Source of the DNA: Natronorubrum daqingense
Lineage (GTDB): Archaea > Halobacteriota > Halobacteria > Halobacteriales > Natrialbaceae
DNA: 64,000 nucleotides
Assembly (NCBI RefSeq): GCF_001971705.1
Contig: NZ_CP019327.1
Span: 3,038,001-3,102,000, forward strand
Reading direction: 5' to 3'
Shown piece by piece: positions 1-64,000 of this stretch; the first letter of the stretch is position 1; each line of letters opens with the position of its first letter. A model generated the notes under the pieces. That model saw only the letters and a program-made list of their open reading frames with translations. It was not told the origin of the DNA and ran no database searches. The position numbers and the translations under genes are program-made.

Positions 1-500
1 CGAACGAGGCGATCAGGGCCTGTCGCGCCTTCGAACCGTACGATCCGTACTTCATCGAAGAGCCCGTGATGATCGACAAGGTCCAGGCGATGGCCGAACT
101 TAACGAGGCCATCGCCTACCCCGTCGCGACGGGCGAACTCGAGGGGACCCGATACAACTTCGCGCGCCTCTACGACGACGGTGCGGCGAACGTCCTCCAG
201 GCCGACGCGACGGTCTGTGGCGGCATCACCGAGTGGCTCAAGATCGCCCACCACGCGGCGGCTTACGACATCGAACTCGCCCCACACTACAACTGGAACC
301 TCCACGCGTCGCTCGTCGGCTCGATCGAGAACGGGCTCTTCGTGGAGTACTTCTACCGCGACATGGACGTGAAGGTCTTCGACGATATCGTCGAGAACCC
401 GCTGTCACCGGACGACACCGGGTCGATTCCGCTCCCACAGGAACCGGGCCACGGCGTACAGTTAGATACAGACGCACTCGAGACGTTCAAACCAACATGA
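1..500 (+). CDS. Mandelate racemase/muconate lactonizing enzyme family protein, C-terminal part
   Basis: The gene enters from the left edge; the first whole codon is at position 3 and it ends in TGA at 498-500. What remains (about 165 residues) is the C-terminal half of an enolase-superfamily barrel: the FIEEPV strand carrying a metal-ligand Glu, the ATGELEGTR strand with the next Glu, LQADATVCGGITEW, and APHYNWNLHASL with the likely His general base. Family members use Mg2+ to abstract a proton alpha to a carboxylate, typically dehydrating or epimerising acid sugars. The stop overlaps the start of the next MR/MLE gene (ATGA at 497-500), so the two are almost certainly co-transcribed and translationally coupled. 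The substrate cannot be told from this fragment. Confidence 0.9.
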   Translation, partial: NEAIRACRAFEPYDPYFIEEPVMIDKVQAMAELNEAIAYPVATGELEGTRYNFARLYDDGAANVLQADATVCGGITEWLKIAHHAAAYDIELAPHYNWNLHASLVGSIENGLFVEYFYRDMDVKVFDDIVENPLSPDDTGSIPLPQEPGHGVQLDTDALETFKPT

Positions 501-1708
501 GAGATTACTCAAACCACATTCAACACCGAGACGCGGACCGAGACGTCGAAATTACGGACATCACCGCCCACGTCGTCGAAGGCAACTTTGAGTGGAACAT
601 CGTCGAGATCGAGACGGACGCGGGCGTGACCGGCATCGGGGAATCCTACCGCGGCGGCGGCGTCCCCGAACTCGTCGAGTACACGAAACGCTTCCTGATC
701 GGGGAGAACCCCCTCGACGTGGAGCGACTCTTCAGACAGATCGTCCAGGAGATGTCGGGCCACGGCGGGACGACGGGGAAGGTCGTCACGGCCGCCTCGG
801 GGATCGAAATCGCCCTCTGGGACGCCGCGGGGAAGATCCTCGACGTGCCGGTCTACCAGCTCCTCGGCGGGAAGTTCCGCGACGAGGTGCGGATGTACTG
901 CGACTGTCACGCCGGCGAGGCCTACGCCGTCGAGGACGGCTCGACCGCCTACGCCGAGGCCGAGGCGTACTCCCCGGAAGCCTACGCGAACGAAGCGCGG
1001 CGCGTCCTCGACCTGGGCTTCGACGCGCTCAAGTTCGACCTCGACCTCGAGATGGACAACGACCCCGACCCGTTCAACGGTCGCCTCTCGAACGAAGCGA
1101 TCGAGCACAAGCGCCAGATCGTCGAGGCCGTTCGCGAGGAGATCGGCTACGACGTCGACCTCGCGTTCGACTGTCACTGGGACTACTCCGTCGAGAGCGC
1201 GAAGCGACTGGCTCACGAACTCGAGGAGTACAAGCTGATGTGGCTCGAGGACCTGATTCCGCCGGAGAACATGTCCGCCCAGATCGAGGTGAATCAGGCG
1301 ACGACGACGCCGACGGCGACCGGCGAGAACCGCTTCCGGGTTCACGAACTCTCCGAGTTGATCTACGAGCACGGCGTCGACATCGTCACGCCGGACCCGA
1401 CGACGGTCGGCGGCCTCAGCGAGACCATGCGAATCGCCGACCGAGCCGAGGAGAACTACATGCCGATCTCGCCCCACAACGTCTGCAGTCCGATCGGGAC
1501 GATGGCCTGCGTCCACCTCGGCGCGGCGATTCCGAACTTCGACGTCCTCGAGTTCCACGCGCTGGAAGTCGACTGGTGGGACGACCTCGTCACCCGCGAC
1601 GAACCGCTCATTCAGGACGGCTACATCGAGGTCCCCGAGAAGCCGGGGATCGGCGTCGAACTCGATCGGGACGTGCTCGAAGAACACCGGTTTGAAGGAC
1701 CCAGCTAA
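497..1708 (+). CDS. Mandelate racemase/muconate lactonizing enzyme family protein (probable acid-sugar dehydratase)
   Basis: A 403-residue enolase-superfamily protein. I place the start at ATG 497 because it overlaps the upstream stop and because the N-terminal capping domain begins right after it (VEITDITAHVVEGNFEWN). The reading frame is open further upstream, but that stretch lies inside the previous gene. Barrel residues visible: Lys179 in the LKFDLD strand, the metal ligands Asp225 (DCHWDY, with His227), Glu251 (WLEDLIPP) and Glu277 (TGENRF), and His327 in the SPHNV strand. This pattern resembles the galactonate/mannonate dehydratase branch, which produces 2-keto-3-deoxy acids. With its overlapping partner and the hydroxyacid dehydrogenase and FAH-family genes downstream it suggests acid-sugar catabolism. 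Exact substrate unknown. Confidence 0.92.
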   Translation: MRDYSNHIQHRDADRDVEITDITAHVVEGNFEWNIVEIETDAGVTGIGESYRGGGVPELVEYTKRFLIGENPLDVERLFRQIVQEMSGHGGTTGKVVTAASGIEIALWDAAGKILDVPVYQLLGGKFRDEVRMYCDCHAGEAYAVEDGSTAYAEAEAYSPEAYANEARRVLDLGFDALKFDLDLEMDNDPDPFNGRLSNEAIEHKRQIVEAVREEIGYDVDLAFDCHWDYSVESAKRLAHELEEYKLMWLEDLIPPENMSAQIEVNQATTTPTATGENRFRVHELSELIYEHGVDIVTPDPTTVGGLSETMRIADRAEENYMPISPHNVCSPIGTMACVHLGAAIPNFDVLEFHALEVDWWDDLVTRDEPLIQDGYIEVPEKPGIGVELDRDVLEEHRFEGPS

Positions 1709-1842
1709 CCCACTCGAGTACGTATGAGCAATCGTGTGACGAGCCCTCGCTCGAGCGTCGCCGCCGAAGGGTGTCGATCGCAGCGCTCGAATCGGGTTCG
1801 AACGGAATGCAGCGACCGACGACTCGCGGGTGATCCGAGCCG

Positions 1843-2829
1843 ATGAGCGACGACTGGAACGTCCTCGTCACCGAACCGATCGACGAGGCGGGTCTCGTGA
1901 AACTCGAGGCGTTCGCGGACGTCACCCGCTGGGACGAGTACGAGGCCGACGCGGACGAGTACGGTGCCGACGCGAGACTGCCGGCGGATATCGAGCGCTA
2001 CCACGCCATCGTCGTCCGAACGAGTCCGATCGACGCCGACGCTATCGCGCGAGCCGACGCGCTTCGCGTTATCGCGAAACACGGCGTCGGCGTCGACAAC
2101 GTCGCGCTCGAGGCCGCGAGCGAGCGAAACGTCCCCGTCGGGAACCTCCCCGGCGTGAACACCCAGGAGGTCGCCGAACACGCGCTGGCCTTGCTCGTGG
2201 GCGTCCGAAAGACGCTCCTGTCGACGAACGAGGCGCTCAAGGAGGGGAGCTGGGACCGTTCCGCGTGCCGATCGCGGACGGTAAAGGGCGACACGCTCGG
2301 GCTGTTCGGCTTCGGCCACGCCGGGCAGACGCTCGCCGAGATGGCGAACGGGCTCGGCCTCTCGTGCGTCGCGTACGATCCCTACGTGACCGACGCCGAA
2401 TTGCCCCTGCACGTCACCGGCGTCGAGACGAAACGGGCGCTCTTCGAGACGGCCGACTGCGTCAGCGTTCACACGCCGTTGACCCCCGAGACGCGAGGGG
2501 CCATCGGTCGCGAGGAGCTTCGAGCGCTGCCCGACACGGGAATCGTCGTCAACACCGCACGCGGCGGAATCATCGACGAGGAGGCGCTCGAGGTCGCCCT
2601 TGAGAACGACGAACTCGCCGGGGCCGGGCTGGACGTCTTCACCGACGAACCGCCCGCGCCGGACCACCCGCTCGTGAATCGATCCGACGTGATCGCGACG
2701 CCCCACATCGCCGGCACGACCGTCGAAGCGCTTCGGCGGATGAGTCTCGGGGCGGCCGAGACCGTGCGGCGAGTACACGACGGGAAGCTCCCGACGTCGA
2801 CGGTGAACGAATCGTCGCTCGAGCGTTGA
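1843..2829 (+). CDS. D-2-hydroxyacid dehydrogenase family protein
   Basis: A 328-residue NAD(P)-dependent dehydrogenase of the phosphoglycerate/glycerate/lactate dehydrogenase family, which interconverts 2-keto and D-2-hydroxy acids. The Rossmann motif is LFGFGHAGQTLAEM, and the catalytic triad appears as Arg240 (VNTARGG), Glu269 (FTDEPP) and His288 (TPHIAGTT). It lacks the C-terminal ACT domain of long SerA enzymes, so a biosynthetic serine role is less likely than keto-acid reduction in catabolism. It follows the MR/MLE pair after a gap of 134 bases. A second member of the family lies at 7233-8258 on the other strand. Confidence 0.92.
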   Translation: MSDDWNVLVTEPIDEAGLVKLEAFADVTRWDEYEADADEYGADARLPADIERYHAIVVRTSPIDADAIARADALRVIAKHGVGVDNVALEAASERNVPVGNLPGVNTQEVAEHALALLVGVRKTLLSTNEALKEGSWDRSACRSRTVKGDTLGLFGFGHAGQTLAEMANGLGLSCVAYDPYVTDAELPLHVTGVETKRALFETADCVSVHTPLTPETRGAIGREELRALPDTGIVVNTARGGIIDEEALEVALENDELAGAGLDVFTDEPPAPDHPLVNRSDVIATPHIAGTTVEALRRMSLGAAETVRRVHDGKLPTSTVNESSLER

Positions 2830-2903
2830 GCGGCGCTTCCGCCGAGGCCGAGTGCAACCGCGATTCGCAGGTGGGTGTGTACGGATCGCACGAACCCACA
2901 ATG

Positions 2904-2910
2904 CTTTTTA
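2904..2910 (+). promoter_or_regulatory. TATA box upstream of the leader ORF and FAH-family gene
   Basis: CTTTTTA lies 28-34 bases before an ATG at 2938 and much farther from the hydrolase start at 3048. The spacing fits a leaderless haloarchaeal transcript beginning at or just before 2938. Confidence 0.45.
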
Positions 2911-2937
2911 GCAGCGCCAGTGAGCCACACGTAGCGT

Positions 2938-3051
2938 ATGACTCACTCGAGAGCGACGAACTCGCACACGGCGAGTGCAGCCAGTATTACGCGTCCGTAT
3001 CGTTCACAGCTACAGCCACCGCGTCGGAGCGAGGCGAGTCCCCAACCGTGA
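2938..3051 (+). CDS. Possible 37-residue leader peptide
   Basis: ATG 2938 sits at the expected leaderless distance from the TATA box at 2904-2910 and opens a 37-codon frame rich in Ser, Arg, Thr and Pro. Its TGA (3049-3051) overlaps the GTG (3048-3050) that I take as the start of the FAH-family gene, a layout typical of translational coupling. The peptide matches no family I know, and such a frame can arise by chance in GC-rich DNA, so this is a candidate only. The hydrolase frame is also open further up to an ATG at 2901. Confidence 0.3.
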   Translation: MTHSRATNSHTASAASITRPYRSQLQPPRRSEASPQP

Positions 3052-3869
3052 CCCGACTCGCCCGTGCGGCCGACGGCACGCCGCTACTCGGCGACGAGAA
3101 CGGATTCGTCCCCCTCAGCGCCGCCGACCCGTCGCTGCAGTCGGTGCGGGACGCACTGCCCCTCGCCGCGGACGGCGAGTTGCCCGACCCGGCCGCTGCG
3201 CCGGCCGACCCAGTTCCGGCGTCGGACATCTCCTTCGCCTCGCCGTTCGCGGAGTACGGCAAGCTGTGGGGAATCGGCCTCAACTACGCCGAGCACGCCT
3301 CCGATCTCGACGAGGACCGGCCGACCGAACCGGCGAGTTTCATGAAGCCCTCCTCGGCCGCGACGGGGCCAGCGGGACCGATCCGACTCCCCGATCCGGA
3401 GATCACCGACCGGGTGACGGCGGAGGCCGAACTCGCCGTCGTCTTCGGCAAGACGTGTCGAAACGTCGACCGAGCCGACGCCGAAGACGTCGTCGCTGGC
3501 TACGTCCCCGTCATCGACATGACCTCCGAGGACATCCTCGAGAAGAACCCGCGATTTCTCACCCGAGCGAAGAGCTTCGACTCGTTCATCGTCTTCGGCT
3601 CCTCCATCGTGACGACGGACGAGGTCGACGACCTCGAGTCGATCACGGTTCAGACGGTTCTCAACGGCAGCGTCGAGTCCGAAAACGAGGTTCGGAACAT
3701 GATGGCCCCGCCGATGGAACTCGTCTCCTTCCACAGCGACGTGATGACGTTCGAGCCGGGAGATCTCATTTCGACGGGAACGCCGGGGGCGACGGTGCTC
3801 TCGCCGGGTGACACGGTGACGGCGGAAGTCGACACCGTCGGTTCGGTGACGAGCGACGTCGTTCGATAA
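3048..3869 (+). CDS. Fumarylacetoacetate hydrolase family protein
   Basis: Starting at GTG 3048 this is 273 residues. The fold signature is clear: GKLWGIGLNYAEHASD, FMKPSSA, the metal-binding stretch AEAELAVVFGK, VIDMTSEDILEKN and the C-terminal EPGDLISTGTPGA. The family cleaves C-C bonds of diketo acids (fumarylacetoacetate, fumarylpyruvate, 2,4-diketo-3-deoxy sugar acids) or decarboxylates/isomerises oxo acids, using Mg2+. The frame continues upstream to ATG 2901, but the extra 49 residues are low-complexity and overlap the TATA box, so GTG is preferred. Next to MR/MLE dehydratase-type genes, a role in a diketo-deoxy-acid branch like that of the L-rhamnose or L-fucose oxidative pathways is plausible but unproven. 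Confidence 0.88.
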   Translation: MTRLARAADGTPLLGDENGFVPLSAADPSLQSVRDALPLAADGELPDPAAAPADPVPASDISFASPFAEYGKLWGIGLNYAEHASDLDEDRPTEPASFMKPSSAATGPAGPIRLPDPEITDRVTAEAELAVVFGKTCRNVDRADAEDVVAGYVPVIDMTSEDILEKNPRFLTRAKSFDSFIVFGSSIVTTDEVDDLESITVQTVLNGSVESENEVRNMMAPPMELVSFHSDVMTFEPGDLISTGTPGATVLSPGDTVTAEVDTVGSVTSDVVR

Positions 3870-3961
3870 CGACGGGTTTCGACCGCCGGCTCCTCTTCTT
3901 CCGGTGGAAAGGATCCCTGGACCACCACAATAGCTAACTTTCACCACACTCGTTGTGAGGT

Positions 3962-4393
3962 ATGGTTGTCGTCGCTGCGATCGACCAATCGGAAGACGCA
4001 CAGCAGATCATCGATCAGGCGCAAACGCTCGCGTCGGATATGGGGGAAGAAATCCACGTCGTCCACGCCCTCGACTCGACGGAGTTCGCCGAACTGCAAC
4101 GAGAGCACGTCTCGAGCACGCCGAGCGACGAGGGGGTGCTCGTTCGCGAGCAAATCGCAGCCGAACTGGCCGACAGCGTCGTCTCGGAACTCGACGACAC
4201 GACGGAGATCATCGGGTTGAAGGGCGAACCCGCGGATTCGATCGTCGAGTACGCCGAGCGAACCGGCGCCAAGTACATCGCCATCGGCGGCCGACAGCGT
4301 TCGCCGACCGGGAAGGCGCTCTTCGGCAACACGACGCAGTCAGTGTTGCTCCAGGCCGACCGCCCGATCGTCGTGGTGCCACTGGGTGAGTGA
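3962..4393 (+). CDS. UspA-type universal stress protein
   Basis: A 143-residue single Usp domain. It starts MVVVAAIDQSED, the usual first strand with the Asp that contacts adenine nucleotide, and ends with the ATP-binding loop region IGGRQRSPTGKALFGNT followed by a hydrophobic strand (PIVVVP). Usp proteins bind ATP or cAMP and act in stress adaptation, sometimes regulating nearby transporters. It stands 92 bases after the FAH-family gene. A more distant paralogue is at 19981-20409. Specific partner unknown. Confidence 0.9.
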   Translation: MVVVAAIDQSEDAQQIIDQAQTLASDMGEEIHVVHALDSTEFAELQREHVSSTPSDEGVLVREQIAAELADSVVSELDDTTEIIGLKGEPADSIVEYAERTGAKYIAIGGRQRSPTGKALFGNTTQSVLLQADRPIVVVPLGE

Positions 4394-4412
4394 TAGCGAC
4401 GCGATGACGACG

Positions 4413-4493
4413 CAGGAAGGCGATACTGGCTCGAGGAGGTGACAACGTACGCGGTGGGGGATGGCGATACAGGAAGGCGATACTGGCTCGAGG
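4413..4493. repeat. 24-bp direct repeat, two copies 57 bp apart
   Basis: CAGGAAGGCGATACTGGCTC followed by GAGG occurs at 4413-4436 and again at 4470-4493, in the intergenic stretch between the UspA and CoA-transferase genes. The flanking GCGAT is partly shared too, suggesting a local duplication of about 57 bp. No function is evident. Confidence 0.8.
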
Positions 4494-4551
4494 GGTCGAT
4501 GGGGATTGGACGGAGCCAGTGGTGAGCGAGAAACCTGAGCGATCAAAGACG

Positions 4552-4558
4552 CTATAGG
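4552..4558 (+). promoter_or_regulatory. TATA box for the CoA-transferase gene
   Basis: CTATAGG is 23-29 bases before ATG 4581, the spacing expected for a leaderless or very short-leader transcript. Confidence 0.55.
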
Positions 4559-4580
4559 TACCGGCGCGAATGCCTACCCA

Positions 4581-5795
4581 ATGTCCGAAGAGACGACTCC
4601 TGAGAGCCTTCCGCTTTCTGGGGTCACCGTCGTCGACCTCACGCAGGTGATCGCGGGGCCGTTCGGAACGATGAACCTCGGCGATCTCGGCGCCGAGGTG
4701 ATCAAAGTCGAGGCCGTCGGTCGCGGCGACCGAAGTCGGGGGATCCAGCCGACGCCGGCGTACTTCGACACGATCAACCGAAACAAACGGAGCATCGAGG
4801 TCGACCTCAAGACCGAAGACGGCCAGCAGATCGTCCGCGAACTCGTCGCCGACGCGGACGTGTTCGTCGAATCGACGAAACCGGGTCGCGTCGAGTCCTT
4901 CAACCTCGCTTACGAGGATCTCCGCGAGGTCAACGACTCGATCATCTACTGTTCGATCTCCGGCTTTGGCTCCGACAGCCCCTACGAGAACCTCCCCGCG
5001 TGGGACACGCTCGTACAGGCCATGAGCGGTATCATGAGCGTCACCGGCGAGGAAGGCGGCCAGCCCCTCTGGTCGGGCCTGCCGAGTGGCGACCTGATCA
5101 CCTCGATGTACACCACCCAGAGCATCCTCGCCGCCCTCTACGCGCGCGAACGCGGTGACATCGACTCCGAGTGGATCGAAGTGCCGATGCTCGACGCCGC
5201 GATCTCGTGGCTCAGCGCTCGAGCGGGCCACACGTTCGGCACCGACGAGCCGTTTCCCCGACTCGGCACTCGCCACCCGACGATCGCTCCTTTCGGCCTC
5301 TTTTCGTGTCGCGACGAGAACATCGTCATCGCCGCCGGAACCCAATCGCTGTGGACGGACTTCTGTGCCGTCCTCGAGCGCGAGGACCTCCTGGCGGACG
5401 AGCGTTTCGAGACGATGCACGATCGGTCCCAGCACCCGGAGGTGCTGACAGAGATCATCGAAGCCGAGTTAGCGTCGGCGAGCGCCGACGTCTGGGTCGA
5501 TCGACTGCAGGCCGCCGACATTCCGGCCGGCCCGATTCACGACACGAAGTCGATCTGGGCGGACGAACACGTCGTCCGGCGAAACCTCAAGCGGACGATG
5601 GAACGCGAGGGACGAGACGACGCCGAAGTGATCGATCACCCGGTTCATTTCTCCTCGCTGCAGACCCACCTCGGGACGCCCCCGGAAGAACTCGGGGAGA
5701 GCACCGACGGGCTGTTAGCACGATACGGCTACGACGAGGCGGAGATCGAACGCCTCCGAGAGCAGGGTGTCGTGGGAACCGGCGACGACGCGTAA
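4581..5795 (+). CDS. CaiB/BaiF family (class III) CoA-transferase
   Basis: A 404-residue family III CoA-transferase, normal length. The N-terminal signature reads VVDLTQVIAGPFGTMNLGDL then GAEVIKVE, and the catalytic Asp is expected in WIEVPMLDAAISWL. These enzymes move CoA between organic acids (formate/oxalate, carnitine, succinate/malate-type substrates) through an aspartyl-CoA intermediate. Its place between catabolic dehydrogenases and an aminotransferase suggests activation of an organic acid made by, or fed into, this pathway. It has its own TATA box, so it may be transcribed independently. Substrate not determinable. Confidence 0.93.
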   Translation: MSEETTPESLPLSGVTVVDLTQVIAGPFGTMNLGDLGAEVIKVEAVGRGDRSRGIQPTPAYFDTINRNKRSIEVDLKTEDGQQIVRELVADADVFVESTKPGRVESFNLAYEDLREVNDSIIYCSISGFGSDSPYENLPAWDTLVQAMSGIMSVTGEEGGQPLWSGLPSGDLITSMYTTQSILAALYARERGDIDSEWIEVPMLDAAISWLSARAGHTFGTDEPFPRLGTRHPTIAPFGLFSCRDENIVIAAGTQSLWTDFCAVLEREDLLADERFETMHDRSQHPEVLTEIIEAELASASADVWVDRLQAADIPAGPIHDTKSIWADEHVVRRNLKRTMEREGRDDAEVIDHPVHFSSLQTHLGTPPEELGESTDGLLARYGYDEAEIERLREQGVVGTGDDA

Positions 5796-5840
5796 CCGAG
5801 CACTCGTTACTTTTCGCACACGACAGCGGCGCGAACACTG

Positions 5841-5847
5841 ATTATAT
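5841..5847 (+). promoter_or_regulatory. TATA box for the aminotransferase gene
   Basis: ATTATAT is 27-33 bases before ATG 5874. A second AT-rich patch at 5856-5864 is too close to the start to be the core element. Confidence 0.5.
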
Positions 5848-5873
5848 GTACACCCATGATATAGATTCGCAGG

Positions 5874-7202
5874 ATGTCAACGTTGTACAAGTGGGGTGCC
5901 GGTCGCGACCCCGACCATCCCGTCATCACGGATGCCTACGACGAATACCTCGTCACCGAAGACGGCGAGGAGATCATCGACGCCGCCGCCGGAGCCGCCG
6001 TCGTCAACCTCGGCCACTCGCCCGACGGCGTCGACGAGGTCATGGCCGAACAGGCGTCTCGAGTCGGCTACACCTCGACGTCGTACTTCACGAGTCCGCC
6101 GGTCGACTCGCTCTCGGAGAAACTCGCGGCGATGGCGCCGGGATCGTTGAACACCACGTTCCTCTCGAACTCCGGTAGCGAAGCCGTCGAGTCCGCGATC
6201 AAGCTGGCTCGAGACTATCACGTCGCTCGCGGCGAGCCGGAACGAGAGGCGGTCATCGGTCGCTGGCAGGGCTATCACGGCGCGACGCTCGGTGCGCTCT
6301 CTGCCTCGGGGAACACCGGTCGCCGGACGACGTACAAGCCGTACCTGCAGGATTGGCCGAAGATCGGTCCGGCCTATCCCTATCGCTGGGAGTACTCGGG
6401 CTCGCCGGAAGAGCAGGCGGAGGCGGCCGCGGGGGAACTCGAGACGCTGATCAAACAGGAGGGGCCGGAGACGGTCGCCGCGTTCATCGCGGAGCCGGTT
6501 TCGGGCTCGAGCATCCCCGTCGCCCACCCGCATCCGCGTTACTACCAGGAGGTTCGTCGCATCTGCGACGAGTATGGCGTCCTGTTCATCGCCGACGAGG
6601 TCATGGTCGGGTTCGGCCGGACGGGAACGATGTTCGCCAGCGAGCACTTCGACGTCGTCCCGGATATGCTCACGCTCGGAAAGGGCATGTCGGCCGGCTT
6701 CGCGCCGATCAGCGCGACGATGATCCGCGACGAACTCCTCGAGTCCCTCGAGGACGCGGACCACTCGTTCTACCACGGTCACACGTTCAGCGGGAATCCG
6801 ATCGCGACGGCCGTCGCCGACCACGTCGTCGACCAGTACACGCCGGAGCTGTTGGCGAACGCTCGAGCGCGCGGCGAGCAACTCGTCGACGGGCTTGCGC
6901 CGCTTCGGGACTCGTCGATCGTCGGCGACATCAGACAGCTCGGCTTGATGGTCGGCGTCGAGTTCGTCGCGGATCTCGAGACGGGCGAGCCGTTCGATCC
7001 CGATCTCGGCGTCTACAAGCAGCTATTCGAACGCGCGTTCGAGGAGGGCGTCTACACCTACCCGGGAGGTGGCAGCGTGGACGGTCACCGCGGGGATCAC
7101 CTGATGCTCGCGCCGCCGTTGACCCTCGGTGAAGCCGTCGCCGACGAGATCAGCCGGACCGTCGTCGACGTCGTCAGTGAGGTTGAACGAGACCTCGAGT
7201 AG
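5874..7202 (+). CDS. Class III aminotransferase family protein
   Basis: A 442-residue PLP-dependent fold-type I aminotransferase. The cofactor lysine is Lys270 in LTLGKGMSAGFAP; upstream is the PLP-contacting Asp in FIADEVMVGFGRTG, and the N-terminal half has AAAGAAVVNLGHS and SNSGSEAVESAIKLAR. Family members use amines or non-alpha amino acids (beta-alanine, 4-aminobutyrate, ornithine) as donors; some relatives are glutamate-1-semialdehyde mutases, but the context argues for catabolism. It precedes, convergently, a D-2-hydroxyacid dehydrogenase (30 bases apart). Confidence 0.92.
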   Translation: MSTLYKWGAGRDPDHPVITDAYDEYLVTEDGEEIIDAAAGAAVVNLGHSPDGVDEVMAEQASRVGYTSTSYFTSPPVDSLSEKLAAMAPGSLNTTFLSNSGSEAVESAIKLARDYHVARGEPEREAVIGRWQGYHGATLGALSASGNTGRRTTYKPYLQDWPKIGPAYPYRWEYSGSPEEQAEAAAGELETLIKQEGPETVAAFIAEPVSGSSIPVAHPHPRYYQEVRRICDEYGVLFIADEVMVGFGRTGTMFASEHFDVVPDMLTLGKGMSAGFAPISATMIRDELLESLEDADHSFYHGHTFSGNPIATAVADHVVDQYTPELLANARARGEQLVDGLAPLRDSSIVGDIRQLGLMVGVEFVADLETGEPFDPDLGVYKQLFERAFEEGVYTYPGGGSVDGHRGDHLMLAPPLTLGEAVADEISRTVVDVVSEVERDLE

Positions 7203-7232
7203 GGCCGAACAACGCGATTCGACGTCGCTCCC

Positions 7233-8258
7233 TTACTCGTCGTACACCTCGGGGTTGACCGTGTAGGCCGTTCGATCACCGGCGAGAACGGTTCGGATTC
7301 GCTGGCCGAGTTTTTCGACGCCGCGTTCGTGGAGTCGGTTACTCAGGCCCGCGACGTGTGGCGTCACCGTGACGAGATCCGAGTGGAGTAACGGATTGTC
7401 CGGCTCCGGCGGTTCGTTCGTCATGACGTCGAGGGCGACGCCCGCCAGTTGCTCGGCTTCGACCGCGTCGATGAGCGCGGCCTCGTCGATAACGTCGCCT
7501 CGAGCGGTGTTGATGAAGTACCCGCCAGCGAGTGCGTCGAACTCCTCGCGGCCGACGAATTCGCGCGTCACTTCGGTCAACGGCGCGTGGACCGTCACGA
7601 GGTCACTTCGCTCGAAGAGCGTGTCCGTATCGGTGAGTTCGATCCCTTCGTCGCTCACTTTGGCTGGATCGACGCGCGGGTAGATCGCCGAGTCGCGCTC
7701 GCCGGAGACGTACGGATCGGACGCGAGGACCTCCGAGCCGAACGCTCGCCGAACGGTCTGGGCGACGTCGAACCCGATCACGCCGAGACCGACGACGCCG
7801 ACGGTACAGGATTGTAGCTCGAGACGCTCCGTCTCGCGCGCGCTCGCCCACTCACCCTCGCTCGTCTGATTGGCGGCGCTCGGAATCTTGCGGAGCATCG
7901 AGAGCATCAGGCCGACCGTGTGCTCGGCGACGCTCGGTCCGGGGTTGTCGGGCGAGTGCGTCACGACGATTCCGCGTTCGGTCGCGGCCTCGATATCGAT
8001 GTGATCGTAGCCGGAATTGAGGACCGAGATGATCTCGAGGTCCTCGCTCTCGGTAATCACTCGTTCCGTGACGAGTCCCGGACGGACGATCAGCCCTTGA
8101 CAGCCCTCGAGCGCGTCGATCAGTTCCGATTCGACGTCTCGGCGGAGTCCACCTGCCGGCACCTCGAGATCGCGAATCTCGCAGTCCTCGAGTTCGGCGG
8201 CGATGAGATCGAGGCGCATAGGATGCGATTCGCTGTGCGTAACGAGTATGCGTGTCAC
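7233..8258 (-). CDS. D-2-hydroxyacid dehydrogenase family protein
   Basis: A 341-residue NAD-dependent 2-hydroxyacid dehydrogenase, paralogous to the one at 1843-2829 but clearly diverged. It shows the Rossmann motif VGVVGLGVIGFDVAQTV, Arg253 (NTARGD), Glu282 (MTNEPP) and His301 (VTPHVAGLS). An in-frame ATG 13 codons in (8219) is an alternative start; I keep the longer one because it opens with a natural beta strand (RILVTHS). It is divergent from the TAXI binding-protein gene at 8520, so the two may share the 8259-8519 control region. The likely reaction is reduction of a 2-keto acid or oxidation of a D-hydroxy acid. Confidence 0.9.
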   Translation of the reverse strand: MTRILVTHSESHPMRLDLIAAELEDCEIRDLEVPAGGLRRDVESELIDALEGCQGLIVRPGLVTERVITESEDLEIISVLNSGYDHIDIEAATERGIVVTHSPDNPGPSVAEHTVGLMLSMLRKIPSAANQTSEGEWASARETERLELQSCTVGVVGLGVIGFDVAQTVRRAFGSEVLASDPYVSGERDSAIYPRVDPAKVSDEGIELTDTDTLFERSDLVTVHAPLTEVTREFVGREEFDALAGGYFINTARGDVIDEAALIDAVEAEQLAGVALDVMTNEPPEPDNPLLHSDLVTVTPHVAGLSNRLHERGVEKLGQRIRTVLAGDRTAYTVNPEVYDE

Positions 8259-8485
8259 GTCTGGTGGTGAGTGTTAGCACGTAGTTATAGTTTCACATCG
8301 GCCCTGCCTCGAGCAACGACCGGTGTCCTCGAGCACTTCAGTCGTGTATCTGACACAATGTGACTTTCTCGACAACCGATATCGACATCAGGCGATGGGT
8401 TATCGGAGTTCAGTCCATTCTCGAATTCATTACTAGCTGTTAATATCCATATAATGTGTTTTGGGTGTGATAGGTGGTCAATACA

Positions 8486-8492
8486 CTTATGG
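8486..8492 (+). promoter_or_regulatory. TATA box for the TAXI binding-protein gene
   Basis: CTTATGG lies 28-34 bases before ATG 8520, supporting that ATG over upstream in-frame ATGs at 8454 and 8505. Confidence 0.45.
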
Positions 8493-8519
8493 TGTTGTAT
8501 TGGCATGGTGGATGTGAGC

Positions 8520-9488
8520 ATGGACAATCGCTCGGATAGAAGAACGTTTATCAAAGGTGTAAGTGCGGGAAGTATTGCTGCCATGACTGGGATGGCCGGT
8601 TGTCTGGACGAGATTGGTGGTGGCGGTGGTGACGACTTCGTCACGATCGCGACCGGTGGGACCGGCGGTGTCTACTATACGCTCGGTGGCGGGATGGCTG
8701 ACGTCTGGTCGGACGAGCTCGGACTGGACACGTCCGTCGAGTCGACCGGTGGCAGTGTCGAGAACGGTCGACTGCTCGCCGAGGACACCGAAGTCGCCCT
8801 CATGATGGAAAACGCGATCCACGACGCCATTCATGCCGAAGGTGACTTCGACGAGGAGATCCCGCTGCAGGCGCTCCACGGGGCGTACATGAACCCGACG
8901 CACGTCGTCGTCCAAGAAGACCTCGACGTCGAGACGTTCGACGACCTCGAGGGCCACTCGGTGTCGATCGGTGACCTCGGTAGTGCAACCGAGATGACGG
9001 CGTCCGACATCTTCGAGTTCTACGACATGGACTACGACGACGTCGACGCTCGAGAGTACTCCTTCGACGAGACGACGGACGCGATGATCGACGACCAACT
9101 CGACGCCGGAATGTACAGCGTCGGCCTCCCCGGTCCGGCGGTCGACGAACTGTTCACGCAGGCCGACGTCACGTTCGTCGAGTTCCCCGAAGAAGACCTC
9201 GAAGCGATGAGCGAGGAGTGGGATCACTACGAGCCTCACGAAATTCCAGCGGACACGTACGACGGCCAGGACGAGCCGGCACCGAACCCCGGCGTCCTCA
9301 ACACCGTCGTCGTTCACGAAGACATGGACGAGGAGATGGCAAACGACCTCACGACGACGATCTACGAGAATATCGACCGGCTGGCAGACGTCCACCAGGC
9401 CGCGGACGACTTCGAAGAGTACGCCCGTGAGAGTCCGACCGAGTACCACCCAGGCGGAGAGTCTGCACTCGACGATCTGGATCTGTAA
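8520..9488 (+). CDS. TAXI family TRAP transporter solute-binding lipoprotein
   Basis: A 322-residue secreted binding protein. The N-terminus is a Tat lipoprotein signal: twin Arg at 7-8 (RRTFIKG), a hydrophobic stretch, then lipobox MAGC with Cys28, followed by a glycine-rich linker. The mature part begins FVTIATGGTGGVYYTLGGGM, the hallmark of TAXI (TRAP-associated extracytoplasmic immunogenic) proteins, which capture organic acids outside the cell. ATG 8520 is chosen because the signal peptide starts there and because of the TATA spacing. It is the partner of the fused permease at 9917, though 428 bases separate them. Confidence 0.93.
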   Translation: MDNRSDRRTFIKGVSAGSIAAMTGMAGCLDEIGGGGGDDFVTIATGGTGGVYYTLGGGMADVWSDELGLDTSVESTGGSVENGRLLAEDTEVALMMENAIHDAIHAEGDFDEEIPLQALHGAYMNPTHVVVQEDLDVETFDDLEGHSVSIGDLGSATEMTASDIFEFYDMDYDDVDAREYSFDETTDAMIDDQLDAGMYSVGLPGPAVDELFTQADVTFVEFPEEDLEAMSEEWDHYEPHEIPADTYDGQDEPAPNPGVLNTVVVHEDMDEEMANDLTTTIYENIDRLADVHQAADDFEEYARESPTEYHPGGESALDDLDL

Positions 9489-9916
9489 CCAGATCGAATC
9501 CGAGCTATCGCCTGGTCGAACGAATGGTTTAACGCTTTAGTGCGTTGCTAGTGAACGACCTTCATAGATGAGTCGTGTTACCACACACTGTGTCGGCTCA
9601 CCTGGTCTACCGGGCTCGATAACGGGAAGCAAAACACTCGAAGCCTGTCGACCGTGTATTCCGACGCGCATTGACACCGATGGCCCGCGTGTCCTTCGAA
9701 CGAGGAGACTGTCCGACGCGGATGCTGGCACGGCGAGACACCCACCAGAATACACGAGAATATCTTCGATATGAGTCACGAGAATTTCGTGCGTACGCAC
9801 ACGACTTGCAGCCTCAATTGCGGCCTTCGATCGTGGCGAACGGACACCGACGTCGATGAATCGGTTCCGGTGATTTCCCGGCACCAAACTACTGACAGTA
9901 ATAGACAGACACTGGT
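9489..9916. other. Gene-free stretch between TAXI binding protein and TRAP permease
   Basis: I see no convincing gene, RNA or repeat in these 428 bases. Frames on both strands lack recognisable motifs and have the Arg/Ser/Thr-heavy look of random GC-rich translation. Such a gap inside a transporter pair is unusual, and the stretch could contain a degraded small gene or a separate permease promoter. Confidence 0.5.
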
Positions 9917-11950
9917 ATGAGCACCAATAGTAACGACGGCGGAATCGGAGAAGAACTCACAGATATAGACGAATCGACGATAACGACGGGGAGCCACTGG
10001 AGCGGCACGGCACCGCGGCCGTTAGAAGGAAAGCTGAAGCTCACTGCGGTCTTTTTAGCCGTCGTCGTCGGTGCCTACCACGTCATCACGGCAGGAACTG
10101 GCATTCCGCCGGCACTGATCAACCGGCCGATCCACCTCGCGTTCCTCGGCGCGCTCGTATTCCTGTGGTACGAAAGCCACACCGGGAAACCGAAGGATTA
10201 CATCCCGTGGTACGATTGGGCGCTCGCGTTCCTCACGTTCCCGGCGATCTTGTACGTCTCCTGGGCACTCACGTACGACGATCTGGCCGCCCGAACGGGG
10301 AATCCGACTGGAATCGACATTCTGTTCGGGTTCATCGGCCTCATCCTCGTCTTCGAGATGACCCGCCGGATGACCGGCGTCATCCTCCCCATACTGGCGG
10401 GCGTCTTCATGGTCTACGCCTACACTGGCCCACTGTGGCCAATGGAACTTGCCCACCCCGGATACAGCTACGAGCGCATCGTCTCCCACCTCATGCTCTC
10501 GACGAACGGCGTCTACGGCATCCCACTCGACGTGAGTGCGACGTACGTCGTCCTCTTTATCATCTTAGGGGCGTTCTTAGAGGTGACTGGCATCGGTGAC
10601 TGGTTCATCGACCTCGCCTACAGCGTCACCGGACGCATGTCGGGGGGTCCCGCCAAGACGTCCGTCATCGCGAGTTCCTTCATGGGCAGCCTGAACGGCA
10701 GCGCCGTCGCGAACACCGCGACAACCGGCGCCTTCACCATTCCGCTCATGGACCGAACCGGATTCAAACCGCGCTACGCGGCGGCCGTCGAGGCGGCCGC
10801 CTCGAGCGGCGGGCAGATCCTGCCGCCGATCATGGGTGCCGGCGCGTTCATCATGGCCGCGTTCACCGGCATCTCCTACGCGGAGATCATCATCGCCGCG
10901 GCCGTTCCGGCGGCGCTTTACTTCGGGTGTATCCTCCTCTCGGTTCACTTCCGAGCCAAGAAACAGGGCCTCGAGGGACTGCCGGCCAGTCAACTGCCGG
11001 ACGCTCGCGAACTGGTGACCAACGGGATTCACTACCTGCTGCCGATCGTCGTGTTGGTCTACATGCTGCTCTCGGGGTGGACCGCGATGACCGCCGGGTT
11101 CGTCGCCATCGTGTTGACGCTCCTCGTCGCGATTCCGCTCTCGTCGGTCAAACGACTCGGTCGCGCCACGGCCAACGGTGATTTCGACACCGTGGGAACG
11201 ATCGGGTACAACGCCGTTCACACGATTATTCGCGCGCTGGATCGCGGTATTCGGATGACGCTGATCGTCGCGACGGCCTGTGCGACGGCGGGAATCGTCG
11301 TCGGCATCGTCACCCTGACCGGCCTCGGGTTGGTCTTTAGCTCGCTCGTCGCGACGCTCTCGCAGGGCGTCTTGCTGATCGGCCTCATCATCACGATGAT
11401 CGCGTCGATCGTCATGGGCATGGGCCTCCCGACGACCGCGGCGTACATCGTCGTCGCGTCGCTGGGCGCGCCGGCGCTCATCGAACTGGGCGTCGACACG
11501 CTCCCAGCCCACATGTTCATCTTCTACTTCGCCATCCTGAGCGCCATCACGCCGCCGGTGATGCTCGCGGTGTTCACGGCGAGTGGTATCTCGGAATCGA
11601 ACCCGTGGAACGTGGCGATAGACGCCGTTGGACTCGCCGCCGTCGGGTTCCTCGTTCCGTTCGCGTTCGTCTACGGAAACGAGTTGCTCCTCATCGGCGG
11701 CACGGGAGCCGTCGTCCTCGGCGTCCTCTCCGCTGGTGCGGGTGTCGTCGCCATCTCGAGTTCCCTCGAGGGATTCCTGCTCAAACGGGCCTCACGCGTC
11801 GAACGGCTCATCCTGTTCGCGAGCGGGATCTTACTCCTGATTCCGGGGGTTATGACGGACGGGCCGGCAGCGCTCGGACTCGCACTCGTGTTAGTCCGCC
11901 ACTACACGTCCGAAGACGTCGACGTCTCGGCACCGGTCGGTAGCGACTGA
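9917..11950 (+). CDS. TRAP transporter permease, fused 4TM/12TM (DctQM type)
   Basis: A 677-residue polytopic membrane protein combining the small and large TRAP permease subunits in one chain. After a soluble N-terminus of about 40 residues come the DctQ-like helices (from LKLTAVFLAVVVGAYHVIT), then the DctM-like 12-helix core with GSAVANTATTGAFTIP, ASSGGQILPPIMGAGAF and GMGLPTTAAYIVVASLGAP. TRAP systems import organic acids driven by an ion gradient, usually Na+; the TAXI lipoprotein at 8520 supplies substrate. Placement beside catabolic genes suggests the imported acid feeds them. A second, longer fused permease is at 31699-34416. Confidence 0.93.
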   Translation: MSTNSNDGGIGEELTDIDESTITTGSHWSGTAPRPLEGKLKLTAVFLAVVVGAYHVITAGTGIPPALINRPIHLAFLGALVFLWYESHTGKPKDYIPWYDWALAFLTFPAILYVSWALTYDDLAARTGNPTGIDILFGFIGLILVFEMTRRMTGVILPILAGVFMVYAYTGPLWPMELAHPGYSYERIVSHLMLSTNGVYGIPLDVSATYVVLFIILGAFLEVTGIGDWFIDLAYSVTGRMSGGPAKTSVIASSFMGSLNGSAVANTATTGAFTIPLMDRTGFKPRYAAAVEAAASSGGQILPPIMGAGAFIMAAFTGISYAEIIIAAAVPAALYFGCILLSVHFRAKKQGLEGLPASQLPDARELVTNGIHYLLPIVVLVYMLLSGWTAMTAGFVAIVLTLLVAIPLSSVKRLGRATANGDFDTVGTIGYNAVHTIIRALDRGIRMTLIVATACATAGIVVGIVTLTGLGLVFSSLVATLSQGVLLIGLIITMIASIVMGMGLPTTAAYIVVASLGAPALIELGVDTLPAHMFIFYFAILSAITPPVMLAVFTASGISESNPWNVAIDAVGLAAVGFLVPFAFVYGNELLLIGGTGAVVLGVLSAGAGVVAISSSLEGFLLKRASRVERLILFASGILLLIPGVMTDGPAALGLALVLVRHYTSEDVDVSAPVGSD

Positions 11951-12007
11951 ACCACCCGACCGACGTCGGTTCGCCTTTCGATGGCTGGCCGCCTGTTCTC
12001 CGCTAGC

Positions 12008-12014
12008 TATATAT
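12008..12014 (+). promoter_or_regulatory. TATA box for the carboxymuconolactone decarboxylase-like gene
   Basis: TATATAT lies 27-33 bases before ATG 12041, ideal haloarchaeal spacing, and argues against in-frame upstream starts. Confidence 0.6.
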
Positions 12015-12040
12015 CCTCGAGTGCCAACGGTTCGGATACA

Positions 12041-12601
12041 ATGGCAGACAATGACTCGCCTAGGGTCCCATTTATCGCGTCTAAGGCAGCGATTCCTGAG
12101 GACCAATACCACAATTACGACAAGATCGTCGAGAGTCGCGGCGACGTGATCGGCCCCTTCGGCGTCTTATTGAACAGCCCCGAGGTGGCGGGCCGCGCGG
12201 GTCACTTGGGAACGTACATTCGATTCGACAGCGTGCTTCCCGACGACGTCCGGGAACTCGCGATCCTGACGACCGCACGCGAGTTCGACTGTCCGTTCGA
12301 GTGGGCCGTCCACGAACCGATCGCGCGAGACGCCGGCGTCAGCGACGAGGCGATCGAGGCCGTTCGCGAGCGAGTTGCCGTCGACGGCCTCTCGAGCCAC
12401 GAGCGACGCATCGTCACGTTCGGCCGCCAACTGCTCGAGACGAACGAGGTAGACGACGAACGCTTCGAGGCAGCGGCCGAGCAGTTCGGAACAACTGGTG
12501 TAACTGAACTCGTCGCGACCTTCGGTTACTACAGCATGCTCGCCGTCGTCCTCAACGCCCTCGAGGTCGCCCCGGACGAGGACGCCCCGTCGCTCGGGTA
12601 A
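12041..12601 (+). CDS. Carboxymuconolactone decarboxylase (AhpD-like) family protein
   Basis: A 186-residue all-helical CMD-domain protein. The typical core is ELAILTTAREFDCPFEWAVH, holding one cysteine (CPFEW) and the conserved His seven residues on. Many relatives have a CxxC pair and act as alkylhydroperoxidases; this one has a single Cys there, as in decarboxylase-type members, so redox activity is doubtful. The start is fixed by the TATA box and because MADNDSPRVPF begins the conserved helix region. It sits downstream of the TRAP permease and upstream of an MFS transporter, consistent with a catabolic role. Substrate unknown. Confidence 0.85.
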   Translation: MADNDSPRVPFIASKAAIPEDQYHNYDKIVESRGDVIGPFGVLLNSPEVAGRAGHLGTYIRFDSVLPDDVRELAILTTAREFDCPFEWAVHEPIARDAGVSDEAIEAVRERVAVDGLSSHERRIVTFGRQLLETNEVDDERFEAAAEQFGTTGVTELVATFGYYSMLAVVLNALEVAPDEDAPSLG

Positions 12602-12690
12602 GCGACGAAGAACGTTCGTTGGGGCAATATTATCCGGTCAGATACACCGGGAACGCAAGCCGCTTTTTCCCACCCCCGAAACGGGGGGCT

Positions 12691-13863
12691 GTGAAGTGGC
12701 GGTACACCCATACGGCGTTAGTGCTGTGTACGCTCGCGTTCATGGGGACGATGGTCGCGCGGCTCTCGATCAGCCCGCTCGTCCCCGCGATAACCGACGA
12801 TTTCGGCGTCTCGAACGCGGCCGTCGGCTTCGCGCTCTCGTTGATGTGGGCGACGTACGCGATCGCGCAGTTTCCGAGTGGCATCTTCGGCGATCGATTC
12901 GGTGAGCGTCGCGTTATTCTCACGGCGATCGGGTTGACGGGCGTCGCAAGCATCTTTCTCGCGCTTTCCCCGACGTTCGGATTGTTCGTCGTCTTCGCGA
13001 TCGTGCTCGGATTCGGTGCCGGCCTGCACTACACGCCGGCGACGACCTACCTGACGAAGCAGTTCGACGATATCGGTCGCGCGATCGGGTTTCACATCGC
13101 CGGGAGTCCCGCTGCCGGTCTCGTCGCCCCCGTCGCTGCGGCACTGATCGCTAGTTTCTACGGCTGGCGAGCGGGTATCCTCATCGGCGCGCTCTTCGCG
13201 ATTCCACTGTTCGTCCTCTTCATCTGGCGAATCCGTCCGACGACGCCAGAACGACCGGAGCAACCGATGCGAGAGCGCGTACAGATCACCACGATATTCG
13301 AGTTACTCTCTCGACCGTCTATCGCGTACACGACGCTCATCGCGTTTCTCTGTGCGTTTACGTGGCAGGCGACGGCGTCGTTCCTGCCGGCGTTCTTCGA
13401 GGACGGACAGGGGCTCTCAGCGTCGCTCGCGAGCGCGCTGTTCTCGCTTTACTTTCTCGCCCACGGCCTTACTCAGCCCCTCACCGGTTGGCTTTCCGAT
13501 CGATTCGGCCGCGACGCGACGACGGTCGTCTCGATGAGTGCGGGCGTCCTCGGCTACGGTGCGCTCGTCGTCGCCGACAGCCTCGCGGTCTACGCACTCA
13601 GCGTCTGTTTCATCGGGCTCGCGATGAGTTGGGGGGCCCCGGTCCAGTCGCGGTTCATGGACTCGTTTACGGACGCCGAACGGAGCACGGGCTTCGGACT
13701 CGTCCGAACCGTCTACATGACGACCGGCGCGTCGGGCAGCGTCGCCGTCGGCGCGCTCGCCGACTTCTTCGGGTGGGAAGCCGCATTCGCCGTGCTCGCC
13801 GGCATCATGGCCCTCGTCTGTGCGACGATCGCGACCAATCGCGTCCTCCGTCTCGGGCTGTAA
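12691..13863 (+). CDS. MFS transporter
   Basis: A 390-residue, 12-helix major facilitator permease. The start is placed at GTG 12691 because VKWRYTHTALVLCTLAFMG aligns with the first residues (MAWQYKYTVLALCTLAFLS) of the convergent paralogue at 13907-15079, and both then have exactly the same length. MFS signatures include QFPSGIFGDRFGERR between helices 2 and 3 and GWLSDRFGRDA in the second half. It probably exports or imports a small organic molecule by proton or ion coupling. It stands tail-to-tail with its paralogue, 43 bases apart. Confidence 0.9.
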   Translation: MKWRYTHTALVLCTLAFMGTMVARLSISPLVPAITDDFGVSNAAVGFALSLMWATYAIAQFPSGIFGDRFGERRVILTAIGLTGVASIFLALSPTFGLFVVFAIVLGFGAGLHYTPATTYLTKQFDDIGRAIGFHIAGSPAAGLVAPVAAALIASFYGWRAGILIGALFAIPLFVLFIWRIRPTTPERPEQPMRERVQITTIFELLSRPSIAYTTLIAFLCAFTWQATASFLPAFFEDGQGLSASLASALFSLYFLAHGLTQPLTGWLSDRFGRDATTVVSMSAGVLGYGALVVADSLAVYALSVCFIGLAMSWGAPVQSRFMDSFTDAERSTGFGLVRTVYMTTGASGSVAVGALADFFGWEAAFAVLAGIMALVCATIATNRVLRLGL

Positions 13864-13906
13864 GTAGTGAGACGAGCCCTCGAGGAGCGAGTGCTGAAAC
13901 GGGGGC

Positions 13907-15079
13907 TCAGTACTCGAGTCCCAGCGCCGCGTTCGCGAGCAAGCCGACGGCGACGATCCCTAACGCGGCCATCAGCATGCCAAAGGAGACGGCCCAGCCG
14001 AAGACGTCGGCGAAGAGGCCGACAGCGAGCGAGCCGAGGGACCCGATAACGAGGTAGACCGTCCGAACGAGCCCGAAGCCGCCGCCGCGTTCCTGTTCGG
14101 ACATGTTTTCCATGAATCGCGGCTCGATCGCGACGGCCCAGCTCAAGCCGATGCCGACGAGGACGATGCCGCCGATGACGCCGAGGAGGCCGGGAACGGC
14201 GACGAACAGTCCCAGCCCGCTCACGCCGGTGATCATACAACCGACGATGACGGCGTCTCGGCCCAACCGATCCGACAGCGCGCCGATGCTCGGCTTGGTC
14301 ACCGACTGCGTGACGAAGTACATCGCAAAAACGGTGCCCGCGATCGCTTCCGACTGGCCACGATACTCGACGAGAAACGCCGGCAAAAACGAGGCGATCC
14401 CCTGCCAGACGAACGCACAGAGTGCGGCGATCGAGACGGTGAACGCGATCTCCGGACGTTTGAGTATCCCGACGACCGGCCCGAGCTGTAGCCGTTCCAC
14501 GACCGCTTTTCCCGGTTGGCGCGGTTCGGTCGGTCGAATACGCCACGCGAAGAGGAGGAAGATCGGAAAGGCGATCACGGTTGCGAACGCGACCGCCGGA
14601 CGCCAGCCAAAGCGAACGCTAATCCACGCGGCGGCGACCGGGGCGATGAGTCCCGCCGCGGACGACCCGCTCGTGTGGACGCCGATCGCGAACCCGAGAT
14701 TGTCGAACGTCCGACCGAGAAACGTCGTCGCGACGCTGTAGTGGAGGCCGGCCACCCCGCCGAGGGCGACGACGGCGAGGACGAACACGGCGAAGTGAGG
14801 CGACAGGGCGAGCAACACGCACATGATCGACGTCCCGCCTAACGCGAGGAGGATCACCGTCCGCTCGCCGAATCGATCCCCGAGGATACCGCTCGGAAAC
14901 TGCGCGAGCGCGTAGGCCATCCACATTCCCGTCAGCGCGAATCCAATGATCGTGTTCGAAATTTCGAAATCGTCCGTAATCGCCGGGACGACCGGACTAA
15001 TCGCGAGTCGAGCAACCGTCGTCGAGAGAAACGCCAGCGTACACAGCGCGAGGACCGTATACTTGTATTGCCAGGCCAT
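13907..15079 (-). CDS. MFS transporter, paralogue of the convergent neighbour
   Basis: A 390-residue, 12-helix MFS permease. It shares the N-terminal helix, QFPSGILGDRFGERT, and the second-half motif GALSDRLGRDA with the protein at 12691-13863, so the two derive from a duplication with inversion. Divergence is substantial (many substitutions across the helices), so their substrates may differ. The start at 15079 (MAWQYKYT) is supported by that alignment. Transported molecule unknown. Confidence 0.9.
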   Translation of the reverse strand: MAWQYKYTVLALCTLAFLSTTVARLAISPVVPAITDDFEISNTIIGFALTGMWMAYALAQFPSGILGDRFGERTVILLALGGTSIMCVLLALSPHFAVFVLAVVALGGVAGLHYSVATTFLGRTFDNLGFAIGVHTSGSSAAGLIAPVAAAWISVRFGWRPAVAFATVIAFPIFLLFAWRIRPTEPRQPGKAVVERLQLGPVVGILKRPEIAFTVSIAALCAFVWQGIASFLPAFLVEYRGQSEAIAGTVFAMYFVTQSVTKPSIGALSDRLGRDAVIVGCMITGVSGLGLFVAVPGLLGVIGGIVLVGIGLSWAVAIEPRFMENMSEQERGGGFGLVRTVYLVIGSLGSLAVGLFADVFGWAVSFGMLMAALGIVAVGLLANAALGLEY

Positions 15080-15260
15080 CAGTTCGTCAACACACCATCA
15101 CGGCTCTGGATCGAATCCTCTCAGCAGGAGCCAATCAATGTGGATGTACCGGCAAGTACGGTCGTTTCACGCACCTGAATAGTGGCGCGGACGGTAGATT
15201 CACGTCACTCCCGTTCACACTGATGATCGTTCGCGCTCACTCGAGTACACCCCACTGGCA

Positions 15261-16529
15261 ATGAATCGAAACGACCGACAGATCTCGCGGTTTACGATGA
15301 TCGGCCACGCGACGTTTCACGTCTACGAGCTGACGATCCCGCTGTTCGTCGTCATCTGGCTCGACGTGTTCGACGTCTCTGCGGCGGTGTTAGGAACGGT
15401 CGTCGCGGTCGGCTACGGCCTCATCGGCGTCGGTGCCCTGCCGAGTGGCATTCTCGCGGATCGATTCGGGTCGAAACAACTCGTCGTCTGGTCGATGGTC
15501 GGCATGGGCGGCGGGTTCGCGCTGGTGAGCCTCGCGCCCAACGTCTACGTGCTCGGCGCGGCCCTCGTCGTCTGGGGGGCCGCCGCGAGCGTCTATCACC
15601 CCGCCGGACTCTCGCTCATCACTCGCGGGGCCCGCCAGCAGGGGACCGTCCTCGCCTACCACGGCGTCGCCGGAAACGTCGGCACGGCATTCGGCCCGCT
15701 CGCTGCTGCCATCGCACTCACCCTCCTCGACTGGCGGCTCGTCGCCGCCCTCTTCGTCGTGCCGGCAATCATCGGCGTCGTCGCGGCGTACGGCCTCTCG
15801 TTCGACGAAACCGCGGCCGTCGACGAACCCACCGCCTCGAGCGACGGCGGCGACCGGACCGACTCGCACGACGGGGCCGGAACCGACGGCTTCCGCGCCG
15901 AACTCGCGACGCTGCTCGAGCAGACGAAGGTGTTGTTCGTCGGCAGTTTCATCCTCGTGTTCGCCATCGCGATGCTCGCGGGGACGTACTATCGGGGCGT
16001 CTTCACGTTCTTGCCGGACGTACTCGCCGACCTGCCAGTCTTTTCGTCCGTCGAGATCGCCGGAGAGTCGTTCGATCCGAGCCAGTACGTCTACGCCGGA
16101 CTGTTGTTGATCGGCGCAGGCGGACAGTACGTGGGCGGAAAAGTGAGCGACTACCGCTCGCCGGAGTGGGCCATCGTCGGCGCGTTCGTCGCGTTGATCG
16201 TCGTCTCGTTGCTCTTCCCTATCGCGACGCAAGGCGGGTTGATCGCGACGCTCGCGATCGCCGCCGCCCTCGGCTTCTTCGTCTACGTCGAGGCACCCAT
16301 CCACCAGGCGCTGATCGGAAAGTACGCCTCAGCCGACGTCCATGGCCTCTCGTTCGGCTACACGTATCTCGGCGTCTTCGGGATCGGTGCCGCAGGCGCG
16401 TCGGTCGCCGGTATCTCACTCACCTACGGTGGAATCGGCGTGCTCTTTGGCGTCCTCGCTCTGTTCCCGGCAGTCGGAGTGCTACTGGCCGGGTACTTGG
16501 TCGTTCGTTCCCGTCGAGAGTCCGCGTGA
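15261..16529 (+). CDS. MFS transporter
   Basis: A 422-residue MFS permease, more distant from the two preceding ones. Helix 2-3 loop signature is LPSGILADRFGSKQ, and a hydrophilic acidic loop of about 35 residues (around TASSDGGDRTDSHDGAG) separates the two six-helix halves. The second half includes GGQYVGGKVSDYRSPEW. An early His (MIGHATFHVYELTIP) and the overall pattern resemble fosmidomycin-resistance-like or nitrate/sugar-type MFS proteins, but no specific assignment is justified. Confidence 0.88.
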   Translation: MNRNDRQISRFTMIGHATFHVYELTIPLFVVIWLDVFDVSAAVLGTVVAVGYGLIGVGALPSGILADRFGSKQLVVWSMVGMGGGFALVSLAPNVYVLGAALVVWGAAASVYHPAGLSLITRGARQQGTVLAYHGVAGNVGTAFGPLAAAIALTLLDWRLVAALFVVPAIIGVVAAYGLSFDETAAVDEPTASSDGGDRTDSHDGAGTDGFRAELATLLEQTKVLFVGSFILVFAIAMLAGTYYRGVFTFLPDVLADLPVFSSVEIAGESFDPSQYVYAGLLLIGAGGQYVGGKVSDYRSPEWAIVGAFVALIVVSLLFPIATQGGLIATLAIAAALGFFVYVEAPIHQALIGKYASADVHGLSFGYTYLGVFGIGAAGASVAGISLTYGGIGVLFGVLALFPAVGVLLAGYLVVRSRRESA

Positions 16530-17184
16530 TCGCGCTCTCGTCTCCACGGACCCATTAAAATCAACTACACGATCTGCACCGTATTCTTCTGGGAGCAACA
16601 ATTCCCGTCTCTTCAAAATACGATTTCTCTTTGCCGACCAGAATTTCGTCGTCGACCGTCCTGATCGTCGCCGGCTGCCGTATGAGATTTTCACCGGAAA
16701 GCCGACTCTCGAGTCGCGTCTCAGACGACCACCGTCGACCATCGTCACCCACCGTCGTTTCACCGTCTGCCGTCGGCGAGTGTGTCGACGTTCCTGGCAC
16801 ACCCGTGGTCGCTTTCGAAACCAGTTCTTGTCGTCCAGTTCTCGAGTGTGACCGGCTCGAGACGCAGTTTCGCCATCGAACGGACACGCCTCGCTCGAGG
16901 CCACACGACGGGCTACCGGTCTTCCGAGAGGCCCGACGCAACTGCTCGATTGCTCGCGTCTGTTGTGAATACAATCGGTTGATACCTTGCGTGTGGCCTG
17001 CTGTGGTATCACCATTCCGTTGCTCCCATAGTGTGTAGCTAATTTTGCACGAAAGTGAAGCGAGTGTGAGAGACGAACTGCTCGAGACGACAGCAGTTGC
17101 TGGGGATTTTCTGCCACCGTTGCCTAAACCAGTGAAAATCGTCCCATCGTCTGGGACGGGTCGTCTATGCGGTAGTTGTAGCCG
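16530..17184. other. Gene-free stretch (655 bases)
   Basis: No gene is convincing here. Around 16555-16640 the sequence becomes more AT-rich, and a minus-strand frame reads TVDDEILVGKEKSYFEETG, which looks slightly protein-like; it may be a decayed gene end but has no recognisable family. The right end contains the ferredoxin terminator hairpin. Confidence 0.5.
17134..17158 (-). terminator. Stem-loop terminator of the ferredoxin gene
   Basis: On the minus strand, 26 bases past the ferredoxin stop, a perfect 7-bp stem (CGTCCCA, loop GACGA, TGGGACG, positions 17158-17140) is followed by ATTTTC. This is a clear candidate transcript 3' end. Confidence 0.6.
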
Positions 17185-17574
17185 TTAGATGACGCGATTC
17201 TGCAGGTAGTCGAGGTGCTTCGCGTTGTAGACGATTTTGACCTCGTCGGTCTCGGCGGAACCGATGCAGGTCAGGACAACGTTCTTGTCCTCGACTTCCT
17301 CGTCGGAGAGGATCTGTTGCATGTCCATCTGGATTTCGCCTTCCTTGATGATGGCTGCACAGTTTGCACAGGCACCTGCACGGCAGGAGAAGGGCCAGTC
17401 GTAGCCCTGGGCCTCGGCGGCCTCGAGGATGTACTCCCCTTCGGCGACGTCGAGGGAGCCGTAATCTTCTTCGTCGAGACCGGCGTCGGCAGCCTGGTCG
17501 AAGAGGTCGTCGTCGTCCATCTCCCAGCCCTGGTCGTCCAGTACTTCGTAGTTGAGGTATTCTACCGTGGGCAT
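17185..17574 (-). CDS. Halophilic 2Fe-2S ferredoxin
   Basis: A 129-residue plant-type ferredoxin of the halophile kind. It begins [20 protein letters not shown] and has the acidic insertion typical of halobacterial ferredoxins. The cluster ligands are Cys64, Cys69, Cys72 ([10 protein letters not shown]) and Cys103 (LTCIG), and the C-terminus is [14 protein letters not shown]. The protein is nearly the same along its length as the well-studied Halobacterium ferredoxin as I remember it. It is the main electron carrier for 2-oxoacid:ferredoxin oxidoreductases in these archaea. Upstream in-frame ATGs are rejected because homologues start at MPTVEY. It is single-gene, with its own terminator. Confidence 0.97.
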
Positions 17575-17923
17575 CGTTCGGCGGTTCGAGTCCCGCACTG
17601 GTATAGCTTGCTGTTCGGTCCTCACTGGTCTATCAGGCAGGATATCTCTGTTCGACGCTCGAGATTTAAACACATGTTTCATACGGCTCGAACAAACTCT
17701 CCAAAAGATCACATATGTGCGAAAGCACCCCCGTCAGATCGACGGAATCCACCTCGATACCGAGTTCCCTCGACCGACATCGTCTCGAGGCAGCGTCGTT
17801 CGACCCGACTCGAGACACCACGGTGAAACAGCCTCACAGCGTTCGACAGTTTCTGTCTGTCAGTCGACGAGTGCGGCGAGGTGAGTAGTATCCTTTATCC
17901 CGACGGATTGCGTTATCTCGTCT
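17575..17923. other. Intergenic region between divergent ferredoxin and PiT genes
   Basis: About 350 bases with no gene. It must hold the promoters of both neighbours: the PiT TATA box is at 17893-17899, while the ferredoxin promoter is less clear, with AT-rich candidates near 17640-17670. The string GGTTCGAGTCC at 17583-17593 resembles a tRNA T-loop, but no tRNA surrounds it. Confidence 0.5.
17893..17899 (+). promoter_or_regulatory. TATA box for the PiT gene at 17924
   Basis: CTTTATC is 25-31 bases before the GTG start, supporting GTG 17924 as the true start of a near-leaderless message. Confidence 0.5.
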
Positions 17924-19132
17924 GTGATCGAGACACTGTTACTCGTCGGTATTCTCGTGGCCGTCTTCGTTGGCTACAATATCGGTGGAGCGACCACCGG
18001 TGTCTCGTTTGGACCCGCTGTCGGTGCGCACGTGCTCTCGAAACTCGGAGCCGCCGCGCTGATGTCGGTCTTTTTCTTCCTCGGCGGCTGGATCGTCGGG
18101 CCGGCCGTCGTCGAAACCCTCGGCGAGGACATCGTCCCGGGCGACATTCTGACGCTCGAGGCGGGGATCGGCGTCCTGTTTTTCATCGGCCTCGCGCTGT
18201 TTGCGGGCAATCTGTTCGGCGTTCCGGCCTCGACGTCGATGACCGCGGTCGGTTCCATCGCGGGGCTCGGACTGGCGACGGGGACGCTCGACTGGGCCAC
18301 GATGGGCGAAATCGTCTCGTGGTGGATCGTCGCGCCGATCGTGGCCTTCTGGGTGAGCGGCGTGATCGGTCGCTACTTTTATCCGCAACTCAACGAGTGG
18401 GTCGCTATTTCTCGGCGCGAGACCCACCTGTGGGTGGTCGATCGCTCGTCGACGATTCCGAAGGTCTCGGCAGCGAAGGGGACTGACAAACGCGAGATTA
18501 CCGGCTCGCTGATCGTCGTCGGAATCGGCTGTTACATGGCCTTCAGTTCGGGGGCCAGCAACGTCGCGAACGCCGTCGCGCCGCTCGTCGGCAGTGGCGC
18601 TCTCGAGTTCGAGGACGGTGTCCTCGCGACCTTCTCCAACATGGAGTGGGGAATCATCTTGGCCGGCGTGGCCGTCACCATCGGTGCGTTCACCATCGCC
18701 AGACGGACGCTCGAGACGATGGGGAACGATATTACGAACCTGCCGTTAACGGCGGCGGTCGTCGTCATGACCGTCTCGGCGACGATCGTGACCCTGCTCT
18801 CGGCGATCGGGATTCCGGTCCAGTTGGTGATCGTCGCGACGATGAGCATTATCGGGCTCGGGTGGGGCCGCGCGACTCGGACAACCACGGTAACAGACGC
18901 CGTTCGAGGGAGCGAGCAGACGAGCGTCTCGGTCGGTGCACTCACCACGGAGGAGGAAGGAGAACCCGCACCCGAAATCGGTGAGGAAGAAGCCGAGGAT
19001 ATCCCGAAGGCGTCGGATCTGTTCGATCCGTCGACGACTGCGCGAGTGATCTTAGTCCAAAACTTCGTCCCGGTGCTCGCGACGCTGGGCGCATTCCTAA
19101 CGTTCCGGTTCGTCCCGATCTTCGGCTTTTGA
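17924..19132 (+). CDS. Inorganic phosphate transporter, PiT family
   Basis: A 402-residue membrane permease of the PiT/SLC20 family, starting at GTG 17924. The family repeat is seen twice: GYNIGGATTGVSFGPAVGAH near the N-terminus and GCYMAFSSGASNVANAVAPL in the second half, with FGVPASTSMTAVGSIAG and further helices between. PiT proteins import phosphate (or metal-phosphate) with H+ or Na+. A hydrophilic C-terminal loop rich in Glu (around EEGEPAPEIGEEEAED) precedes the last helix. A close paralogue is on the opposite strand at 20446-21627 and a more distant one at 41157. Confidence 0.93.
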   Translation: MIETLLLVGILVAVFVGYNIGGATTGVSFGPAVGAHVLSKLGAAALMSVFFFLGGWIVGPAVVETLGEDIVPGDILTLEAGIGVLFFIGLALFAGNLFGVPASTSMTAVGSIAGLGLATGTLDWATMGEIVSWWIVAPIVAFWVSGVIGRYFYPQLNEWVAISRRETHLWVVDRSSTIPKVSAAKGTDKREITGSLIVVGIGCYMAFSSGASNVANAVAPLVGSGALEFEDGVLATFSNMEWGIILAGVAVTIGAFTIARRTLETMGNDITNLPLTAAVVVMTVSATIVTLLSAIGIPVQLVIVATMSIIGLGWGRATRTTTVTDAVRGSEQTSVSVGALTTEEEGEPAPEIGEEEAEDIPKASDLFDPSTTARVILVQNFVPVLATLGAFLTFRFVPIFGF

Positions 19133-19284
19133 GTCCAAAGTGTTTCGGTTAACCGTCTCGTCTTTACAGCTAACATGTTTCCGTGTCAGTTGATTCGTCG
19201 AAGTCGGTCGACCACACCGACGTGGGGGAACTCGACTCGAGCAGCGTATTCTGTGACAGAAATCGCCGTCGCTGTCGGTGAACA

Positions 19285-19962
19285 ATGGCGATGAACCCGG
19301 TCCGTGTCGACGCGCTCGTCGACCTCGCGTACGGGGCGTTGATCGTCCTTTCGATCGGCTTGATCGTAACGGGCGAGACGAACGTCGGGATCGCGTTCGG
19401 GATCGGTGTGTTCGCCTCATACGTCGTTCACGTCGTCTGGAAGATGGCTCGGTTCGATCCAGACTGGATGACGCAGGCGGTCGAACAGACCGTCGAGGAG
19501 CAAGTCGAAGCGGTTCAGACCCAGGTCGAGGAAACGGTCGAGAAGCAGGTCGAAGGCGTCCAGGAACAGGTCGAACAGACCGTCGAGAAGCAGGTTGAAG
19601 GCGTCCAGACACAGGTTGAAGAAACGGTCGAAGAGCAGGTCGAAGGTGTCCAGACCCAAGTCGAGGAAACGGTCGAGAAGCAGGTCGAAGGCGTCCAGAC
19701 ACAGGTTGAAGAAACGGTCGAAGAGCAGGTCGAAGGTGTCCAAACCCAAGTCGAGGAAACGGTCGAAGAGCAGGTCGAAGGTGTCCAGACCCAAGTCGAG
19801 GAGGTCGTCGAGCAGTCGGTCGAAGAAACGGTTGAAAGACAGGTCGAAGCAGTCCAGACGCAGGTCGAAGACGTCAAAGAACGCGTCGAACGTCGCCCTC
19901 GAGAGGCCGAAATCGAGGAGATCGTCGAGGGGTCGGTCGGGGACGACGCTGACGAGGAGTGA
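19285..19962 (+). CDS. Membrane-anchored protein with a 15-residue-repeat coiled coil
   Basis: A 225-residue protein of unknown function. Residues 11-30 and about 34-53 form two transmembrane helices; residue 66 onward is a long rod built from seven contiguous 15-residue repeats (typically VEETVEKQVEGVQTQ, to residue 170), an 8-residue break (VEEVVEQS), one more repeat (179-193) and a charged tail. Val occurs at positions 1, 5, 9 and 12 of each unit (steps 4-4-3-4), so the period is a pentadecad, not a heptad. It lies between a PiT permease and a convergent UspA gene, suggesting but not proving a link to phosphate transport. An in-frame ATG two codons later is an alternative start. Confidence 0.85.
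   Translation: MAMNPVRVDALVDLAYGALIVLSIGLIVTGETNVGIAFGIGVFASYVVHVVWKMARFDPDWMTQAVEQTVEEQVEAVQTQVEETVEKQVEGVQEQVEQTVEKQVEGVQTQVEETVEEQVEGVQTQVEETVEKQVEGVQTQVEETVEEQVEGVQTQVEETVEEQVEGVQTQVEEVVEQSVEETVERQVEAVQTQVEDVKERVERRPREAEIEEIVEGSVGDDADEE
19480..19863 (+). repeat. 45-bp in-frame tandem repeats encoding the coiled coil
   Basis: Seven adjacent 45-bp units (19480-19794), then a 24-bp partial unit and one more full unit to 19863. Neighbouring units are nearly identical at the DNA level, indicating recent expansion or gene conversion. Copy number probably varies among strains. Confidence 0.85.
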
Positions 19963-19980
19963 GCGACTGCGCCTGACGGT

Positions 19981-20409
19981 CTAGCGAACGATCACGACCG
20001 GTACGGGTGCTCGCTTCGACACCGTCTCGGCGACGTTGCCGACCAGAAACCGGCGCGTCGCGCGGTCCCAGTCGGAGCCGTGACTGCCGATGACGATCGT
20101 CTCGTAGTCCTCGGCGCGGTCAATGATGTTCCGGGCCGGATGACCGACGCCGACGACCGTTTCGATCTCACGATCCCGGTCGTCGGCAATCGCCTGTGCT
20201 CGCTCGAACACCGACTCGGCGCGTTCGGCGGCCGCCTCCTCGAGGTCGTCCTCGAGGGTTAGTCCAACGGCGTCACCCATCATCATCGACGGGACGCCGA
20301 CGACGTGGAGGACGGTGACGTCCGCGTCGGGGTAGTTGTCGAGTGCGTACTCGAGGGCTCGACCGGCGTGTTCGGAATCGTCGACGGGGACGAGGATCGT
20401 CGAGAGCAT
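19981..20409 (-). CDS. UspA-type universal stress protein
   Basis: A 142-residue single Usp domain: TILVPVDDSEHAGRALEYAL at the start, DADVTVLHVV as strand 2, and the nucleotide-binding pattern IGSHGSDWDRATRRFLVGNV then AETV near the end. The Gly-x2-Gly-x9-Gly(S/T) type motif is essentially intact, predicting ATP binding. It lies 36 bases downstream of the PiT gene at 20446 and in the same direction, so they are likely co-transcribed; UspA proteins are often encoded beside transporters. It is convergent with the coiled-coil gene. Confidence 0.92.
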   Translation of the reverse strand: MLSTILVPVDDSEHAGRALEYALDNYPDADVTVLHVVGVPSMMMGDAVGLTLEDDLEEAAAERAESVFERAQAIADDRDREIETVVGVGHPARNIIDRAEDYETIVIGSHGSDWDRATRRFLVGNVAETVSKRAPVPVVIVR

Positions 20410-20445
20410 ACGGGAAGGTACGACGGCCAGCGCCTAAATCCCCAG

Positions 20446-21627
20446 TCAGGCGACGCCCGGAAGGAGCGTGAAAAATCCGTAGGCCAGTATCGTCGACATC
20501 GACGGGCCGATGATCCACATCGAGAGGTACTTGATTACGGCTCGCGGGTTGAACAGGTCGCCGGCGTCGAGCACTTCCTCGGGTTCTTCCTCACCGATCG
20601 GCGGTGATGGTTCGCCTTCCATCTCCTCGGCCGTGATCGCCCCCGGAACGATTTCTCGTTCCGTAACCTCGCTGTCGCGGGTGACCGCCTCGCGGACGGT
20701 GATCGGTCGGGTCGCCCGACCCCAGCCGATGCCGACGATGGTCATCACTGTCGCCATCACGAGGCTGATCGGGATCCCGATGTACGAGAGTGCGGTCGTG
20801 ATCGACGACGCCGTCACCATGACGAACAGCGCCGCGAGAAGCGGGATGTCGCTCAGTTCGCCGCCGACCGATTCCATCGTTCGCCGGGCGATGGTGAACC
20901 CACCGAGTCCGATCGCGAGCGTGGCGATAACGACCGCGGTGTTGACCTCGAGTCCGGCTTCGCCGACCAGCGGCGCAGCGGCGTTCGGGACGTTGCTCGC
21001 GCCGGCGCTGAACGCCATGTAACAGCCGACGGCGAACACGACGACCGTGGTCCCGACCTCCGATCGCGTCGTGTTCGGGCCGAGCGCTACCGTCGGAATC
21101 GAGCCCCGTCGCTCGAGAGCCAGTAACGGGCCCTCCGTCTTCTCGATCGTCACCCGCTGATTGACGGCCGGATAGATGTACCGGCCGATAATGCCGCCGA
21201 TCCAGAAGCCGATAATCGGCGTGACGATCCACCACGAGATAATTTCGGTCATCGTCGCGTAGTTTAGCGTGCCGGTCGCTAACCCGAGGCCGGCGATCGC
21301 GCCGACGGTCGTCATCGACGTCGGGACGGGGACGCCGAAGATGTTGGCCACGAGGATTCCCAATCCGATGAAAAAGAGCACGGCGACGCCGGCGGATAAC
21401 GTGAGATCGATCGTGATAATGCCCTCGCTGAGCGTTTCCATGACGTTCTGTCCGACGCTAATCCCGCCGAGAAAGACGAACGCGGTCATGATCGCTGCCG
21501 CTGCGGTTTTCGAGACGATTCCGGCACCGACGGCGGGGCCCCACGTGATCCCTGTCGACGAACCGCCGATATTGAAGCCGACGAAAATCGACGCGATGAC
21601 TCCAATCAGCAGAAGCGTTTCGACCAT
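20446..21627 (-). CDS. Inorganic phosphate transporter, PiT family
   Basis: A 393-residue PiT permease, closely related to the one at 17924 (same start MVETLLLIGVIASIFVGFN versus MIETLLLVGILVAVFVGYN). The repeats are FNIGGSSTGITWGPAVGAG and GCYMAFSAGASNVPNAAAPL, and the same Glu-rich loop (EGEPSPPIGEEEPEE) lies before the last helix. It leads a likely two-gene unit with the downstream UspA gene. An AT-rich GATATTT at about 21655 on the minus strand is a possible TATA box. Two such permeases facing each other suggest a duplication by inversion. Confidence 0.93.
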   Translation of the reverse strand: MVETLLLIGVIASIFVGFNIGGSSTGITWGPAVGAGIVSKTAAAAIMTAFVFLGGISVGQNVMETLSEGIITIDLTLSAGVAVLFFIGLGILVANIFGVPVPTSMTTVGAIAGLGLATGTLNYATMTEIISWWIVTPIIGFWIGGIIGRYIYPAVNQRVTIEKTEGPLLALERRGSIPTVALGPNTTRSEVGTTVVVFAVGCYMAFSAGASNVPNAAAPLVGEAGLEVNTAVVIATLAIGLGGFTIARRTMESVGGELSDIPLLAALFVMVTASSITTALSYIGIPISLVMATVMTIVGIGWGRATRPITVREAVTRDSEVTEREIVPGAITAEEMEGEPSPPIGEEEPEEVLDAGDLFNPRAVIKYLSMWIIGPSMSTILAYGFFTLLPGVA

Positions 21628-21756
21628 CTACGAATTATACGAGTGTATTCCTGAAATATCTACTGGAGAGACAACGTTGGCTACTTGAACCATTCGTGTA
21701 ACCTATACAATCAAAGCGAGGATACACTTTCGTCGCGTTTCGGTTCGGGAACCACC

Positions 21757-23613
21757 TCACACCCCCCAGAAGAACGCGATTCCGAGCACGGTTACGATCG
21801 ACAACAGCAACTGCAGCGGTGCGCCGACGCGGAAGTAATCGCTGAACTTGTATCCGCCGGGGCCGTAGACGAATAGATTTGTCTGGTAGCCGATCGGCCC
21901 GAGAAAGGCCGTACTGGCAGCAAACGTGACCGCGAGGACGAACGCGAAGGGATTCGCGCCGATACCCGCCGCGGCGGCCGCTGCGACCGGGATCAAGAGG
22001 ACGACGCTCGCGTTGTTACTGATCAGTTCCGTAATCAGCCCCGTCACGATGTAAAACAGCCACAGGACCACGATCGTCGGCAGAAAGCCTGCCGTCTCGA
22101 CGACGAGAAAGGCGAGGTAGGCGGCCGCACCCGACTGCTCGAGTGCGATCCCGAGCGGGATCACGCCCGCCAGCAGGAAGATGATGTCCCACTCGACGGC
22201 GTCGTACATTTCGTTTGGCTCGAGGACGCCCGTGACGATCATCGCGACGACGCCGGCGAGCGCCGAGAGGAGGATGGGGTAAATCTCGAGAGCGGCAACG
22301 GCGACGACGCCGATCATGATGGCGATGGCGATCGGCGCTTTGGCGGCCCGATAGTCGGGTTGGGGCGGTTCGCGAGCGACGATCACGTCGTCGCGCCTCG
22401 AGAGCCGATCCAGTGTATCGGAGGGCGCTTGCACGAGCAACGTGTCACCAACGTCGAGGCGTCGACCGACGATCCGCTCGCCGATCAGTTCGCCGTGGCG
22501 GCGAAGTCCGAGGACGGCGGCGCCGAACTCCTCGCGAAACGCTTCGGGGTCCAGTCGTTCGCCGACGAGTCGCGAGTCGAGCGAGACGACCAGTTCGGTG
22601 ATACTGCCGTCGCCATCCTCGGAGGACAGTTCTGCCGTCGAGGTCGGGCGCCCGACTGGCTCGACGCCGAACGCGTCCTCGAGCATCGTGATCGCGTCTC
22701 GATCTGTCCGGACGACGAGAATGTCGCCTTCGACGAGTTGGGTGTCACGACCCGGTGCGATCGCCCGATCGCCGTCGCGGACGACCTGCACGATATCGAT
22801 TTCGGGACCAAACTTGGAGGTCGCGTTCCCGACCGTCGACCCGGCGAGTGGCGAGCCCGCCACGACGGCCACGTCGGCGAGGTAGTCGCCGACCTCGTAG
22901 GACTCGAGGTAGTCCGCCTGTGGGGGCACGCGTTCGGGGATGAGGTAGTGGCCGACGAAGATCAGGTAGAGCGAGCCGACGACGACGACGATGGCACCTA
23001 ACTGGGTGAACTCGAACATCGAGAACTGGTGGAGTTCGGCGTAGTCCTCTCCGAGGCGGCCGCTGATGTCGCTCGCGAGGATGTTCGTGGACGTGCCGAT
23101 GAGCGTGAGCATGCCGCCGACTTGGGAGGCGTAGGACAGCGGAATGAGGAGCTTCGACGGCGACGTGTTCCCGCGGTTCGCGACGTCGGAGACGACCGGG
23201 ACCAACAACGCGACGACCGGCGTGTTGTTGAGAAACCCGGAGACGGGTGCGCTGGCGAGGGTAGTCGCAAACAACTGTTTCCGGACGTTGTCGCCCGCGA
23301 ATGCAGCCATTCGTCGGCCGACCGCTTGGACGATCCCCGTCCGGGCGACGCCGCCACTGAGGATGAGCATCGCGAGCACTGTGATCGTCGCGTCGTTCGC
23401 GAATCCGGAGATGCCGGTGCTCGGGTCGATCCCCGTCCAGGGCTCGAGGACGACGAGGACCACGATCAACAAGATCGCGGTGACGTCGATCGGCAGTCGC
23501 TCGGTGACGAAGAGGACGAGTGCCAGCCCGACGACGCCAAAGACGACGAGCATGTCGCTCGTCAGTTCCGGTTGAGTGGTCGCTTCCTGAGCGAGGAGAA
23601 CCCCTGACGACAT
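21757..23613 (-). CDS. SLC13/DASS-family permease with central TrkA-C domains
   Basis: A 618-residue membrane protein. The start at 23613 (MSSGVLLAQEA) is chosen because the first helix (MLVVFGVVGLALVLFVTERL) follows soon after and the upstream 48 residues look non-coding. Helices 1-5 with SGFLNNTPVVALLVP, two RCK-C/TrkA-C domains (about residues 260-350 and 370-450, for example VRDGDRAIAPGRDTQLVEGD), then a second helical half with ELISNNASVVLLIPVA. Such proteins move anions such as dicarboxylates, sulfate or phosphate with Na+, gated through ligand binding at the RCK-C domains. Near two phosphate permeases, an anion role fits; substrate is uncertain. Confidence 0.9.
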   Translation of the reverse strand: MSSGVLLAQEATTQPELTSDMLVVFGVVGLALVLFVTERLPIDVTAILLIVVLVVLEPWTGIDPSTGISGFANDATITVLAMLILSGGVARTGIVQAVGRRMAAFAGDNVRKQLFATTLASAPVSGFLNNTPVVALLVPVVSDVANRGNTSPSKLLIPLSYASQVGGMLTLIGTSTNILASDISGRLGEDYAELHQFSMFEFTQLGAIVVVVGSLYLIFVGHYLIPERVPPQADYLESYEVGDYLADVAVVAGSPLAGSTVGNATSKFGPEIDIVQVVRDGDRAIAPGRDTQLVEGDILVVRTDRDAITMLEDAFGVEPVGRPTSTAELSSEDGDGSITELVVSLDSRLVGERLDPEAFREEFGAAVLGLRRHGELIGERIVGRRLDVGDTLLVQAPSDTLDRLSRRDDVIVAREPPQPDYRAAKAPIAIAIMIGVVAVAALEIYPILLSALAGVVAMIVTGVLEPNEMYDAVEWDIIFLLAGVIPLGIALEQSGAAAYLAFLVVETAGFLPTIVVLWLFYIVTGLITELISNNASVVLLIPVAAAAAAGIGANPFAFVLAVTFAASTAFLGPIGYQTNLFVYGPGGYKFSDYFRVGAPLQLLLSIVTVLGIAFFWGV

Positions 23614-23803
23614 TCGACTAGTTCGATCTTCAATAGCCCGTCCTGTAGTCTCTCTGCACGAATGCCAGACTGTTCGGGTTCCGTAGGCGTCGCTGACGAC
23701 TCGAGTGACACGCCGCTGCGACGGTCTGGCGTTCGCGGACGGCAGCTGAACAGACACTGTTCGCCGTTCGTCCGGTTCGGCCGACGCCGGCTGCTTCCGG
23801 AGG

Positions 23804-23810
23804 CTTTAGG
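23804..23810 (+). promoter_or_regulatory. TATA box for hisA
   Basis: CTTTAGG is 25-31 bases before ATG 23835, with a pyrimidine-rich stretch leading to the start. Confidence 0.45.
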
Positions 23811-23834
23811 CGCGCCCCCACCCTCCGCCCCCTC

Positions 23835-24566
23835 ATGAGCACGTTTCCGACGTTCGAAGTCCTCCCCGCCGTCGATTTGCAGGACGGCGAGGTCGTCCAG
23901 CTCGTCCAGGGCGAACGCGGCACCGAGAAGACCTACGGCGACCCCGTCGAGGCAGCCCACCGCTGGATCGACGCGGGGGCGAACTCGCTGCACCTTGTCG
24001 ACCTCGACGGCGCGTTCGACGGCGAGCGAGGGAACGCCGACGCCATCGACGCCGTCCTCGAGGCCGTCGACGTGCCGACCCAACTCGGCGGGGGTATCCG
24101 CACGGCCGCGGACGCCATCGACCTGCTCGAGCGGGGCGTCGACCGCGTCATCCTCGGCACTGCGGCGGTCGAGAACCCCGATATCGTCGCCGAGATCAGC
24201 GAGGACCACCCCGACAGCGTCGTCGTCAGTCTGGACGCGAAAGACGGCGAGGTCGTCGTCGAGGGCTGGACCGAAGGTGCCGGTATTTCGCCCGTCGAAG
24301 CCGCCGAGCGCTACGAGGAACTGGGTGCTGCGGCGATTTTGTTTACCAATGTCGACGTCGAGGGACGACTCGAGGGCGTGGCCACCGAACCGGTCAGAGA
24401 ACTGGTCGAGGCGACCGACGTTCCGATCATTGCCAGCGGCGGCGTCGCGACGCTCGAGGACGTGCAGGCACTCGAGTCGGCTGGTGCCTCGGCTGTGGTC
24501 GTCGGCAGTGCGCTGTACGAGGGGAAGTTCTCGCTCGAGGACGCTCAAAACGCAATTGGTGAGTGA
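23835..24566 (+). CDS. hisA: Phosphoribosylformimino-5-aminoimidazole carboxamide ribotide isomerase
   Basis: A 243-residue TIM barrel of standard HisA length. The N-terminal phosphate-site half reads VLPAVDLQDGEVVQLVQGE with the catalytic Asp in AVDL, followed by LHLVDLDGAFDG and LGGGIRT; the second half has IIASGGVATLEDV with the other phosphate loop. It catalyses the Amadori rearrangement of ProFAR to PRFAR in histidine biosynthesis. HisF is distinguished by its cyclase residues and start, so HisA is the better call. hisB and hisG are elsewhere in the window, showing that his genes are scattered in this genome. Confidence 0.96.
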   Translation: MSTFPTFEVLPAVDLQDGEVVQLVQGERGTEKTYGDPVEAAHRWIDAGANSLHLVDLDGAFDGERGNADAIDAVLEAVDVPTQLGGGIRTAADAIDLLERGVDRVILGTAAVENPDIVAEISEDHPDSVVVSLDAKDGEVVVEGWTEGAGISPVEAAERYEELGAAAILFTNVDVEGRLEGVATEPVRELVEATDVPIIASGGVATLEDVQALESAGASAVVVGSALYEGKFSLEDAQNAIGE

Positions 24567-24627
24567 ATTCCAGGGTCGACTGTTCCGTTTTATTGTCGAT
24601 TCGCGTGTCCTCGAGTCCGACTCTCTC

Positions 24628-24707
24628 GTTTCGAGGACGACTGTTCCGTTTCGAGGACGACTCCTTCGTTTCGAGTCCGACTGTTCCGTTTCGAGGACGA
24701 CTCGAGC
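24628..24707. repeat. 20-bp tandem repeat, four copies
   Basis: GTTTCGAGGACGACTGTTCC is repeated at 24628, 24648, 24668 and 24688 with a few substitutions, and more degenerate units appear to extend back toward 24580. It lies 28 bases before the dispersed core at 24736. Confidence 0.85.
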
Positions 24708-24735
24708 GAGTTACTGCTGCTGTTGCTGGCGGCAA

Positions 24736-24791
24736 TGATTTCCACAACCTCCCCAGCCGATTCGCTCGTTACACTCGCTCATCCCTCGCAC
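24736..24791. repeat. Dispersed intergenic core repeat, copy A
   Basis: Starts TGATTTCCACAACCTCCCCA and ends with CATCCCTCGCAC; copy B is at 49562-49625. I recall similar strings being common between genes in Natrialba-group haloarchaea, but could not check. Confidence 0.7.
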
Positions 24792-25097
24792 GGGGTTCTC
24801 AGCCGTCCTCACTCTCGCTCGGACGGCTGACAGCGCGCGCCACGTAGATGCACCGTGGGCACACAGCTTGGCCGGGAGCACGGCTCGAGCAACGCGAGAG
24901 TCGTGCGACCCGGCGGAAGAGCAAGCTCTTCCGAGCATCGCAAACGCTACGCGTTCGCTCAACGGGGAAGGGCAGGCGGTTTACCGGTACTCACCGCGAG
25001 TGAGTCCGAAGGACGAACGAGCGGGCCGACGACTGACGTGAAGTGAGCAACGCGAACGAAACGGAAGGAGGAGTGCTTTTAATCGAATTTTTGCCGA

Positions 25098-25118
25098 GGG
25101 TGCGCCAAAGGCGCACCC
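25098..25118. repeat. Perfect hairpin next to the trkH 3' end
   Basis: GGGTGCGCC, loop AAA, GGCGCACCC. It is 17 bases beyond the trkH stop on the minus strand. A-rich rather than U-rich sequence follows on the minus strand, so it is not a classic terminator but may protect the transcript end. Confidence 0.6.
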
Positions 25119-25134
25119 GCAGCGCAAAACTTCG

Positions 25135-26667
25135 TTAGGACTTCCAAAAGGCCGGCGTCAGCAACACGAGCACGGGGATGATCTCGATGCGACCGATCCA
25201 CATCATGACGATCATGATGGTCCGCGTGGTGACGGGGAAGCCGGCGTAGTTGTCCATCGGGCCGGCCATCCCGAACGCGGGGCCGATGTTGAGGAAGATC
25301 GAGCCCGACGCGCTGATGGCTTCGAATTCGGTGACGCTGGGGTCGCTAAAGCGGGCCGCGTCGACGACGACGACGACCGTCAGCAGGAAGAAGATGACGA
25401 GCACGAGCAGGATGTAGGCGTAGATGTCGCGGATGGTGTCTTCGTCGACGACGGTGTCGCCGAGTCGAATCGGGCGGACGGCCTCCGGGTGAACCGAGAG
25501 GAAGAGATTTCGCCGGAACGCCTTGAGCGTCACCAGCCACCGCAGGGACTTGATCGAGCAGGTCGTCGACCCGGCCATCCCGCCGATGAACATGCTGAAA
25601 AAGAGGACGAACGTCGCCCCGGAGGGCCATTCGCCGAAATCGGCGGAGGCGTACCCCGTCGTCGTCACCAGCGAGACGACGTTGAACAGGCCGTGTCTGA
25701 CCGTCTCCTCGAGCGTGCCATCGATCGTCGGGTCGATCCAGAGGACGGCCGCGACGAGCGCGCTGAACCCGACGAGGATACCGACGTAGAAGCGAAACTC
25801 TTCGGACTGGAACGGGTGACTGAACTCGCCTTGCGTGATGTAATAGAGCAAGACGAAGTTGGTCGCGCCGAGGATCATGAAGGGCATGATCGCCCACTGG
25901 ACGGCGGGCGAGAACGCGCCGATGCTCTCGGGTTCGGGCGAGAAGCCGGCCGTCGCGACGCTGGTCATCGCGTGGGAAACGGCGTTGAAGAGGTCCATGT
26001 TGCCGTCGAATCCGAGGAGGTGCAGTCCGTAGAAGGTCGCCGCGGCGAGGACGGTGAGGCCGACGTACAGCCCCCAGATGAGCCGCGCGGTTTCGTCGAG
26101 GTGGGGCCTGAGTTTGCGGACGTTTCTGGTCTGGGTTTCAGTCTCCATCAACTGGGCACCACCGACCATCAGGTTCGAGAGGAGGCCGATGGCGACGACA
26201 AGGATCCCGAGGCCGCCGAGCCACTGGATCAACTGCCGCCAGAGCAGGATCGCTCGAGACTGATTTTCGAAGTCCCAGCCGCTCATCACGGTGGCTCCGG
26301 TCGTCGTGAGTCCGCTCGTGCTCTCGAAGAGGGCGTTGACGAGGCCGCCGACCGGTGCCGAAAACGCGGACGCTGCGGGTGCTCCGACGCCGACGAGATA
26401 GAAGGGAATCGCCCCGACGACGGCGACGCTGAGCCACGTCAACGCGACCATCAAAAACGCCTCTCGCTGTTTCAGTTCGCGCTCGTCGCTCAGGTGCTCG
26501 AGGCCGAGTCCGACGACGATGGTGGCGGCGACAGCGGCGGCGAAGGGGAGCGTGCTATCGCCGTCGAACACTGCCAGTAAGAGCGGGGCGGAAAGCGGGA
26601 CGGCGAGCCACTTCAACACCGTCCCGGTGAGGCTGCAACTCGAGCGCCAGTCGACACGAATCCCCAT
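25135..26667 (-). CDS. trkH: TrkH family potassium uptake protein
   Basis: A 510-residue K+ channel-like membrane subunit with about ten helices and P-loops. Filter-type segments are visible, such as STSGLTTTGATV, the stretch around SHAMTSVATAGFSPEP, VSLVTTTGYASADFG and ASGSIFLNIGPAFGMAG, with the conserved glycines after TTG/TAG. It forms the membrane part of Trk/Ktr K+ uptake, central to salt-in osmoadaptation of haloarchaea. The NAD-binding TrkA partner is not adjacent. Start at 26667 gives a soluble lead (MGIRVDWRSS) before the first helix, normal for haloarchaeal TrkH. Confidence 0.94.
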   Translation of the reverse strand: MGIRVDWRSSCSLTGTVLKWLAVPLSAPLLLAVFDGDSTLPFAAAVAATIVVGLGLEHLSDERELKQREAFLMVALTWLSVAVVGAIPFYLVGVGAPAASAFSAPVGGLVNALFESTSGLTTTGATVMSGWDFENQSRAILLWRQLIQWLGGLGILVVAIGLLSNLMVGGAQLMETETQTRNVRKLRPHLDETARLIWGLYVGLTVLAAATFYGLHLLGFDGNMDLFNAVSHAMTSVATAGFSPEPESIGAFSPAVQWAIMPFMILGATNFVLLYYITQGEFSHPFQSEEFRFYVGILVGFSALVAAVLWIDPTIDGTLEETVRHGLFNVVSLVTTTGYASADFGEWPSGATFVLFFSMFIGGMAGSTTCSIKSLRWLVTLKAFRRNLFLSVHPEAVRPIRLGDTVVDEDTIRDIYAYILLVLVIFFLLTVVVVVDAARFSDPSVTEFEAISASGSIFLNIGPAFGMAGPMDNYAGFPVTTRTIMIVMMWIGRIEIIPVLVLLTPAFWKS

Positions 26668-26783
26668 CGAGTGACTGTGATTGGGTGCGGCGGGGCATTA
26701 ATCGGTTCGGAACGAAGCGAGAGGCTGTCTTGGTTCTGTAATCGGCCACAGGCGGTGTGTGGGGACCTCGAGTTAGCTCGCAG

Positions 26784-27053
26784 TCAGCGCTTGTATCCGT
26801 GGCCGACGTAGAGGGCGAGGGCGTTAGCTGTGAGTAACACGAGGAACAACAGGGTCGCCTGTGGTGAACCGAGTCCCTGCGCGAGAAGTGGCAGGTGGGC
26901 GAACGGAAGGGCGATCGCACCCCAGAACGACACGAACTGTACCGGGAGTTTGACCGAGTCGACGAGCGAGCGCCGAGGGTGGTCGTGACGGTCTGATTCG
27001 GGGCTGGACGGGTTGATCGAGTCGTTCGAGAGGGGGGTGGAGGAGTTGGACAT
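26784..27053 (-). CDS. Small two-helix membrane protein
   Basis: An 89-residue protein with a Ser/Pro-rich polar N-terminus of about 35 residues followed by two hydrophobic helices (VQFVSFWGAIALPFAHLPLL and ATLLFLVLLTANALALYVGH) and a basic end (GYKR). The gene is upstream of trkH on the same strand, 116 bases away. I do not recognise the family; similar short proteins beside trkH and his genes are familiar from haloarchaeal genomes but have no assigned role. Confidence 0.7.
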   Translation of the reverse strand: MSNSSTPLSNDSINPSSPESDRHDHPRRSLVDSVKLPVQFVSFWGAIALPFAHLPLLAQGLGSPQATLLFLVLLTANALALYVGHGYKR

Positions 27054-27340
27054 CAGGGGGTCACCGTTTCGTATCTCTGACTTTCACTGAAACCATCATA
27101 TAAGTGGTCGAACCTTGGGGTAGTTTCGGGTCGTTTTAGTCGAGAAACCGGAGCGATACGATCGGAGGAGACGGCGTCAAATGGGGCTAAAACTTTTACA
27201 ACTCTTTTTCAGACCGTCGATTGTCGTGAGGATTTGCAGCTACATTCGTCCGGACTGAACGCCGATAATCGCGTTCCTACCACTATCTTGATGGAATTTG
27301 AACGCAATCGCCTTGTACCGGCGGGCACATCGATGTGGAT

Positions 27341-27928
27341 ATGAGCGAGCGAACGGCAACCGTCACGCGCGAGACCGCCGAGACGTCGATCGAGTGTACG
27401 CTGTCGGTCGACGGCGACGGTGACGCGGACGTCGACACGGGAATCGGCTTTTTCGACCACATGCTGACGTCGTTCGCCAAACACGGCCTCTTCGACCTCG
27501 CCCTCGAGTGCGACGGCGACCTCGAGATCGACGATCACCACACGGTCGAGGACGTCGCGATCGTGATCGGTGAGGCGCTAGATGGCGCACTCGAGGATCG
27601 ATCCGGCATCGTTCGGTACGCAGACCGGCAGGTCCCACTGGACGAAGCCGTCGCCGGCGTCATCGTCGACGTGAGCGGGCGGCCGCGCTGGTACTTCGAC
27701 GGCGAGTTCTCGCAGGCCCAGATCGGCGGGTTCACGAGCGACATGGCGCGTCACTTCGGCGAGTCGCTAGCGATGAATGCGGGGCTTACCGTTCACGCGG
27801 AGGTCTCGGGTGAAAACGCCCACCACGAGGTCGAGGCGTTGTTCAAGGCGCTCGCGCGGTCGCTCGACGACGCGACGCGAGTCGACGAGCGACGGACGGG
27901 AACGCCCAGTACGAAAGGAACGCTCTAA
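27341..27928 (+). CDS. hisB: Imidazoleglycerol-phosphate dehydratase
   Basis: A 195-residue stand-alone HisB. The metal-binding His clusters are visible: [13 protein letters not shown] near residue 40, [14 protein letters not shown] near residue 65, [10 protein letters not shown] and [18 protein letters not shown] near the end. It dehydrates imidazole glycerol phosphate to imidazole acetol phosphate in histidine synthesis, with Mn2+. I choose ATG 27341 (MSERTATV) over the ATG two codons upstream by usual family start; both are possible. It overlaps nothing and is convergent with the gene ending at 27930. Confidence 0.96.
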
Positions 27929-27929
27929 G

Positions 27930-28745
27930 CTACTCGCGTTGCAGTGTTCCGTCGGATTCGACGAACTCGCCCGTCTCGAGCGCATGGTCGACAATCGCTT
28001 CGACTTCGTACGACTCGAGGTCGTACGCACCGGCGGCCAGGTTTTCGACGGTCGTCCGGTTCATCGGGAACTCTCGGTTTTGCAGCAGTCGGATAACCTT
28101 CCCGTAGGATGCAGGCGGTTTCCTCGCCGATTTAGACTGCTGTGATGGTTGTGAGTCGACTGGTGTCTTGTCGCTCGAGTCGGCTGGAGCGTCATCACTC
28201 GAGTCGGCTGGAGCGTCATCACTCGAATTGGCCGCTGCGTCGTCGATCGTCTCGACCGCAGAAGCCGCCGCCTCGTCGCCGGTCGCGTCGACTGCGTCTG
28301 CGGATTCGACCTCGTCGAAGGTGATGCCATCTCGGTGTGGTGACTCGAGTTCGGCGATCGATGCGTGCCTCTCGTCGTCGGATTTGTCGGCTTCGTTGGC
28401 TTCGTTGGATCCAGCGGTGTCCGTTCGGTCATCTCCGTCGACAGTGTCACTCGACTCAGTCGTCGTCTCTCGTCTCTGTCGTGTCGCTGAGTCGGCATTC
28501 GGCGTGGCGGCGGGGTCGTGGTCTGGGGCCGCGGTGGTTTCTTCGGCGCTCGAGGCGGTCGCCGGCTCGCCGAGACCGGCGCGGGTGAGGAGCGGTTCGA
28601 GGAGTTCTTCGAGCGTCGGTTTACAGGCAGCACAGAGCACGACGCGCCGTTGTTCGGTTTCCGTCGGTTCGAGTTCGGGTGGCAGGACTTCGAACGTGCC
28701 GGCGGCGTCGCCACCGCAGAAGTCACAGGTCCGGAGCTCTCGCAT
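27930..28745 (-). CDS. Zinc-ribbon and C-terminal helical domain protein with acidic linker
   Basis: A 271-residue haloarchaeal protein. Residues 8-41 form a four-Cys zinc site (CDFCGG ... CAAC). The middle of about 150 residues is low-complexity, rich in Asp, Glu, Ser, Ala and Thr, and includes short repeats of SSDDAPAD. The C-terminal 70 residues are structured (YGKVIRLLQNREFPMNRTTV then AYDLESYEVEAIVDHALETG) and look like a small winged-helix or helical bundle. The pattern suggests a DNA- or RNA-associated factor, but no function is known to me. It is tail-to-tail with hisB (one base apart). Confidence 0.8.
   Translation of the reverse strand: MRELRTCDFCGGDAAGTFEVLPPELEPTETEQRRVVLCAACKPTLEELLEPLLTRAGLGEPATASSAEETTAAPDHDPAATPNADSATRQRRETTTESSDTVDGDDRTDTAGSNEANEADKSDDERHASIAELESPHRDGITFDEVESADAVDATGDEAAASAVETIDDAAANSSDDAPADSSDDAPADSSDKTPVDSQPSQQSKSARKPPASYGKVIRLLQNREFPMNRTTVENLAAGAYDLESYEVEAIVDHALETGEFVESDGTLQRE
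28174..28221. repeat. 24-bp in-frame tandem repeat in the linker
   Basis: Two exact copies of a 24-bp unit (28174-28197, 28198-28221) plus a diverged third, encoding the SSDDAPAD repeats of the 27930-28745 gene. Confidence 0.8.
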
Positions 28746-28910
28746 GCGCTTCGGTAGTCACCGGACCGTCAAAAATTGCCCGTCAGACCCCGGACACGTC
28801 AGTTCCGGCGAGGGTCGTCGAGCGTGTGATCCGTCCGGACAGTGGCGTTCCCGTAGTGGGATTTTTGTGACGATTGTGGCTCGAGGAAGGACTGGCGTCG
28901 AACACCGACC

Positions 28911-28917
28911 ATTATAG
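28911..28917 (+). promoter_or_regulatory. TATA box for the ACT-domain gene
   Basis: ATTATAG is 27-33 bases before ATG 28944. Confidence 0.55.
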
Positions 28918-28943
28918 CCCGGCGCGCATTGAGATGAGAACGA

Positions 28944-29447
28944 ATGTTCGACGAAATCATGGAAAAGTTCGAGGGATCGCCGAGCCAGCAGGCGGTTATT
29001 CGCTTGCTCTTAGAGCGCGGATTCTCCGTCAACGACGACGGCCGCGTCGTCTCGGGCGGCATCGAGATCCCGAATACGGGAATCGCGCGCGAAATCGGCG
29101 TCGACCGTCGCGTCGTCGACTCGACGACGGACGTCATCCTCGAGGATCCGGAACTGCGTCGGATCTTCCAAAACATCTCACAGGTGCCGAGTCTCATGGA
29201 CCTTGCACCCGTCCTCGACCTGACGGTACTCGCGATCGCCGTCGACGACGCCGACCAGAAAGGGATCGTCGCGCAGGTGACGGGGACGCTCGCCGAACAC
29301 GATATCTCGATTCGCCAGACGATCAGCGAGGATCCGGAGTTTACCGACGAACCACAGCTCTACCTGGTCACCGACCAGAAACTCCCGGGCGACGTGTTCA
29401 CCGCGATTCGCGAACTCGAGTTCGTTCGGAAGATCGAAATTCAGTGA
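28944..29447 (+). CDS. ACT-domain regulator of amino-acid metabolism
   Basis: A 167-residue protein. The N-terminal half contains a helix-turn-helix-like part (SPSQQAVIRLLLERGFSVND, then TGIAREIGVDRRVVDSTTDV), and the C-terminal half is an ACT domain (VLAIAVDDADQKGIVAQVTG, then DISIRQTISEDPEF). ACT domains bind amino acids, so this is probably a ligand-responsive transcription or enzyme regulator; archaeal homologues are often annotated just so. Its promoter places the start 27 bases downstream of the TATA box. The his genes nearby are possible but unproven targets. Confidence 0.88.
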   Translation: MFDEIMEKFEGSPSQQAVIRLLLERGFSVNDDGRVVSGGIEIPNTGIAREIGVDRRVVDSTTDVILEDPELRRIFQNISQVPSLMDLAPVLDLTVLAIAVDDADQKGIVAQVTGTLAEHDISIRQTISEDPEFTDEPQLYLVTDQKLPGDVFTAIRELEFVRKIEIQ

Positions 29448-29460
29448 GCGATCGGCTGTT

Positions 29461-29850
29461 TTACTCGGTGTCGTCGAACTCGTCGAGGACCGTCTCGAGT
29501 GCGCTCGTCAATTCCTCGAATCGGTTCATCGACATGGAATCGGTCGTCACCCAGACGCCGTGTGGTCCCCGAATCACCCGGGAGAGGTAGCCGTTTTCGA
29601 ACATCCGGACCGTGGCTTCGTACGCCCCGAGTTGCGTATTTCGGTACGCCGACTGGGAGCGAAAGCCCAGTCGCTCGTGGTCCGCGAATCCGACCAGATC
29701 GGCGGTTTGATCGAGATCCGAACGGAGGTAGAGCTGATCGACGTCGTCTTCGGTGAAGTACGTGATACTTCGCAGTTCGTCGCCGACTGCCGTTCGACAA
29801 ACGCTCTCGAGTTCTTCGGCGAGTGTCTGGTCGATGGTATCGTTGGTCAT
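29461..29850 (-). CDS. Conserved haloarchaeal protein (DUF7522-like)
   Basis: A 129-residue cytoplasmic protein, convergent with the ACT-domain gene. The start at 29850 (MTNDTIDQTLAEELESVC) is chosen since the frame upstream is basic and unstructured and since a TATA-like CTTACAC lies 21-27 bases before it on the minus strand. Recognisable strings are TAVGDELRSITYFTEDDVDQ, YLRSDL and FENGYLSRVIRGPHGVWVTT. I associate these with a haloarchaea-only family (DUF7522, from memory). Fold looks alpha/beta, like a small heme- or ligand-binding sensor. Function unknown. Confidence 0.8.
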   Translation of the reverse strand: MTNDTIDQTLAEELESVCRTAVGDELRSITYFTEDDVDQLYLRSDLDQTADLVGFADHERLGFRSQSAYRNTQLGAYEATVRMFENGYLSRVIRGPHGVWVTTDSMSMNRFEELTSALETVLDEFDDTE

Positions 29851-30096
29851 AGACACATGGACGATAGAGGGGTGTAAGAACGTGATGGTCGGTGACATCG
29901 ATTGCCGCCCCCTCGAGACGCCGTCCGACCGCGAGCCGGGACCAACGCCGGCCGACCGATCGCCGGTCGTCGGTCGTCGGAAACTGGTGTCGCTCGGACC
30001 GACGCGCTCTTTTCGGGGGCGAGTGTACCCACAACCATGCTCGAGCGGGGGAGCCGAAGACGCTGGCGATGGTCGAGATGGCGGGGACGAAACGCG

Positions 30097-30103
30097 GGAG
30101 GTG
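30097..30103 (+). promoter_or_regulatory. Strong Shine-Dalgarno fixing the start of the IMPACT gene
   Basis: GGAGGTG, a 7-base complement of the archaeal 16S 3' end, stands 7 bases before GTG 30111. It selects that GTG over the in-frame ATGs at 30069 and 30078. Strong SD sites are uncommon in haloarchaea. Confidence 0.65.
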
Positions 30104-30110
30104 GGCGTCC

Positions 30111-30758
30111 GTGAGTCGAACGTACCTGACCGTCTCCGAGCCCGCAACCGCCGAGTTCGTCGTGCAGGGGTCCGAGTTCCTCGGTCACGCTCGGCCCGTC
30201 GACTCCGTCGCCGCCGCCGAATCCTTCGTCGAGACCGTTCGCGAGGAGTACGCCGACGCGACTCACAACGTCCCCGCGTATCGCGTCCGCGTCGGTGGCG
30301 ACGCCGGGCGAAGTGACGAGGACTCGAGCGACGTTTCCGCGAGCGGCTTTCTTCGCGAGTACTCGAGCGACGACGGCGAGCCCTCCGGCTCTGCGGGGAA
30401 GCCGGCGTTGAACGTCCTCACCCAACGAGAGATCGAAAACTGTGCGGTCGTCGTCACGCGCTACTACGGCGGGACGAACCTCGGCGTCGGCGGCCTCGTC
30501 CGGGCGTACTCCCGCGCGGTCAAAGACGCCGTCGACGCGGCGGGCGTCGTCGAAGAACGCCCTCACGAAACGGTCTCGATCGACATCGCATACGATGATT
30601 CGGGGACTATCCGAAGCATCCTCGAGAGCGAGGGTTACGAGTTCGACGCGGAGTATCAGGAGAGCGTCGCGTTCGACGTTCGCGTGCCACTCGAGGCGGC
30701 CGACGGGTTTCGTGACCGACTCCGGAGCGCGACGAGCGGTCGCGTCGACCTCGAGTGA
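30111..30758 (+). CDS. IMPACT/YigZ family protein
   Basis: A 215-residue protein starting at GTG 30111, chosen by the strong SD site. Signature stretch: DDGEPSGSAGKPALNVLTQ, then VVVTRYYGGTNLGVGGLVRA. The UPF0029 N-terminal domain folds like a ribosomal S5/EF-G domain; the C-terminal part (after about residue 140) is a ferredoxin-like RNA-binding-type domain. In eukaryotes IMPACT tempers GCN2; in prokaryotes the role is unclear, with proposed links to translation. There is an acidic insertion (AGRSDEDSSDVSASG) between the first conserved strand and the EPSGSAG loop. It ends 3 bases from the convergent gene end at 30762. Confidence 0.92.
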   Translation: MSRTYLTVSEPATAEFVVQGSEFLGHARPVDSVAAAESFVETVREEYADATHNVPAYRVRVGGDAGRSDEDSSDVSASGFLREYSSDDGEPSGSAGKPALNVLTQREIENCAVVVTRYYGGTNLGVGGLVRAYSRAVKDAVDAAGVVEERPHETVSIDIAYDDSGTIRSILESEGYEFDAEYQESVAFDVRVPLEAADGFRDRLRSATSGRVDLE

Positions 30759-30761
30759 GGG

Positions 30762-31652
30762 TCACCGACCGTCGTTCGTCCCGACCCCGCTCGTCAGGCG
30801 TTCGTCGACGGCCTCGAGGAACGCGTCCGCGTCCGCGAGTTCGTCGCGGTCGAATCGAACGTCGCGAAGCCCGGAGTCGAGGACGAGTTCGCCGTTGCGG
30901 AGGCGGACGTGGCCGACGTCGTCCCACGCGACGAAGCGCTTCGTGTACGGCCGTCGCCTGACGAGTCCAGTCTCGTAGCACTGTACTTCACACCGTTCTC
31001 GTCCGGGACCGAACGACCAGCGACCCTCGGCGAGACAGCTGCCAACCCAGAACCCGGCGATCGTGAGCCAGACGAGTCCCTCGAGCCAGTTGCCCACGGC
31101 GGCGTTGCCGATCGCGAGCACCGCCCACATGATCGCGATGACGATATCGGCGACCGGCGTGCCGACGGGCTCCCACTCCCACGTTCGCTCGGGATTGCCG
31201 GGTGCCATTGCGTCGACGTAGCGGTTTCCGGCGAGTTGTGAGAGGGCGTATCCCGACGCAAACACGAGCAACGCGATGACGAGCGTGACGTGATTCGCAG
31301 GCGTTTCGAACGGTGCGAACCACGTCCCGAGGAACACGAGGGCAGGGAGTGCGAGCGCGACACGGCGAACGGCCGACCGACCGAGTCGGATCGGCAGCCG
31401 CTCGTCGACTCGAGCGAGGAGAAAGCCGCCGAGTGCACCCGCGAGGAACCCGCCCGCGCTCGTGGACTCGAGGCCGGCCGGCCAGCCGTCGATCGCTCCG
31501 GCGAGTATCGTGGCGATGCCGGCGAGGAGAACGCCGCCGTAGACGCCGCTTGCGACTTGAAACATCGCGTCCGGTCGCTCGGGTGGGCGATCGATACTCC
31601 CCGCGGAATCGGTAGTGTCGTGGGCGGCCACGATCCTCCTATTCTCTGCCAT
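30762..31652 (-). CDS. Multi-spanning membrane protein with a C-terminal soluble domain
   Basis: A 296-residue protein if started at ATG 31652; ATG 31565 (MFQVASGVYGG) is an alternative that drops a polar lead. About six hydrophobic segments occupy the first two thirds (for example VYGGVLLAGIATILAGAI, VALALPALVFLGTWFAPF, IVIAIMWAVLAIGNAAV). The last 75 residues (from ERCEVQCYETGLVRRRPYTK) read like a small PH-type beta domain: AWDDVGHVRLRNGELVLDSG. The gene lies 46 bases after the TRAP permease on the same strand and could be the last gene of that operon. Function unknown. Confidence 0.75.
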   Translation of the reverse strand: MAENRRIVAAHDTTDSAGSIDRPPERPDAMFQVASGVYGGVLLAGIATILAGAIDGWPAGLESTSAGGFLAGALGGFLLARVDERLPIRLGRSAVRRVALALPALVFLGTWFAPFETPANHVTLVIALLVFASGYALSQLAGNRYVDAMAPGNPERTWEWEPVGTPVADIVIAIMWAVLAIGNAAVGNWLEGLVWLTIAGFWVGSCLAEGRWSFGPGRERCEVQCYETGLVRRRPYTKRFVAWDDVGHVRLRNGELVLDSGLRDVRFDRDELADADAFLEAVDERLTSGVGTNDGR

Positions 31653-31698
31653 CTTACATAAGTCTGAATGACGTCGATGAGCGTTCCGCCAGCCCGTC

Positions 31699-34416
31699 TC
31701 AGGCGTCACTCACCGTCGGCGTCGACACGGTGGACTCGGCCGACTCTCCCTCGTCCGCTCGAGCCCGGTTGCGATAGGTGAGGCCGGCGAGAAGGACGAG
31801 GCCGATGACGCGAAGCGGGAAGGTGATCACGAAGATGGTCAGGTGTGAGGGGACACCGAGGAGGGTGAGGAGTAACTCGACGACGAGCAGCGACAGTTCC
31901 GGCACCATGAGCAGGATCGACGCGACAGAGTACAGCGCCCGGTCGACGGTGTCGACGCGCGTGTACTGGTAGCCGATGATCGTGACGGCGAGGGCGTAGA
32001 CGCCGAGGAACATCCCGAGGACCGGGATCATCACGTCGGGGACGAAGAAGCCGAGGTCGGCGACGTCCGCCCAGCCGATCATCTCCCAGCCGTCCGCTCC
32101 TTCGCGCAGGAGGAGGATTCCCGGCGAGAAGACGAACGCGAACGGCACGAGCACCTTGTTGAGCGAGAGCAAGAACGCAGTCACTGCCGTCGCCATCTCG
32201 TCGGCTTTAGCGACCCCCGCACCGGCGAAGGCGGCGACGGCGACCGGCGGGGTCACGTCCGCCATCAGCCCGAAGTAGAGGATGAAGAGGTGGGCCGCCA
32301 GGAGTCCGATTCCGGCTTCTACGAGCGGCGTCTCGAGCATCGCGACCAGGATGATGTACATCGCGGTCGTCGGCATCCCCATTCCGAAGATGATCGACGC
32401 GATGCCGGTCAGGACGAGCAAGAGCAACATCGAACCTCCGCTGACGCTCTCGATGAGCGACGCGAGATTCGGCCCGAGTCCGGAGACGCTGATGACGCCC
32501 GGAACCACACCCGCCGCGGCGACGGCGATGACCACCGTCGTCGCGGTACGCGCGCCGGAGTCCATCGACTTCAACACGAACGTGCCGAACTGGTAGGCCC
32601 TGCTCGAGGCCATACTCGGCCGGCCAATCGCCTTCGCGGTTCGCTCGGCCGAGTTGTCGACGGCTTCGTCGAAGTCGAGTAGCGGCGCGTCGGCGAGGGG
32701 ACGAGCCAGTATGAACGCGACGCTGACGAGAATTGTGATCACGCCGAGATCCGACACCGCGGCGGAGGCGGCGCCACCGATGGCGTAGGGCTCGGCGGCG
32801 CTCTCGAGGCCGGCGAAGACCTGTACCGCGTCGGCCAATCCGCCGCCGACGGTCGCGTACGCACCGGCCTGTGCGAGAGAAATCGCGGTGATCGCCGTGA
32901 GCAACGGAATTCTCGTCCGTTCGTCGTAAGCGGCGACGAGCGCGATGACGGCGATGACGGCGACGATCGTCAACCAGCCGGCGCGGTTGACCGAGAGGCG
33001 CGCGATCACGAGGTAATACAGGAGGAGCAAGACGGGAATGAGGTAGAACCAGCCGGTTCGTAACGCGCCGGAGGCGTCCGGAAGCTTCGACCGCGGGAGG
33101 CCACCGACCCCGCTCTTGACGGCCTCGAAGTGGACCATCACCCACATGCCGAAGAAGAAGGCGATCGCTGGGAGCGTGGCGGCGATGATCACCTCGTCGA
33201 AGGGCGTGCCCGTAAACTCCATGATCAGGAAGGCGGCCGCGCCCATCACCGGTGGGAGCATCTGGCCGCCCGAGGAGGCCGACGACTCGACGGCCCCGGA
33301 GAACTCGGGTGAGTACCCCGAGCGCTTCATCAGCGGAATCGTGAACGCGCCGGTCGTCACCGTGTTCGCGATCGACGACCCCGAGAGCATCCCCATGAAG
33401 CCACTCGAGACGGTGCTCGCTTTCGCCGGGCCGCCCTTTCGGGTCCCCGTCAGCGAGTACGCGAGATCGATGAACCACTTGCCGGCGCCGCTCATCTCGA
33501 GGAACGCGCCGAAGAGGATGAAGATGAAGATGAAGCGAACGCTGACGCTGACGGGCGTGCTCATGACGCCCGCTTCCGTGGTGAACCAGAGGTTGTAGAC
33601 GATGTTCCCCCAGGTATCGGGCGTAATCGCGAGCGGGCCGAGCAGCGAGTCTCGCGGGATGAAGTGGCCCCACCGCGCGTAGACGATGAACGACGCGACG
33701 AGCGACATGAGGAGCACGCCGAGGGTCCGTCGCGTCGCCTCGAGCACCAACAGGATGCCGAGGGCTCCAATTACGAGGCCGAACGACACCTCGTCGAGCG
33801 GGATTCCGAGCGTGGCGACGGCCGTCACGACCGGCTCGAGCGCCGGATAAATCTCGTGTAGCGCGTCGACGTTACCGATACCGACGATCGCCATGTCCTG
33901 TCGTTGGTCGTAATTCGTGACGATGAAGTGAGCGGGAAGGAGCGAGAGGACGATACAGATGACGTCGATGGGCGTAACGCGGCTCATCGACGGGTCGACG
34001 AACACCCAACGCACGGCGTCACCGAGTCGAGTGACGAGTCCCTCGAGCGTTGAATCCGGTCCAGTTCGACGACTGACGGTGGGTTCGATTCGGCCGAGAG
34101 AGCGGGCGACGAAGCCCTCGCCGCGACTGGCCGGAAAGAGGAGAAATGCCAGGACCAGCGCGAACGTCACGTGGACCGTGTATATCTGTAGGGGCTCGAG
34201 CGACCCCAGTTCGATCTCGCCGACCAGTGGCAGTGTCGCGCCGAAGTAATAACTTCGGGCGGCGACCCACATCTGGAACGCCGAAAACGAGATGCCGATC
34301 AGGGCGACGAGCGCGGCCGCGAATCCGCTGAGCGTTCGACGCCGTTGAACTTCCTGGAGCAGTTCGTCCTGTTCGTCCTCAGAGAGTGCGTTTTCGTCGT
34401 GGTGATCTTCGCTCAT
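31699..34416 (-). CDS. TRAP transporter permease, fused 4TM/12TM, long form
   Basis: A 905-residue fused DctQ-DctM permease, longer than the one at 9917. Helices start after a charged N-terminus; core motifs are GSSIANTVTTGAFTIP, SASSGGQMLPPVMGAAAF, GMGMPTTAMYIILVAMLETP and DVTPPVAVAAFAGAGVA. Extra helices are present in the middle and at the C-terminus (VPELSLLVVELLLTLLGVPS). With the TAXI lipoprotein at 35063 and DUF1850 protein at 34439 it forms an organic-acid uptake system, probably Na+ driven. The overlap-free spacing to the DUF1850 gene is 22 bases, consistent with an operon. Confidence 0.94.
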   Translation of the reverse strand: MSEDHHDENALSEDEQDELLQEVQRRRTLSGFAAALVALIGISFSAFQMWVAARSYYFGATLPLVGEIELGSLEPLQIYTVHVTFALVLAFLLFPASRGEGFVARSLGRIEPTVSRRTGPDSTLEGLVTRLGDAVRWVFVDPSMSRVTPIDVICIVLSLLPAHFIVTNYDQRQDMAIVGIGNVDALHEIYPALEPVVTAVATLGIPLDEVSFGLVIGALGILLVLEATRRTLGVLLMSLVASFIVYARWGHFIPRDSLLGPLAITPDTWGNIVYNLWFTTEAGVMSTPVSVSVRFIFIFILFGAFLEMSGAGKWFIDLAYSLTGTRKGGPAKASTVSSGFMGMLSGSSIANTVTTGAFTIPLMKRSGYSPEFSGAVESSASSGGQMLPPVMGAAAFLIMEFTGTPFDEVIIAATLPAIAFFFGMWVMVHFEAVKSGVGGLPRSKLPDASGALRTGWFYLIPVLLLLYYLVIARLSVNRAGWLTIVAVIAVIALVAAYDERTRIPLLTAITAISLAQAGAYATVGGGLADAVQVFAGLESAAEPYAIGGAASAAVSDLGVITILVSVAFILARPLADAPLLDFDEAVDNSAERTAKAIGRPSMASSRAYQFGTFVLKSMDSGARTATTVVIAVAAAGVVPGVISVSGLGPNLASLIESVSGGSMLLLLVLTGIASIIFGMGMPTTAMYIILVAMLETPLVEAGIGLLAAHLFILYFGLMADVTPPVAVAAFAGAGVAKADEMATAVTAFLLSLNKVLVPFAFVFSPGILLLREGADGWEMIGWADVADLGFFVPDVMIPVLGMFLGVYALAVTIIGYQYTRVDTVDRALYSVASILLMVPELSLLVVELLLTLLGVPSHLTIFVITFPLRVIGLVLLAGLTYRNRARADEGESAESTVSTPTVSDA

Positions 34417-34438
34417 AGTGGCAGTAGGGAGCGCGTCG

Positions 34439-34996
34439 CTATCGCTCGTGGTCGACGGTCGTTTCGAGCGCGTCTCGCAGCGTTCGGTCGGTTACCGAGA
34501 GCGTGACGGTCCGTCCGTCAGATCGCTCAACCAGATCGTACCGTTCGGCCCCGACGACCAGTTCGTGGCCGGCGATCGATCCCGGTGTGACGCGCAGTTC
34601 CTCGGTCGATTCGTCGCTCTCGCGGACGTACCCCTCGTCGGTTCGCTCGATATCGTCCGTGGGGAGGCCCGCCCCGAACGACTGAAAGACCATCCGATCC
34701 ATCCGGAGCACGTCTCCGTCGACGACGTAGACGTCTTCGACGGGCGTCTTTTCGACGCTGTGGGTGTACGAAAGGGTTAGTTCTTCTCCGTCGTCGACCG
34801 GAATCTCGAGGAGGGCGTCACCGTCGGCGGCGTCGGCGACGAGCAGGGTTCGGTCGGCCGACGCGCTCGTCGCGACGGCCCCAATCGTCCCGGCAGCCGT
34901 GGCTCCAGTGGCCGCGGTAAGGGCGAGCGCGCGTCGACGGGTCAGTCGAACCACGGTAGAGAGTGGGTGAAGTGAGTCGGTCGGTGAGTCGATCAA
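34439..34996 (-). CDS. DUF1850 domain protein
   Basis: A 185-residue exported or membrane-anchored protein. An N-terminal signal-like segment (RLTRRRALALTAATGATAAG) carries twin Arg and a hydrophobic stretch, then the DUF1850 core: LTLSYTHSVEKTPVEDVYVV, MDRMVFQSFGAGLP and RTDEGYVRES. DUF1850 genes habitually accompany TAXI-TRAP operons, as here between the binding protein and the permease, so it is probably an accessory extracytoplasmic component. A GTG at 34954 is a possible later start, which would still keep the signal segment. Biochemical role is not established. Confidence 0.88.
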   Translation of the reverse strand: MIDSPTDSLHPLSTVVRLTRRRALALTAATGATAAGTIGAVATSASADRTLLVADAADGDALLEIPVDDGEELTLSYTHSVEKTPVEDVYVVDGDVLRMDRMVFQSFGAGLPTDDIERTDEGYVRESDESTEELRVTPGSIAGHELVVGAERYDLVERSDGRTVTLSVTDRTLRDALETTVDHER

Positions 34997-35062
34997 CCGG
35001 CAACTCGAGTTCGACAGAAACGCGAGTCGGCGGCAGGCGTCGACCTCGATCGGCCGTCGCTA

Positions 35063-36058
35063 TCAGTCGAAGTACGCTTCAGCGCCGGGGTGGAAGTCGA
35101 TCGGAATGGCGTCCTGTGCCGATTCGGCGTCGATGTACTCTTCTTTCTGGGTGACGTCGTCCGTGTTCTCGAAGATGGCCTCGGTCACTTCCTCGACGAT
35201 CTCGTCGTCGACGTCTTCGTGGGTGGCGATCATCGCCTCGACCGAGACCGTCTGCACGTCGTCGTCGGCCCCGTCGTAGGTTCCGCCGGGGATCTCGTCC
35301 TCGGAGAACCACTCGGCTTCCTCCATCAGGTCCGCCCGAATGTCTTCGGGAACCTCGACCAACGTGATGTCCGTCGTCTCTGCAAGCTCGTCGACCGCGC
35401 CGACCGGCCAACCGCCGACGATGACGGCGGCGTCGATGCCCCCGTCTCGAATCTGGTCGGCCGCCGTGGCGAAGTCTCCGGTCTGCTCGTCGGCCTCGAC
35501 GCCCGCCGTCTCGAGGATCTGCTGGGCGTTGACCTCGGTTCCACTTCCCTCGTCGCCGACGTTGACCGTCGCGCCGTCGAGGTCTTCGATCGACTCGATG
35601 TCGGCGTCGGCATCCGCAACGATGTGAATCGTTTCGGGGTACAACGAGCCGACGGCACGAAGGCTCGTCATCTCCTCGTCGATCTCGTCGATCCCGACGC
35701 CGTTGTACGCGAAGTAGCCGACGTCGTTTTGAATCAGGGCGAAGTCGGACTCGCCGCGCTCGAGGCGACCGACGTTCTCGACGCTTGCACCGGTCGACTG
35801 CACCTGCAACCCGTGTGACGTATGCGACTCGACGATACTCTTGAAATCACCCGACAGCGGGTAGTACGTTCCACTCTGGCCGCCGGCGTCCCACTCGAGG
35901 ATTTCTCCCCCGTCGGGGTCTGGATCACCGATTTCGTCGTCGTCATCATCGTCGTCATCGTCCGGTTCGGCATCTTCGCCGATGCAGCCGGCGATCGCCG
36001 TGAGTCCCAGGGCACCGCTTGCCGCGACGAACCGTCGGCGTGCTATTTTCTTCTGCAT
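35063..36058 (-). CDS. TAXI family TRAP transporter solute-binding lipoprotein
   Basis: A 331-residue binding protein. The start at 36058 (MQKKIARRRFVAASGALGLT) gives a Tat lipoprotein signal: Arg 7-9, a hydrophobic core, and lipobox IAGC with Cys25. Next comes a very acidic linker (a run of nine Asp), as expected for a halophile surface protein. The TAXI domain then has LEWDAGGQSGTYYPLSGDF and ENVGRLERGESDFALIQNDV. It is the first gene of the minus-strand TRAP operon. It shares only family-level similarity with the binding protein at 8520, so a different substrate is likely. Confidence 0.94.
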   Translation of the reverse strand: MQKKIARRRFVAASGALGLTAIAGCIGEDAEPDDDDDDDDDEIGDPDPDGGEILEWDAGGQSGTYYPLSGDFKSIVESHTSHGLQVQSTGASVENVGRLERGESDFALIQNDVGYFAYNGVGIDEIDEEMTSLRAVGSLYPETIHIVADADADIESIEDLDGATVNVGDEGSGTEVNAQQILETAGVEADEQTGDFATAADQIRDGGIDAAVIVGGWPVGAVDELAETTDITLVEVPEDIRADLMEEAEWFSEDEIPGGTYDGADDDVQTVSVEAMIATHEDVDDEIVEEVTEAIFENTDDVTQKEEYIDAESAQDAIPIDFHPGAEAYFD

Positions 36059-36077
36059 GACAACCAAACGCACCTTC

Positions 36078-36094
36078 TTATAGAACTTATACTT
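36078..36094 (-). promoter_or_regulatory. TATA region of the second TAXI-TRAP operon
   Basis: On the minus strand two overlapping AT boxes, AGTATAAG and CTATAAG, fall 20-36 bases before ATG 36058, suiting a near-leaderless transcript. Confidence 0.55.
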
Positions 36095-36259
36095 ACTCAT
36101 CTGCAGTAACGAGTGCAAGATATAAAATTTTGTTACATTAATAGAATGTGTTGTTTGATCGCCCCTCGTTCGCTCGAGTAATCGAATTTGTCGGGTATCG
36201 TCCCCTACAACAGACGAATCCGAACCAGATATGGGGTTCGCGATACTGTCGCTGTGGTA

Positions 36260-38359
36260 ATGCGAACGATTCGAGCCGCCGACTATCACGAACTCGCACA
36301 CGTAGCCGACCCGCAACTCTCACCCGACGACGAACGTGTCGCGTTCGTTCGTCGCACGGCCGACGACGACGAATCCGACGCGGCGACGATCCACGTCGTA
36401 CCGGTCGGGGGCGACGGACACACACAGTTCACCGCGAGCGACGGCGTCGACAGCCAGCCCCGCTGGAGCCCCGACGGCGACTGGCTCGCGTTCGCCAGCA
36501 CCCGCGGTGAGACCGACCGCCAGCAACTCTGGGTCGTCCCAACCGACGGCGGCGAAGCCCGACGCCTCACGTCCGTCGTCGGGGGAATCGCGGACCTCGA
36601 GTGGAGCCCGGACGGCTCTCGGCTGTGTTTCACCCAGCGGGTCGGGCCGGCCGACCGCGAGGCGAACCGGGACACCGCGGTCGACCCCGAGTACGAGCCC
36701 GAGGAGCCGGACCCGCGCGTGATCGATCGGCCGATCTACCGCGCCGGAACCGAGTATCACGACGGGAAACGGAGCCACGTCTACGTCGTCGACGTGACCG
36801 TGGCTCTCGCGGCGGCCGACGAGCCCGACGGCGACGCGATTGCGCGACTCACCGACGGTTGGGATACCGACTTCGTCTCCCCCACGTGGGGTGATTCCGA
36901 GACGATCTACTACGCCTCCAAGACGGGGCCGGAACCGGACGATTCGCTCGCCTACGACCTCTACGAACACCGACTCGAGCGCGACGGGGCGGGCGAGTCC
37001 GACGCCGTCGAGGCGTTCGCACAGACGACGGGTTGGGTCACGGCGCTCGAGGCGACCGAGGACGGCCGAGTCGCCTTCGAGTACACCCCAGAGGATCGCG
37101 CTTCGATGCGCCAGACCGACGTTCGCGTCCACGACCGCGAGAGCGGTGACGAGTGGACGCCGACGGCACCGCTCGACCGCACCGTCGGGAGTCGCTGTTC
37201 GTTCGAGTGGGCTCCCGACGGCGAGGCGCTGTACGTCTCGACGCCGGACGAAGGCTCGCGGGTTCTCTGGTCGATCCCTGCGGACGAGAGTGACGAGCCC
37301 GCGCTGGTGTACGGTGACGGCGTCGACATCGACGGCTTCTCGGTGGGGTCGAACGCCGTCGCGTACACCTACAGCGAGTGGGATCACCCGGGCGACGTGT
37401 TCGTCACCACTCGCGGCGGCAACGAGTGTCACCGGCTGACTCGAGTCAACGACGACTACTTGGCCGATCGAGCAGTCCGTCAACCGGAGGAGGTGTGGTT
37501 CACGGTCGAGGGTGAGGAGGAGACACACCAAATTCAGGGCTGGCTCCTCACTCCACCCGAATTCGACGCGGACGCTACCGACGAAACGTACCCACTCGCG
37601 GTCGAGATCCACGGCGGACCCCACGCCCAGTGGACGACCGCGGGGACGATGTGGCACGAGTTCCAGACGCTCGCGGCGCGGGGGTACGTCGTCTTCTGGT
37701 GTAACCCCCGGGGCTCGACGGGCTACGGCGAGGATCACGCGATGGCGATCGAGCGCGAGTGGGGGCCGGTCACGCTGACGGACGTCCTCGCGGGCGTCGA
37801 GACCGCCTGCGAGCGCGAGTACGTCGACGACGAGCAGGTGTTCGTCACGGGCGGGAGCTTCGGCGGGTTCATGACCGCGTGGGCGGTCACCCAGACCGAC
37901 CGCTTTCGCGCCGCCGTCTCCCAGCGCGGCGTCTACGATCTGACCAGTTTCTACGGCTCGACGGACGCGTTCAAGCTGATCGAGGGCGACTTCGGGGTGA
38001 CTCCGTGGGACGACCCCGCCTTCCTCTGGGAACAGTCTCCGGCCGCTCACGTTCCGAACGTCGACACGCCGACGCTCGTGGTGCACTCGGATCTGGACTA
38101 TCGCACGCCCGCCAACACGGCCGAACTGTTCTACCTCGGGCTGAAGAAACACGGCGTCGACACCCGCCTCGTTCGCTATCCGCGGGAGGGTCACGAACTC
38201 TCTCGGTCGGGCGAACCGGCCCACGTCGTCGACCGACTCGAGCGTATCGTCCGCTGGTTCGACGGCTACTCGAGTCACCACGACGCCCCGCCCGCCCTCG
38301 AGCGCGAGCGAGACGCGGGACTCTCGAGTCGTGACGGAGAGTCAGCGAGCGACCACTGA
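36260..38359 (+). CDS. S9 family peptidase (prolyl oligopeptidase/acylaminoacyl-peptidase type)
   Basis: A 699-residue serine peptidase. The N-terminal about 430 residues form a WD40-like propeller (repeats such as QPRWSPDGDWLAFASTRGE and LEWSPDGSRLCF). The C-terminal alpha/beta-hydrolase has the catalytic Ser533 in TGGSFGGFMTAW, Asp613 in SDLDYRTP and His645 in REGHELSR. It should cleave short peptides or N-acyl residues in the cytoplasm; no signal peptide is seen. The start ATG 36260 (MRTIRAADYHELAHV) is favoured since the family's first conserved stretch begins there; an in-frame ATG at 36188 seems too early. The gene is divergent from the TRAP operon. Confidence 0.93.
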   Translation: MRTIRAADYHELAHVADPQLSPDDERVAFVRRTADDDESDAATIHVVPVGGDGHTQFTASDGVDSQPRWSPDGDWLAFASTRGETDRQQLWVVPTDGGEARRLTSVVGGIADLEWSPDGSRLCFTQRVGPADREANRDTAVDPEYEPEEPDPRVIDRPIYRAGTEYHDGKRSHVYVVDVTVALAAADEPDGDAIARLTDGWDTDFVSPTWGDSETIYYASKTGPEPDDSLAYDLYEHRLERDGAGESDAVEAFAQTTGWVTALEATEDGRVAFEYTPEDRASMRQTDVRVHDRESGDEWTPTAPLDRTVGSRCSFEWAPDGEALYVSTPDEGSRVLWSIPADESDEPALVYGDGVDIDGFSVGSNAVAYTYSEWDHPGDVFVTTRGGNECHRLTRVNDDYLADRAVRQPEEVWFTVEGEEETHQIQGWLLTPPEFDADATDETYPLAVEIHGGPHAQWTTAGTMWHEFQTLAARGYVVFWCNPRGSTGYGEDHAMAIEREWGPVTLTDVLAGVETACEREYVDDEQVFVTGGSFGGFMTAWAVTQTDRFRAAVSQRGVYDLTSFYGSTDAFKLIEGDFGVTPWDDPAFLWEQSPAAHVPNVDTPTLVVHSDLDYRTPANTAELFYLGLKKHGVDTRLVRYPREGHELSRSGEPAHVVDRLERIVRWFDGYSSHHDAPPALERERDAGLSSRDGESASDH

Positions 38360-38568
38360 AATGTTACCTGAATGCTACGAAGGCACCGTTTCGACTGGAC
38401 CGACGGCCGATGGGACGCCCTTTTTCGGGTGAATGAGCCGTCTCGAACCGAAATGAAGGGGTTGATCCCCGGCTGCCGAGCGGCGAGCGATTTCGCCTCG
38501 AGTTCCGCACTCGGCTGGGACCGGCGAGCGGAAAAACGCCTACGGTGCTCGCTCACGTTCGCTCGAAC

Positions 38569-38775
38569 ATGGATCGAAACGTCGGCGGAACGGATCGGAC
38601 GCTTCGGATCGTTCTCGGAGTCGCGTTGCTCGCATTCGGCTACCGAAATCGCGACCGGACGGCGGGCGCGCTCGCGTTCGTCGCCGGAAGCGATATCCTC
38701 GCGACGGCCGTTATCCAGCGCTGTCCCGTGAACGCCCTCCTCGGTATCGACACCTGCGGGTCCGAATCTTCGTGA
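38569..38775 (+). CDS. DUF2892 (YgaP-like) small membrane protein
   Basis: A 68-residue protein. NVGGTDRTLRIVLGVALLAF is the typical first helix with its preceding Asn-Val-Gly-x-x-Asp/Glu pattern; the second helix is AGALAFVAGSDILATAV, followed by the conserved end CPVNALLGIDTC with two Cys. The family's C-terminal membrane module is found fused to rhodanese in some bacteria. Function unknown. I prefer ATG 38569 over an in-frame ATG 24 bases upstream because MDRNVGG is where family members start. Confidence 0.88.
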   Translation: MDRNVGGTDRTLRIVLGVALLAFGYRNRDRTAGALAFVAGSDILATAVIQRCPVNALLGIDTCGSESS

Positions 38776-38818
38776 GGTCTCTCCCGGACTCGAGTGGCCG
38801 TTCGGATCGAGTCCGAGT

Positions 38819-39196
38819 CTACTCGTCGGGATCGTAGTGAACGGCGTCGCCGTCGACGGGCGGCGCGCCGATGGCGATCACGTCGACGGTCGAATCCGCG
38901 TCTGCGGGGTTGTACGCCCGGTGTGGCGCTTCGGGACGGGCCGAAAACAGCGTTCCCTCGTCGACCGCAAACTCTCCCTCCGGAGTTTCGACGCGTAGCG
39001 TCCCCGAACACACGAAAAACGCCTCCTCCTGTCGCTCGTGGTAGTGATACGCCAGCGGTACCTGCTCTCCCGGCTCCGCGCGAAATCGGTTGACGGCGAC
39101 GTGCTCGAGTCCGGCCGGCCCGCTCAGCCGGCGCGTGTCACAGGGTCGGTCCGCGACTGGCTCGAGGTCGTCTGGATTCACGTGCGTGTAGTCCAT
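38819..39196 (-). CDS. Cupin domain protein
   Basis: A 125-residue single cupin. The metal-binding motifs appear as PLAYHYHERQEEAFFVCSG (two His and a Glu) and PEAPHRAYNPADA with the third His. Such small cupins may be enzymes, sugar-binding or regulatory. Start ATG 39196 (MDYTHVNPDDLEPV) fits halobacterial homologues. It is 67 bases upstream of upp on the same strand, but a functional link to uracil salvage is not obvious. Confidence 0.88.
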   Translation of the reverse strand: MDYTHVNPDDLEPVADRPCDTRRLSGPAGLEHVAVNRFRAEPGEQVPLAYHYHERQEEAFFVCSGTLRVETPEGEFAVDEGTLFSARPEAPHRAYNPADADSTVDVIAIGAPPVDGDAVHYDPDE

Positions 39197-39263
39197 GCGA
39201 GTGAATGCTCCCCATCCAGCAAAAGTCCGGCGGCGAGGTCCAACGATGTTGATTGGCGAAAAC

Positions 39264-39941
39264 TCAGGTCGTACGGAAGGCTCGGTCGCCGGCGTCGCCC
39301 AGTCCGGGGACGATGAACCCGTCGTCGTCGAGGTAGTCGTCGATCGAGACCGTCAGCAAGTCGGCTTCGGGGCACTCCTCGTCGACGCGGAGCAGCCCCT
39401 CGGGAGCCGAGACCGCCGAGAGGACGATCAAGTTCTCCGGGTCGGGCGAGTTCTCGATGACGTGCTCGAGGACGGTACACATCGTACTGCCCGTCGCGAG
39501 CATCGGATCGGCGACGATAACGGTGTCTTCCTCGTGAATTTCTGGAAGCTTGACGTAGTCGACCGTAATCGGGAACGAGCCGTCTTCGTCGCGTCCGGCT
39601 TCCTCGTCGCGGCTAGCGCTGATGACGCCCTGTCGCGCGCGGGGGAACGCCTTCAACAATCCCTCGACGAACGGCGTCGCCGCGCGGAGCACGTTGATGA
39701 TGACGACGTCGTCGAGCCCGCGCACGCGCTCGCCCATCGTGGGCTCGAGGGGCGTGTCGATCTCGACGTACTCGGTTTCCATACGACCGTCGATGATCTC
39801 GTAGCCACAGATGCGGCCGAGTTTGACGAGTCCTTTCCGGAAGCTTACCTGCTCGGTTTCGACGTCGCGAAGCCGCGAGAGCGTGTCTTTCGCCAGTGCG
39901 TGGGTAACGAGATACGCGTTGTCCCGGTCTTCGATTGGCAT
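39264..39941 (-). CDS. upp: Uracil phosphoribosyltransferase
   Basis: A 225-residue type I phosphoribosyltransferase. The PRPP loop is [14 protein letters not shown], and the uracil-specific C-terminal signature [14 protein letters not shown] is present. It makes UMP from uracil and PRPP. Start ATG 39941 ([19 protein letters not shown]) matches the family start; the long frame upstream is spurious. Archaeal UPRTs are usually GTP-activated and inhibited by CTP; that is family knowledge, not visible here. Confidence 0.95.
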
Positions 39942-40126
39942 ATTGCTACAGCCTGTCGCCGGATAGTTCACAGTATCGATCACCCGCGAACGCGATGTGA
40001 CCGACGCGTCTACCGTTTCAGACCGTCTTGGAACCGATTTCGACCTCGATCGTCCCTGGTATCGCCCCCGGTAATCGAACCCACTCGCCATCGTCGCCGC
40101 GAGTACCGGGGGGCGCAGCACGGAAG

Positions 40127-40132
40127 TTTATA
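40127..40132 (+). promoter_or_regulatory. TATA box for the 40162 gene
   Basis: TTTATA is 30-35 bases before ATG 40162; short or no leader expected. Confidence 0.55.
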
Positions 40133-40161
40133 GCCGTCCATCGCTTAGCCCTCGCCAGCCG

Positions 40162-40884
40162 ATGGAAGAGAGCATCTCGGGATTCAAAATCCGCGGTGAT
40201 TGGGGCGACGTCGTCGAGCACGGCGAACGCATCACGCGCGCACTCCGTGATACCGGTGTCCACGACCCGAAAGACGACGCCCACGCACGATTCACCCGTG
40301 CGTTCGAAGAGTGGGACGAGTGGCGACCAAAGGCCCACGAAACGCTCGAGGCGGACGTCAGCGAGAAGACCTCAGAGCAGGCGAGCATCGAGGAGGGAAA
40401 GGGCGAAAAGGCGGGAAAGAACCCGGACGAAGACATCAAAACGGCCGGAGAGAAGCTCTCCGAATCCTACGAACGACTCGAGCACGACGACGCGGAAGCG
40501 GCGATGGGAAACTGGCGGGAATCGATCGACTACGTCGCTCGAGCGGCCGACTCCGCCGGGCGGAAGGCGTTTCGTCGCGTCGAGGATACGGTGTATCAGA
40601 ACGTGATGACGCAACTCGCACCGTATTACTTCGACAACGAACTCGTCAGCGCGAACATCCAGCAATCGGCCAGAGGCGTCGACAACGGCGAGCAGTTCGT
40701 CTTCGAGGTCAACGTCAACGACGACGTGCTCAAAGACGACGTCTCCGAGCGACTCGCCGAGTACGAAGACGAGGTCGACCGCTGGCACGTCGAAGTCGAG
40801 AAGGACACGGACGCCGCCGAAGCGATCGAAGGTGTCGAAACACCACCTGATCCCGACGACAACTCGAAGTCGACGACGAACTGA
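40162..40884 (+). CDS. Conserved haloarchaeal protein (DUF5828-like)
   Basis: A 240-residue, highly acidic soluble protein starting MEESISGFKIRGDWGDVVEH. No catalytic motif is evident. The N-terminal half is helical and very charged, with a Lys/Glu-rich linker (SEQASIEEGKGEKAGKN); the second half has an aromatic patch (YQNVMTQLAPYYFDNELVSA) and VFEVNVNDDVLKDDVSERLA. I recall this as a haloarchaea-restricted family (DUF5828, unverified). It has a clear TATA box. Function unknown. Confidence 0.8.
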   Translation: MEESISGFKIRGDWGDVVEHGERITRALRDTGVHDPKDDAHARFTRAFEEWDEWRPKAHETLEADVSEKTSEQASIEEGKGEKAGKNPDEDIKTAGEKLSESYERLEHDDAEAAMGNWRESIDYVARAADSAGRKAFRRVEDTVYQNVMTQLAPYYFDNELVSANIQQSARGVDNGEQFVFEVNVNDDVLKDDVSERLAEYEDEVDRWHVEVEKDTDAAEAIEGVETPPDPDDNSKSTTN

Positions 40885-40959
40885 CGATCGTCGGTTCACT
40901 CACTGACAGGGATCGCAACCGATGGTAACTCGAGCACTCCGATTTCCGCAAGGATCGAC

Positions 40960-41032
40960 GCTCACGACCGAGACCAGCGCTCACGACCGAGAGCAGCGCT
41001 CACGACCGAGACCAGCGCTCACGACCGAGATT
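40960..41032. repeat. 19-bp tandem repeat, four copies
   Basis: GCTCACGACCGAGACCAGC is repeated from 40960 at 19-bp steps (40979, 40998, 41017), with one substitution in the second copy and a truncated fourth. It is intergenic, 125 bases upstream of the third PiT gene. Confidence 0.85.
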
Positions 41033-41156
41033 GATGTTCACGAACGGTGACGACGACGCGAGCGTGTCGATGACAGACGCACCCACTGAACGGCACAGTC
41101 TCCGATTCGATACAGGTCGGCACACACTTGTAGGGCTAGCTGGAAGGTCGCCATAG

Positions 41157-42350
41157 ATGGTCGAGTTCGTGACGGTCGCGACGTTTCTGGTGGCCGCACT
41201 TGCTAGCCTCTTTATGGCCTGGTCGATCGGTGCGGGCTCGAGCGGATCGACGCCGTTCGCTCCGGCGGTCGGGGCGAACGCGATTTCGGTGATGCGAGCC
41301 GGATTTCTCGTCGGTATTCTGGGTTTTGCCGGTGCGGTGTTACAGGGTGCGAACGTCTCCGAGACGATGGGTGGGGACTTAATCGGCGGCGTGGCGCTGT
41401 CGCCGATGGCGGCGACGATCGCGCTCATCATCGCGGCGACGCTGGTCGCAATCGGCGTCTTCCTTGGCTATCCCATCGCGACGGCGTTCACGTCGACCGG
41501 TGCCGTCATCGGTGCCGGACTCGCGATGGGTGGCACGCCGGCGTGGGCGACGTACACCGAAATCGCCGCGATGTGGATATTGACGCCGTTCGTCGGCAGT
41601 TTCTTCGCGTACGTGATCGCTCGAGCGCTGCGCGAGGAGCCGATTCCCGAACGGTACGTGATCGTCGGTCTCGCGGGCGTCGTCGGGCTGTTGATCGCGA
41701 ATATCGAGTTCGCCATCCTCGGCCCGCCGGACGGCGGTGCTTCCCTCGCCGAAACTGCAAGCGCCATGCTCCCCGGATCGGTGCTTGCGGGGATCGTTGC
41801 GGGCTCTCTCGCGATGGTCGTCCTCTGGATGGTTCCGACCGCACTCGCCGTTCGAAACGATCCGGCGCGCGCCCAACGACGGTTTCTCCTCGTGATGGGC
41901 GGCCTCGTCGCCTTCTCGGCCGGCGGGAGTCAGGTCGGTCTCGCGATCGGACCGTTGATCCCGATGTCGGGTGACGTCGGGCTTCCGATCACCGCCTTAC
42001 TGGTCGGTGGCGGCGTCGGGCTGTTGATCGGTTCGTGGACCGGCGCTCCGCGGATGATCAAAGCGATCTCGCAGGATTACTCTTCGCTCGGGCCGCGGCG
42101 CTCGATCGCCGCGTTGATTCCGTCCTTCGCCATCGCACAGGCCGCGGTGCTCTTTGGTATCCCCGTCTCGTTCAACGAAATCGTCGTCAGTTCGATCATC
42201 GGAAGCGGCTACGCGGCGGCCGGTGCCGGCGGTGGTGGGGTGAGCGCTCGGAAGATGGGACTCACCGTTCTCGCGTGGTTCCTCTCGCTGGTCGGTTCGA
42301 TCATCATCGCCTACGGCGGCTACGTCGTCATCGACCTGATCCTCTTCTGA
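41157..42350 (+). CDS. Inorganic phosphate transporter, PiT family (divergent)
   Basis: A 397-residue PiT-family permease, more distant than the pair at 17924 and 20446. The repeats are MAWSIGAGSSGSTPFAPAVG and GLVAFSAGGSQVGLAIGPLI, the second lacking the usual Asn of the GASN motif (GGSQ here). That substitution in a conserved substrate-site motif could mean altered specificity. About ten helices; the last is GSIIIAYGGYVVIDLILF. The start at ATG 41157 places the first helix immediately, as in its relatives. Confidence 0.88.
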   Translation: MVEFVTVATFLVAALASLFMAWSIGAGSSGSTPFAPAVGANAISVMRAGFLVGILGFAGAVLQGANVSETMGGDLIGGVALSPMAATIALIIAATLVAIGVFLGYPIATAFTSTGAVIGAGLAMGGTPAWATYTEIAAMWILTPFVGSFFAYVIARALREEPIPERYVIVGLAGVVGLLIANIEFAILGPPDGGASLAETASAMLPGSVLAGIVAGSLAMVVLWMVPTALAVRNDPARAQRRFLLVMGGLVAFSAGGSQVGLAIGPLIPMSGDVGLPITALLVGGGVGLLIGSWTGAPRMIKAISQDYSSLGPRRSIAALIPSFAIAQAAVLFGIPVSFNEIVVSSIIGSGYAAAGAGGGGVSARKMGLTVLAWFLSLVGSIIIAYGGYVVIDLILF

Positions 42351-42733
42351 CACCGCCCGTGTACTGTCACTGATTTCTCATATCAGATTCCAACGCGTTG
42401 GGAATCGTGAGGGGGTTGATTCTTCCCGACTCGAATGTACTACACGTCGCGTCCCACCACGCGACAGTAGCGCACGGCACACCAACCAACCATCATGCCC
42501 TGTGATCCGACCGCGACGGTCGGTCAGCCCTACCGAGCATCTCTCTCTGCGGTTTTTCGACTCCTTCTCGAGTGACACATCCGTCAGTTCGGTCACGAAC
42601 CAACGCCGGATCGCGTGAGTGTCTGCTTCAGACGCTCGAGTGAACCTCAGACGCTCGAGTGAACCACAGTCACCGCGAGGTCAGGATTCTCGAGGATCGA
42701 ACGGTCTTTGAGGGACGGGTGAGGAGTGTAGGT
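42351..42733. other. Gene-free stretch with a short direct repeat
   Basis: About 380 bases. CAGACGCTCGAGTGAACC occurs at 42629-42646 and 42648-42665. A plus-strand pyrimidine-rich stretch with TTTTT near 42554 could terminate transcription from the PiT gene. No gene recognised. Confidence 0.5.
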
Positions 42734-43465
42734 ATGGACGAGGATGCGCCCGCGGATGCAGTCGGTTCCGAGACGATCCAGTGGCGACGCGACGCCTCGA
42801 CGTCTCGAACCGTTCGTCTCCTGTGGTCACTCGGCGTCGGCACGTTCTTCGCGATGGCGATGATCGTTCTCACGTGGCGATTCTACGATTTCGCCGCACA
42901 GGGCGGTGCCGGGATGGTCGTCGTCGCGGCGCTCTTGGCACTCGTTACGACGGTTCTCGCGCTGGCGCTCGCACCGAACACCCAAGCGCGACTCCGGGCG
43001 ATCACACGCCGGCTCCCGATGGATCAACCGTCTGAGGCGACCCTCTCGAGGGTGGTCGACGCCGCCGTCGGCACGATCGTGATGATGGCCATCATCGGGA
43101 CTCTCATGGGAATCGGTCGGTACGTCTCCCAGCGCGAACTGCTCGAGGTCGGTGCCGGTCCCTTCACCGGCATGGCGGCCCTGTTGTTACCACTCGCACT
43201 CGTCGCACTCGTGCTCGCGTCGTTTCTGCGCTCCGTGGGCACGCTCGACCGCGAGGAGCGCGTCATTTACCTCCACGACCCGGACCAGCGCGTCGACCTC
43301 GAGCACATCGAGGCAACGTCCGCTCGCGAAATCGGCGACGTGACGGTTCTGAAACTCGCGTACGCCCAACCCGACGGCCAGTACGTCGCGGGTCCGCGAC
43401 GGATCGCCGTTCCGCCGACAGTCGCTCGAGAACTCGAGGGACTCGTCGACGGCCGCCGGGCGTAA
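42734..43465 (+). CDS. Four-helix membrane protein with a C-terminal soluble domain
   Basis: A 243-residue protein if started at ATG 42734 (MDEDAPADAVGSET); GAGGAG six to thirteen bases upstream may serve as an SD site. An earlier in-frame ATG at 42659 lies in the direct repeat and is less likely. Helices: LLWSLGVGTFFAMAMIVLTW, VVVAALLALVTTVLALALA, VGTIVMMAIIGTLMGIG and ALLLPLALVALVLASFL. The last 65 residues (DREERVIYLHDPDQRVDLEH onward) form a beta-rich domain, general plan similar to the protein at 30762. Unknown function. Confidence 0.8.
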   Translation: MDEDAPADAVGSETIQWRRDASTSRTVRLLWSLGVGTFFAMAMIVLTWRFYDFAAQGGAGMVVVAALLALVTTVLALALAPNTQARLRAITRRLPMDQPSEATLSRVVDAAVGTIVMMAIIGTLMGIGRYVSQRELLEVGAGPFTGMAALLLPLALVALVLASFLRSVGTLDREERVIYLHDPDQRVDLEHIEATSAREIGDVTVLKLAYAQPDGQYVAGPRRIAVPPTVARELEGLVDGRRA

Positions 43466-43986
43466 CCGTTTTCGTTGGTTTCTCCGCGTGCCGGCTTCTC
43501 GGTTCTTCTTCGACCCTCGTTGTGGGCCGCTCGAGGCCTTATCCGTCTATTAAACCCCGGGTGCGAGCAGTTTCGCGTTCGAGAAGACTCGCAATCGACC
43601 ACTCTCCGCCGAAGCGCCGCGTCCGACCTGTGCTGTGGCGACTCGCGCCCATCGAACCCGTCCTTATGAATGTATTTATCACGTTGTCCGATGGTTGATA
43701 AATATGGCCGATCGGAAGTCATATATGCACATTTTCGATATCCCTGAGTTGTGAACACGTGTGCTCGAGACCATCGTGTACAGAGCGTGCACGGGCCACT
43801 CGATCGACGCTGTGCGTGCGTCTCCGTCCGAGCCGACGGGACCGAGGGACGACCCCGAACCGTCGATCACGCCATCGTAACCGGCGCGGGGTCCATCACT
43901 GACGGCTCGGGTAGATTGGGTCCGAGCGTGCTCCGAACGACCGAGACACGACTCGCTCGAGTGCCGGCCGAGGACACTACTCAGCC
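43466..43986. other. Gene-free stretch with AT-rich palindrome
   Basis: About 520 bases with no gene I can support. It contains an AT-rich patch (43665-43745) unlike its surroundings, including the palindrome at 43675-43702 and several TATA-like strings, but these are some 250 bases ahead of the flippase start. Confidence 0.5.
43675..43702. promoter_or_regulatory. TTTATCA-N14-TGATAAA palindrome
   Basis: Perfect 7-bp arms separated by 14 bases, within the AT-rich patch between 43466 and 43986. Symmetry and spacing resemble a dimeric regulator site or overlapping divergent TATA elements. No evidence of binding. Confidence 0.35.
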
Positions 43987-45486
43987 ATGAAACGGAGCAT
44001 CATGAGCGGTTTTCTCTCGATCGTCAGCATCAAGTTTCTCCTCATCAGCCTCGATTTCCTCTCATCGCCACTGCTCACCCGGTTCTTGGGCGAAGGGTAC
44101 GGTGACTACGCGTTTTTGATGTCGGTCTTCGCCATCTACATGATCTTCGTCAGCACGGGGGTCGGCGACGGCGTGCGAAAGTACGTTGCGGAAGACCGCG
44201 AGCGCGATAACTGGGACAGAGACGTCGTCGGCTTTTACCTCCGTCTGGCGCTGTTACTCGCCGCGATCGGGTGTTTCTTCCTCGCGCTCGCCGCTCGAGC
44301 GGGGATCGTCACCGCTCAGTTGGGCGCGTCCTATCAGACGTACTTCTACCTCCTCTCGCTGGTCGTCTTCACGTCGCAGTTTCGCGAGTACACTCGGCGG
44401 ACGCTCATGGGATTCGGCCTCGAGCGATACTCCGAGCCGCTGCTCTTTCTCGATAAGGTGCTGTTCATCACCGTCGGCGTCGGCCTCGCCTATCTCGGTT
44501 ACGGCATTCCCGGCGTCCTGATCGGGCACATGGCCGGCGCGGTCACGACGACGGTCATCGGCCTCGCGCTGGTCAACCGCGAGGTGTCGCTGTTCCGTGC
44601 GTTCACTCACATCCCCTCGAGGGAGTTTCCTCGGCGGGATCTCTTCGCGTTCAACGCGCTCAGCATCGTGTTGATCCTCTGTTTGACGTCCCTCTACGAA
44701 CTCGACGTCATGATGCTCGGTCTCCTCGGAACGACCCAGGAAACCGCGTACTACCGCATCGCGCTCACGATCGCGGAGTTCCTCTGGATCGTTCCGCTGG
44801 CGCTCCAGAACGTGCTCTTACACTCGACCTCGAACATCTGGTCGAACCACGATCGCGAGCGGATCAACACGATCGCCGCTCGCGTGACTCGGTATACGCT
44901 GTTGTTCACGCTGTTGCTCGGAATCGGGCTCGCCGCGCTCGCGCCGGTCGCGTTACCGATTATCTATCCCGACGACTATATCGCGAGCTACGTGCCGATT
45001 CTCCTGTTGCTCCCGGGCTGCGTCGGGTTCGCGCTGGCGCGGCCGATTCTCGCGATCGGGCAGGGGAAAGGGGACCTTCGAGTTCTGATCGTCTCGACCG
45101 GTGCAGCGGCGCTCGCCAACGTCGTCCTCAACGCGGCGTTGATTCCCCGCTATGGCATGCACGGCGCGGCGGTCGCGACCAGTATCAGCTACGGGCTCAT
45201 GTTCGTGTTTCACATCTGGAGCGCGAGGGAGATTGGATTCTATCCGGTCGCCGACGCGCGCGTTCCGCGGGCCATTCTCGTGGGGTCGTTCGCCGCCGTT
45301 CCGATCTTCCTGCTCGCACGGTTCTTTGGCGACTCGTTCCTCTCGCTGATCGTCGTGCCACCCGCCGGTGCGGTGATCTTCTTCGCGCTCTCGATCGCCT
45401 TCGGCGCGGTCGATATCGACGAAGTTCGCGAGTTCCTCGAGAGCGTCCCGCTGCCGACCGACTCGATTCCGTCCGCACTTCGGTGA
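43987..45486 (+). CDS. Oligosaccharide flippase (Wzx/MATE-like polysaccharide biosynthesis protein)
   Basis: A 499-residue protein with about 14 transmembrane helices. It starts MKRSIMSGFLSIVSIKFLLI and contains SSPLLTRFLGEGYGDYAFLM, the typical first-helix pair of polysaccharide flippases, and LLLPGCVGFALARPILAIGQ and GAAALANVVLNAALIPRYGM in the second half. It probably flips lipid-linked glycans across the membrane for S-layer or surface polysaccharide synthesis. No glycosyltransferase genes are adjacent, so it is an orphan. Start could be ATG 43987 or the ATG five codons later. Confidence 0.9.
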   Translation: MKRSIMSGFLSIVSIKFLLISLDFLSSPLLTRFLGEGYGDYAFLMSVFAIYMIFVSTGVGDGVRKYVAEDRERDNWDRDVVGFYLRLALLLAAIGCFFLALAARAGIVTAQLGASYQTYFYLLSLVVFTSQFREYTRRTLMGFGLERYSEPLLFLDKVLFITVGVGLAYLGYGIPGVLIGHMAGAVTTTVIGLALVNREVSLFRAFTHIPSREFPRRDLFAFNALSIVLILCLTSLYELDVMMLGLLGTTQETAYYRIALTIAEFLWIVPLALQNVLLHSTSNIWSNHDRERINTIAARVTRYTLLFTLLLGIGLAALAPVALPIIYPDDYIASYVPILLLLPGCVGFALARPILAIGQGKGDLRVLIVSTGAAALANVVLNAALIPRYGMHGAAVATSISYGLMFVFHIWSAREIGFYPVADARVPRAILVGSFAAVPIFLLARFFGDSFLSLIVVPPAGAVIFFALSIAFGAVDIDEVREFLESVPLPTDSIPSALR

Positions 45487-45546
45487 GCCGTCGCTGTGGG
45501 GTGGGAACTCTCGGAAACTCGCGTTTTCACTGTTCACCCGTCTACC

Positions 45547-45691
45547 GTGTCAGCGATCGAGCGCCGGTACGTACCGCGTCAGCGATCGAGAATCAGGACG
45601 TACCGCGTCAGCGATCGAGAACCAGGACGTACCGCGTCAGCGATCGAGAATCAGGACGTACCGCGTCAGCGATCGAGAATCAGGACGTACC
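45547..45691. repeat. 29-bp tandem repeat, five contiguous copies
   Basis: Units start at 45547 (diverged), 45576, 45605, 45634 and 45663, with a partial sixth from 45692. The last unit contains the stop codon (45666-45668) and final codons of the minus-strand tRNA methyltransferase gene. No spacers separate the copies, so it is not a CRISPR. Confidence 0.92.
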
Positions 45692-46712
45692 GCGTCAGCG
45701 AGCGATGCACTCGCCGCTCGAACGAGGCCTCGATCTCCCACCCCGCCGCGCGCGCCTCGGTCGCCCACGGTCGGTCGGCGACCATCACGGCTCTCGGGGC
45801 AACTCGTCGCGCTTCGGCGAGGGCACCGGAGACGAGATCCTCGAGTCGGTGGGTCTCGATCTTGGACTGACGGCCGTAGGGGGCGTCGAAGACCACGCCG
45901 TCGACGGCGTCGTCCGGGATCGCCAGTCGCGTCCCGTCGCCGCGAGCGACGTGCCAACTCCCCCGCGAGACGCCGGTTGGGGACGGTTCGTCGGACTCGA
46001 GAAAGTGAGCCAGGTTCACCCGTGCGCCCCGGACCATCTTCGCCTGCGCGTCCGTGCCGATCACGTCCGCGCCGACGAGTCCGGCTTCGACGAGGCCGCC
46101 GCCGGTGCCACACATCGGGTCCAAAATGGTCGAACCGGGGCGCGCACCGGCGAGGTTCGCGACGGCCCGGGCGAGCAGCGGGTCCATGCTCCCCGGCTGG
46201 AAGAAGGGTTTGTCGGTGGGAGCACGCGACCCGAAATCCCGAACGCTCTCGGCTGCGAGCCAGCCCAGCGCACAGACATCCTCTTCGTCCGTCCCGTCCT
46301 CATTCGCGTCGTCCTCGAGTCTGCCAATCGAAAACGCGGCCCGGAGGACGTGATCGGGGTCGTCGAGATCGACGTCGAACCCGCGCTCGACGAGAATCCC
46401 GCCGAGGTCGCGTTCTGCCTGCTCGGTGTCGACGCCGCTCGAGCCGTGGACGTCGGTCGCGCGAACGGCGACCGTTCCCTCGCGATCGAGCGAGGCCGCC
46501 TCGAGCAACGTACGGGCGCTCTCGAGGCTGGCGTCCGTGCGCCCGAGCAGGTCGCTCGCCCGGTGGGTGTACGCGAGCCCGCGAATCCGGTCGGCGGCGA
46601 CGGCGTCTGCGAGGGCAAGTCCGGGGGCGAGGCGACGAACGCCACTCGCCGCGCTGGCGGCTTCCCGCGCTGCGAACGCGTCGTCTTCGCCGCCGAGCTC
46701 GAGGAGATACAC
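45666..46712 (-). CDS. tRNA (guanine10-N2)-dimethyltransferase (archaeal Trm-G10 type)
   Basis: A 348-residue protein. The N-terminal about 160 residues match a THUMP/NFLD-type tRNA-binding domain (MYLLELGGEDDAFAAREA). The methyltransferase domain has SAM motif I ILDPMCGTGGGLVEAGL, GADVIGTDAQAKMVRGARVN, and the catalytic motif FDAPYGRQSKIE, where the N2-guanine enzymes have (D/N)PPYG; here Asp-Ala-Pro-Tyr. It should dimethylate G10 of tRNAs via AdoMet. The very C-terminus (TRYVLILDR) and stop lie in the first unit of a 29-bp tandem array that continues downstream. Confidence 0.93.
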   Translation of the reverse strand: MYLLELGGEDDAFAAREAASAASGVRRLAPGLALADAVAADRIRGLAYTHRASDLLGRTDASLESARTLLEAASLDREGTVAVRATDVHGSSGVDTEQAERDLGGILVERGFDVDLDDPDHVLRAAFSIGRLEDDANEDGTDEEDVCALGWLAAESVRDFGSRAPTDKPFFQPGSMDPLLARAVANLAGARPGSTILDPMCGTGGGLVEAGLVGADVIGTDAQAKMVRGARVNLAHFLESDEPSPTGVSRGSWHVARGDGTRLAIPDDAVDGVVFDAPYGRQSKIETHRLEDLVSGALAEARRVAPRAVMVADRPWATEARAAGWEIEASFERRVHRSLTRYVLILDR

Positions 46713-46882
46713 GCCTCTGTCTCACCGTGGGAATACAATGAGCCTACCGCTTTCGGTGACTCTCGGGTCGTCTCCCTCGAGTCGTGAGTGTCGGTGTCGG
46801 CTACGCTCCGTCACGAAACCGGGGTGTGGGCGCTCGCAGAACTCGGCGTATATACCGGATATATCAGGTGCCGGTACCAACC

Positions 46883-46909
46883 TTTATAAACCTTAAATAC
46901 GTCTTTTTA
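46883..46909 (+). promoter_or_regulatory. Multiple TATA-like boxes upstream of tbp
   Basis: TTTATAAAC (46883-46891), CTTAAATAC (46892-46900) and CTTTTTA (46903-46909) lie in tandem 9-35 bases before ATG 46918. The first is the best core element by spacing. The others could bind TBP itself and support autoregulation. Confidence 0.6.
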
Positions 46910-46917
46910 AGCGACTT

Positions 46918-47478
46918 ATGACGGATCCCAAGGACACCATCAACATCGAAAACGTGGTGGCGTCGACCGGCATCGGACAGGAACTCGACCTTCAGAGCGT
47001 CGCGATGGATCTGGAGGGAGCCGACTACGACCCAGAGCAGTTCCCCGGTCTCGTCTACCGAACACAGAATCCCAAGTCCGCTGCGCTAATCTTCCGCTCG
47101 GGGAAGATCGTCTGCACCGGCGCGAAATCGACCGACGACGTTCACGAGAGCCTCCGCATCGTCTTCGACAAACTCCGCGAACTCCAGATTCAGGTCAACG
47201 AGGACCCCGAGATCGTCGTCCAGAACATCGTCACGAGCGCCGACCTCGGTCGCAACCTCAACCTGAACGCGATCGCGATCGGTCTCGGTCTCGAGAACAT
47301 CGAGTACGAACCCGAGCAGTTCCCCGGTCTCGTCTACCGTCTCGACGACCCCGAAGTCGTCGCCCTGCTCTTCGGTTCCGGGAAACTCGTCATCACCGGC
47401 GGTAAGAAGCCAGAAGACGCCGAACACGCCGTCGACAAGATCGTCTCCCGACTCGAGGACCTCGGCTTACTCGAGTAA
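46918..47478 (+). CDS. tbp: TATA-box-binding protein
   Basis: A 186-residue archaeal TBP with the two-fold saddle: repeat 1 about residues 8-90 (IENVVASTGIGQELDLQSVA; FPGLVYRTQNPKSAALIFRS) and repeat 2 about residues 99-182 (VQNIVTSADLGRNLNLNAIA; FPGLVYRLDDPEVVALLFGS). It binds the TATA element and, with TFB, recruits RNA polymerase. Haloarchaea often have several TBPs; this one is the chromosomally typical form with standard length. The acidic tail is short (LEDLGLLE). The start is immediately downstream of the TATA cluster, so the message is probably leaderless. Confidence 0.98.
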   Translation: MTDPKDTINIENVVASTGIGQELDLQSVAMDLEGADYDPEQFPGLVYRTQNPKSAALIFRSGKIVCTGAKSTDDVHESLRIVFDKLRELQIQVNEDPEIVVQNIVTSADLGRNLNLNAIAIGLGLENIEYEPEQFPGLVYRLDDPEVVALLFGSGKLVITGGKKPEDAEHAVDKIVSRLEDLGLLE

Positions 47479-48010
47479 CGACTCGGATCGTTTTCGTCGA
47501 CTCTTCGCTCGAATACCGACGTTTCGCGCCTCGTTTCCGACGGTTCGCGTCTCACCCACACATTTTCTCGTCTCGTTCGCCGAATATCTCGCCTTCTTCG
47601 CGAATTCTCTCGTCTCGCTCACCGACGTGTCCCGTCGCTGTTTCTCGTCGCTGTTTCTCGTCGCTGTTTCTCGTTCGCAGTTCGACATCGGCCTCGCTCG
47701 AGCGAGCGCCGCTATCAACGACTCGACAGTCGTTCATCGAAACCGTACGTTCAGACCTCCTTGTTAGTCAGAAACTGGTGTCACTCTCCCTCGGATATCT
47801 GTCTCGTTCGATTCCCTCGAATTAGCGATCCGTTAGCGTCGGTTGCTCGGAGCGAACCGGATCCGTCCGTGAAATTCGGTGAAACGGTTCAGTAATGACG
47901 GTTTCACCGTCGTGATGAACGATTGAACGATCCATAGTGGGGTGAATTGATCGGCAGCGAACAGAACGACCGGCCCCGTTTATTGGGTCCTCGCTGAGTG
48001 TCAGTTATCG
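47479..48010. other. Gene-free pyrimidine-rich stretch
   Basis: About 530 bases without a gene. The plus strand is unusually C/T-rich between 47500 and 47690, with three exact 13-bp units GTCGCTGTTTCTC at 47634, 47647 and 47660. The right end has the promoter of the next gene. Confidence 0.55.
47978..47985 (+). promoter_or_regulatory. TATA box for the 48011 gene
   Basis: GTTTATTG lies 26-33 bases before ATG 48011. Confidence 0.55.
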
Positions 48011-48433
48011 ATGCCCATTCACACAGACAGGCTGGCGACCGTGCTGGACCGACACGCACCCGGCAGTCGCGACCACCTCGAGCACGCGCTTCCGCGCGAG
48101 GCCGTCCGTCGCGTCCTCGACAGCGACCGACGACGCGAGGTACTGCGCTGTCTGCTCGCCGAGGAGGGGCCACTACAGGTGCGCACCCTCGTCGCGCGAG
48201 TCGCGGACGCGGAACACGACGCGACGGCCATCACGTCGCTGCTGGACGTTCGTCAGCGCGTGCACGTCTCGCTGTGTCGAACCCACCTTCCGCTACTCGA
48301 GCAACACGAACTGCTCTCTTACGACCGGGCGTGCGGGCTCGTCGCGCCGGACGTGTCGCTCCCGGCGTTCGAATCCGCGCTCGAGTGTGACCTCGAGCGA
48401 CCGATCACGACTCGGTTAGACCTCCAGTCGTGA
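48011..48433 (+). CDS. Winged-helix transcription regulator (DUF7344-like)
   Basis: A 140-residue protein. The conserved wHTH fold appears as LDSDRRREVLRCLLAEEGPL, VRTLVARVADAEHD, then RVHVSLCRTHLPLLEQHELL, and the wing strand SYDRACGLV. These resemble the haloarchaeal DUF7344 family, small regulators with this HLPxL motif. Its target is unknown. It is convergent with hisG, and a T6 run at 48523-48528 between them may terminate its transcript. Confidence 0.85.
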   Translation: MPIHTDRLATVLDRHAPGSRDHLEHALPREAVRRVLDSDRRREVLRCLLAEEGPLQVRTLVARVADAEHDATAITSLLDVRQRVHVSLCRTHLPLLEQHELLSYDRACGLVAPDVSLPAFESALECDLERPITTRLDLQS

Positions 48434-48522
48434 CCCGCGGCGAGCCGACGACTCGGCGGCGCTCGGAACCGAGTAGCATCCGGTGACGGTCGCCCTCGCG
48501 GACAGTCGACTCGCGCTCGCGC

Positions 48523-48528
48523 TTTTTT
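48523..48528 (+). terminator. T-tract terminator after the regulator gene
   Basis: A run of six T follows a GC-rich stretch 90 bases after the stop of the 48011 gene, between convergent genes. Archaeal termination often needs only such a U run. Confidence 0.35.
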
Positions 48529-48535
48529 CTCGACC

Positions 48536-49414
48536 TTATTCGACCAGTCGCTCGATTTCGGTCACCAGAATGTCGCTCGCGCCGGCGTTCTTCACGTCCG
48601 TAATCGTCTCGAACACGTCCTGCTCGTCGACGACGGCGTGCACGGCGACCTTGCCGTCACCCTCTGCAGCGTCGCTTTCGTCGTCCTCGCCGGCGATGTC
48701 CATCACCGTCGGGCCGCCGAGACCGGGGATCACGTCCCGCACGGCCTCGAGTTCCGTTCGCGGCACGTTCATCATCAAATAGCGCTTCCCTTCGGCCTGT
48801 TTGACCGAGGCGAGCGCGGTTCGAACCTCGTCGACTTTCGGGTTCGAGACGACGTCCTCGCGCCCGAAGAGTCGGACCGAACTCGAGAGCACCTCCTCGA
48901 CGACGGCGAGTCGGTTCATTGTGAGCGTGGTTCCCGTACTCGTGATGTCGACGATGGCGTCGGCCATCTCGACGTGGGGCGTCAATTCTGTCGCGCCCGT
49001 GACTTCGACGATTTCGGGGTCGACGCCGGCGTCCGCGAAGAAATCCTCGGTGATGTTCGGAAACTCCGTGGCGACGGTCTTGCCGGCCAGTTGGTCGATT
49101 CGTTCGATGTCGCCATCTTCGGGTGCCGCGAGGACGAGTCGACAGCGGCCGAACTCGAGGTCCAACAGTTCGGACACGGTGTCGACGCGCGCTTCCCGGA
49201 CCTGGTCGTAGCCCGTGATTCCGAGGTCGGCCGCCCCGTCGGCGACGTACTCCGGGATGTCTGCCGCTCGAGCGAAGAGCACGGAGACGTCCGGGTCGAC
49301 GGTGTCGGCGTAGAGCTTCCGGTCGGCACCGTTCTCGAGGTGGAGCCCCGCCCGCTCTAGGAGGTCGATCGTCGGCTCGTGCAGGCGGCCCTTGTTGGGA
49401 ACGGCGATTCGCAT
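48536..49414 (-). CDS. hisG: ATP phosphoribosyltransferase, long form
   Basis: A 292-residue HisG. The N-terminal catalytic domains show [32 protein letters not shown] and the PRPP loop [15 protein letters not shown]; the C-terminal about 80 residues ([20 protein letters not shown] onward) form the PII-like regulatory domain, so histidine feedback is expected. It starts histidine synthesis by joining ATP and PRPP. Length indicates the long form, not requiring HisZ. Separated from hisA and hisB by about 20 kb. Confidence 0.96.
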
Positions 49415-49497
49415 TTGTGCCGTATTGGTGGCCGGACGGGAATTGTCTTTTCATCCGGGCGAGATTGTGGTCGCTGACTCGAGAATCCAGACGGGGA

Positions 49498-49537
49498 GCG
49501 AACTGGTCGTACGAGGGGCGAACTGGTCGGACGAGGA
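49498..49537. repeat. 20-bp tandem repeat, two copies
   Basis: GCGAACTGGTCGTACGAGGG (49498-49517) and GCGAACTGGTCGGACGAGGA (49518-49537), with a decaying third. It lies 24 bases before dispersed core B, as the 20-bp array at 24628 precedes core A. Confidence 0.8.
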
Positions 49538-49561
49538 GCGACCCGCTCGCACTGGCGACGG

Positions 49562-49625
49562 TGATTTCCACGTCCTCCCCACCCGATTCGTTCGCTCGCT
49601 GTGCTCACTCACTCATCCCTCGCAC
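49562..49625. repeat. Dispersed intergenic core repeat, copy B
   Basis: Starts TGATTTCCACGTCCTCCCCA and ends CATCCCTCGCAC; matches 24736-24791 with a short insertion (GCTGTGCTCACT region). Confidence 0.7.
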
Positions 49626-49721
49626 GTCATCGGCGCGCGCCTTCGCACTCGCTCAGGCGCTCGCCAGCGTGCGCCACCGCGACGACGGGCCCCCGGCCAG
49701 CGCAGAACGGGATACAGACGG

Positions 49722-49763
49722 CGTATCGGAGACGGTGCATCGGAGACAGCGTATCGGAGACGG
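49722..49763. repeat. 14-bp tandem repeat, three copies
   Basis: ATCGGAGAC recurs at 49725, 49739 and 49753, spaced exactly 14 bases, immediately beyond the CopB-type ATPase 3' end. Confidence 0.75.
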
Positions 49764-49771
49764 ATATCGAC

Positions 49772-52030
49772 TCAGACGGATAGATCCGCCCGCCGGAGCA
49801 ACTGCGCGTTGATCGCGACGATCACCGTGCTCGCGGACATGAGCACCGCGCCGACGGCGGGCGAGAGGAGGATTCCGACCGGCGCGAGGATTCCCGCTGC
49901 GAGCGGGAGTGCGAACACGTTGTAGCCCGCGGCCCAGACGATGTTCTCTTGCATCTTCCGGTAGCTTTTCGCGCTCAATCTGACGAGACTGGCGACGTCT
50001 CGCGGGTCGTTCTCGACGAGCACCACGTCAGCAGCTTCGACGGCCACGTCGGTACCAGAACCGATGGCGATACCGACGTCCGAGCGAGTGAGCGCGGGGG
50101 CGTCGTTGACGCCGTCGCCGACCATCGCGACGAGACGGCCCTCGTCCTGTAACTCGAGGATCTTTTCGTCTTTATCCTCGGGCAACACCTCTGCGAAAAC
50201 GGTGTCGATGCCGAGTTCGTCGGCGACGCTGTGGGCGACGTCCTCGTCGTCGCCGGTCAACATCGCCACCGAGACGCCCATCTCGTGGAGGGCGTCGATC
50301 GCCTCGAAACTCTCCTCGCGGATCACGTCCGCGAGCGCGATCGCACCCACCGGGTGCTCCGCCGCGAGGACGTAGACGACGCCTTCGCCTCGAGCGCCGG
50401 CCTCCTCGGCGAAGCGCTCGAGATCGGGGGACGGATCGATCTCGAGGTGGCGAAGGAGGTTCGGCCCGCCGACGGAGACGGTGTGGCCGTCGCGCTCGCT
50501 CGGCGTCCCGTTGGCGTCGTCGCCACTCGTCCCACCGGGTGCGACGGCCGAGACGGCGTCGCGTTCGACCGTCGCGCGAACGCCGCGACCCTCGAGCGCT
50601 TCGAAGGAACTGACGTCGGGAACCGAGAGACCGCGCTCGTCGGCTTCCTCGCGGATGGCCTGTGCGATCATGTGCTCGGAGTCGCCCTCGGCGGCGGCCG
50701 CGAGCGCCAGGGCGTCGTCTTCGTCCCAGTCGTCGACGGTCGTCACGTCGACGATTCCCTGTTCGCCCGCCGTGAGCGTCCCGGTTTTATCGAAGACGAC
50801 CGTATCGAGGTTTCGCGCTTGCTCCATGGCGATTCGGTCGCGAACGAGCATTCCGCTCCGAGCGGCCATCGAGGTGTTGATCGCCACGACGAGCGGGACG
50901 GCCAACCCGAGCGCGTGCGGGCAGGCGATCACGAGCACGGTGACGACGCGTTCGACGACCGGTAGCCCGAAGCCGACGGCGGCGGTCCAGCCGACTGCAG
51001 TCACCGCCGCGACGCCGAGTGCAGCGTAGAAGAGCCAGCCCGCAGCCCGGTCGGCGAGCACCTGCGTCCGCGAGCGACTCTCCTGGGCCTCTTCGACCAA
51101 TCGCATGATACCCGAGAGCGTCGTCTCCTCGCCGGTCGCGGCGATTCGAACGCGGAGGCTGCCGTCGCGGTTGGTCGTCCCCCCGATGACCTCGTCTCCC
51201 GGTTCCTTCTTCACCGGCTTCGACTCGCCCGTGATCATCGCCTCGGCGACGTTCGACTCGCCATCCTCGACGACGCCGTCGGCGGGGACGTTCGCTCCGG
51301 GCCGAACGAGCACGAGGTCGTCTTCCTCGAGGTCGTCGGTCGACACTTCCTCCGTCTCGCCGTCCTCGCCGATCCGTTCGGCGGTGTCGGGGAGCAACTC
51401 GGCGAGTTCGTCGAGTGCGCCCGACGCCCGCCTAACGCTTCGCATCTCGATCCAGTGACCGAGCAGGAAGATGACGATCAGCGTCACGAGTTCCCAGAAG
51501 AACGGCTCGCCGATGTCGAAGGCGACCGCAGCGAGGCTGTAGCCGAACGCGACGGTGATCGCGAGCGAGATCAGGAGCATCATCCCGGGCTCGCGGTTTC
51601 GGGCCTCGACTGCGCCCATTCGGAGGAACGGAACCCCACCGTAGGCGAAAACGGCGACGCCGAGGACCGGGCCGACGAACTCGCTGCCGGGGAACGTCAC
51701 CGCGGCGTAGCCGAACCACTCCTGGAGCATCGGGCTGTAGTACAACACCGGGATCGAGAGCACCAGACAGACGAAAAACCGCGTTCGGAACATGTCCTCG
51801 TGATCCGAGTGGTCGACGTGTTCGCCGTGGTCGTGATCGTCCTCCTCCTCGTCCCCGTCGTCCGCGCGACGCTCGGTCGGCTTCTCACCAGCCTCGGGAT
51901 GTCCCCGGTAACAATCGCAGACTCTACAACACGAACAGTAGCTGTCCGTAGGCTTGTTACGGTGCGTCTCGTCGCCGCTCGAGCGCGCCGAACCGTCGTC
52001 CTCATCGTGGCCGGTGGCAGATTCGCTCAT
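49772..52030 (-). CDS. CopB-type heavy-metal P1B-ATPase
   Basis: A 752-residue metal-exporting ATPase. The metal-site motif is Cys370-Pro-His372 (IACPHALG), diagnostic of the P1B-3/CopB class (Cu2+/Ag+). Phosphorylated Asp414 is in [11 protein letters not shown], with the TGES loop [11 protein letters not shown] and [10 protein letters not shown]. The N-terminus carries a five-Cys knot (Cys32, 34, 35, 38, 40 in [13 protein letters not shown]) and a His/Asp-rich stretch ([15 protein letters not shown]). Oddly, the nucleotide-site His-Pro dipeptide of P1B pumps reads His453-Met454 here. Its start overlaps the stop of the SHOCT gene by 4 bases, so both are co-translated. Likely job: copper export. 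Confidence 0.94.
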
Positions 52031-52389
52031 CGCCGATCACGACCCTGTTCGAGTCGCTCGCGACGTTCGTCGAACTCCTCGCTCGAGAGGTCGCCGCGGG
52101 CGTAGGCGCGGCGGAGTTCTTCGAGTGCAGGATCAGGTCGGTTTGCGCTCGCGGCACGGAGCGTTCGGGCTAATACGTATCCGACCCCGAGGACGAGTCC
52201 GAGGAGCACGACCCACGGGACGAGCCACGACCAACCCGTGCCGGTCGTCCCGTTCCAGGTACCCATGTGCCCGAAGCCGGTCAGTGGCATCATGAAGACC
52301 ATCATGAGCATCGGAAGGAGTACCGTGACGAGCACGACCGCTACGATGATGAACAGGAGCGTTCGTCCGAGGGAATCGTCGGTCGACAT
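52027..52389 (-). CDS. SHOCT-domain membrane protein
   Basis: A 120-residue protein with two helices ([20 protein letters not shown] and [20 protein letters not shown]) and a C-terminal SHOCT motif ([20 protein letters not shown]), a short helical oligomerisation module. It has Met-rich flanks ([16 protein letters not shown]) that could bind copper. It leads the CopB operon by a 4-base overlap and probably assists or senses copper. Similar SHOCT proteins commonly sit beside CopB genes in haloarchaea as I recall. Confidence 0.88.
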
Positions 52390-52404
52390 ACATGCTAGTT
52401 ATTG

Positions 52405-52422
52405 ACCACCATGCTTAGTGGT
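52405..52422. promoter_or_regulatory. Candidate copper-operon operator
   Basis: ACCAC-N8-GTGGT (52405-52409, 52418-52422), with imperfect extension on both sides, overlaps the region 16-33 bases upstream of the SHOCT start on the minus strand, where the core promoter should be. Confidence 0.35.
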
Positions 52423-52552
52423 TAGCTCCACTTCCCACAACACTGGAACACCCGAAATATCGAGGGCGGTGGCGAACGACGTTCGACTCGAGAGCCGTGA
52501 TCGCACCCGACTTTCGCCGAATGAGTTTGGAAACATCGAACCGAACGCCTCG

Positions 52553-52571
52553 AGCTTTACTTTCGAAAGCT
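52553..52571. promoter_or_regulatory. Inverted repeat upstream of copA
   Basis: AGCTTT-N7-AAAGCT, about 68-86 bases before the CopA start in the divergent promoter region. May be an operator or leader hairpin. Confidence 0.3.
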
Positions 52572-52638
52572 GGCTCGAGAGTAATTCATGGTTTCTGAGT
52601 CACAATTCGCTTGAACGTGCACCACGTATTCCTCTCTA

Positions 52639-55320
52639 ATGAGTACGAGACGAGCGCACCTCGAGATCACCGGCATGTCCTGTTCGACGTGTTCGGGGAC
52701 CGTCGAGGACGCGGTGAGGGAGCTTGAAGGAGTCGAGTCGGCGAGCGCGAACTACGCGACCGACGAGGGGACGGTCGCGTACGATCCCGACGCGGTCTCG
52801 CTGGCCGACATTTACGACGCGATCGAGGACGCCGGCTACGAGGCCGCGTCGGTCTCCGAGTCGATTACGGTGATGGGCATGTCGTGTTCGACGTGCTCGG
52901 GGACCGTCGCGGATGCCGTTACCGACCTCCCGGGCGTGATCCGGGCCGACGTGAACTTCGCGTCGGACGAGGCCCGCGTCGAGTACAACCCGAACGACGT
53001 CTCGCTGGGCGAGATCCGCGCGGCCATCGAGGACTCGGGCTACGACCCCGTCCGCGAGGAGCGAGACGCCGACGACGAGACGCAGGGCTCGAGTCAGCGC
53101 GAACGCGCCGTCGAGAAAGAGCTTCGCCGCCAGCGCAACCTGGTCGTCGGCGGTGGTCTCCTGACGCTCGCGTTCGTCCCGATGATGGTCGAGATGCTGT
53201 TCGATCTCGCGGGGCTCACCTCGCCGATTCCGATGGCGCTCGCCCACCCGCCGGGCTGGCTCGAGTTCGTCCTCGCGACGGTGTTGATGGCTACGCTCGG
53301 CCGAGAGTTCGTCGTCGGCGCGTGGCGCGCGTTCTCCAATAATCGACGAGCGAACATGGACACGCTCGTCGCCGTCGGCACCTCGGCGGGCTACGTCTAC
53401 AGTACGGCGGTCCTCGTCGGTGCCGTTACCGGCGGACTCTACTTCGAGGCCGTCGCGTTCATCCTCTGGTTCATCACGCTCGGCAACTGGCTCGAGGTGC
53501 GCTCGAAGGCGCGGGCCGGAAACGCCCTGCGAGAGCTGCTACAGATGGAAGCCGACGAGGCGACCGTCGTGGAGGAGGGAGAAGAGCGGCAGGTGCCACT
53601 CGAGGACGTGAACCCCGGCGACGTGATGAAGGTCCGTCCGGGCGAGCGAATCCCGACTGACGGCGTGGTCGTCGACGGCCAGAGCGCGGTCGACGAGTCC
53701 ATGCTGACCGGCGAGTCCGTGCCCGTCGAGAAGGGCGAGGGCGACGAGGTCGTCGGCTCGACGATCAACGAGAACGGCGTCCTCCTCGTGGAGGCGACGA
53801 AGGTGGGCTCCGAGACGGCGATTCAGCAGATCGTCGACCGCGTCAAGGAGGCCCAGTCGCGCCAGCCCGAAATTCAGCGGCTGGTCGATCAGGTTAGCGC
53901 GTACTTCGTCCCCGCGGTGATCGTCAACGCCGCGTTCTGGGCGCTGCTCTGGTTCGTCTTCCCCGAAACGCTCTACAGCGCGTCGTCGGCGCTTGGCTCG
54001 TGGATTCCGATCCTCGAGCCCGTCGGCGGCGGCCCCGAAGTCGCCGTTCCCGGCGCTGGGGTCGGCGTGCCGGTGCTCGAGTTCTCCGTGGTCGTCCTCG
54101 CCTCGGCGTTGTTGATCGCCTGTCCCTGCGCGCTGGGGCTCGCGACGCCCGCCGCGACGATGGTCGGCTCGACGCTCTCGGCGACCAACGGCGTCCTGTT
54201 CAAGGGCGGCGACGTCCTCGAGCAGGTTCGGGGCATCGACACCGTCGTCTTCGACAAGACGGGGACGCTAACTCACGGCGAGATGGTCCTGACGGACGTC
54301 GAACTCGTGGGTGAGCGGGCGGCCCCAGATGGCGGGACGGCGGCTGACGACGATACTGCGGCCGACGGTGGTGCGCTTGCCGCGCCGGACGAACGCGATG
54401 GGGACCTCGAGTCGTACGTCTTAGGCGCGGCCGCGACGGCCGAATCCGGCTCCGAACACCCGATCGCGCGAGCGATCGTCGATGCGGCCGACGAACGCGG
54501 CGTCGCCGTCGGCGAGGTCAGCGAGTTCGAGAACGTCCCCGGTCACGGCATTCGCGCCGAGACCGACCGCGGCAGCGTGTTGGTCGGACGGCGCAAACTG
54601 CTCGAGGACGCGGGTATCGACACCGAACCCGCCGAGGAGACGCTGACGCGACTCGAGCGCGAGGGGAAGACGGCGATGCCGGTCGCAATCGACGGTCGGT
54701 TGTTGGGCGTGCTCGCGGTGGCTGACGAGGTTCGCGAGAGTGCGACCCAGACCGTCAGCGCGCTTCGAGAGCGTGGCACTGAGGTCGTGATGCTCACCGG
54801 CGACAACGAGTTGACCGCTCGAGCGGTGGCCCAGGCGGTCGGCATCGATCCCGAGAACGTCCGCGCGGAGGTGCTCCCGGAGGACAAAGCCGACCACGTC
54901 GAGGAGCTACAGGCTGGCGACGAGGGCTCGAGCGTCATGATGGTCGGCGACGGCGTCAACGACGCCCCCGCGCTCACGACGGCACAGGTCGGCGTCGCGA
55001 TCGGATCGGGAACCGACGTGGCCATCGAGTCCGCGGACGTGACCCTGATGCGTGACGATCCCGCGGACGTGTTGAAAGCCGTCCGCATTTCGGAGGCAAC
55101 GATTTCGAAGGTGCGCCAGAACCTCTTCTGGGCGTTCGCCTACAACACGACGCTGATCCCAATCGCCTCGCTCGGCCTCCTGAACCCCGCCCTCGCCGGA
55201 CTGGCGATGGCCGCCTCGAGCGTCAGCGTGATGGCTAACAGCCTCTCGTTCGCGACGTACGACCCCCACGAGGACTATCGGCTGGCCGTCTTGCGCCCGC
55301 TCGAGTGGATTCGGGGATAG
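52639..55320 (+). CDS. copA: CopA-type copper-translocating P1B-ATPase with two HMA domains
   Basis: An 893-residue Cu+ exporter. Two N-terminal HMA domains carry CxxC metal sites: Cys15/Cys18 and Cys83/Cys86, both in the string MSCSTCSGT. The core has TGES ([14 protein letters not shown]), the transport site Cys495-Pro-Cys497 ([10 protein letters not shown]), phosphorylated Asp539 ([10 protein letters not shown]), the intact His607-Pro608 ([10 protein letters not shown]) and [14 protein letters not shown]. An acidic insertion (about 35 residues, around [17 protein letters not shown]) lies just after the phosphorylation site. It is divergent from the CopB/SHOCT unit (249 bases), so copper response is likely shared. 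Start ATG 52639 begins right at the first HMA strand. Confidence 0.95.
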
Positions 55321-55380
55321 GTGATTCGAGTCGTCCCTACCAGTGGATTCTTGTCGTGACGATTCGAGGTAGGGGACAAG

Positions 55381-58300
55381 ATGAGTCAGGCGACGCTGTC
55401 AGATCGTCCGTATGCGAACTCGAATCTCTTCTCCGGGCACTATCTCGACGAGCGGATTCAGGATCGCGAGGAGTGGGACTGCGATGGGGATGCGGAGGAG
55501 GCGATGGCTGCGCTTCAATCGCTGTACGACCTCGAGTCGGGGTTAGTCGAGGGATACAAGGAAGATCCGCTGATCGACAACTGGATCGACGAGGTGCTCG
55601 ACGTGCTCGGTTTCGGGACGAACGTGGAGACGACGCTGCCCGACGGTGGGGGCTACGTCGACGTGTTGCTGTTCGACGATCCGGAGGCGCGACGGGACGC
55701 TGCAGAGGTCTATCTAAGCACCGAAGAATCGTCGGATCTGTTCGAGCGCGGGATCGGTCTCGTCGAGGCCAAACAGTGGGATGCCGACTTTTCGGCTCGA
55801 TTCAGCGAGCAGCGACCGTATCGAAACGCCTCTCACCAGATCAAACACTACCTCGAGCGGACGCCCGAGTCGATCCAGTGGGGCGTACTGACGAACGGTC
55901 GGAAGTGGCGACTCTACGGGACCAAGGATTACGAGACGCAGACGTACTACGAGGTCGACTTGCCGGAACTGCTCGAGCGTGGTGATCTCGAGGCGTTCAA
56001 ATACTTCTACCTGTTTTTCCGTCCGGCGGCGTTTCAGGCGAGTGGCGGGACGACGTTCCTCGATTCGGTCCGGTCGGAAAGCGAGACGGTCGCCCAGGAG
56101 TTAGGAGAGGACCTCCAGGATAACGTCTTCACCGCGGTGCGGGTGCTCGGACGCGGGTTCGTCGAGACGAACGACCTCGCGATCGACCCCGACGACGAGA
56201 AGAGGTTGGGGGAACTCAAAGAGCAGTCGCTCGTGCTCCTCTATCGGCTGATGTTCGTCCTCTACGCGGAATCGCGGGGCCTGATCCACCCGAAGGGACA
56301 GGATGCGGTTTCGGAGTACGAGGACAACTTCAGTCTGGACGAACTGCGTCTCGAGATTCACGAGGAGATCGGCGAGGTCGACGACGGGTTCGACACCTAC
56401 AGCGAGTACTCCACGACGATGTGGAGTCGACTCGAGGACCTGTTTCGGTTGGTCGACGAGGGCGAGGAGTCACTCGGCATTCCGCCGTACAACGGCGGGC
56501 TGTTCAACACCGAGAAACACGGGTTTCTGACGGACCACGAGGTGAGCAACCGGTACCTCGCGGAGGTCATCTATCGAATTTCGACGACCGAGAACGACGA
56601 GGGTCGGTACGTGTTGGCCGACTACGCGGATCTCGATACGCGACATCTCGGGAGCGTCTACGAAGGGTTGCTCGAGCACCAGTTTCGGATCGCGCCGGCG
56701 GACTACGCCGCGGTGACGGACGACGGCGGCGAGATTTGGAAACCGGCCACGGAGGTGTCGGTGGCGGAAGCGGTCGAAACCGTCGACGAGGGTGGGCTCT
56801 ACGTGGTCAACGACGAAGGGGAGCGAAAGGCCACGGGGGCGTACTACACGCCGGATTACGTGGTGACCTACATCGTCGAGGAGACGGTCGATCCGTTGAT
56901 CGACGAGATCCGGACGGACTTACAGGAGCAGGGCTTCGAGCCGGGAACGCACGAGTACCTCGGGGCCTTTTACCGTCGGGTGTTGGATCTCAAGGTTCTC
57001 GACCCCGCGATGGGCAGTGGCCACTTCCTCACGCGGGCGACGGAGTATCTCGCCCAGCAGGTGATGGAGGAGGTGCGCGAGATCGAGGAGGCGACGGCGT
57101 TCGACGAGCAGCGGGTTCGTCGGGACGTCGCGAAGGAGTGTATCTACGGCGTCGACCTGAACGGAATGGCGGTCGAACTCGCCAAGCTGTCGATGTGGCT
57201 CGAGACGCTCGCGGCGGATCAGCCACTGGCGTTTCTGGATCACCACCTCAAGGCGGGCAACTCGTTGGTCGGCTCGGACGTGACGGACGTGCTCTCGAGT
57301 GACACCGAATCCAACGACGGACAGTTGACCCTCCAGCAGGCGTTGGCTCGAGTTCGACAGGATACCTTAGAGCACGTCATGGAGCGGATGCAGGAGCTAC
57401 TCGAGATCGACAACGAGACGCTCGAGGACATCAAGTCGATGGAGGAGTTGTACGACGAGGTGCGCGCCGATCCGTTCTATCAGCGCCTCTTCGAGTTGAC
57501 GAACGTCCACACGGCCGAACGCTTCGATCTGGACGTGCCCGAGGGGGCTTACGAGCGCATGGCTCGAGCGATCGACGACGAGGACGAGTGGCTCGAGGTT
57601 CGAGAGGAGGGCTGGTTCAAGTCTGCGCAGGCCATGTGTACCGAGGAGGCGTTTTTCCACTGGGAGTTGGAGTATCCGGAGGTGTTCTTCGATGAAGACG
57701 GGGAGAAGCGGGAAGATGCTGGGTTTGATGTGGTGATTGGGAACCCGCCTTGGGTTTCAAACTGGGAACTGACAGAGAGTAGTGATCAGATTGTATCTAC
57801 GCTGGAATCTCTGTATCCAGAGGTGACCTCAGGACATTGGGATTTATTTGTTCCATTCTGTTACCGAGCAGCAACATTAGCAAGGACTGAAGGTCGACAT
57901 TCTTTTATCACACCAACTTCACTAGGGACTGAAAAATATGGGACGAAAATACGTAAGAAGTTCGTCGATGATTGGACAATACATCAATTAGTACACTTCG
58001 GAGAACATCAGATATTCAGTGAGGTTGATAGACAATATCTAATTTACATGCTGTCCACAGAAAACAATGAAAATTGCAAAACAAAACTGACGAAGTTTAA
58101 TGACCCGGGTTTCGCTGCTACAGCAAGGATTCCTCAGGCCAATTTCTCAGAGTATTCGAATTATTCGCTTCGTCCATCTCTAGCGACTACTGATGTCGAA
58201 CTTAAGAAGAAGGTTGACAAAGAAAGTATTCCTACTGGGCGAATTTGCTGTGTGAACGTTGGAGTAGTTGCACATGCTGCGTCCGACAGCGAACTGGATT

Positions 58301-59463
58301 TCAAGAAAGATGATGTAATCTCCCAAGATCCCCAAGATGGATATAAACAGTATGTCGAGGGAAGCAATATATCTAGATACTTGATCAACTGGGAAGGAGA
58401 ATACATTGACTATGAGTCCAAGAAAAGCCATTTCCACCGACCCAAATACTCAGAATTATTTGAGTCTGAAAAAATTGTCATCCCGAGAGTGAGTGGTGCT
58501 GATAATAGAATCGAAGCCTCTTTTGACAAGAATGGATATTACAATAATGATAATGTGACGAACGTTGTCCCTTGGACAGATAAAATCCTGGATAAACAGT
58601 CGCCGAAAAATTTTGACCCGTTAAACGATACAGAGGCGTTCAGTCTATATTCGATTTCCGGGGTACTCAATTCTAATCTCATCACGTATTATTTCTCTCA
58701 ATTCCTAGCGACGGGAACACTACAGGGGAGTTATTCCAGTATATACCCTGACGATATTCGAAAAATACCGATTCATTCCGATTTGTCAGAAGACTCTGAC
58801 TTAGTAACAGAGTTGACAAGGTCGGTTGAAAAAATAATACAATTTCGAGAAACCGAAAATTCGCTTAATCTCGCTCTGCTTGACCACCTCGGCTCTTATT
58901 CCAATGAGGTATCCGTCTCGGAAGTTGGATTCATCCAGCCAACAGAAGGAGCTGCCGACTCCATCCTCACCGACACCGCCGAAGACCGCGAAAACCTTCG
59001 CGTTGGCACTGTCGAAATCGAACGCCAATCCCCCGACTCCCTCGAGATTCACCTCACAGCCCGGTACAAACCCGAAAACGAGGACGAGTACGAAACCGAC
59101 CGCTGGGGCTACACCGAAACCGACCCCGAACCCGCCCTCGAGATTTCCGACCTCACGGAAACCGAAGCCGACCTGATCGAGGCGTTCGTCCCCGTCGCCG
59201 TCGACGAAGCCGGTGGGTTTGCGAACTTCCGTGAAACCGCGACCAAGAACGACTCGCTCGTGGATCGCCTGCGAAAGCTCACTCTCCCCGCCGTCGACGA
59301 CGTTCGAGACGGGTTGGAAAGCTATCTCAAGACGAAAGCACGGGCCGAGGAACTCGAGGCGAAGATCGAGAAAACGGACGAACTGATCGACGAGATTGTG
59401 TACGAACTGTACGGATTGACCGAGGAGGAAATCGAGATCGTCGAAGAAGCGGTTGAGAAGTAG
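55381..59463 (+). CDS. Type IIG restriction-modification enzyme (Eco57I-like, single chain)
   Basis: A 1360-residue protein uniting nuclease, methyltransferase and specificity parts. The PD-(D/E)xK nuclease is N-terminal (Asp94 in GYVDVLLFD; Glu129-Ala-Lys131 in GLVEAKQW). A helical linker follows; the adenine-N6 methylase has SAM motif I DPAMGSGHFL (541-550) and motif IV NPPW (788-791). Beyond that to about residue 1180 lies the target-recognition region, then a conserved helical end. DNA for about 57740-58930 is AT-rich (for example 19 G+C in 58021-58080) against GC-rich flanks (39 of 60 in 57541-57600), showing a swapped specificity segment. It begins 60 bases after copA on the same strand. 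It should methylate and cut at one recognition site; no separate partner is needed. Confidence 0.93.
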   Translation: MSQATLSDRPYANSNLFSGHYLDERIQDREEWDCDGDAEEAMAALQSLYDLESGLVEGYKEDPLIDNWIDEVLDVLGFGTNVETTLPDGGGYVDVLLFDDPEARRDAAEVYLSTEESSDLFERGIGLVEAKQWDADFSARFSEQRPYRNASHQIKHYLERTPESIQWGVLTNGRKWRLYGTKDYETQTYYEVDLPELLERGDLEAFKYFYLFFRPAAFQASGGTTFLDSVRSESETVAQELGEDLQDNVFTAVRVLGRGFVETNDLAIDPDDEKRLGELKEQSLVLLYRLMFVLYAESRGLIHPKGQDAVSEYEDNFSLDELRLEIHEEIGEVDDGFDTYSEYSTTMWSRLEDLFRLVDEGEESLGIPPYNGGLFNTEKHGFLTDHEVSNRYLAEVIYRISTTENDEGRYVLADYADLDTRHLGSVYEGLLEHQFRIAPADYAAVTDDGGEIWKPATEVSVAEAVETVDEGGLYVVNDEGERKATGAYYTPDYVVTYIVEETVDPLIDEIRTDLQEQGFEPGTHEYLGAFYRRVLDLKVLDPAMGSGHFLTRATEYLAQQVMEEVREIEEATAFDEQRVRRDVAKECIYGVDLNGMAVELAKLSMWLETLAADQPLAFLDHHLKAGNSLVGSDVTDVLSSDTESNDGQLTLQQALARVRQDTLEHVMERMQELLEIDNETLEDIKSMEELYDEVRADPFYQRLFELTNVHTAERFDLDVPEGAYERMARAIDDEDEWLEVREEGWFKSAQAMCTEEAFFHWELEYPEVFFDEDGEKREDAGFDVVIGNPPWVSNWELTESSDQIVSTLESLYPEVTSGHWDLFVPFCYRAATLARTEGRHSFITPTSLGTEKYGTKIRKKFVDDWTIHQLVHFGEHQIFSEVDRQYLIYMLSTENNENCKTKLTKFNDPGFAATARIPQANFSEYSNYSLRPSLATTDVELKKKVDKESIPTGRICCVNVGVVAHAASDSELDFKKDDVISQDPQDGYKQYVEGSNISRYLINWEGEYIDYESKKSHFHRPKYSELFESEKIVIPRVSGADNRIEASFDKNGYYNNDNVTNVVPWTDKILDKQSPKNFDPLNDTEAFSLYSISGVLNSNLITYYFSQFLATGTLQGSYSSIYPDDIRKIPIHSDLSEDSDLVTELTRSVEKIIQFRETENSLNLALLDHLGSYSNEVSVSEVGFIQPTEGAADSILTDTAEDRENLRVGTVEIERQSPDSLEIHLTARYKPENEDEYETDRWGYTETDPEPALEISDLTETEADLIEAFVPVAVDEAGGFANFRETATKNDSLVDRLRKLTLPAVDDVRDGLESYLKTKARAEELEAKIEKTDELIDEIVYELYGLTEEEIEIVEEAVEK

Positions 59464-59493
59464 GACCGCGAGCGACCACCGGAAGCGAGCGGC

Positions 59494-59499
59494 TTTTTT
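59494..59499 (+). terminator. T6 tract after the Type IIG gene
   Basis: Six T residues 31 bases beyond the stop, following a GC-rich stretch; plausible transcript end. Confidence 0.45.
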
Positions 59500-59676
59500 G
59501 GCCCAGGTTTTTGCGCGATGGGTGAGCGAAGTGAACCCGAGCGGAAAACGGTGGATCTGAGATCGTCGAAGAGGCTGTCGGCGAGTAGCCTGATTGCCGA
59601 CGAGCAACGGATTATTCTCGAGTCACGCGTACGGGCCGACTCCTCGCATTTTCCGGCCGACGGATGGTGGTGTGTC

Positions 59677-59757
59677 ATACGGTCTGCTGTACGTCAGTAC
59701 CGGTGCAACTGCAGACGGGTCGCGGTTGCACCGGTACACAGTTACAGCAGACCGTAT
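59677..59757. repeat. 81-base imperfect palindrome
   Basis: Outer arms ATACGGTCTGCTGT (59677-59690) and ACAGCAGACCGTAT (59744-59757) pair perfectly over 14 bp; inner arms TACCGGTGCAAC (59698-59709) and GTTGCACCGGTA (59725-59736) pair over 12 bp; 7-base internal mismatched stretches and a 15-base loop separate them. It could form a long hairpin or cruciform. Confidence 0.85.
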
Positions 59758-59832
59758 CAGGGTGGTTCGATTTGCCGGCGTTCGAAATATCGAGGAGTCG
59801 GCTGGCCGCCGCCACTCGAGCCCGTCTGTCGA

Positions 59833-59997
59833 TTACTCGCGCTCGAGGTGTGGCGGCGTAACGCGACAGCCACAGGGCGTCGACGTGGCCTCGCTCGGTC
59901 CGGTGACGACCGTCGCGAGGACGGGGTCGCCACAGCGCGGACAGTCGGGGAACGCCGACCCGACTAATCCGTCTTCGGCGTCGTCGTCTCCCCTCAC
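59833..59997 (-). CDS. Small CPxCG-type zinc-finger protein (54 residues)
   Basis: Reading the minus strand from GTG 59997 to TAA 59833 gives 54 residues with a clear four-Cys zinc site: FPDCPRCGDP, then PCGCRVTPPHLERE at the end. Haloarchaea encode many such microproteins, several linked to stress, biofilm or swarming phenotypes in Haloferax, but this one's role is unknown. An in-frame GTG at 60006 is an alternative start; GGTGG just before GTG 59997 may serve as a ribosome site. A TATA-like GGATATAAA on the minus strand at 60060-60068 is a possible promoter. Confidence 0.7.
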   Translation of the reverse strand: MRGDDDAEDGLVGSAFPDCPRCGDPVLATVVTGPSEATSTPCGCRVTPPHLERE

Positions 59998-60059
59998 GTA
60001 GACCACCGTTTCGGGGCCGCTGCGGGTGCTCGAGGTCGATACGACTGGGTGCCGGGATG

Positions 60060-60068
60060 TTTATATCC
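60060..60068. promoter_or_regulatory. Near-symmetrical TATA box between divergent small genes
   Basis: TTTATATCC reads as a TATA element both ways. On plus it is 20-28 bases before ATG 60088; on minus it is 54-62 bases before GTG 60006. Confidence 0.45.
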
Positions 60069-60087
60069 CGCGAGGAGTGATGTAATC

Positions 60088-60219
60088 ATGGCTTTGAACC
60101 GACGTGGTTGGAAGCCAGTCTCGGGTGGTTCCAGCACCCGGGGCGTTTCGATACCCCCGTCGGAGACGGCTTCCGTGCTAATTGTTGGACTATTGTCTCT
60201 TATATCTACCGACAAGTGA
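60088..60219 (+). CDS. Possible 43-residue leaderless ORF
   Basis: ATG 60088 stands at leaderless distance from the TATA box at 60060 and opens 43 codons ending TGA 60219. The product starts MALNRRGWKPVSGGSSTRGV and ends in a short hydrophobic stretch (VLIVGLLSLIS). No family is recognised. The alternative is a structured non-coding RNA: CCCGGGGCGTTTCGATACCC with the following CCG can fold as a hairpin. Confidence 0.3.
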   Translation: MALNRRGWKPVSGGSSTRGVSIPPSETASVLIVGLLSLISTDK

Positions 60220-60290
60220 CGGGAAATTACTGCGAATATGGGCTCGAGGCGACGCACTCGAGACTCACTCGGTTTTACAGGGAGCAAGAG

Positions 60291-60297
60291 TTTTATC
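60291..60297 (+). promoter_or_regulatory. TATA box for the vapBC-type pair
   Basis: TTTTATC lies 35-41 bases before ATG 60332, giving a predicted leader of roughly ten bases. Confidence 0.45.
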
Positions 60298-60331
60298 TGT
60301 CAACGCAGTAGTGGGTATACGGTGGTCAAAA

Positions 60332-60601
60332 ATGGGAAACACGTCAAACGAAGCAAATCGGGGCGAAACGCTCTCGCTCACGGTAGACGACCGGGGGCGG
60401 GTGACGCTCCCCAAGGAAATCAGGGAGCGACTCGGAATCGAATCGAACGACGAGATCCCCGCGACCCTCGTCGGTTCTGTACTCGAGGTTAACCCGAAAC
60501 CGAGTTCGAAGCTGGAGACGGCAACGGCAGACCGAGACGACTGGACGAACACGACTCCGGTTGATGCCGGAGAGACGCTCTTCGGGCCGATGGATCGGTG
60601 A
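60332..60601 (+). CDS. AbrB/MazE-family antitoxin (VapB type)
   Basis: An 89-residue protein. The swapped-hairpin AbrB domain spans about residues 12-55: LSLTVDDRGRVTLPKEIRER, then LGIESNDEIPATLVGSVLEV. The C-terminal tail (WTNTTPVDAGETLFGPMDR) should bind and neutralise the toxin. It presumably represses its own promoter as a dimer. Upstream in-frame ATG 60182 is rejected since the AbrB start and the TATA box fit ATG 60332. The stop abuts the PIN-domain gene, the classic antitoxin-toxin order. Confidence 0.88.
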   Translation: MGNTSNEANRGETLSLTVDDRGRVTLPKEIRERLGIESNDEIPATLVGSVLEVNPKPSSKLETATADRDDWTNTTPVDAGETLFGPMDR

Positions 60602-61090
60602 GTGGACGAGATGAACGAGTCGCTACCGACCGAAGTCACGGTTCTCACTGACGTGAACGTTCTCGCGATCGGTCTGACCGACGATCACCCGGCGCACGAC
60701 GACGTGTATCCGTGGATCCAAAACGCTCTCGACGGGCCAAACGTGTTGCTCGTGTTCGATTACTACCCGCTGCGAGCGCAGTATCTCATGACGAGTAATT
60801 TCGGCGTGGATGCAGTTGCTGCGCGAAACGCCGTTCAATCGCTCGTGAGCAGCCCTGCCCGAATCGTGAGCGCCACTGAGACGACGCTGCTCGAGGCGTA
60901 TGATATTAGCGCCGAGAAAAATCACGACGTGTACGACGCCTTTATTTTGGCTCTTGCGCGGTCGTACGACGCAGATTATTTACTCACGACCGATGGTGAT
61001 TTTGACGACCTGTGTGCTGGTGAAGACGTGACGTACGTCAACCCAATTCCGACGGAGAAGCACGAAAAACTCACACTCATCGATGGGTAG
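60602..61090 (+). CDS. PIN-domain ribonuclease toxin (VapC type)
   Basis: A 162-residue protein directly after the antitoxin. GTG 60602 immediately follows the antitoxin stop; ATG 60611 is an alternative three codons on. PIN residues are visible: Asp in LTDVNVLAIGL, a Glu in TETTLLEAYD, Asp in DVYDAFILALARSYDADYLL and the final DGDFDDL acidic cluster. It should be a Mg2+-dependent RNase attacking tRNA or rRNA when freed from VapB. Codon usage matches the surroundings, so it is not obviously recent. Confidence 0.88.
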   Translation: MDEMNESLPTEVTVLTDVNVLAIGLTDDHPAHDDVYPWIQNALDGPNVLLVFDYYPLRAQYLMTSNFGVDAVAARNAVQSLVSSPARIVSATETTLLEAYDISAEKNHDVYDAFILALARSYDADYLLTTDGDFDDLCAGEDVTYVNPIPTEKHEKLTLIDG

Positions 61091-61306
61091 CCAAATTTAC
61101 GATTCAGACGGTCTGTTGTGATTTGTTATCTTTGATCGCTGCCACAGTTGACCGATCATCGGTAAAACGTTACAACGATCCGTACCAGACGGCAACTCCC
61201 GGATATACGCACGCCCATACCAGTAGTCCCACAACTGAATCGCGTTTTCACGACCACATACTCAACTCCCAGTCGGGTCGCTAACACTCGAGTGTGCGAC
61301 CGTCTG

Positions 61307-62335
61307 TTAGACCGCGTCGGGGAACAGCGCCTCCGCGACCAGGAACGTCACGTAGGCCTCGACGAACGCGGCGAGTACGAGCACCAGCCAGGCGAAGACG
61401 ACCAGCGCGAGCGTCCCCACGAGATACCGTTTCGTGAACAGCGCGTCTCGAGTTCCCGCGAGTCGTTCCCCGGCGCGGTAGAGGAACCGAAAGCCCACGC
61501 CGGCGGCGACGAACAGCGCCGTCAGTTCGAAGATGCCGTGGGGGGCGAGCAGGGCAACGACGATTCCGAACCCGCTTTCCATGCCGGTGAACGCGGCGAT
61601 ATTCCCGACGATGACGCCGTTGAAGACCATGATGACGAACGTGAAGAAGCCGAGCGTGAGCGCGCCGAAAATCGACGCCAGAAACGGCGGCGTGTTGTTG
61701 ACGATGAAGAACGTCGCCGAGAGTTCGATGGTCTCCTCGTCGGCCAACTCACCCTCGCCGCCGGGGAGTTCGTCCTCGCCTAACTCCTCGGCGACGATCT
61801 CGAGCAACAGATCGATCAGGTTGATCCCGGCGGCGTAGAGCAGGGCTCCGACGAGGATACCGAACGCGAACAGTCCGGCCGAAAATCCGACGTACCGTCG
61901 GTGCTCGGACCAGGCGTCGTCGAGGTAGCCGAAAATCAGCGGGAACGACCGGCCGGCGACGGCAATCAACCCGAAGCCCGCGCCGAGGACGACGGCCCCG
62001 GCCGTAGCCGTCGGGGCCTCGTAGGTGCCGAAAATCGCCGCTGCGGTCGCCAGCGAGATCACCGCCAGCGCAGCCGAGAGCAGCGTCCAGTTGCGAATCG
62101 CCGCCGAATCCGGCGGGTCCGCCGGTGACGGATCGCGGTCTCGTCCCGGGTCCCCCGCCGGAGCCGGACTCGAGGACCGTCCTCGCCCATCGTCGTCGGC
62201 GAGGTCGACGGTCGGATGGTCCGACTCCCACGAGTCGTCTCGTTCGGATTCCCTGTCGGTCGCGACGCCGTACTCCTCGCGACGCTCCGATTCCGTCTCG
62301 GGCCAGCCGTCACGATCGTCATCGCTCCCGTTCAT
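61307..62335 (-). CDS. SpoIIM family membrane protein
   Basis: A 342-residue protein: an acidic, disordered N-terminus of about 105 residues (MNGSDDDRDGWPETESERRE onward), then hydrophobic helices with the SpoIIM pattern: FSAGLFAFGILVGALLYAAG, FFIVNNTPPFLASIFGALTL, then FNGVIVGNIAAF and LLAPHGIFELTALFVAAGVG. SpoIIM-type proteins (also called DUF95) are widespread in archaea; function outside spore formers is unknown, possibly membrane remodelling. Start ATG 62335 is chosen over an upstream extension that lacks haloarchaeal composition. Confidence 0.9.
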   Translation of the reverse strand: MNGSDDDRDGWPETESERREEYGVATDRESERDDSWESDHPTVDLADDDGRGRSSSPAPAGDPGRDRDPSPADPPDSAAIRNWTLLSAALAVISLATAAAIFGTYEAPTATAGAVVLGAGFGLIAVAGRSFPLIFGYLDDAWSEHRRYVGFSAGLFAFGILVGALLYAAGINLIDLLLEIVAEELGEDELPGGEGELADEETIELSATFFIVNNTPPFLASIFGALTLGFFTFVIMVFNGVIVGNIAAFTGMESGFGIVVALLAPHGIFELTALFVAAGVGFRFLYRAGERLAGTRDALFTKRYLVGTLALVVFAWLVLVLAAFVEAYVTFLVAEALFPDAV

Positions 62336-62400
62336 ACCTGTCCTGTCCACGAAAGCGAGGATAAATCCGCCGACTCCGTACACGCTCGCCGCTGTCCGAC

Positions 62401-63357
62401 TCACTCGAGGAGCCGACGACACTGTCGCCATAGCTGTCGCCGCCCGCGATCCTCCCCCAAGAGTCGAGCGTAATTCGACCCTGACTGCACCACCCACCGC
62501 AGCTTCTCGAGCGGCGCTCGTCGCCCGAAGCCGGCCTCGAGTGGCGCGTGACGGGCGTACGACGCTCGAAACGCCGCCCGAAGCCGTCGGCGTTCACCTC
62601 GAGACAGCCGTCCCGCGTAGCCGTCGACGAACCGAATCTCCGCTCGCGCGAGGGCGTACTCGGCGTGGGTGACGTGAGCGTTGCCCCAATCGAGGACGGC
62701 CGTGATCGCGCCGCTATCGTCGACTAGCAGGTTGCTGGGCTGGTAGTCGCCGTGTGTCAACACTGGCCGTCTGTCGTCGCCGCCGGCCGGCGGAACCGAG
62801 ATCGGGAGCTGCTCGCGGAGTGTATCCGAATCGACGGCGTGCCATCCCGCCGGCTCACGCAGGACGAGGTCGGTGCCGTTCTCTCCGCGGGCAAGCCCAC
62901 CGACGCGCTCGAACTCGAGTTCCGACATCCCATGCAGTCGCCCCAGGTGCGCCCCCGCGTCGGCCACCAGTCGCCGACGCACGGCAGGCTCGAGAGTAGC
63001 GTACCGAGGACCGGGATTCGTCCCCTCGAGGTACTCGTAACACGCCCATCGCTCGAGTGGGTCAGCCTCGCGCGCCGTTCCCGTCTCATCCACGATGTCC
63101 CCGAATGCCAACACGCTCGGAACGGGCAGCTCACTCCGCTGCTCGAGCAACTCGAGGACGGCGGGTTCGATCACGTCGCCGGTCCAGACGCTGGCTCCGC
63201 CGCGCTTGCAGACGAGTCGCTGCGGAACGTCGCCGCGAGCGTTCTCGAGTTCGACTACGGTCGTCTCGGCGACCGAGCCCGACTTGGGTTGCCAGCGGGT
63301 CCGAACGTCGGCGTCGAACGCCGTCGCGACGATTTGCTCGATAGGGTCGGTTGGCAT
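62401..63357 (-). CDS. Aminoglycoside phosphotransferase (APH) family kinase
   Basis: A 318-residue protein with the APH/choline-kinase fold. The catalytic loop is LTHGDYQPSNLLVDDSG with Asp and Asn, and the metal-binding segment AVLDWGNAHV provides the second Asp. The N-lobe is short (RLVCKRGGASVWTGDVIEPA with its Lys). Such kinases in archaea usually phosphorylate small alcohols or sugars rather than antibiotics. ATG 63357 (MPTDPIEQIVATAF) is favoured; GTG 63372 is five codons up. It lies in the same direction as the next two genes. Substrate unknown. Confidence 0.9.
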   Translation of the reverse strand: MPTDPIEQIVATAFDADVRTRWQPKSGSVAETTVVELENARGDVPQRLVCKRGGASVWTGDVIEPAVLELLEQRSELPVPSVLAFGDIVDETGTAREADPLERWACYEYLEGTNPGPRYATLEPAVRRRLVADAGAHLGRLHGMSELEFERVGGLARGENGTDLVLREPAGWHAVDSDTLREQLPISVPPAGGDDRRPVLTHGDYQPSNLLVDDSGAITAVLDWGNAHVTHAEYALARAEIRFVDGYAGRLSRGERRRLRAAFRASYARHAPLEAGFGRRAPLEKLRWVVQSGSNYARLLGEDRGRRQLWRQCRRLLE

Positions 63358-63453
63358 CGGTTCTGCGTCCACACTCGAGCAACGACGGCGTTTGCCGAAG
63401 GTGTTTGGCCGTCGCGAGTTGTCCCTCCGCTTTCCTCGAGCGCGGGGTCCGGC

Positions 63454-63786
63454 TCAGGGCTCGACGAACTCGAGCACCTCGAGGGTGTCCGTCGTCGCGT
63501 CGTACCAGGCCAGGTGCGCGCGAAGCGGCGGCACCTCGGTCGCGTCCGTGTTGTAGGTGATGAGGTCGCCCTCCTGAGTTAACGCGACGATCAGGTCACT
63601 GTCGGTGTCGACGTCACTCCCCTCGCCGATGGTCTCCTCGCCGCTCGGGATCGCGGCGTCGAGACCGCCGTCGGCCTCCTCGACGATCCGTAACGTGCCG
63701 GCTTCCTCGTCGACGGCGAGGTCGTACCACGGGTGGGAATCGGAGGGATCGCTCGAACTGGCGATCTCGCGGTACTCGACGTTCAT
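63454..63786 (-). CDS. Small acidic protein overlapping a lectin-like gene
   Basis: A 110-residue protein, start ATG 63786 (MNVEYREIASSSDPSDSHPW). It is beta-rich and acidic, with PWYDLAVDEEAGTLRIVEEA and DLIVALTQEGDLITYN. It resembles small proteins found after tail-fibre-type genes but I do not recognise a family. Its start overlaps the stop of the upstream gene by 4 bases (ATGA), so they are co-translated. Confidence 0.75.
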   Translation of the reverse strand: MNVEYREIASSSDPSDSHPWYDLAVDEEAGTLRIVEEADGGLDAAIPSGEETIGEGSDVDTDSDLIVALTQEGDLITYNTDATEVPPLRAHLAWYDATTDTLEVLEFVEP

Positions 63787-64000
63787 GATTGCCCCACGGC
63801 GACCCACTGTGCGTCCGGCGGAGCGAACGACTCGCTCTGGTAGACCATCCACCTGGACTCGAACCCGTCTTCTGTGACCTCGATGGCCCGGAACATGCCG
63901 ATGGTCGTGTAGTCGGCCGCGCCGATGAAGACGACCGGCGGCGCTTCGAACGATTCCTCGAACTCGACCGACTGCTGGTCGACTTCGGACGTGTTCCACG
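63783..64000 (-). CDS. C-terminal part of a possible H-type-lectin/tail-fibre-like protein
   Basis: The gene enters from the right edge on the minus strand and ends at 63783. The visible 71 residues (SVEFEESFEAPPVVFIGAAD, then VTEDGFESRWMVYQSESF and WVAVGQS at the end) follow the H-type-lectin pattern: an expected-value strand with Phe-x-x-Pro-Pro-x-Val, then Gly-Phe, then a final Trp-x-Ala/Val-x-Gly. This domain is common on phage and archaeal virus tail fibres and some adhesins. The rest of the gene is outside the window. Confidence 0.55.
   Translation of the reverse strand, partial: WNTSEVDQQSVEFEESFEAPPVVFIGAADYTTIGMFRAIEVTEDGFESRWMVYQSESFAPPDAQWVAVGQS

Follow-up and report, generated by a model that had tools for sequence, protein, structure and literature searches.

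A specificity cassette exchanged within a solitary Type IIG-like restriction-modification gene of haloarchaea, with a base composition decoupled from that of the host

According to passages of PMC3983042 citing Furuta and Kobayashi 2012, recognition domains move between non-orthologous Type III methyltransferases of Helicobacter pylori at conserved methylase motifs. A related process, DoMo, is described for S subunits of Type I and Type IIG systems (PMC3077401); specificity sequences are swapped by recombination in conserved flanking DNA, and by way of repeats a sequence passes from one to the other of two positions in a separate S gene. Archaeal restriction-modification genes are reported as patchy and transferred in passages of PMC6471742, and passages of an archaeal survey (PMC10609329) report a PglX-like group as persistent in Haloterrigena; within-gene cassette exchange is not described in those passages of either paper. 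No paper on AT-rich haloarchaeal recognition cassettes was found in a search conducted mostly outside subscription journals. Recognition-domain swapping is known elsewhere; its occurrence in an archaeal Type IIG enzyme and the decoupling of composition reported here appear to be new.

The gene under study lies in the window (the whole 64,000-nt stretch of the Natronorubrum daqingense chromosome that was analysed) and adjoins a heavy-metal P-type ATPase gene. Its product has Pfam matches to Eco57I and N6_Mtase (reaching residues 879 and 901, respectively), MmeI_Mtase and TaqI_C, and a weak match to MmeI_N under the cut-off. As judged by motif, nuclease and methylase occupy one polypeptide; the recognition domain (TaqI_C) is in the same chain, and genome G000 gave no HsdS match, hence no separate S subunit. 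The nuclease appears to be maintained, since D94, E129, K131 and Q153 do not vary in the subfamily (74 of 74 members). The gene is best filed as encoding a solitary Type IIG-like enzyme. The features discussed are collected in Table 1.

Table 1 Coordinates of the features in the window. Residue numbers refer to the encoded protein; pLDDT, confidence measure of the structure model
Feature	Position	Strand	Basis
Type IIG-like restriction-modification gene, solitary, 1360 aa	55381..59463	+	single ORF; Pfam matches
PD-(D/E)XK nuclease core: D94, E129-x-K131, Q153	55660..55839	+	subfamily conservation
Methylase motif I, DPAMGSG, residues 541-547	57001..57021	+	translation; near-invariant
Left junction zone up to the NPP of motif IV, residues 759-790	57655..57749	+	likeliest crossover zone
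Replaced AT-rich cassette	57750..58938	+	no congener DNA alignment; GC segmentation; low homologue identity
Cassette part 1: methylase C-terminal lobe after motif IV, ~residues 791-935	57751..58185	+	model; N6_Mtase Pfam match to 901
Cassette part 2: TaqI_C-like specificity domain, residues 990-1131	58348..58773	+	PF12950, E 1.3e-15; fold matches
Right junction zone, less sharp than the left one, residues 1163-1240	58867..59100	+	homologue alignments; GC3
Conserved C-terminal part, residues 1187-1360, native composition	58939..59460	+	identity; GC4; model

Like the present protein, MmeI/Type IIL and Eco57I-like Type IIG enzymes are single chains with a nuclease, a helical part, a gamma-class methylase and a recognition domain; the present protein departs from them in its sub-threshold MmeI_N match, its TaqI_C-like recognition domain and its large conserved C-terminal extension. 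DrmMI of DISARM is its best PADLOC profile, and one bacterial relative lies between drmD and drmA; unlike in DrmMI, the PD-(D/E)XK site is conserved here, and the bacterial relatives tested fail to align there. No Drm protein occurs among the PADLOC families listed (25 of 133) for 76 flanking ORFs of 18 homologues, and DrmA, DrmB and DrmD, with which DrmMI would be encoded, are absent from the window neighbours tested and from the families listed. In fold, BREX PglX/BrxX resembles the protein across the methylase, the TaqI-like recognition domain and the C-terminal extension. PglX is without a nuclease domain (PMC11341690) and acts with other BREX proteins, whereas the present gene is solitary, carries a nuclease motif, has no DISARM or BREX neighbour among the window ORFs tested and scores 89 bits against the PglX model, far below the cut-off of 500.

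Base composition changes abruptly within the gene. The GC content is 61.1% at 55381-57740, 41.0% at 57741-58930 and 58.7% at 58931-59463, and GC at four-fold sites (GC4) is 0.85, 0.40 and 0.80 in the same three parts, placing the drop at synonymous sites. In a segmentation fit (log-likelihood gain 68.6) the AT-rich stretch begins at 57750 (range 57711-57786) and finishes at 58871-58934 (range 58859-58952). GC over 1188 nt falls as low as 0.408 in the gene, whereas 200 codon shuffles never went below 0.506, and beyond the gene the lowest such value in the 64 kb is 0.545, so that no comparable stretch occurs. The earlier note, made from the letters of this DNA, had placed a break at motif IV with recovery near residue 1180, in agreement with both GC and segmentation; its base counts (19 of 60 at 58021-58080, 39 of 60 at 57541-57600) are exact, and two of the codons it singled out are indeed much commoner inside the segment (per 1000 codons: AAT, 1 to 43; AAA, 8 to 38), as is ATA (0 to 20).

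Evidence for replacement comes from loss of homology, not from composition. At the locus L057 of a congener, colinear with the window over 49.6-64 kb (~14 kb), DNA identity is 93.7% over 52499-57749, no alignment is found over 57750-58938, and identity is 93.1% from 58939. Against 23 homologues the cassette is roughly 5-40% identical per block, and the expectation of high identity outside and none inside is borne out for nearly all homologues. In the 18 closest, residues 788-790 are invariant and identity collapses at 791-793, returning at ~1183-1187; DNA alignments stop in most cases at 57749 or 57755, within or just past the codons of motif IV (NPPW, 57742-57753). The right side is less sharp: homology restarts anywhere in 58859-59110, varying by homologue, and GC3 climbs gradually. 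Synonymous GC falls family-wide from ~residue 771-782, slightly ahead of the end of homology. Together, these comparisons strongly support the proposal of the earlier note that the internal segment is a cassette replaced by recombination, and equally strongly support the retention of native sequence in the nuclease (as the note also held), in that half of the methylase which contains motif I, and in the C-terminal part. An in-frame TAA interrupts the congener copy at its right junction, and this copy is probably inactive.

The same pattern recurs at a second chromosomal slot, beside methylaspartate-pathway genes, common to eight other genomes (the comparison set holds one genome per species). 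These carry at least seven unrelated cassettes between flanks 79-97% identical; cassettes are unrelated or distant in every slot pair compared, L068/L069 excepted, and in most slot comparisons the alignment ends at the NPP codons. In L059/L069 the flanks are 97% and 96% identical, the backbone 94% and the cassette 38%; L067/L071 are 94% identical until the NPP codons, then without alignment, then 92-95% identical. Conserved flanks around an unrelated segment are seen at the same locus in different genomes.

In a structure model of residues 466-1360 (mean pLDDT 75.8, pTM 0.58), the ~400-residue cassette takes in the methylase lobe that follows motif IV, a recognition domain of TaqI-like fold and a connecting helix. 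The first part of the cassette is modelled as strands and helices (pLDDT mostly 72-92), the C-terminal part as a beta sheet and long helix; the latter has a GC4 of 0.80 and is 67-93% identical in most close orthologues. The nearest solved structures by fold are CamA, BrxX/PglX, M.BseCI and M.TaqI. Because the modelled lobe and the recognition domain both lie within the cassette, one swap exchanges half of the methylase catalytic domain along with the recognition domain. That the segment coincides with the target-recognition region is therefore right as far as the TaqI_C match is concerned, and too narrow in that the segment also starts within the methylase catalytic domain.

The low GC of the segment could be read as the signature of one AT-rich donor organism, from which the segment was imported once and recently, as the earlier note had proposed, and in the window gene the breaks of composition and homology do coincide. 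This is improbable, and the family largely refutes it. Among full-length homologues gathered across the haloarchaeal class (117, later 137), cassette GC4 is below that of the backbone in 134 of 137 (overall 0.45 vs about 0.8); in the close subfamily (n = 78) it is 0.44 (sd 0.08) vs 0.84, and lower in 78 of 78. AT-richness of all family members, which the note itself had named as evidence against a donor, is essentially what is found. Cassette GC4 does not track backbone or host GC4 (r 0.09-0.14), whereas C-terminal GC4 follows it (r 0.70-0.72), in statistics that take the genes as independent although they are related. The best matches of 114 of the 117 cassettes fall in the haloarchaeal class, the nearest being in GC-rich hosts, and haloarchaeal cassettes are acidic, in line with halophile proteins (net charge -6 per 100 residues, vs about +1 to -2 in most relatives outside the class); a non-halophile donor was rejected on this charge and these matches. 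A viral source was rejected as well: viral contigs gave no relative of the cassette, and phage records contain distant homologues only. As cassette AT-richness is near family-wide, low GC neither dates the swap in the window gene nor reveals its source. By these comparisons AT-richness is a property of the cassette pool and no mark of one recent import.

Two relatives (L042/L067 and L036+L055) have the cassette of the window gene, at 50-90% identity per 40-residue block, and insertion sequences interrupt the cassette in both: an IS66-like element with an 8-bp duplication (TCCTGAAG) in one, a different element at a contig break in the other. A donor of the window gene's cassette was not found, the nearest cassettes beyond these two relatives being 42-44% identical.

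Divergence in place, through diversifying selection and relaxed codon use with no replacement at all, is still less probable. Recognition domains evolve fast, and haloarchaeal HsdS specificity subunits are AT-rich too (22 genes, GC4 0.23-0.66); extreme divergence could mimic replacement, yet it would not place one cassette on two backbones. Cassettes 55-86% identical sit on backbones less alike, as in L121/L178 (cassette 75%, backbone 50%), L156/L173 (65%, 46%) and L187/L189 (86%, 69%), and shared cassettes occur on backbones only 44-50% identical. Between two subfamilies with backbones at most 60% identical, 35 pairs share cassettes at 50% or more, up to 75%, so that one segment is found on different backbones. 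Such divergence would, moreover, have to leave flanks at 97% DNA identity around the 38% cassette of L059/L069 and stop DNA alignments at one codon in most homologues. Conversely, among the 498 pairs of the 137 homologues with backbones at least 80% identical, a cassette is shared at 70% identity in just 9, and 72 cassette types are distinguished among 117 genes at 50% identity. In trees of 51 rows, picked to include shared cassettes and so illustrative without estimating frequency, the subfamily split takes one change on the backbone tree and 20 on the cassette tree, where the AU test rejects a single clade (p 8e-38). No pair sharing half a cassette without the other half was found, and independent exchange of the two halves was rejected for that reason; on these alignments the cassette is inherited as one unit.

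Programmed switching, in which a site-specific recombinase or silent cassettes would shuffle the segment within one genome, is the least credible reading, since the nearly constant left breakpoint at motif IV and the free-standing C-terminal fragments of several genomes that might suggest it are outweighed by the lack of a second closely related cassette in the own genome, of a recombinase among the neighbouring window ORFs tested and of extra conservation in the junction codons. At invariant junction residues, codon homozygosity does not on the whole exceed that of the backbone, and a site-specific anchor at the left junction was rejected on that account; silent cassettes of the own genome were rejected likewise. 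The C-terminal fragments (L268-L272, in genomes G139, G176, G147, G069 and G171), some with a partial cassette, are possibly remnants or cassette stores.

Very probably, then, the enzyme consists of a fixed frame and a cassette that is swapped as a unit by recombination. The frame comprises the N-terminal PD-(D/E)XK nuclease, the helical part, methylase motif I and the conserved C-terminal domain; the exchanged unit runs from just past motif IV through the TaqI_C-like specificity domain to its connecting helix. The pathway is most likely gene conversion or homologous recombination of the ordinary kind, acting in conserved sequence on both sides of the cassette, with genes at one locus in different strains, and sometimes paralogous subfamilies, as partners. 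Ordinary recombination would be enough because gene conversion in Haloferax is efficient, with kilobase tracts, and also occurs between genes of different species (PMC8223754). Each exchange would leave nuclease and cofactor functions in place. A simultaneous change of the methylated and the cut DNA site, as the earlier note proposed, is a reasonable expectation given the way single-chain enzymes operate; the benefit would presumably be defence.

Compared with the H. pylori Type III case, which concerns bacterial methyltransferases, the present system is an archaeal single chain with its own nuclease, its exchanged unit is larger, taking in half of the methylase domain as well as TaqI_C, and the composition of its cassette is decoupled from the host. 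As in DoMo, exchange would use conserved flanking DNA; unlike in DoMo, a single position inside the restriction-modification polypeptide is involved, no anchor repeats were detected, and the own genome gave no second closely related cassette that could act as a silent copy in phase-variable shuffling. The comparisons show an archaeal single-chain restriction enzyme family diversifying through cassette exchange across genera, and the natural fusion point just past motif IV may be usable by enzyme engineers.

The origin of the AT-richness is less clear. In most of the pairs inspected with cassettes 59-86% identical on unlike backbones, both cassettes are AT-rich, which indicates that the composition outlasts circulation among GC-rich hosts. 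GC-rich relatives outside the class show the drop too (GC4 of backbone and cassette: 0.77 and 0.39, 0.88 and 0.43, 0.84 and 0.41, with a smaller difference in 0.89 and 0.73); in the five GC-rich bacterial relatives examined it is far less pronounced. A few cassettes are GC-rich (L078, L273, L079, L292), so the protein does not demand AT-richness. Possible causes are escape from a GC-raising process, selection, or continuing supply from an unsampled AT-rich pool. We tentatively suggest, as one possibility that we hold at somewhat less than even, a long-lived pool of cassettes (haloarchaeal, some methanogen-like) that keeps its own AT-rich composition apart from its GC-rich hosts, either because rare homologous partners let it evade a GC-raising process acting on recombining DNA or because AT-richness is favoured. 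To our knowledge, GC-biased conversion is not established in haloarchaea. The Haloferax study found no clear GC dependence of conversion (PMC8223754). Residence time was rejected as a cause: shared cassettes on close backbones are not significantly GC-richer (0.49 vs 0.44, p 0.19), although the paralogue pair L078/L273, in which the cassette was kept, is GC-rich. As to partner availability, cassette GC4 rises weakly with the identity of the nearest cassette (rank correlation 0.35, uncorrected for relatedness).

Were the pool to exist as suggested, one gene would carry both composition states side by side. In genome after genome, flanks that track host GC and a cassette that does not share one reading frame, a natural experiment that could part host-wide pressures of mutation and selection from recombination-linked ones, an old question on GC content.

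Some minor observations were made in passing. The paralogue pair L078/L273, on a smaller replicon of the same two congeners, is the opposite of the window gene: its cassettes are 91% and its backbones 92% identical, with cassette GC4 of 0.88 and 0.80. A MazE/AbrB-type and PIN-domain gene pair at 60182-61090 of the window is likely a VapBC toxin-antitoxin module. A strong palindromic hairpin (59677-59757; DNA fold z -7.3) lies just 3' of the gene, in a stretch without alignment to the congener; it is one of about seven or eight dispersed genome copies, 73-100% identical, and resembles a small repeat of mobile or REP-like type.
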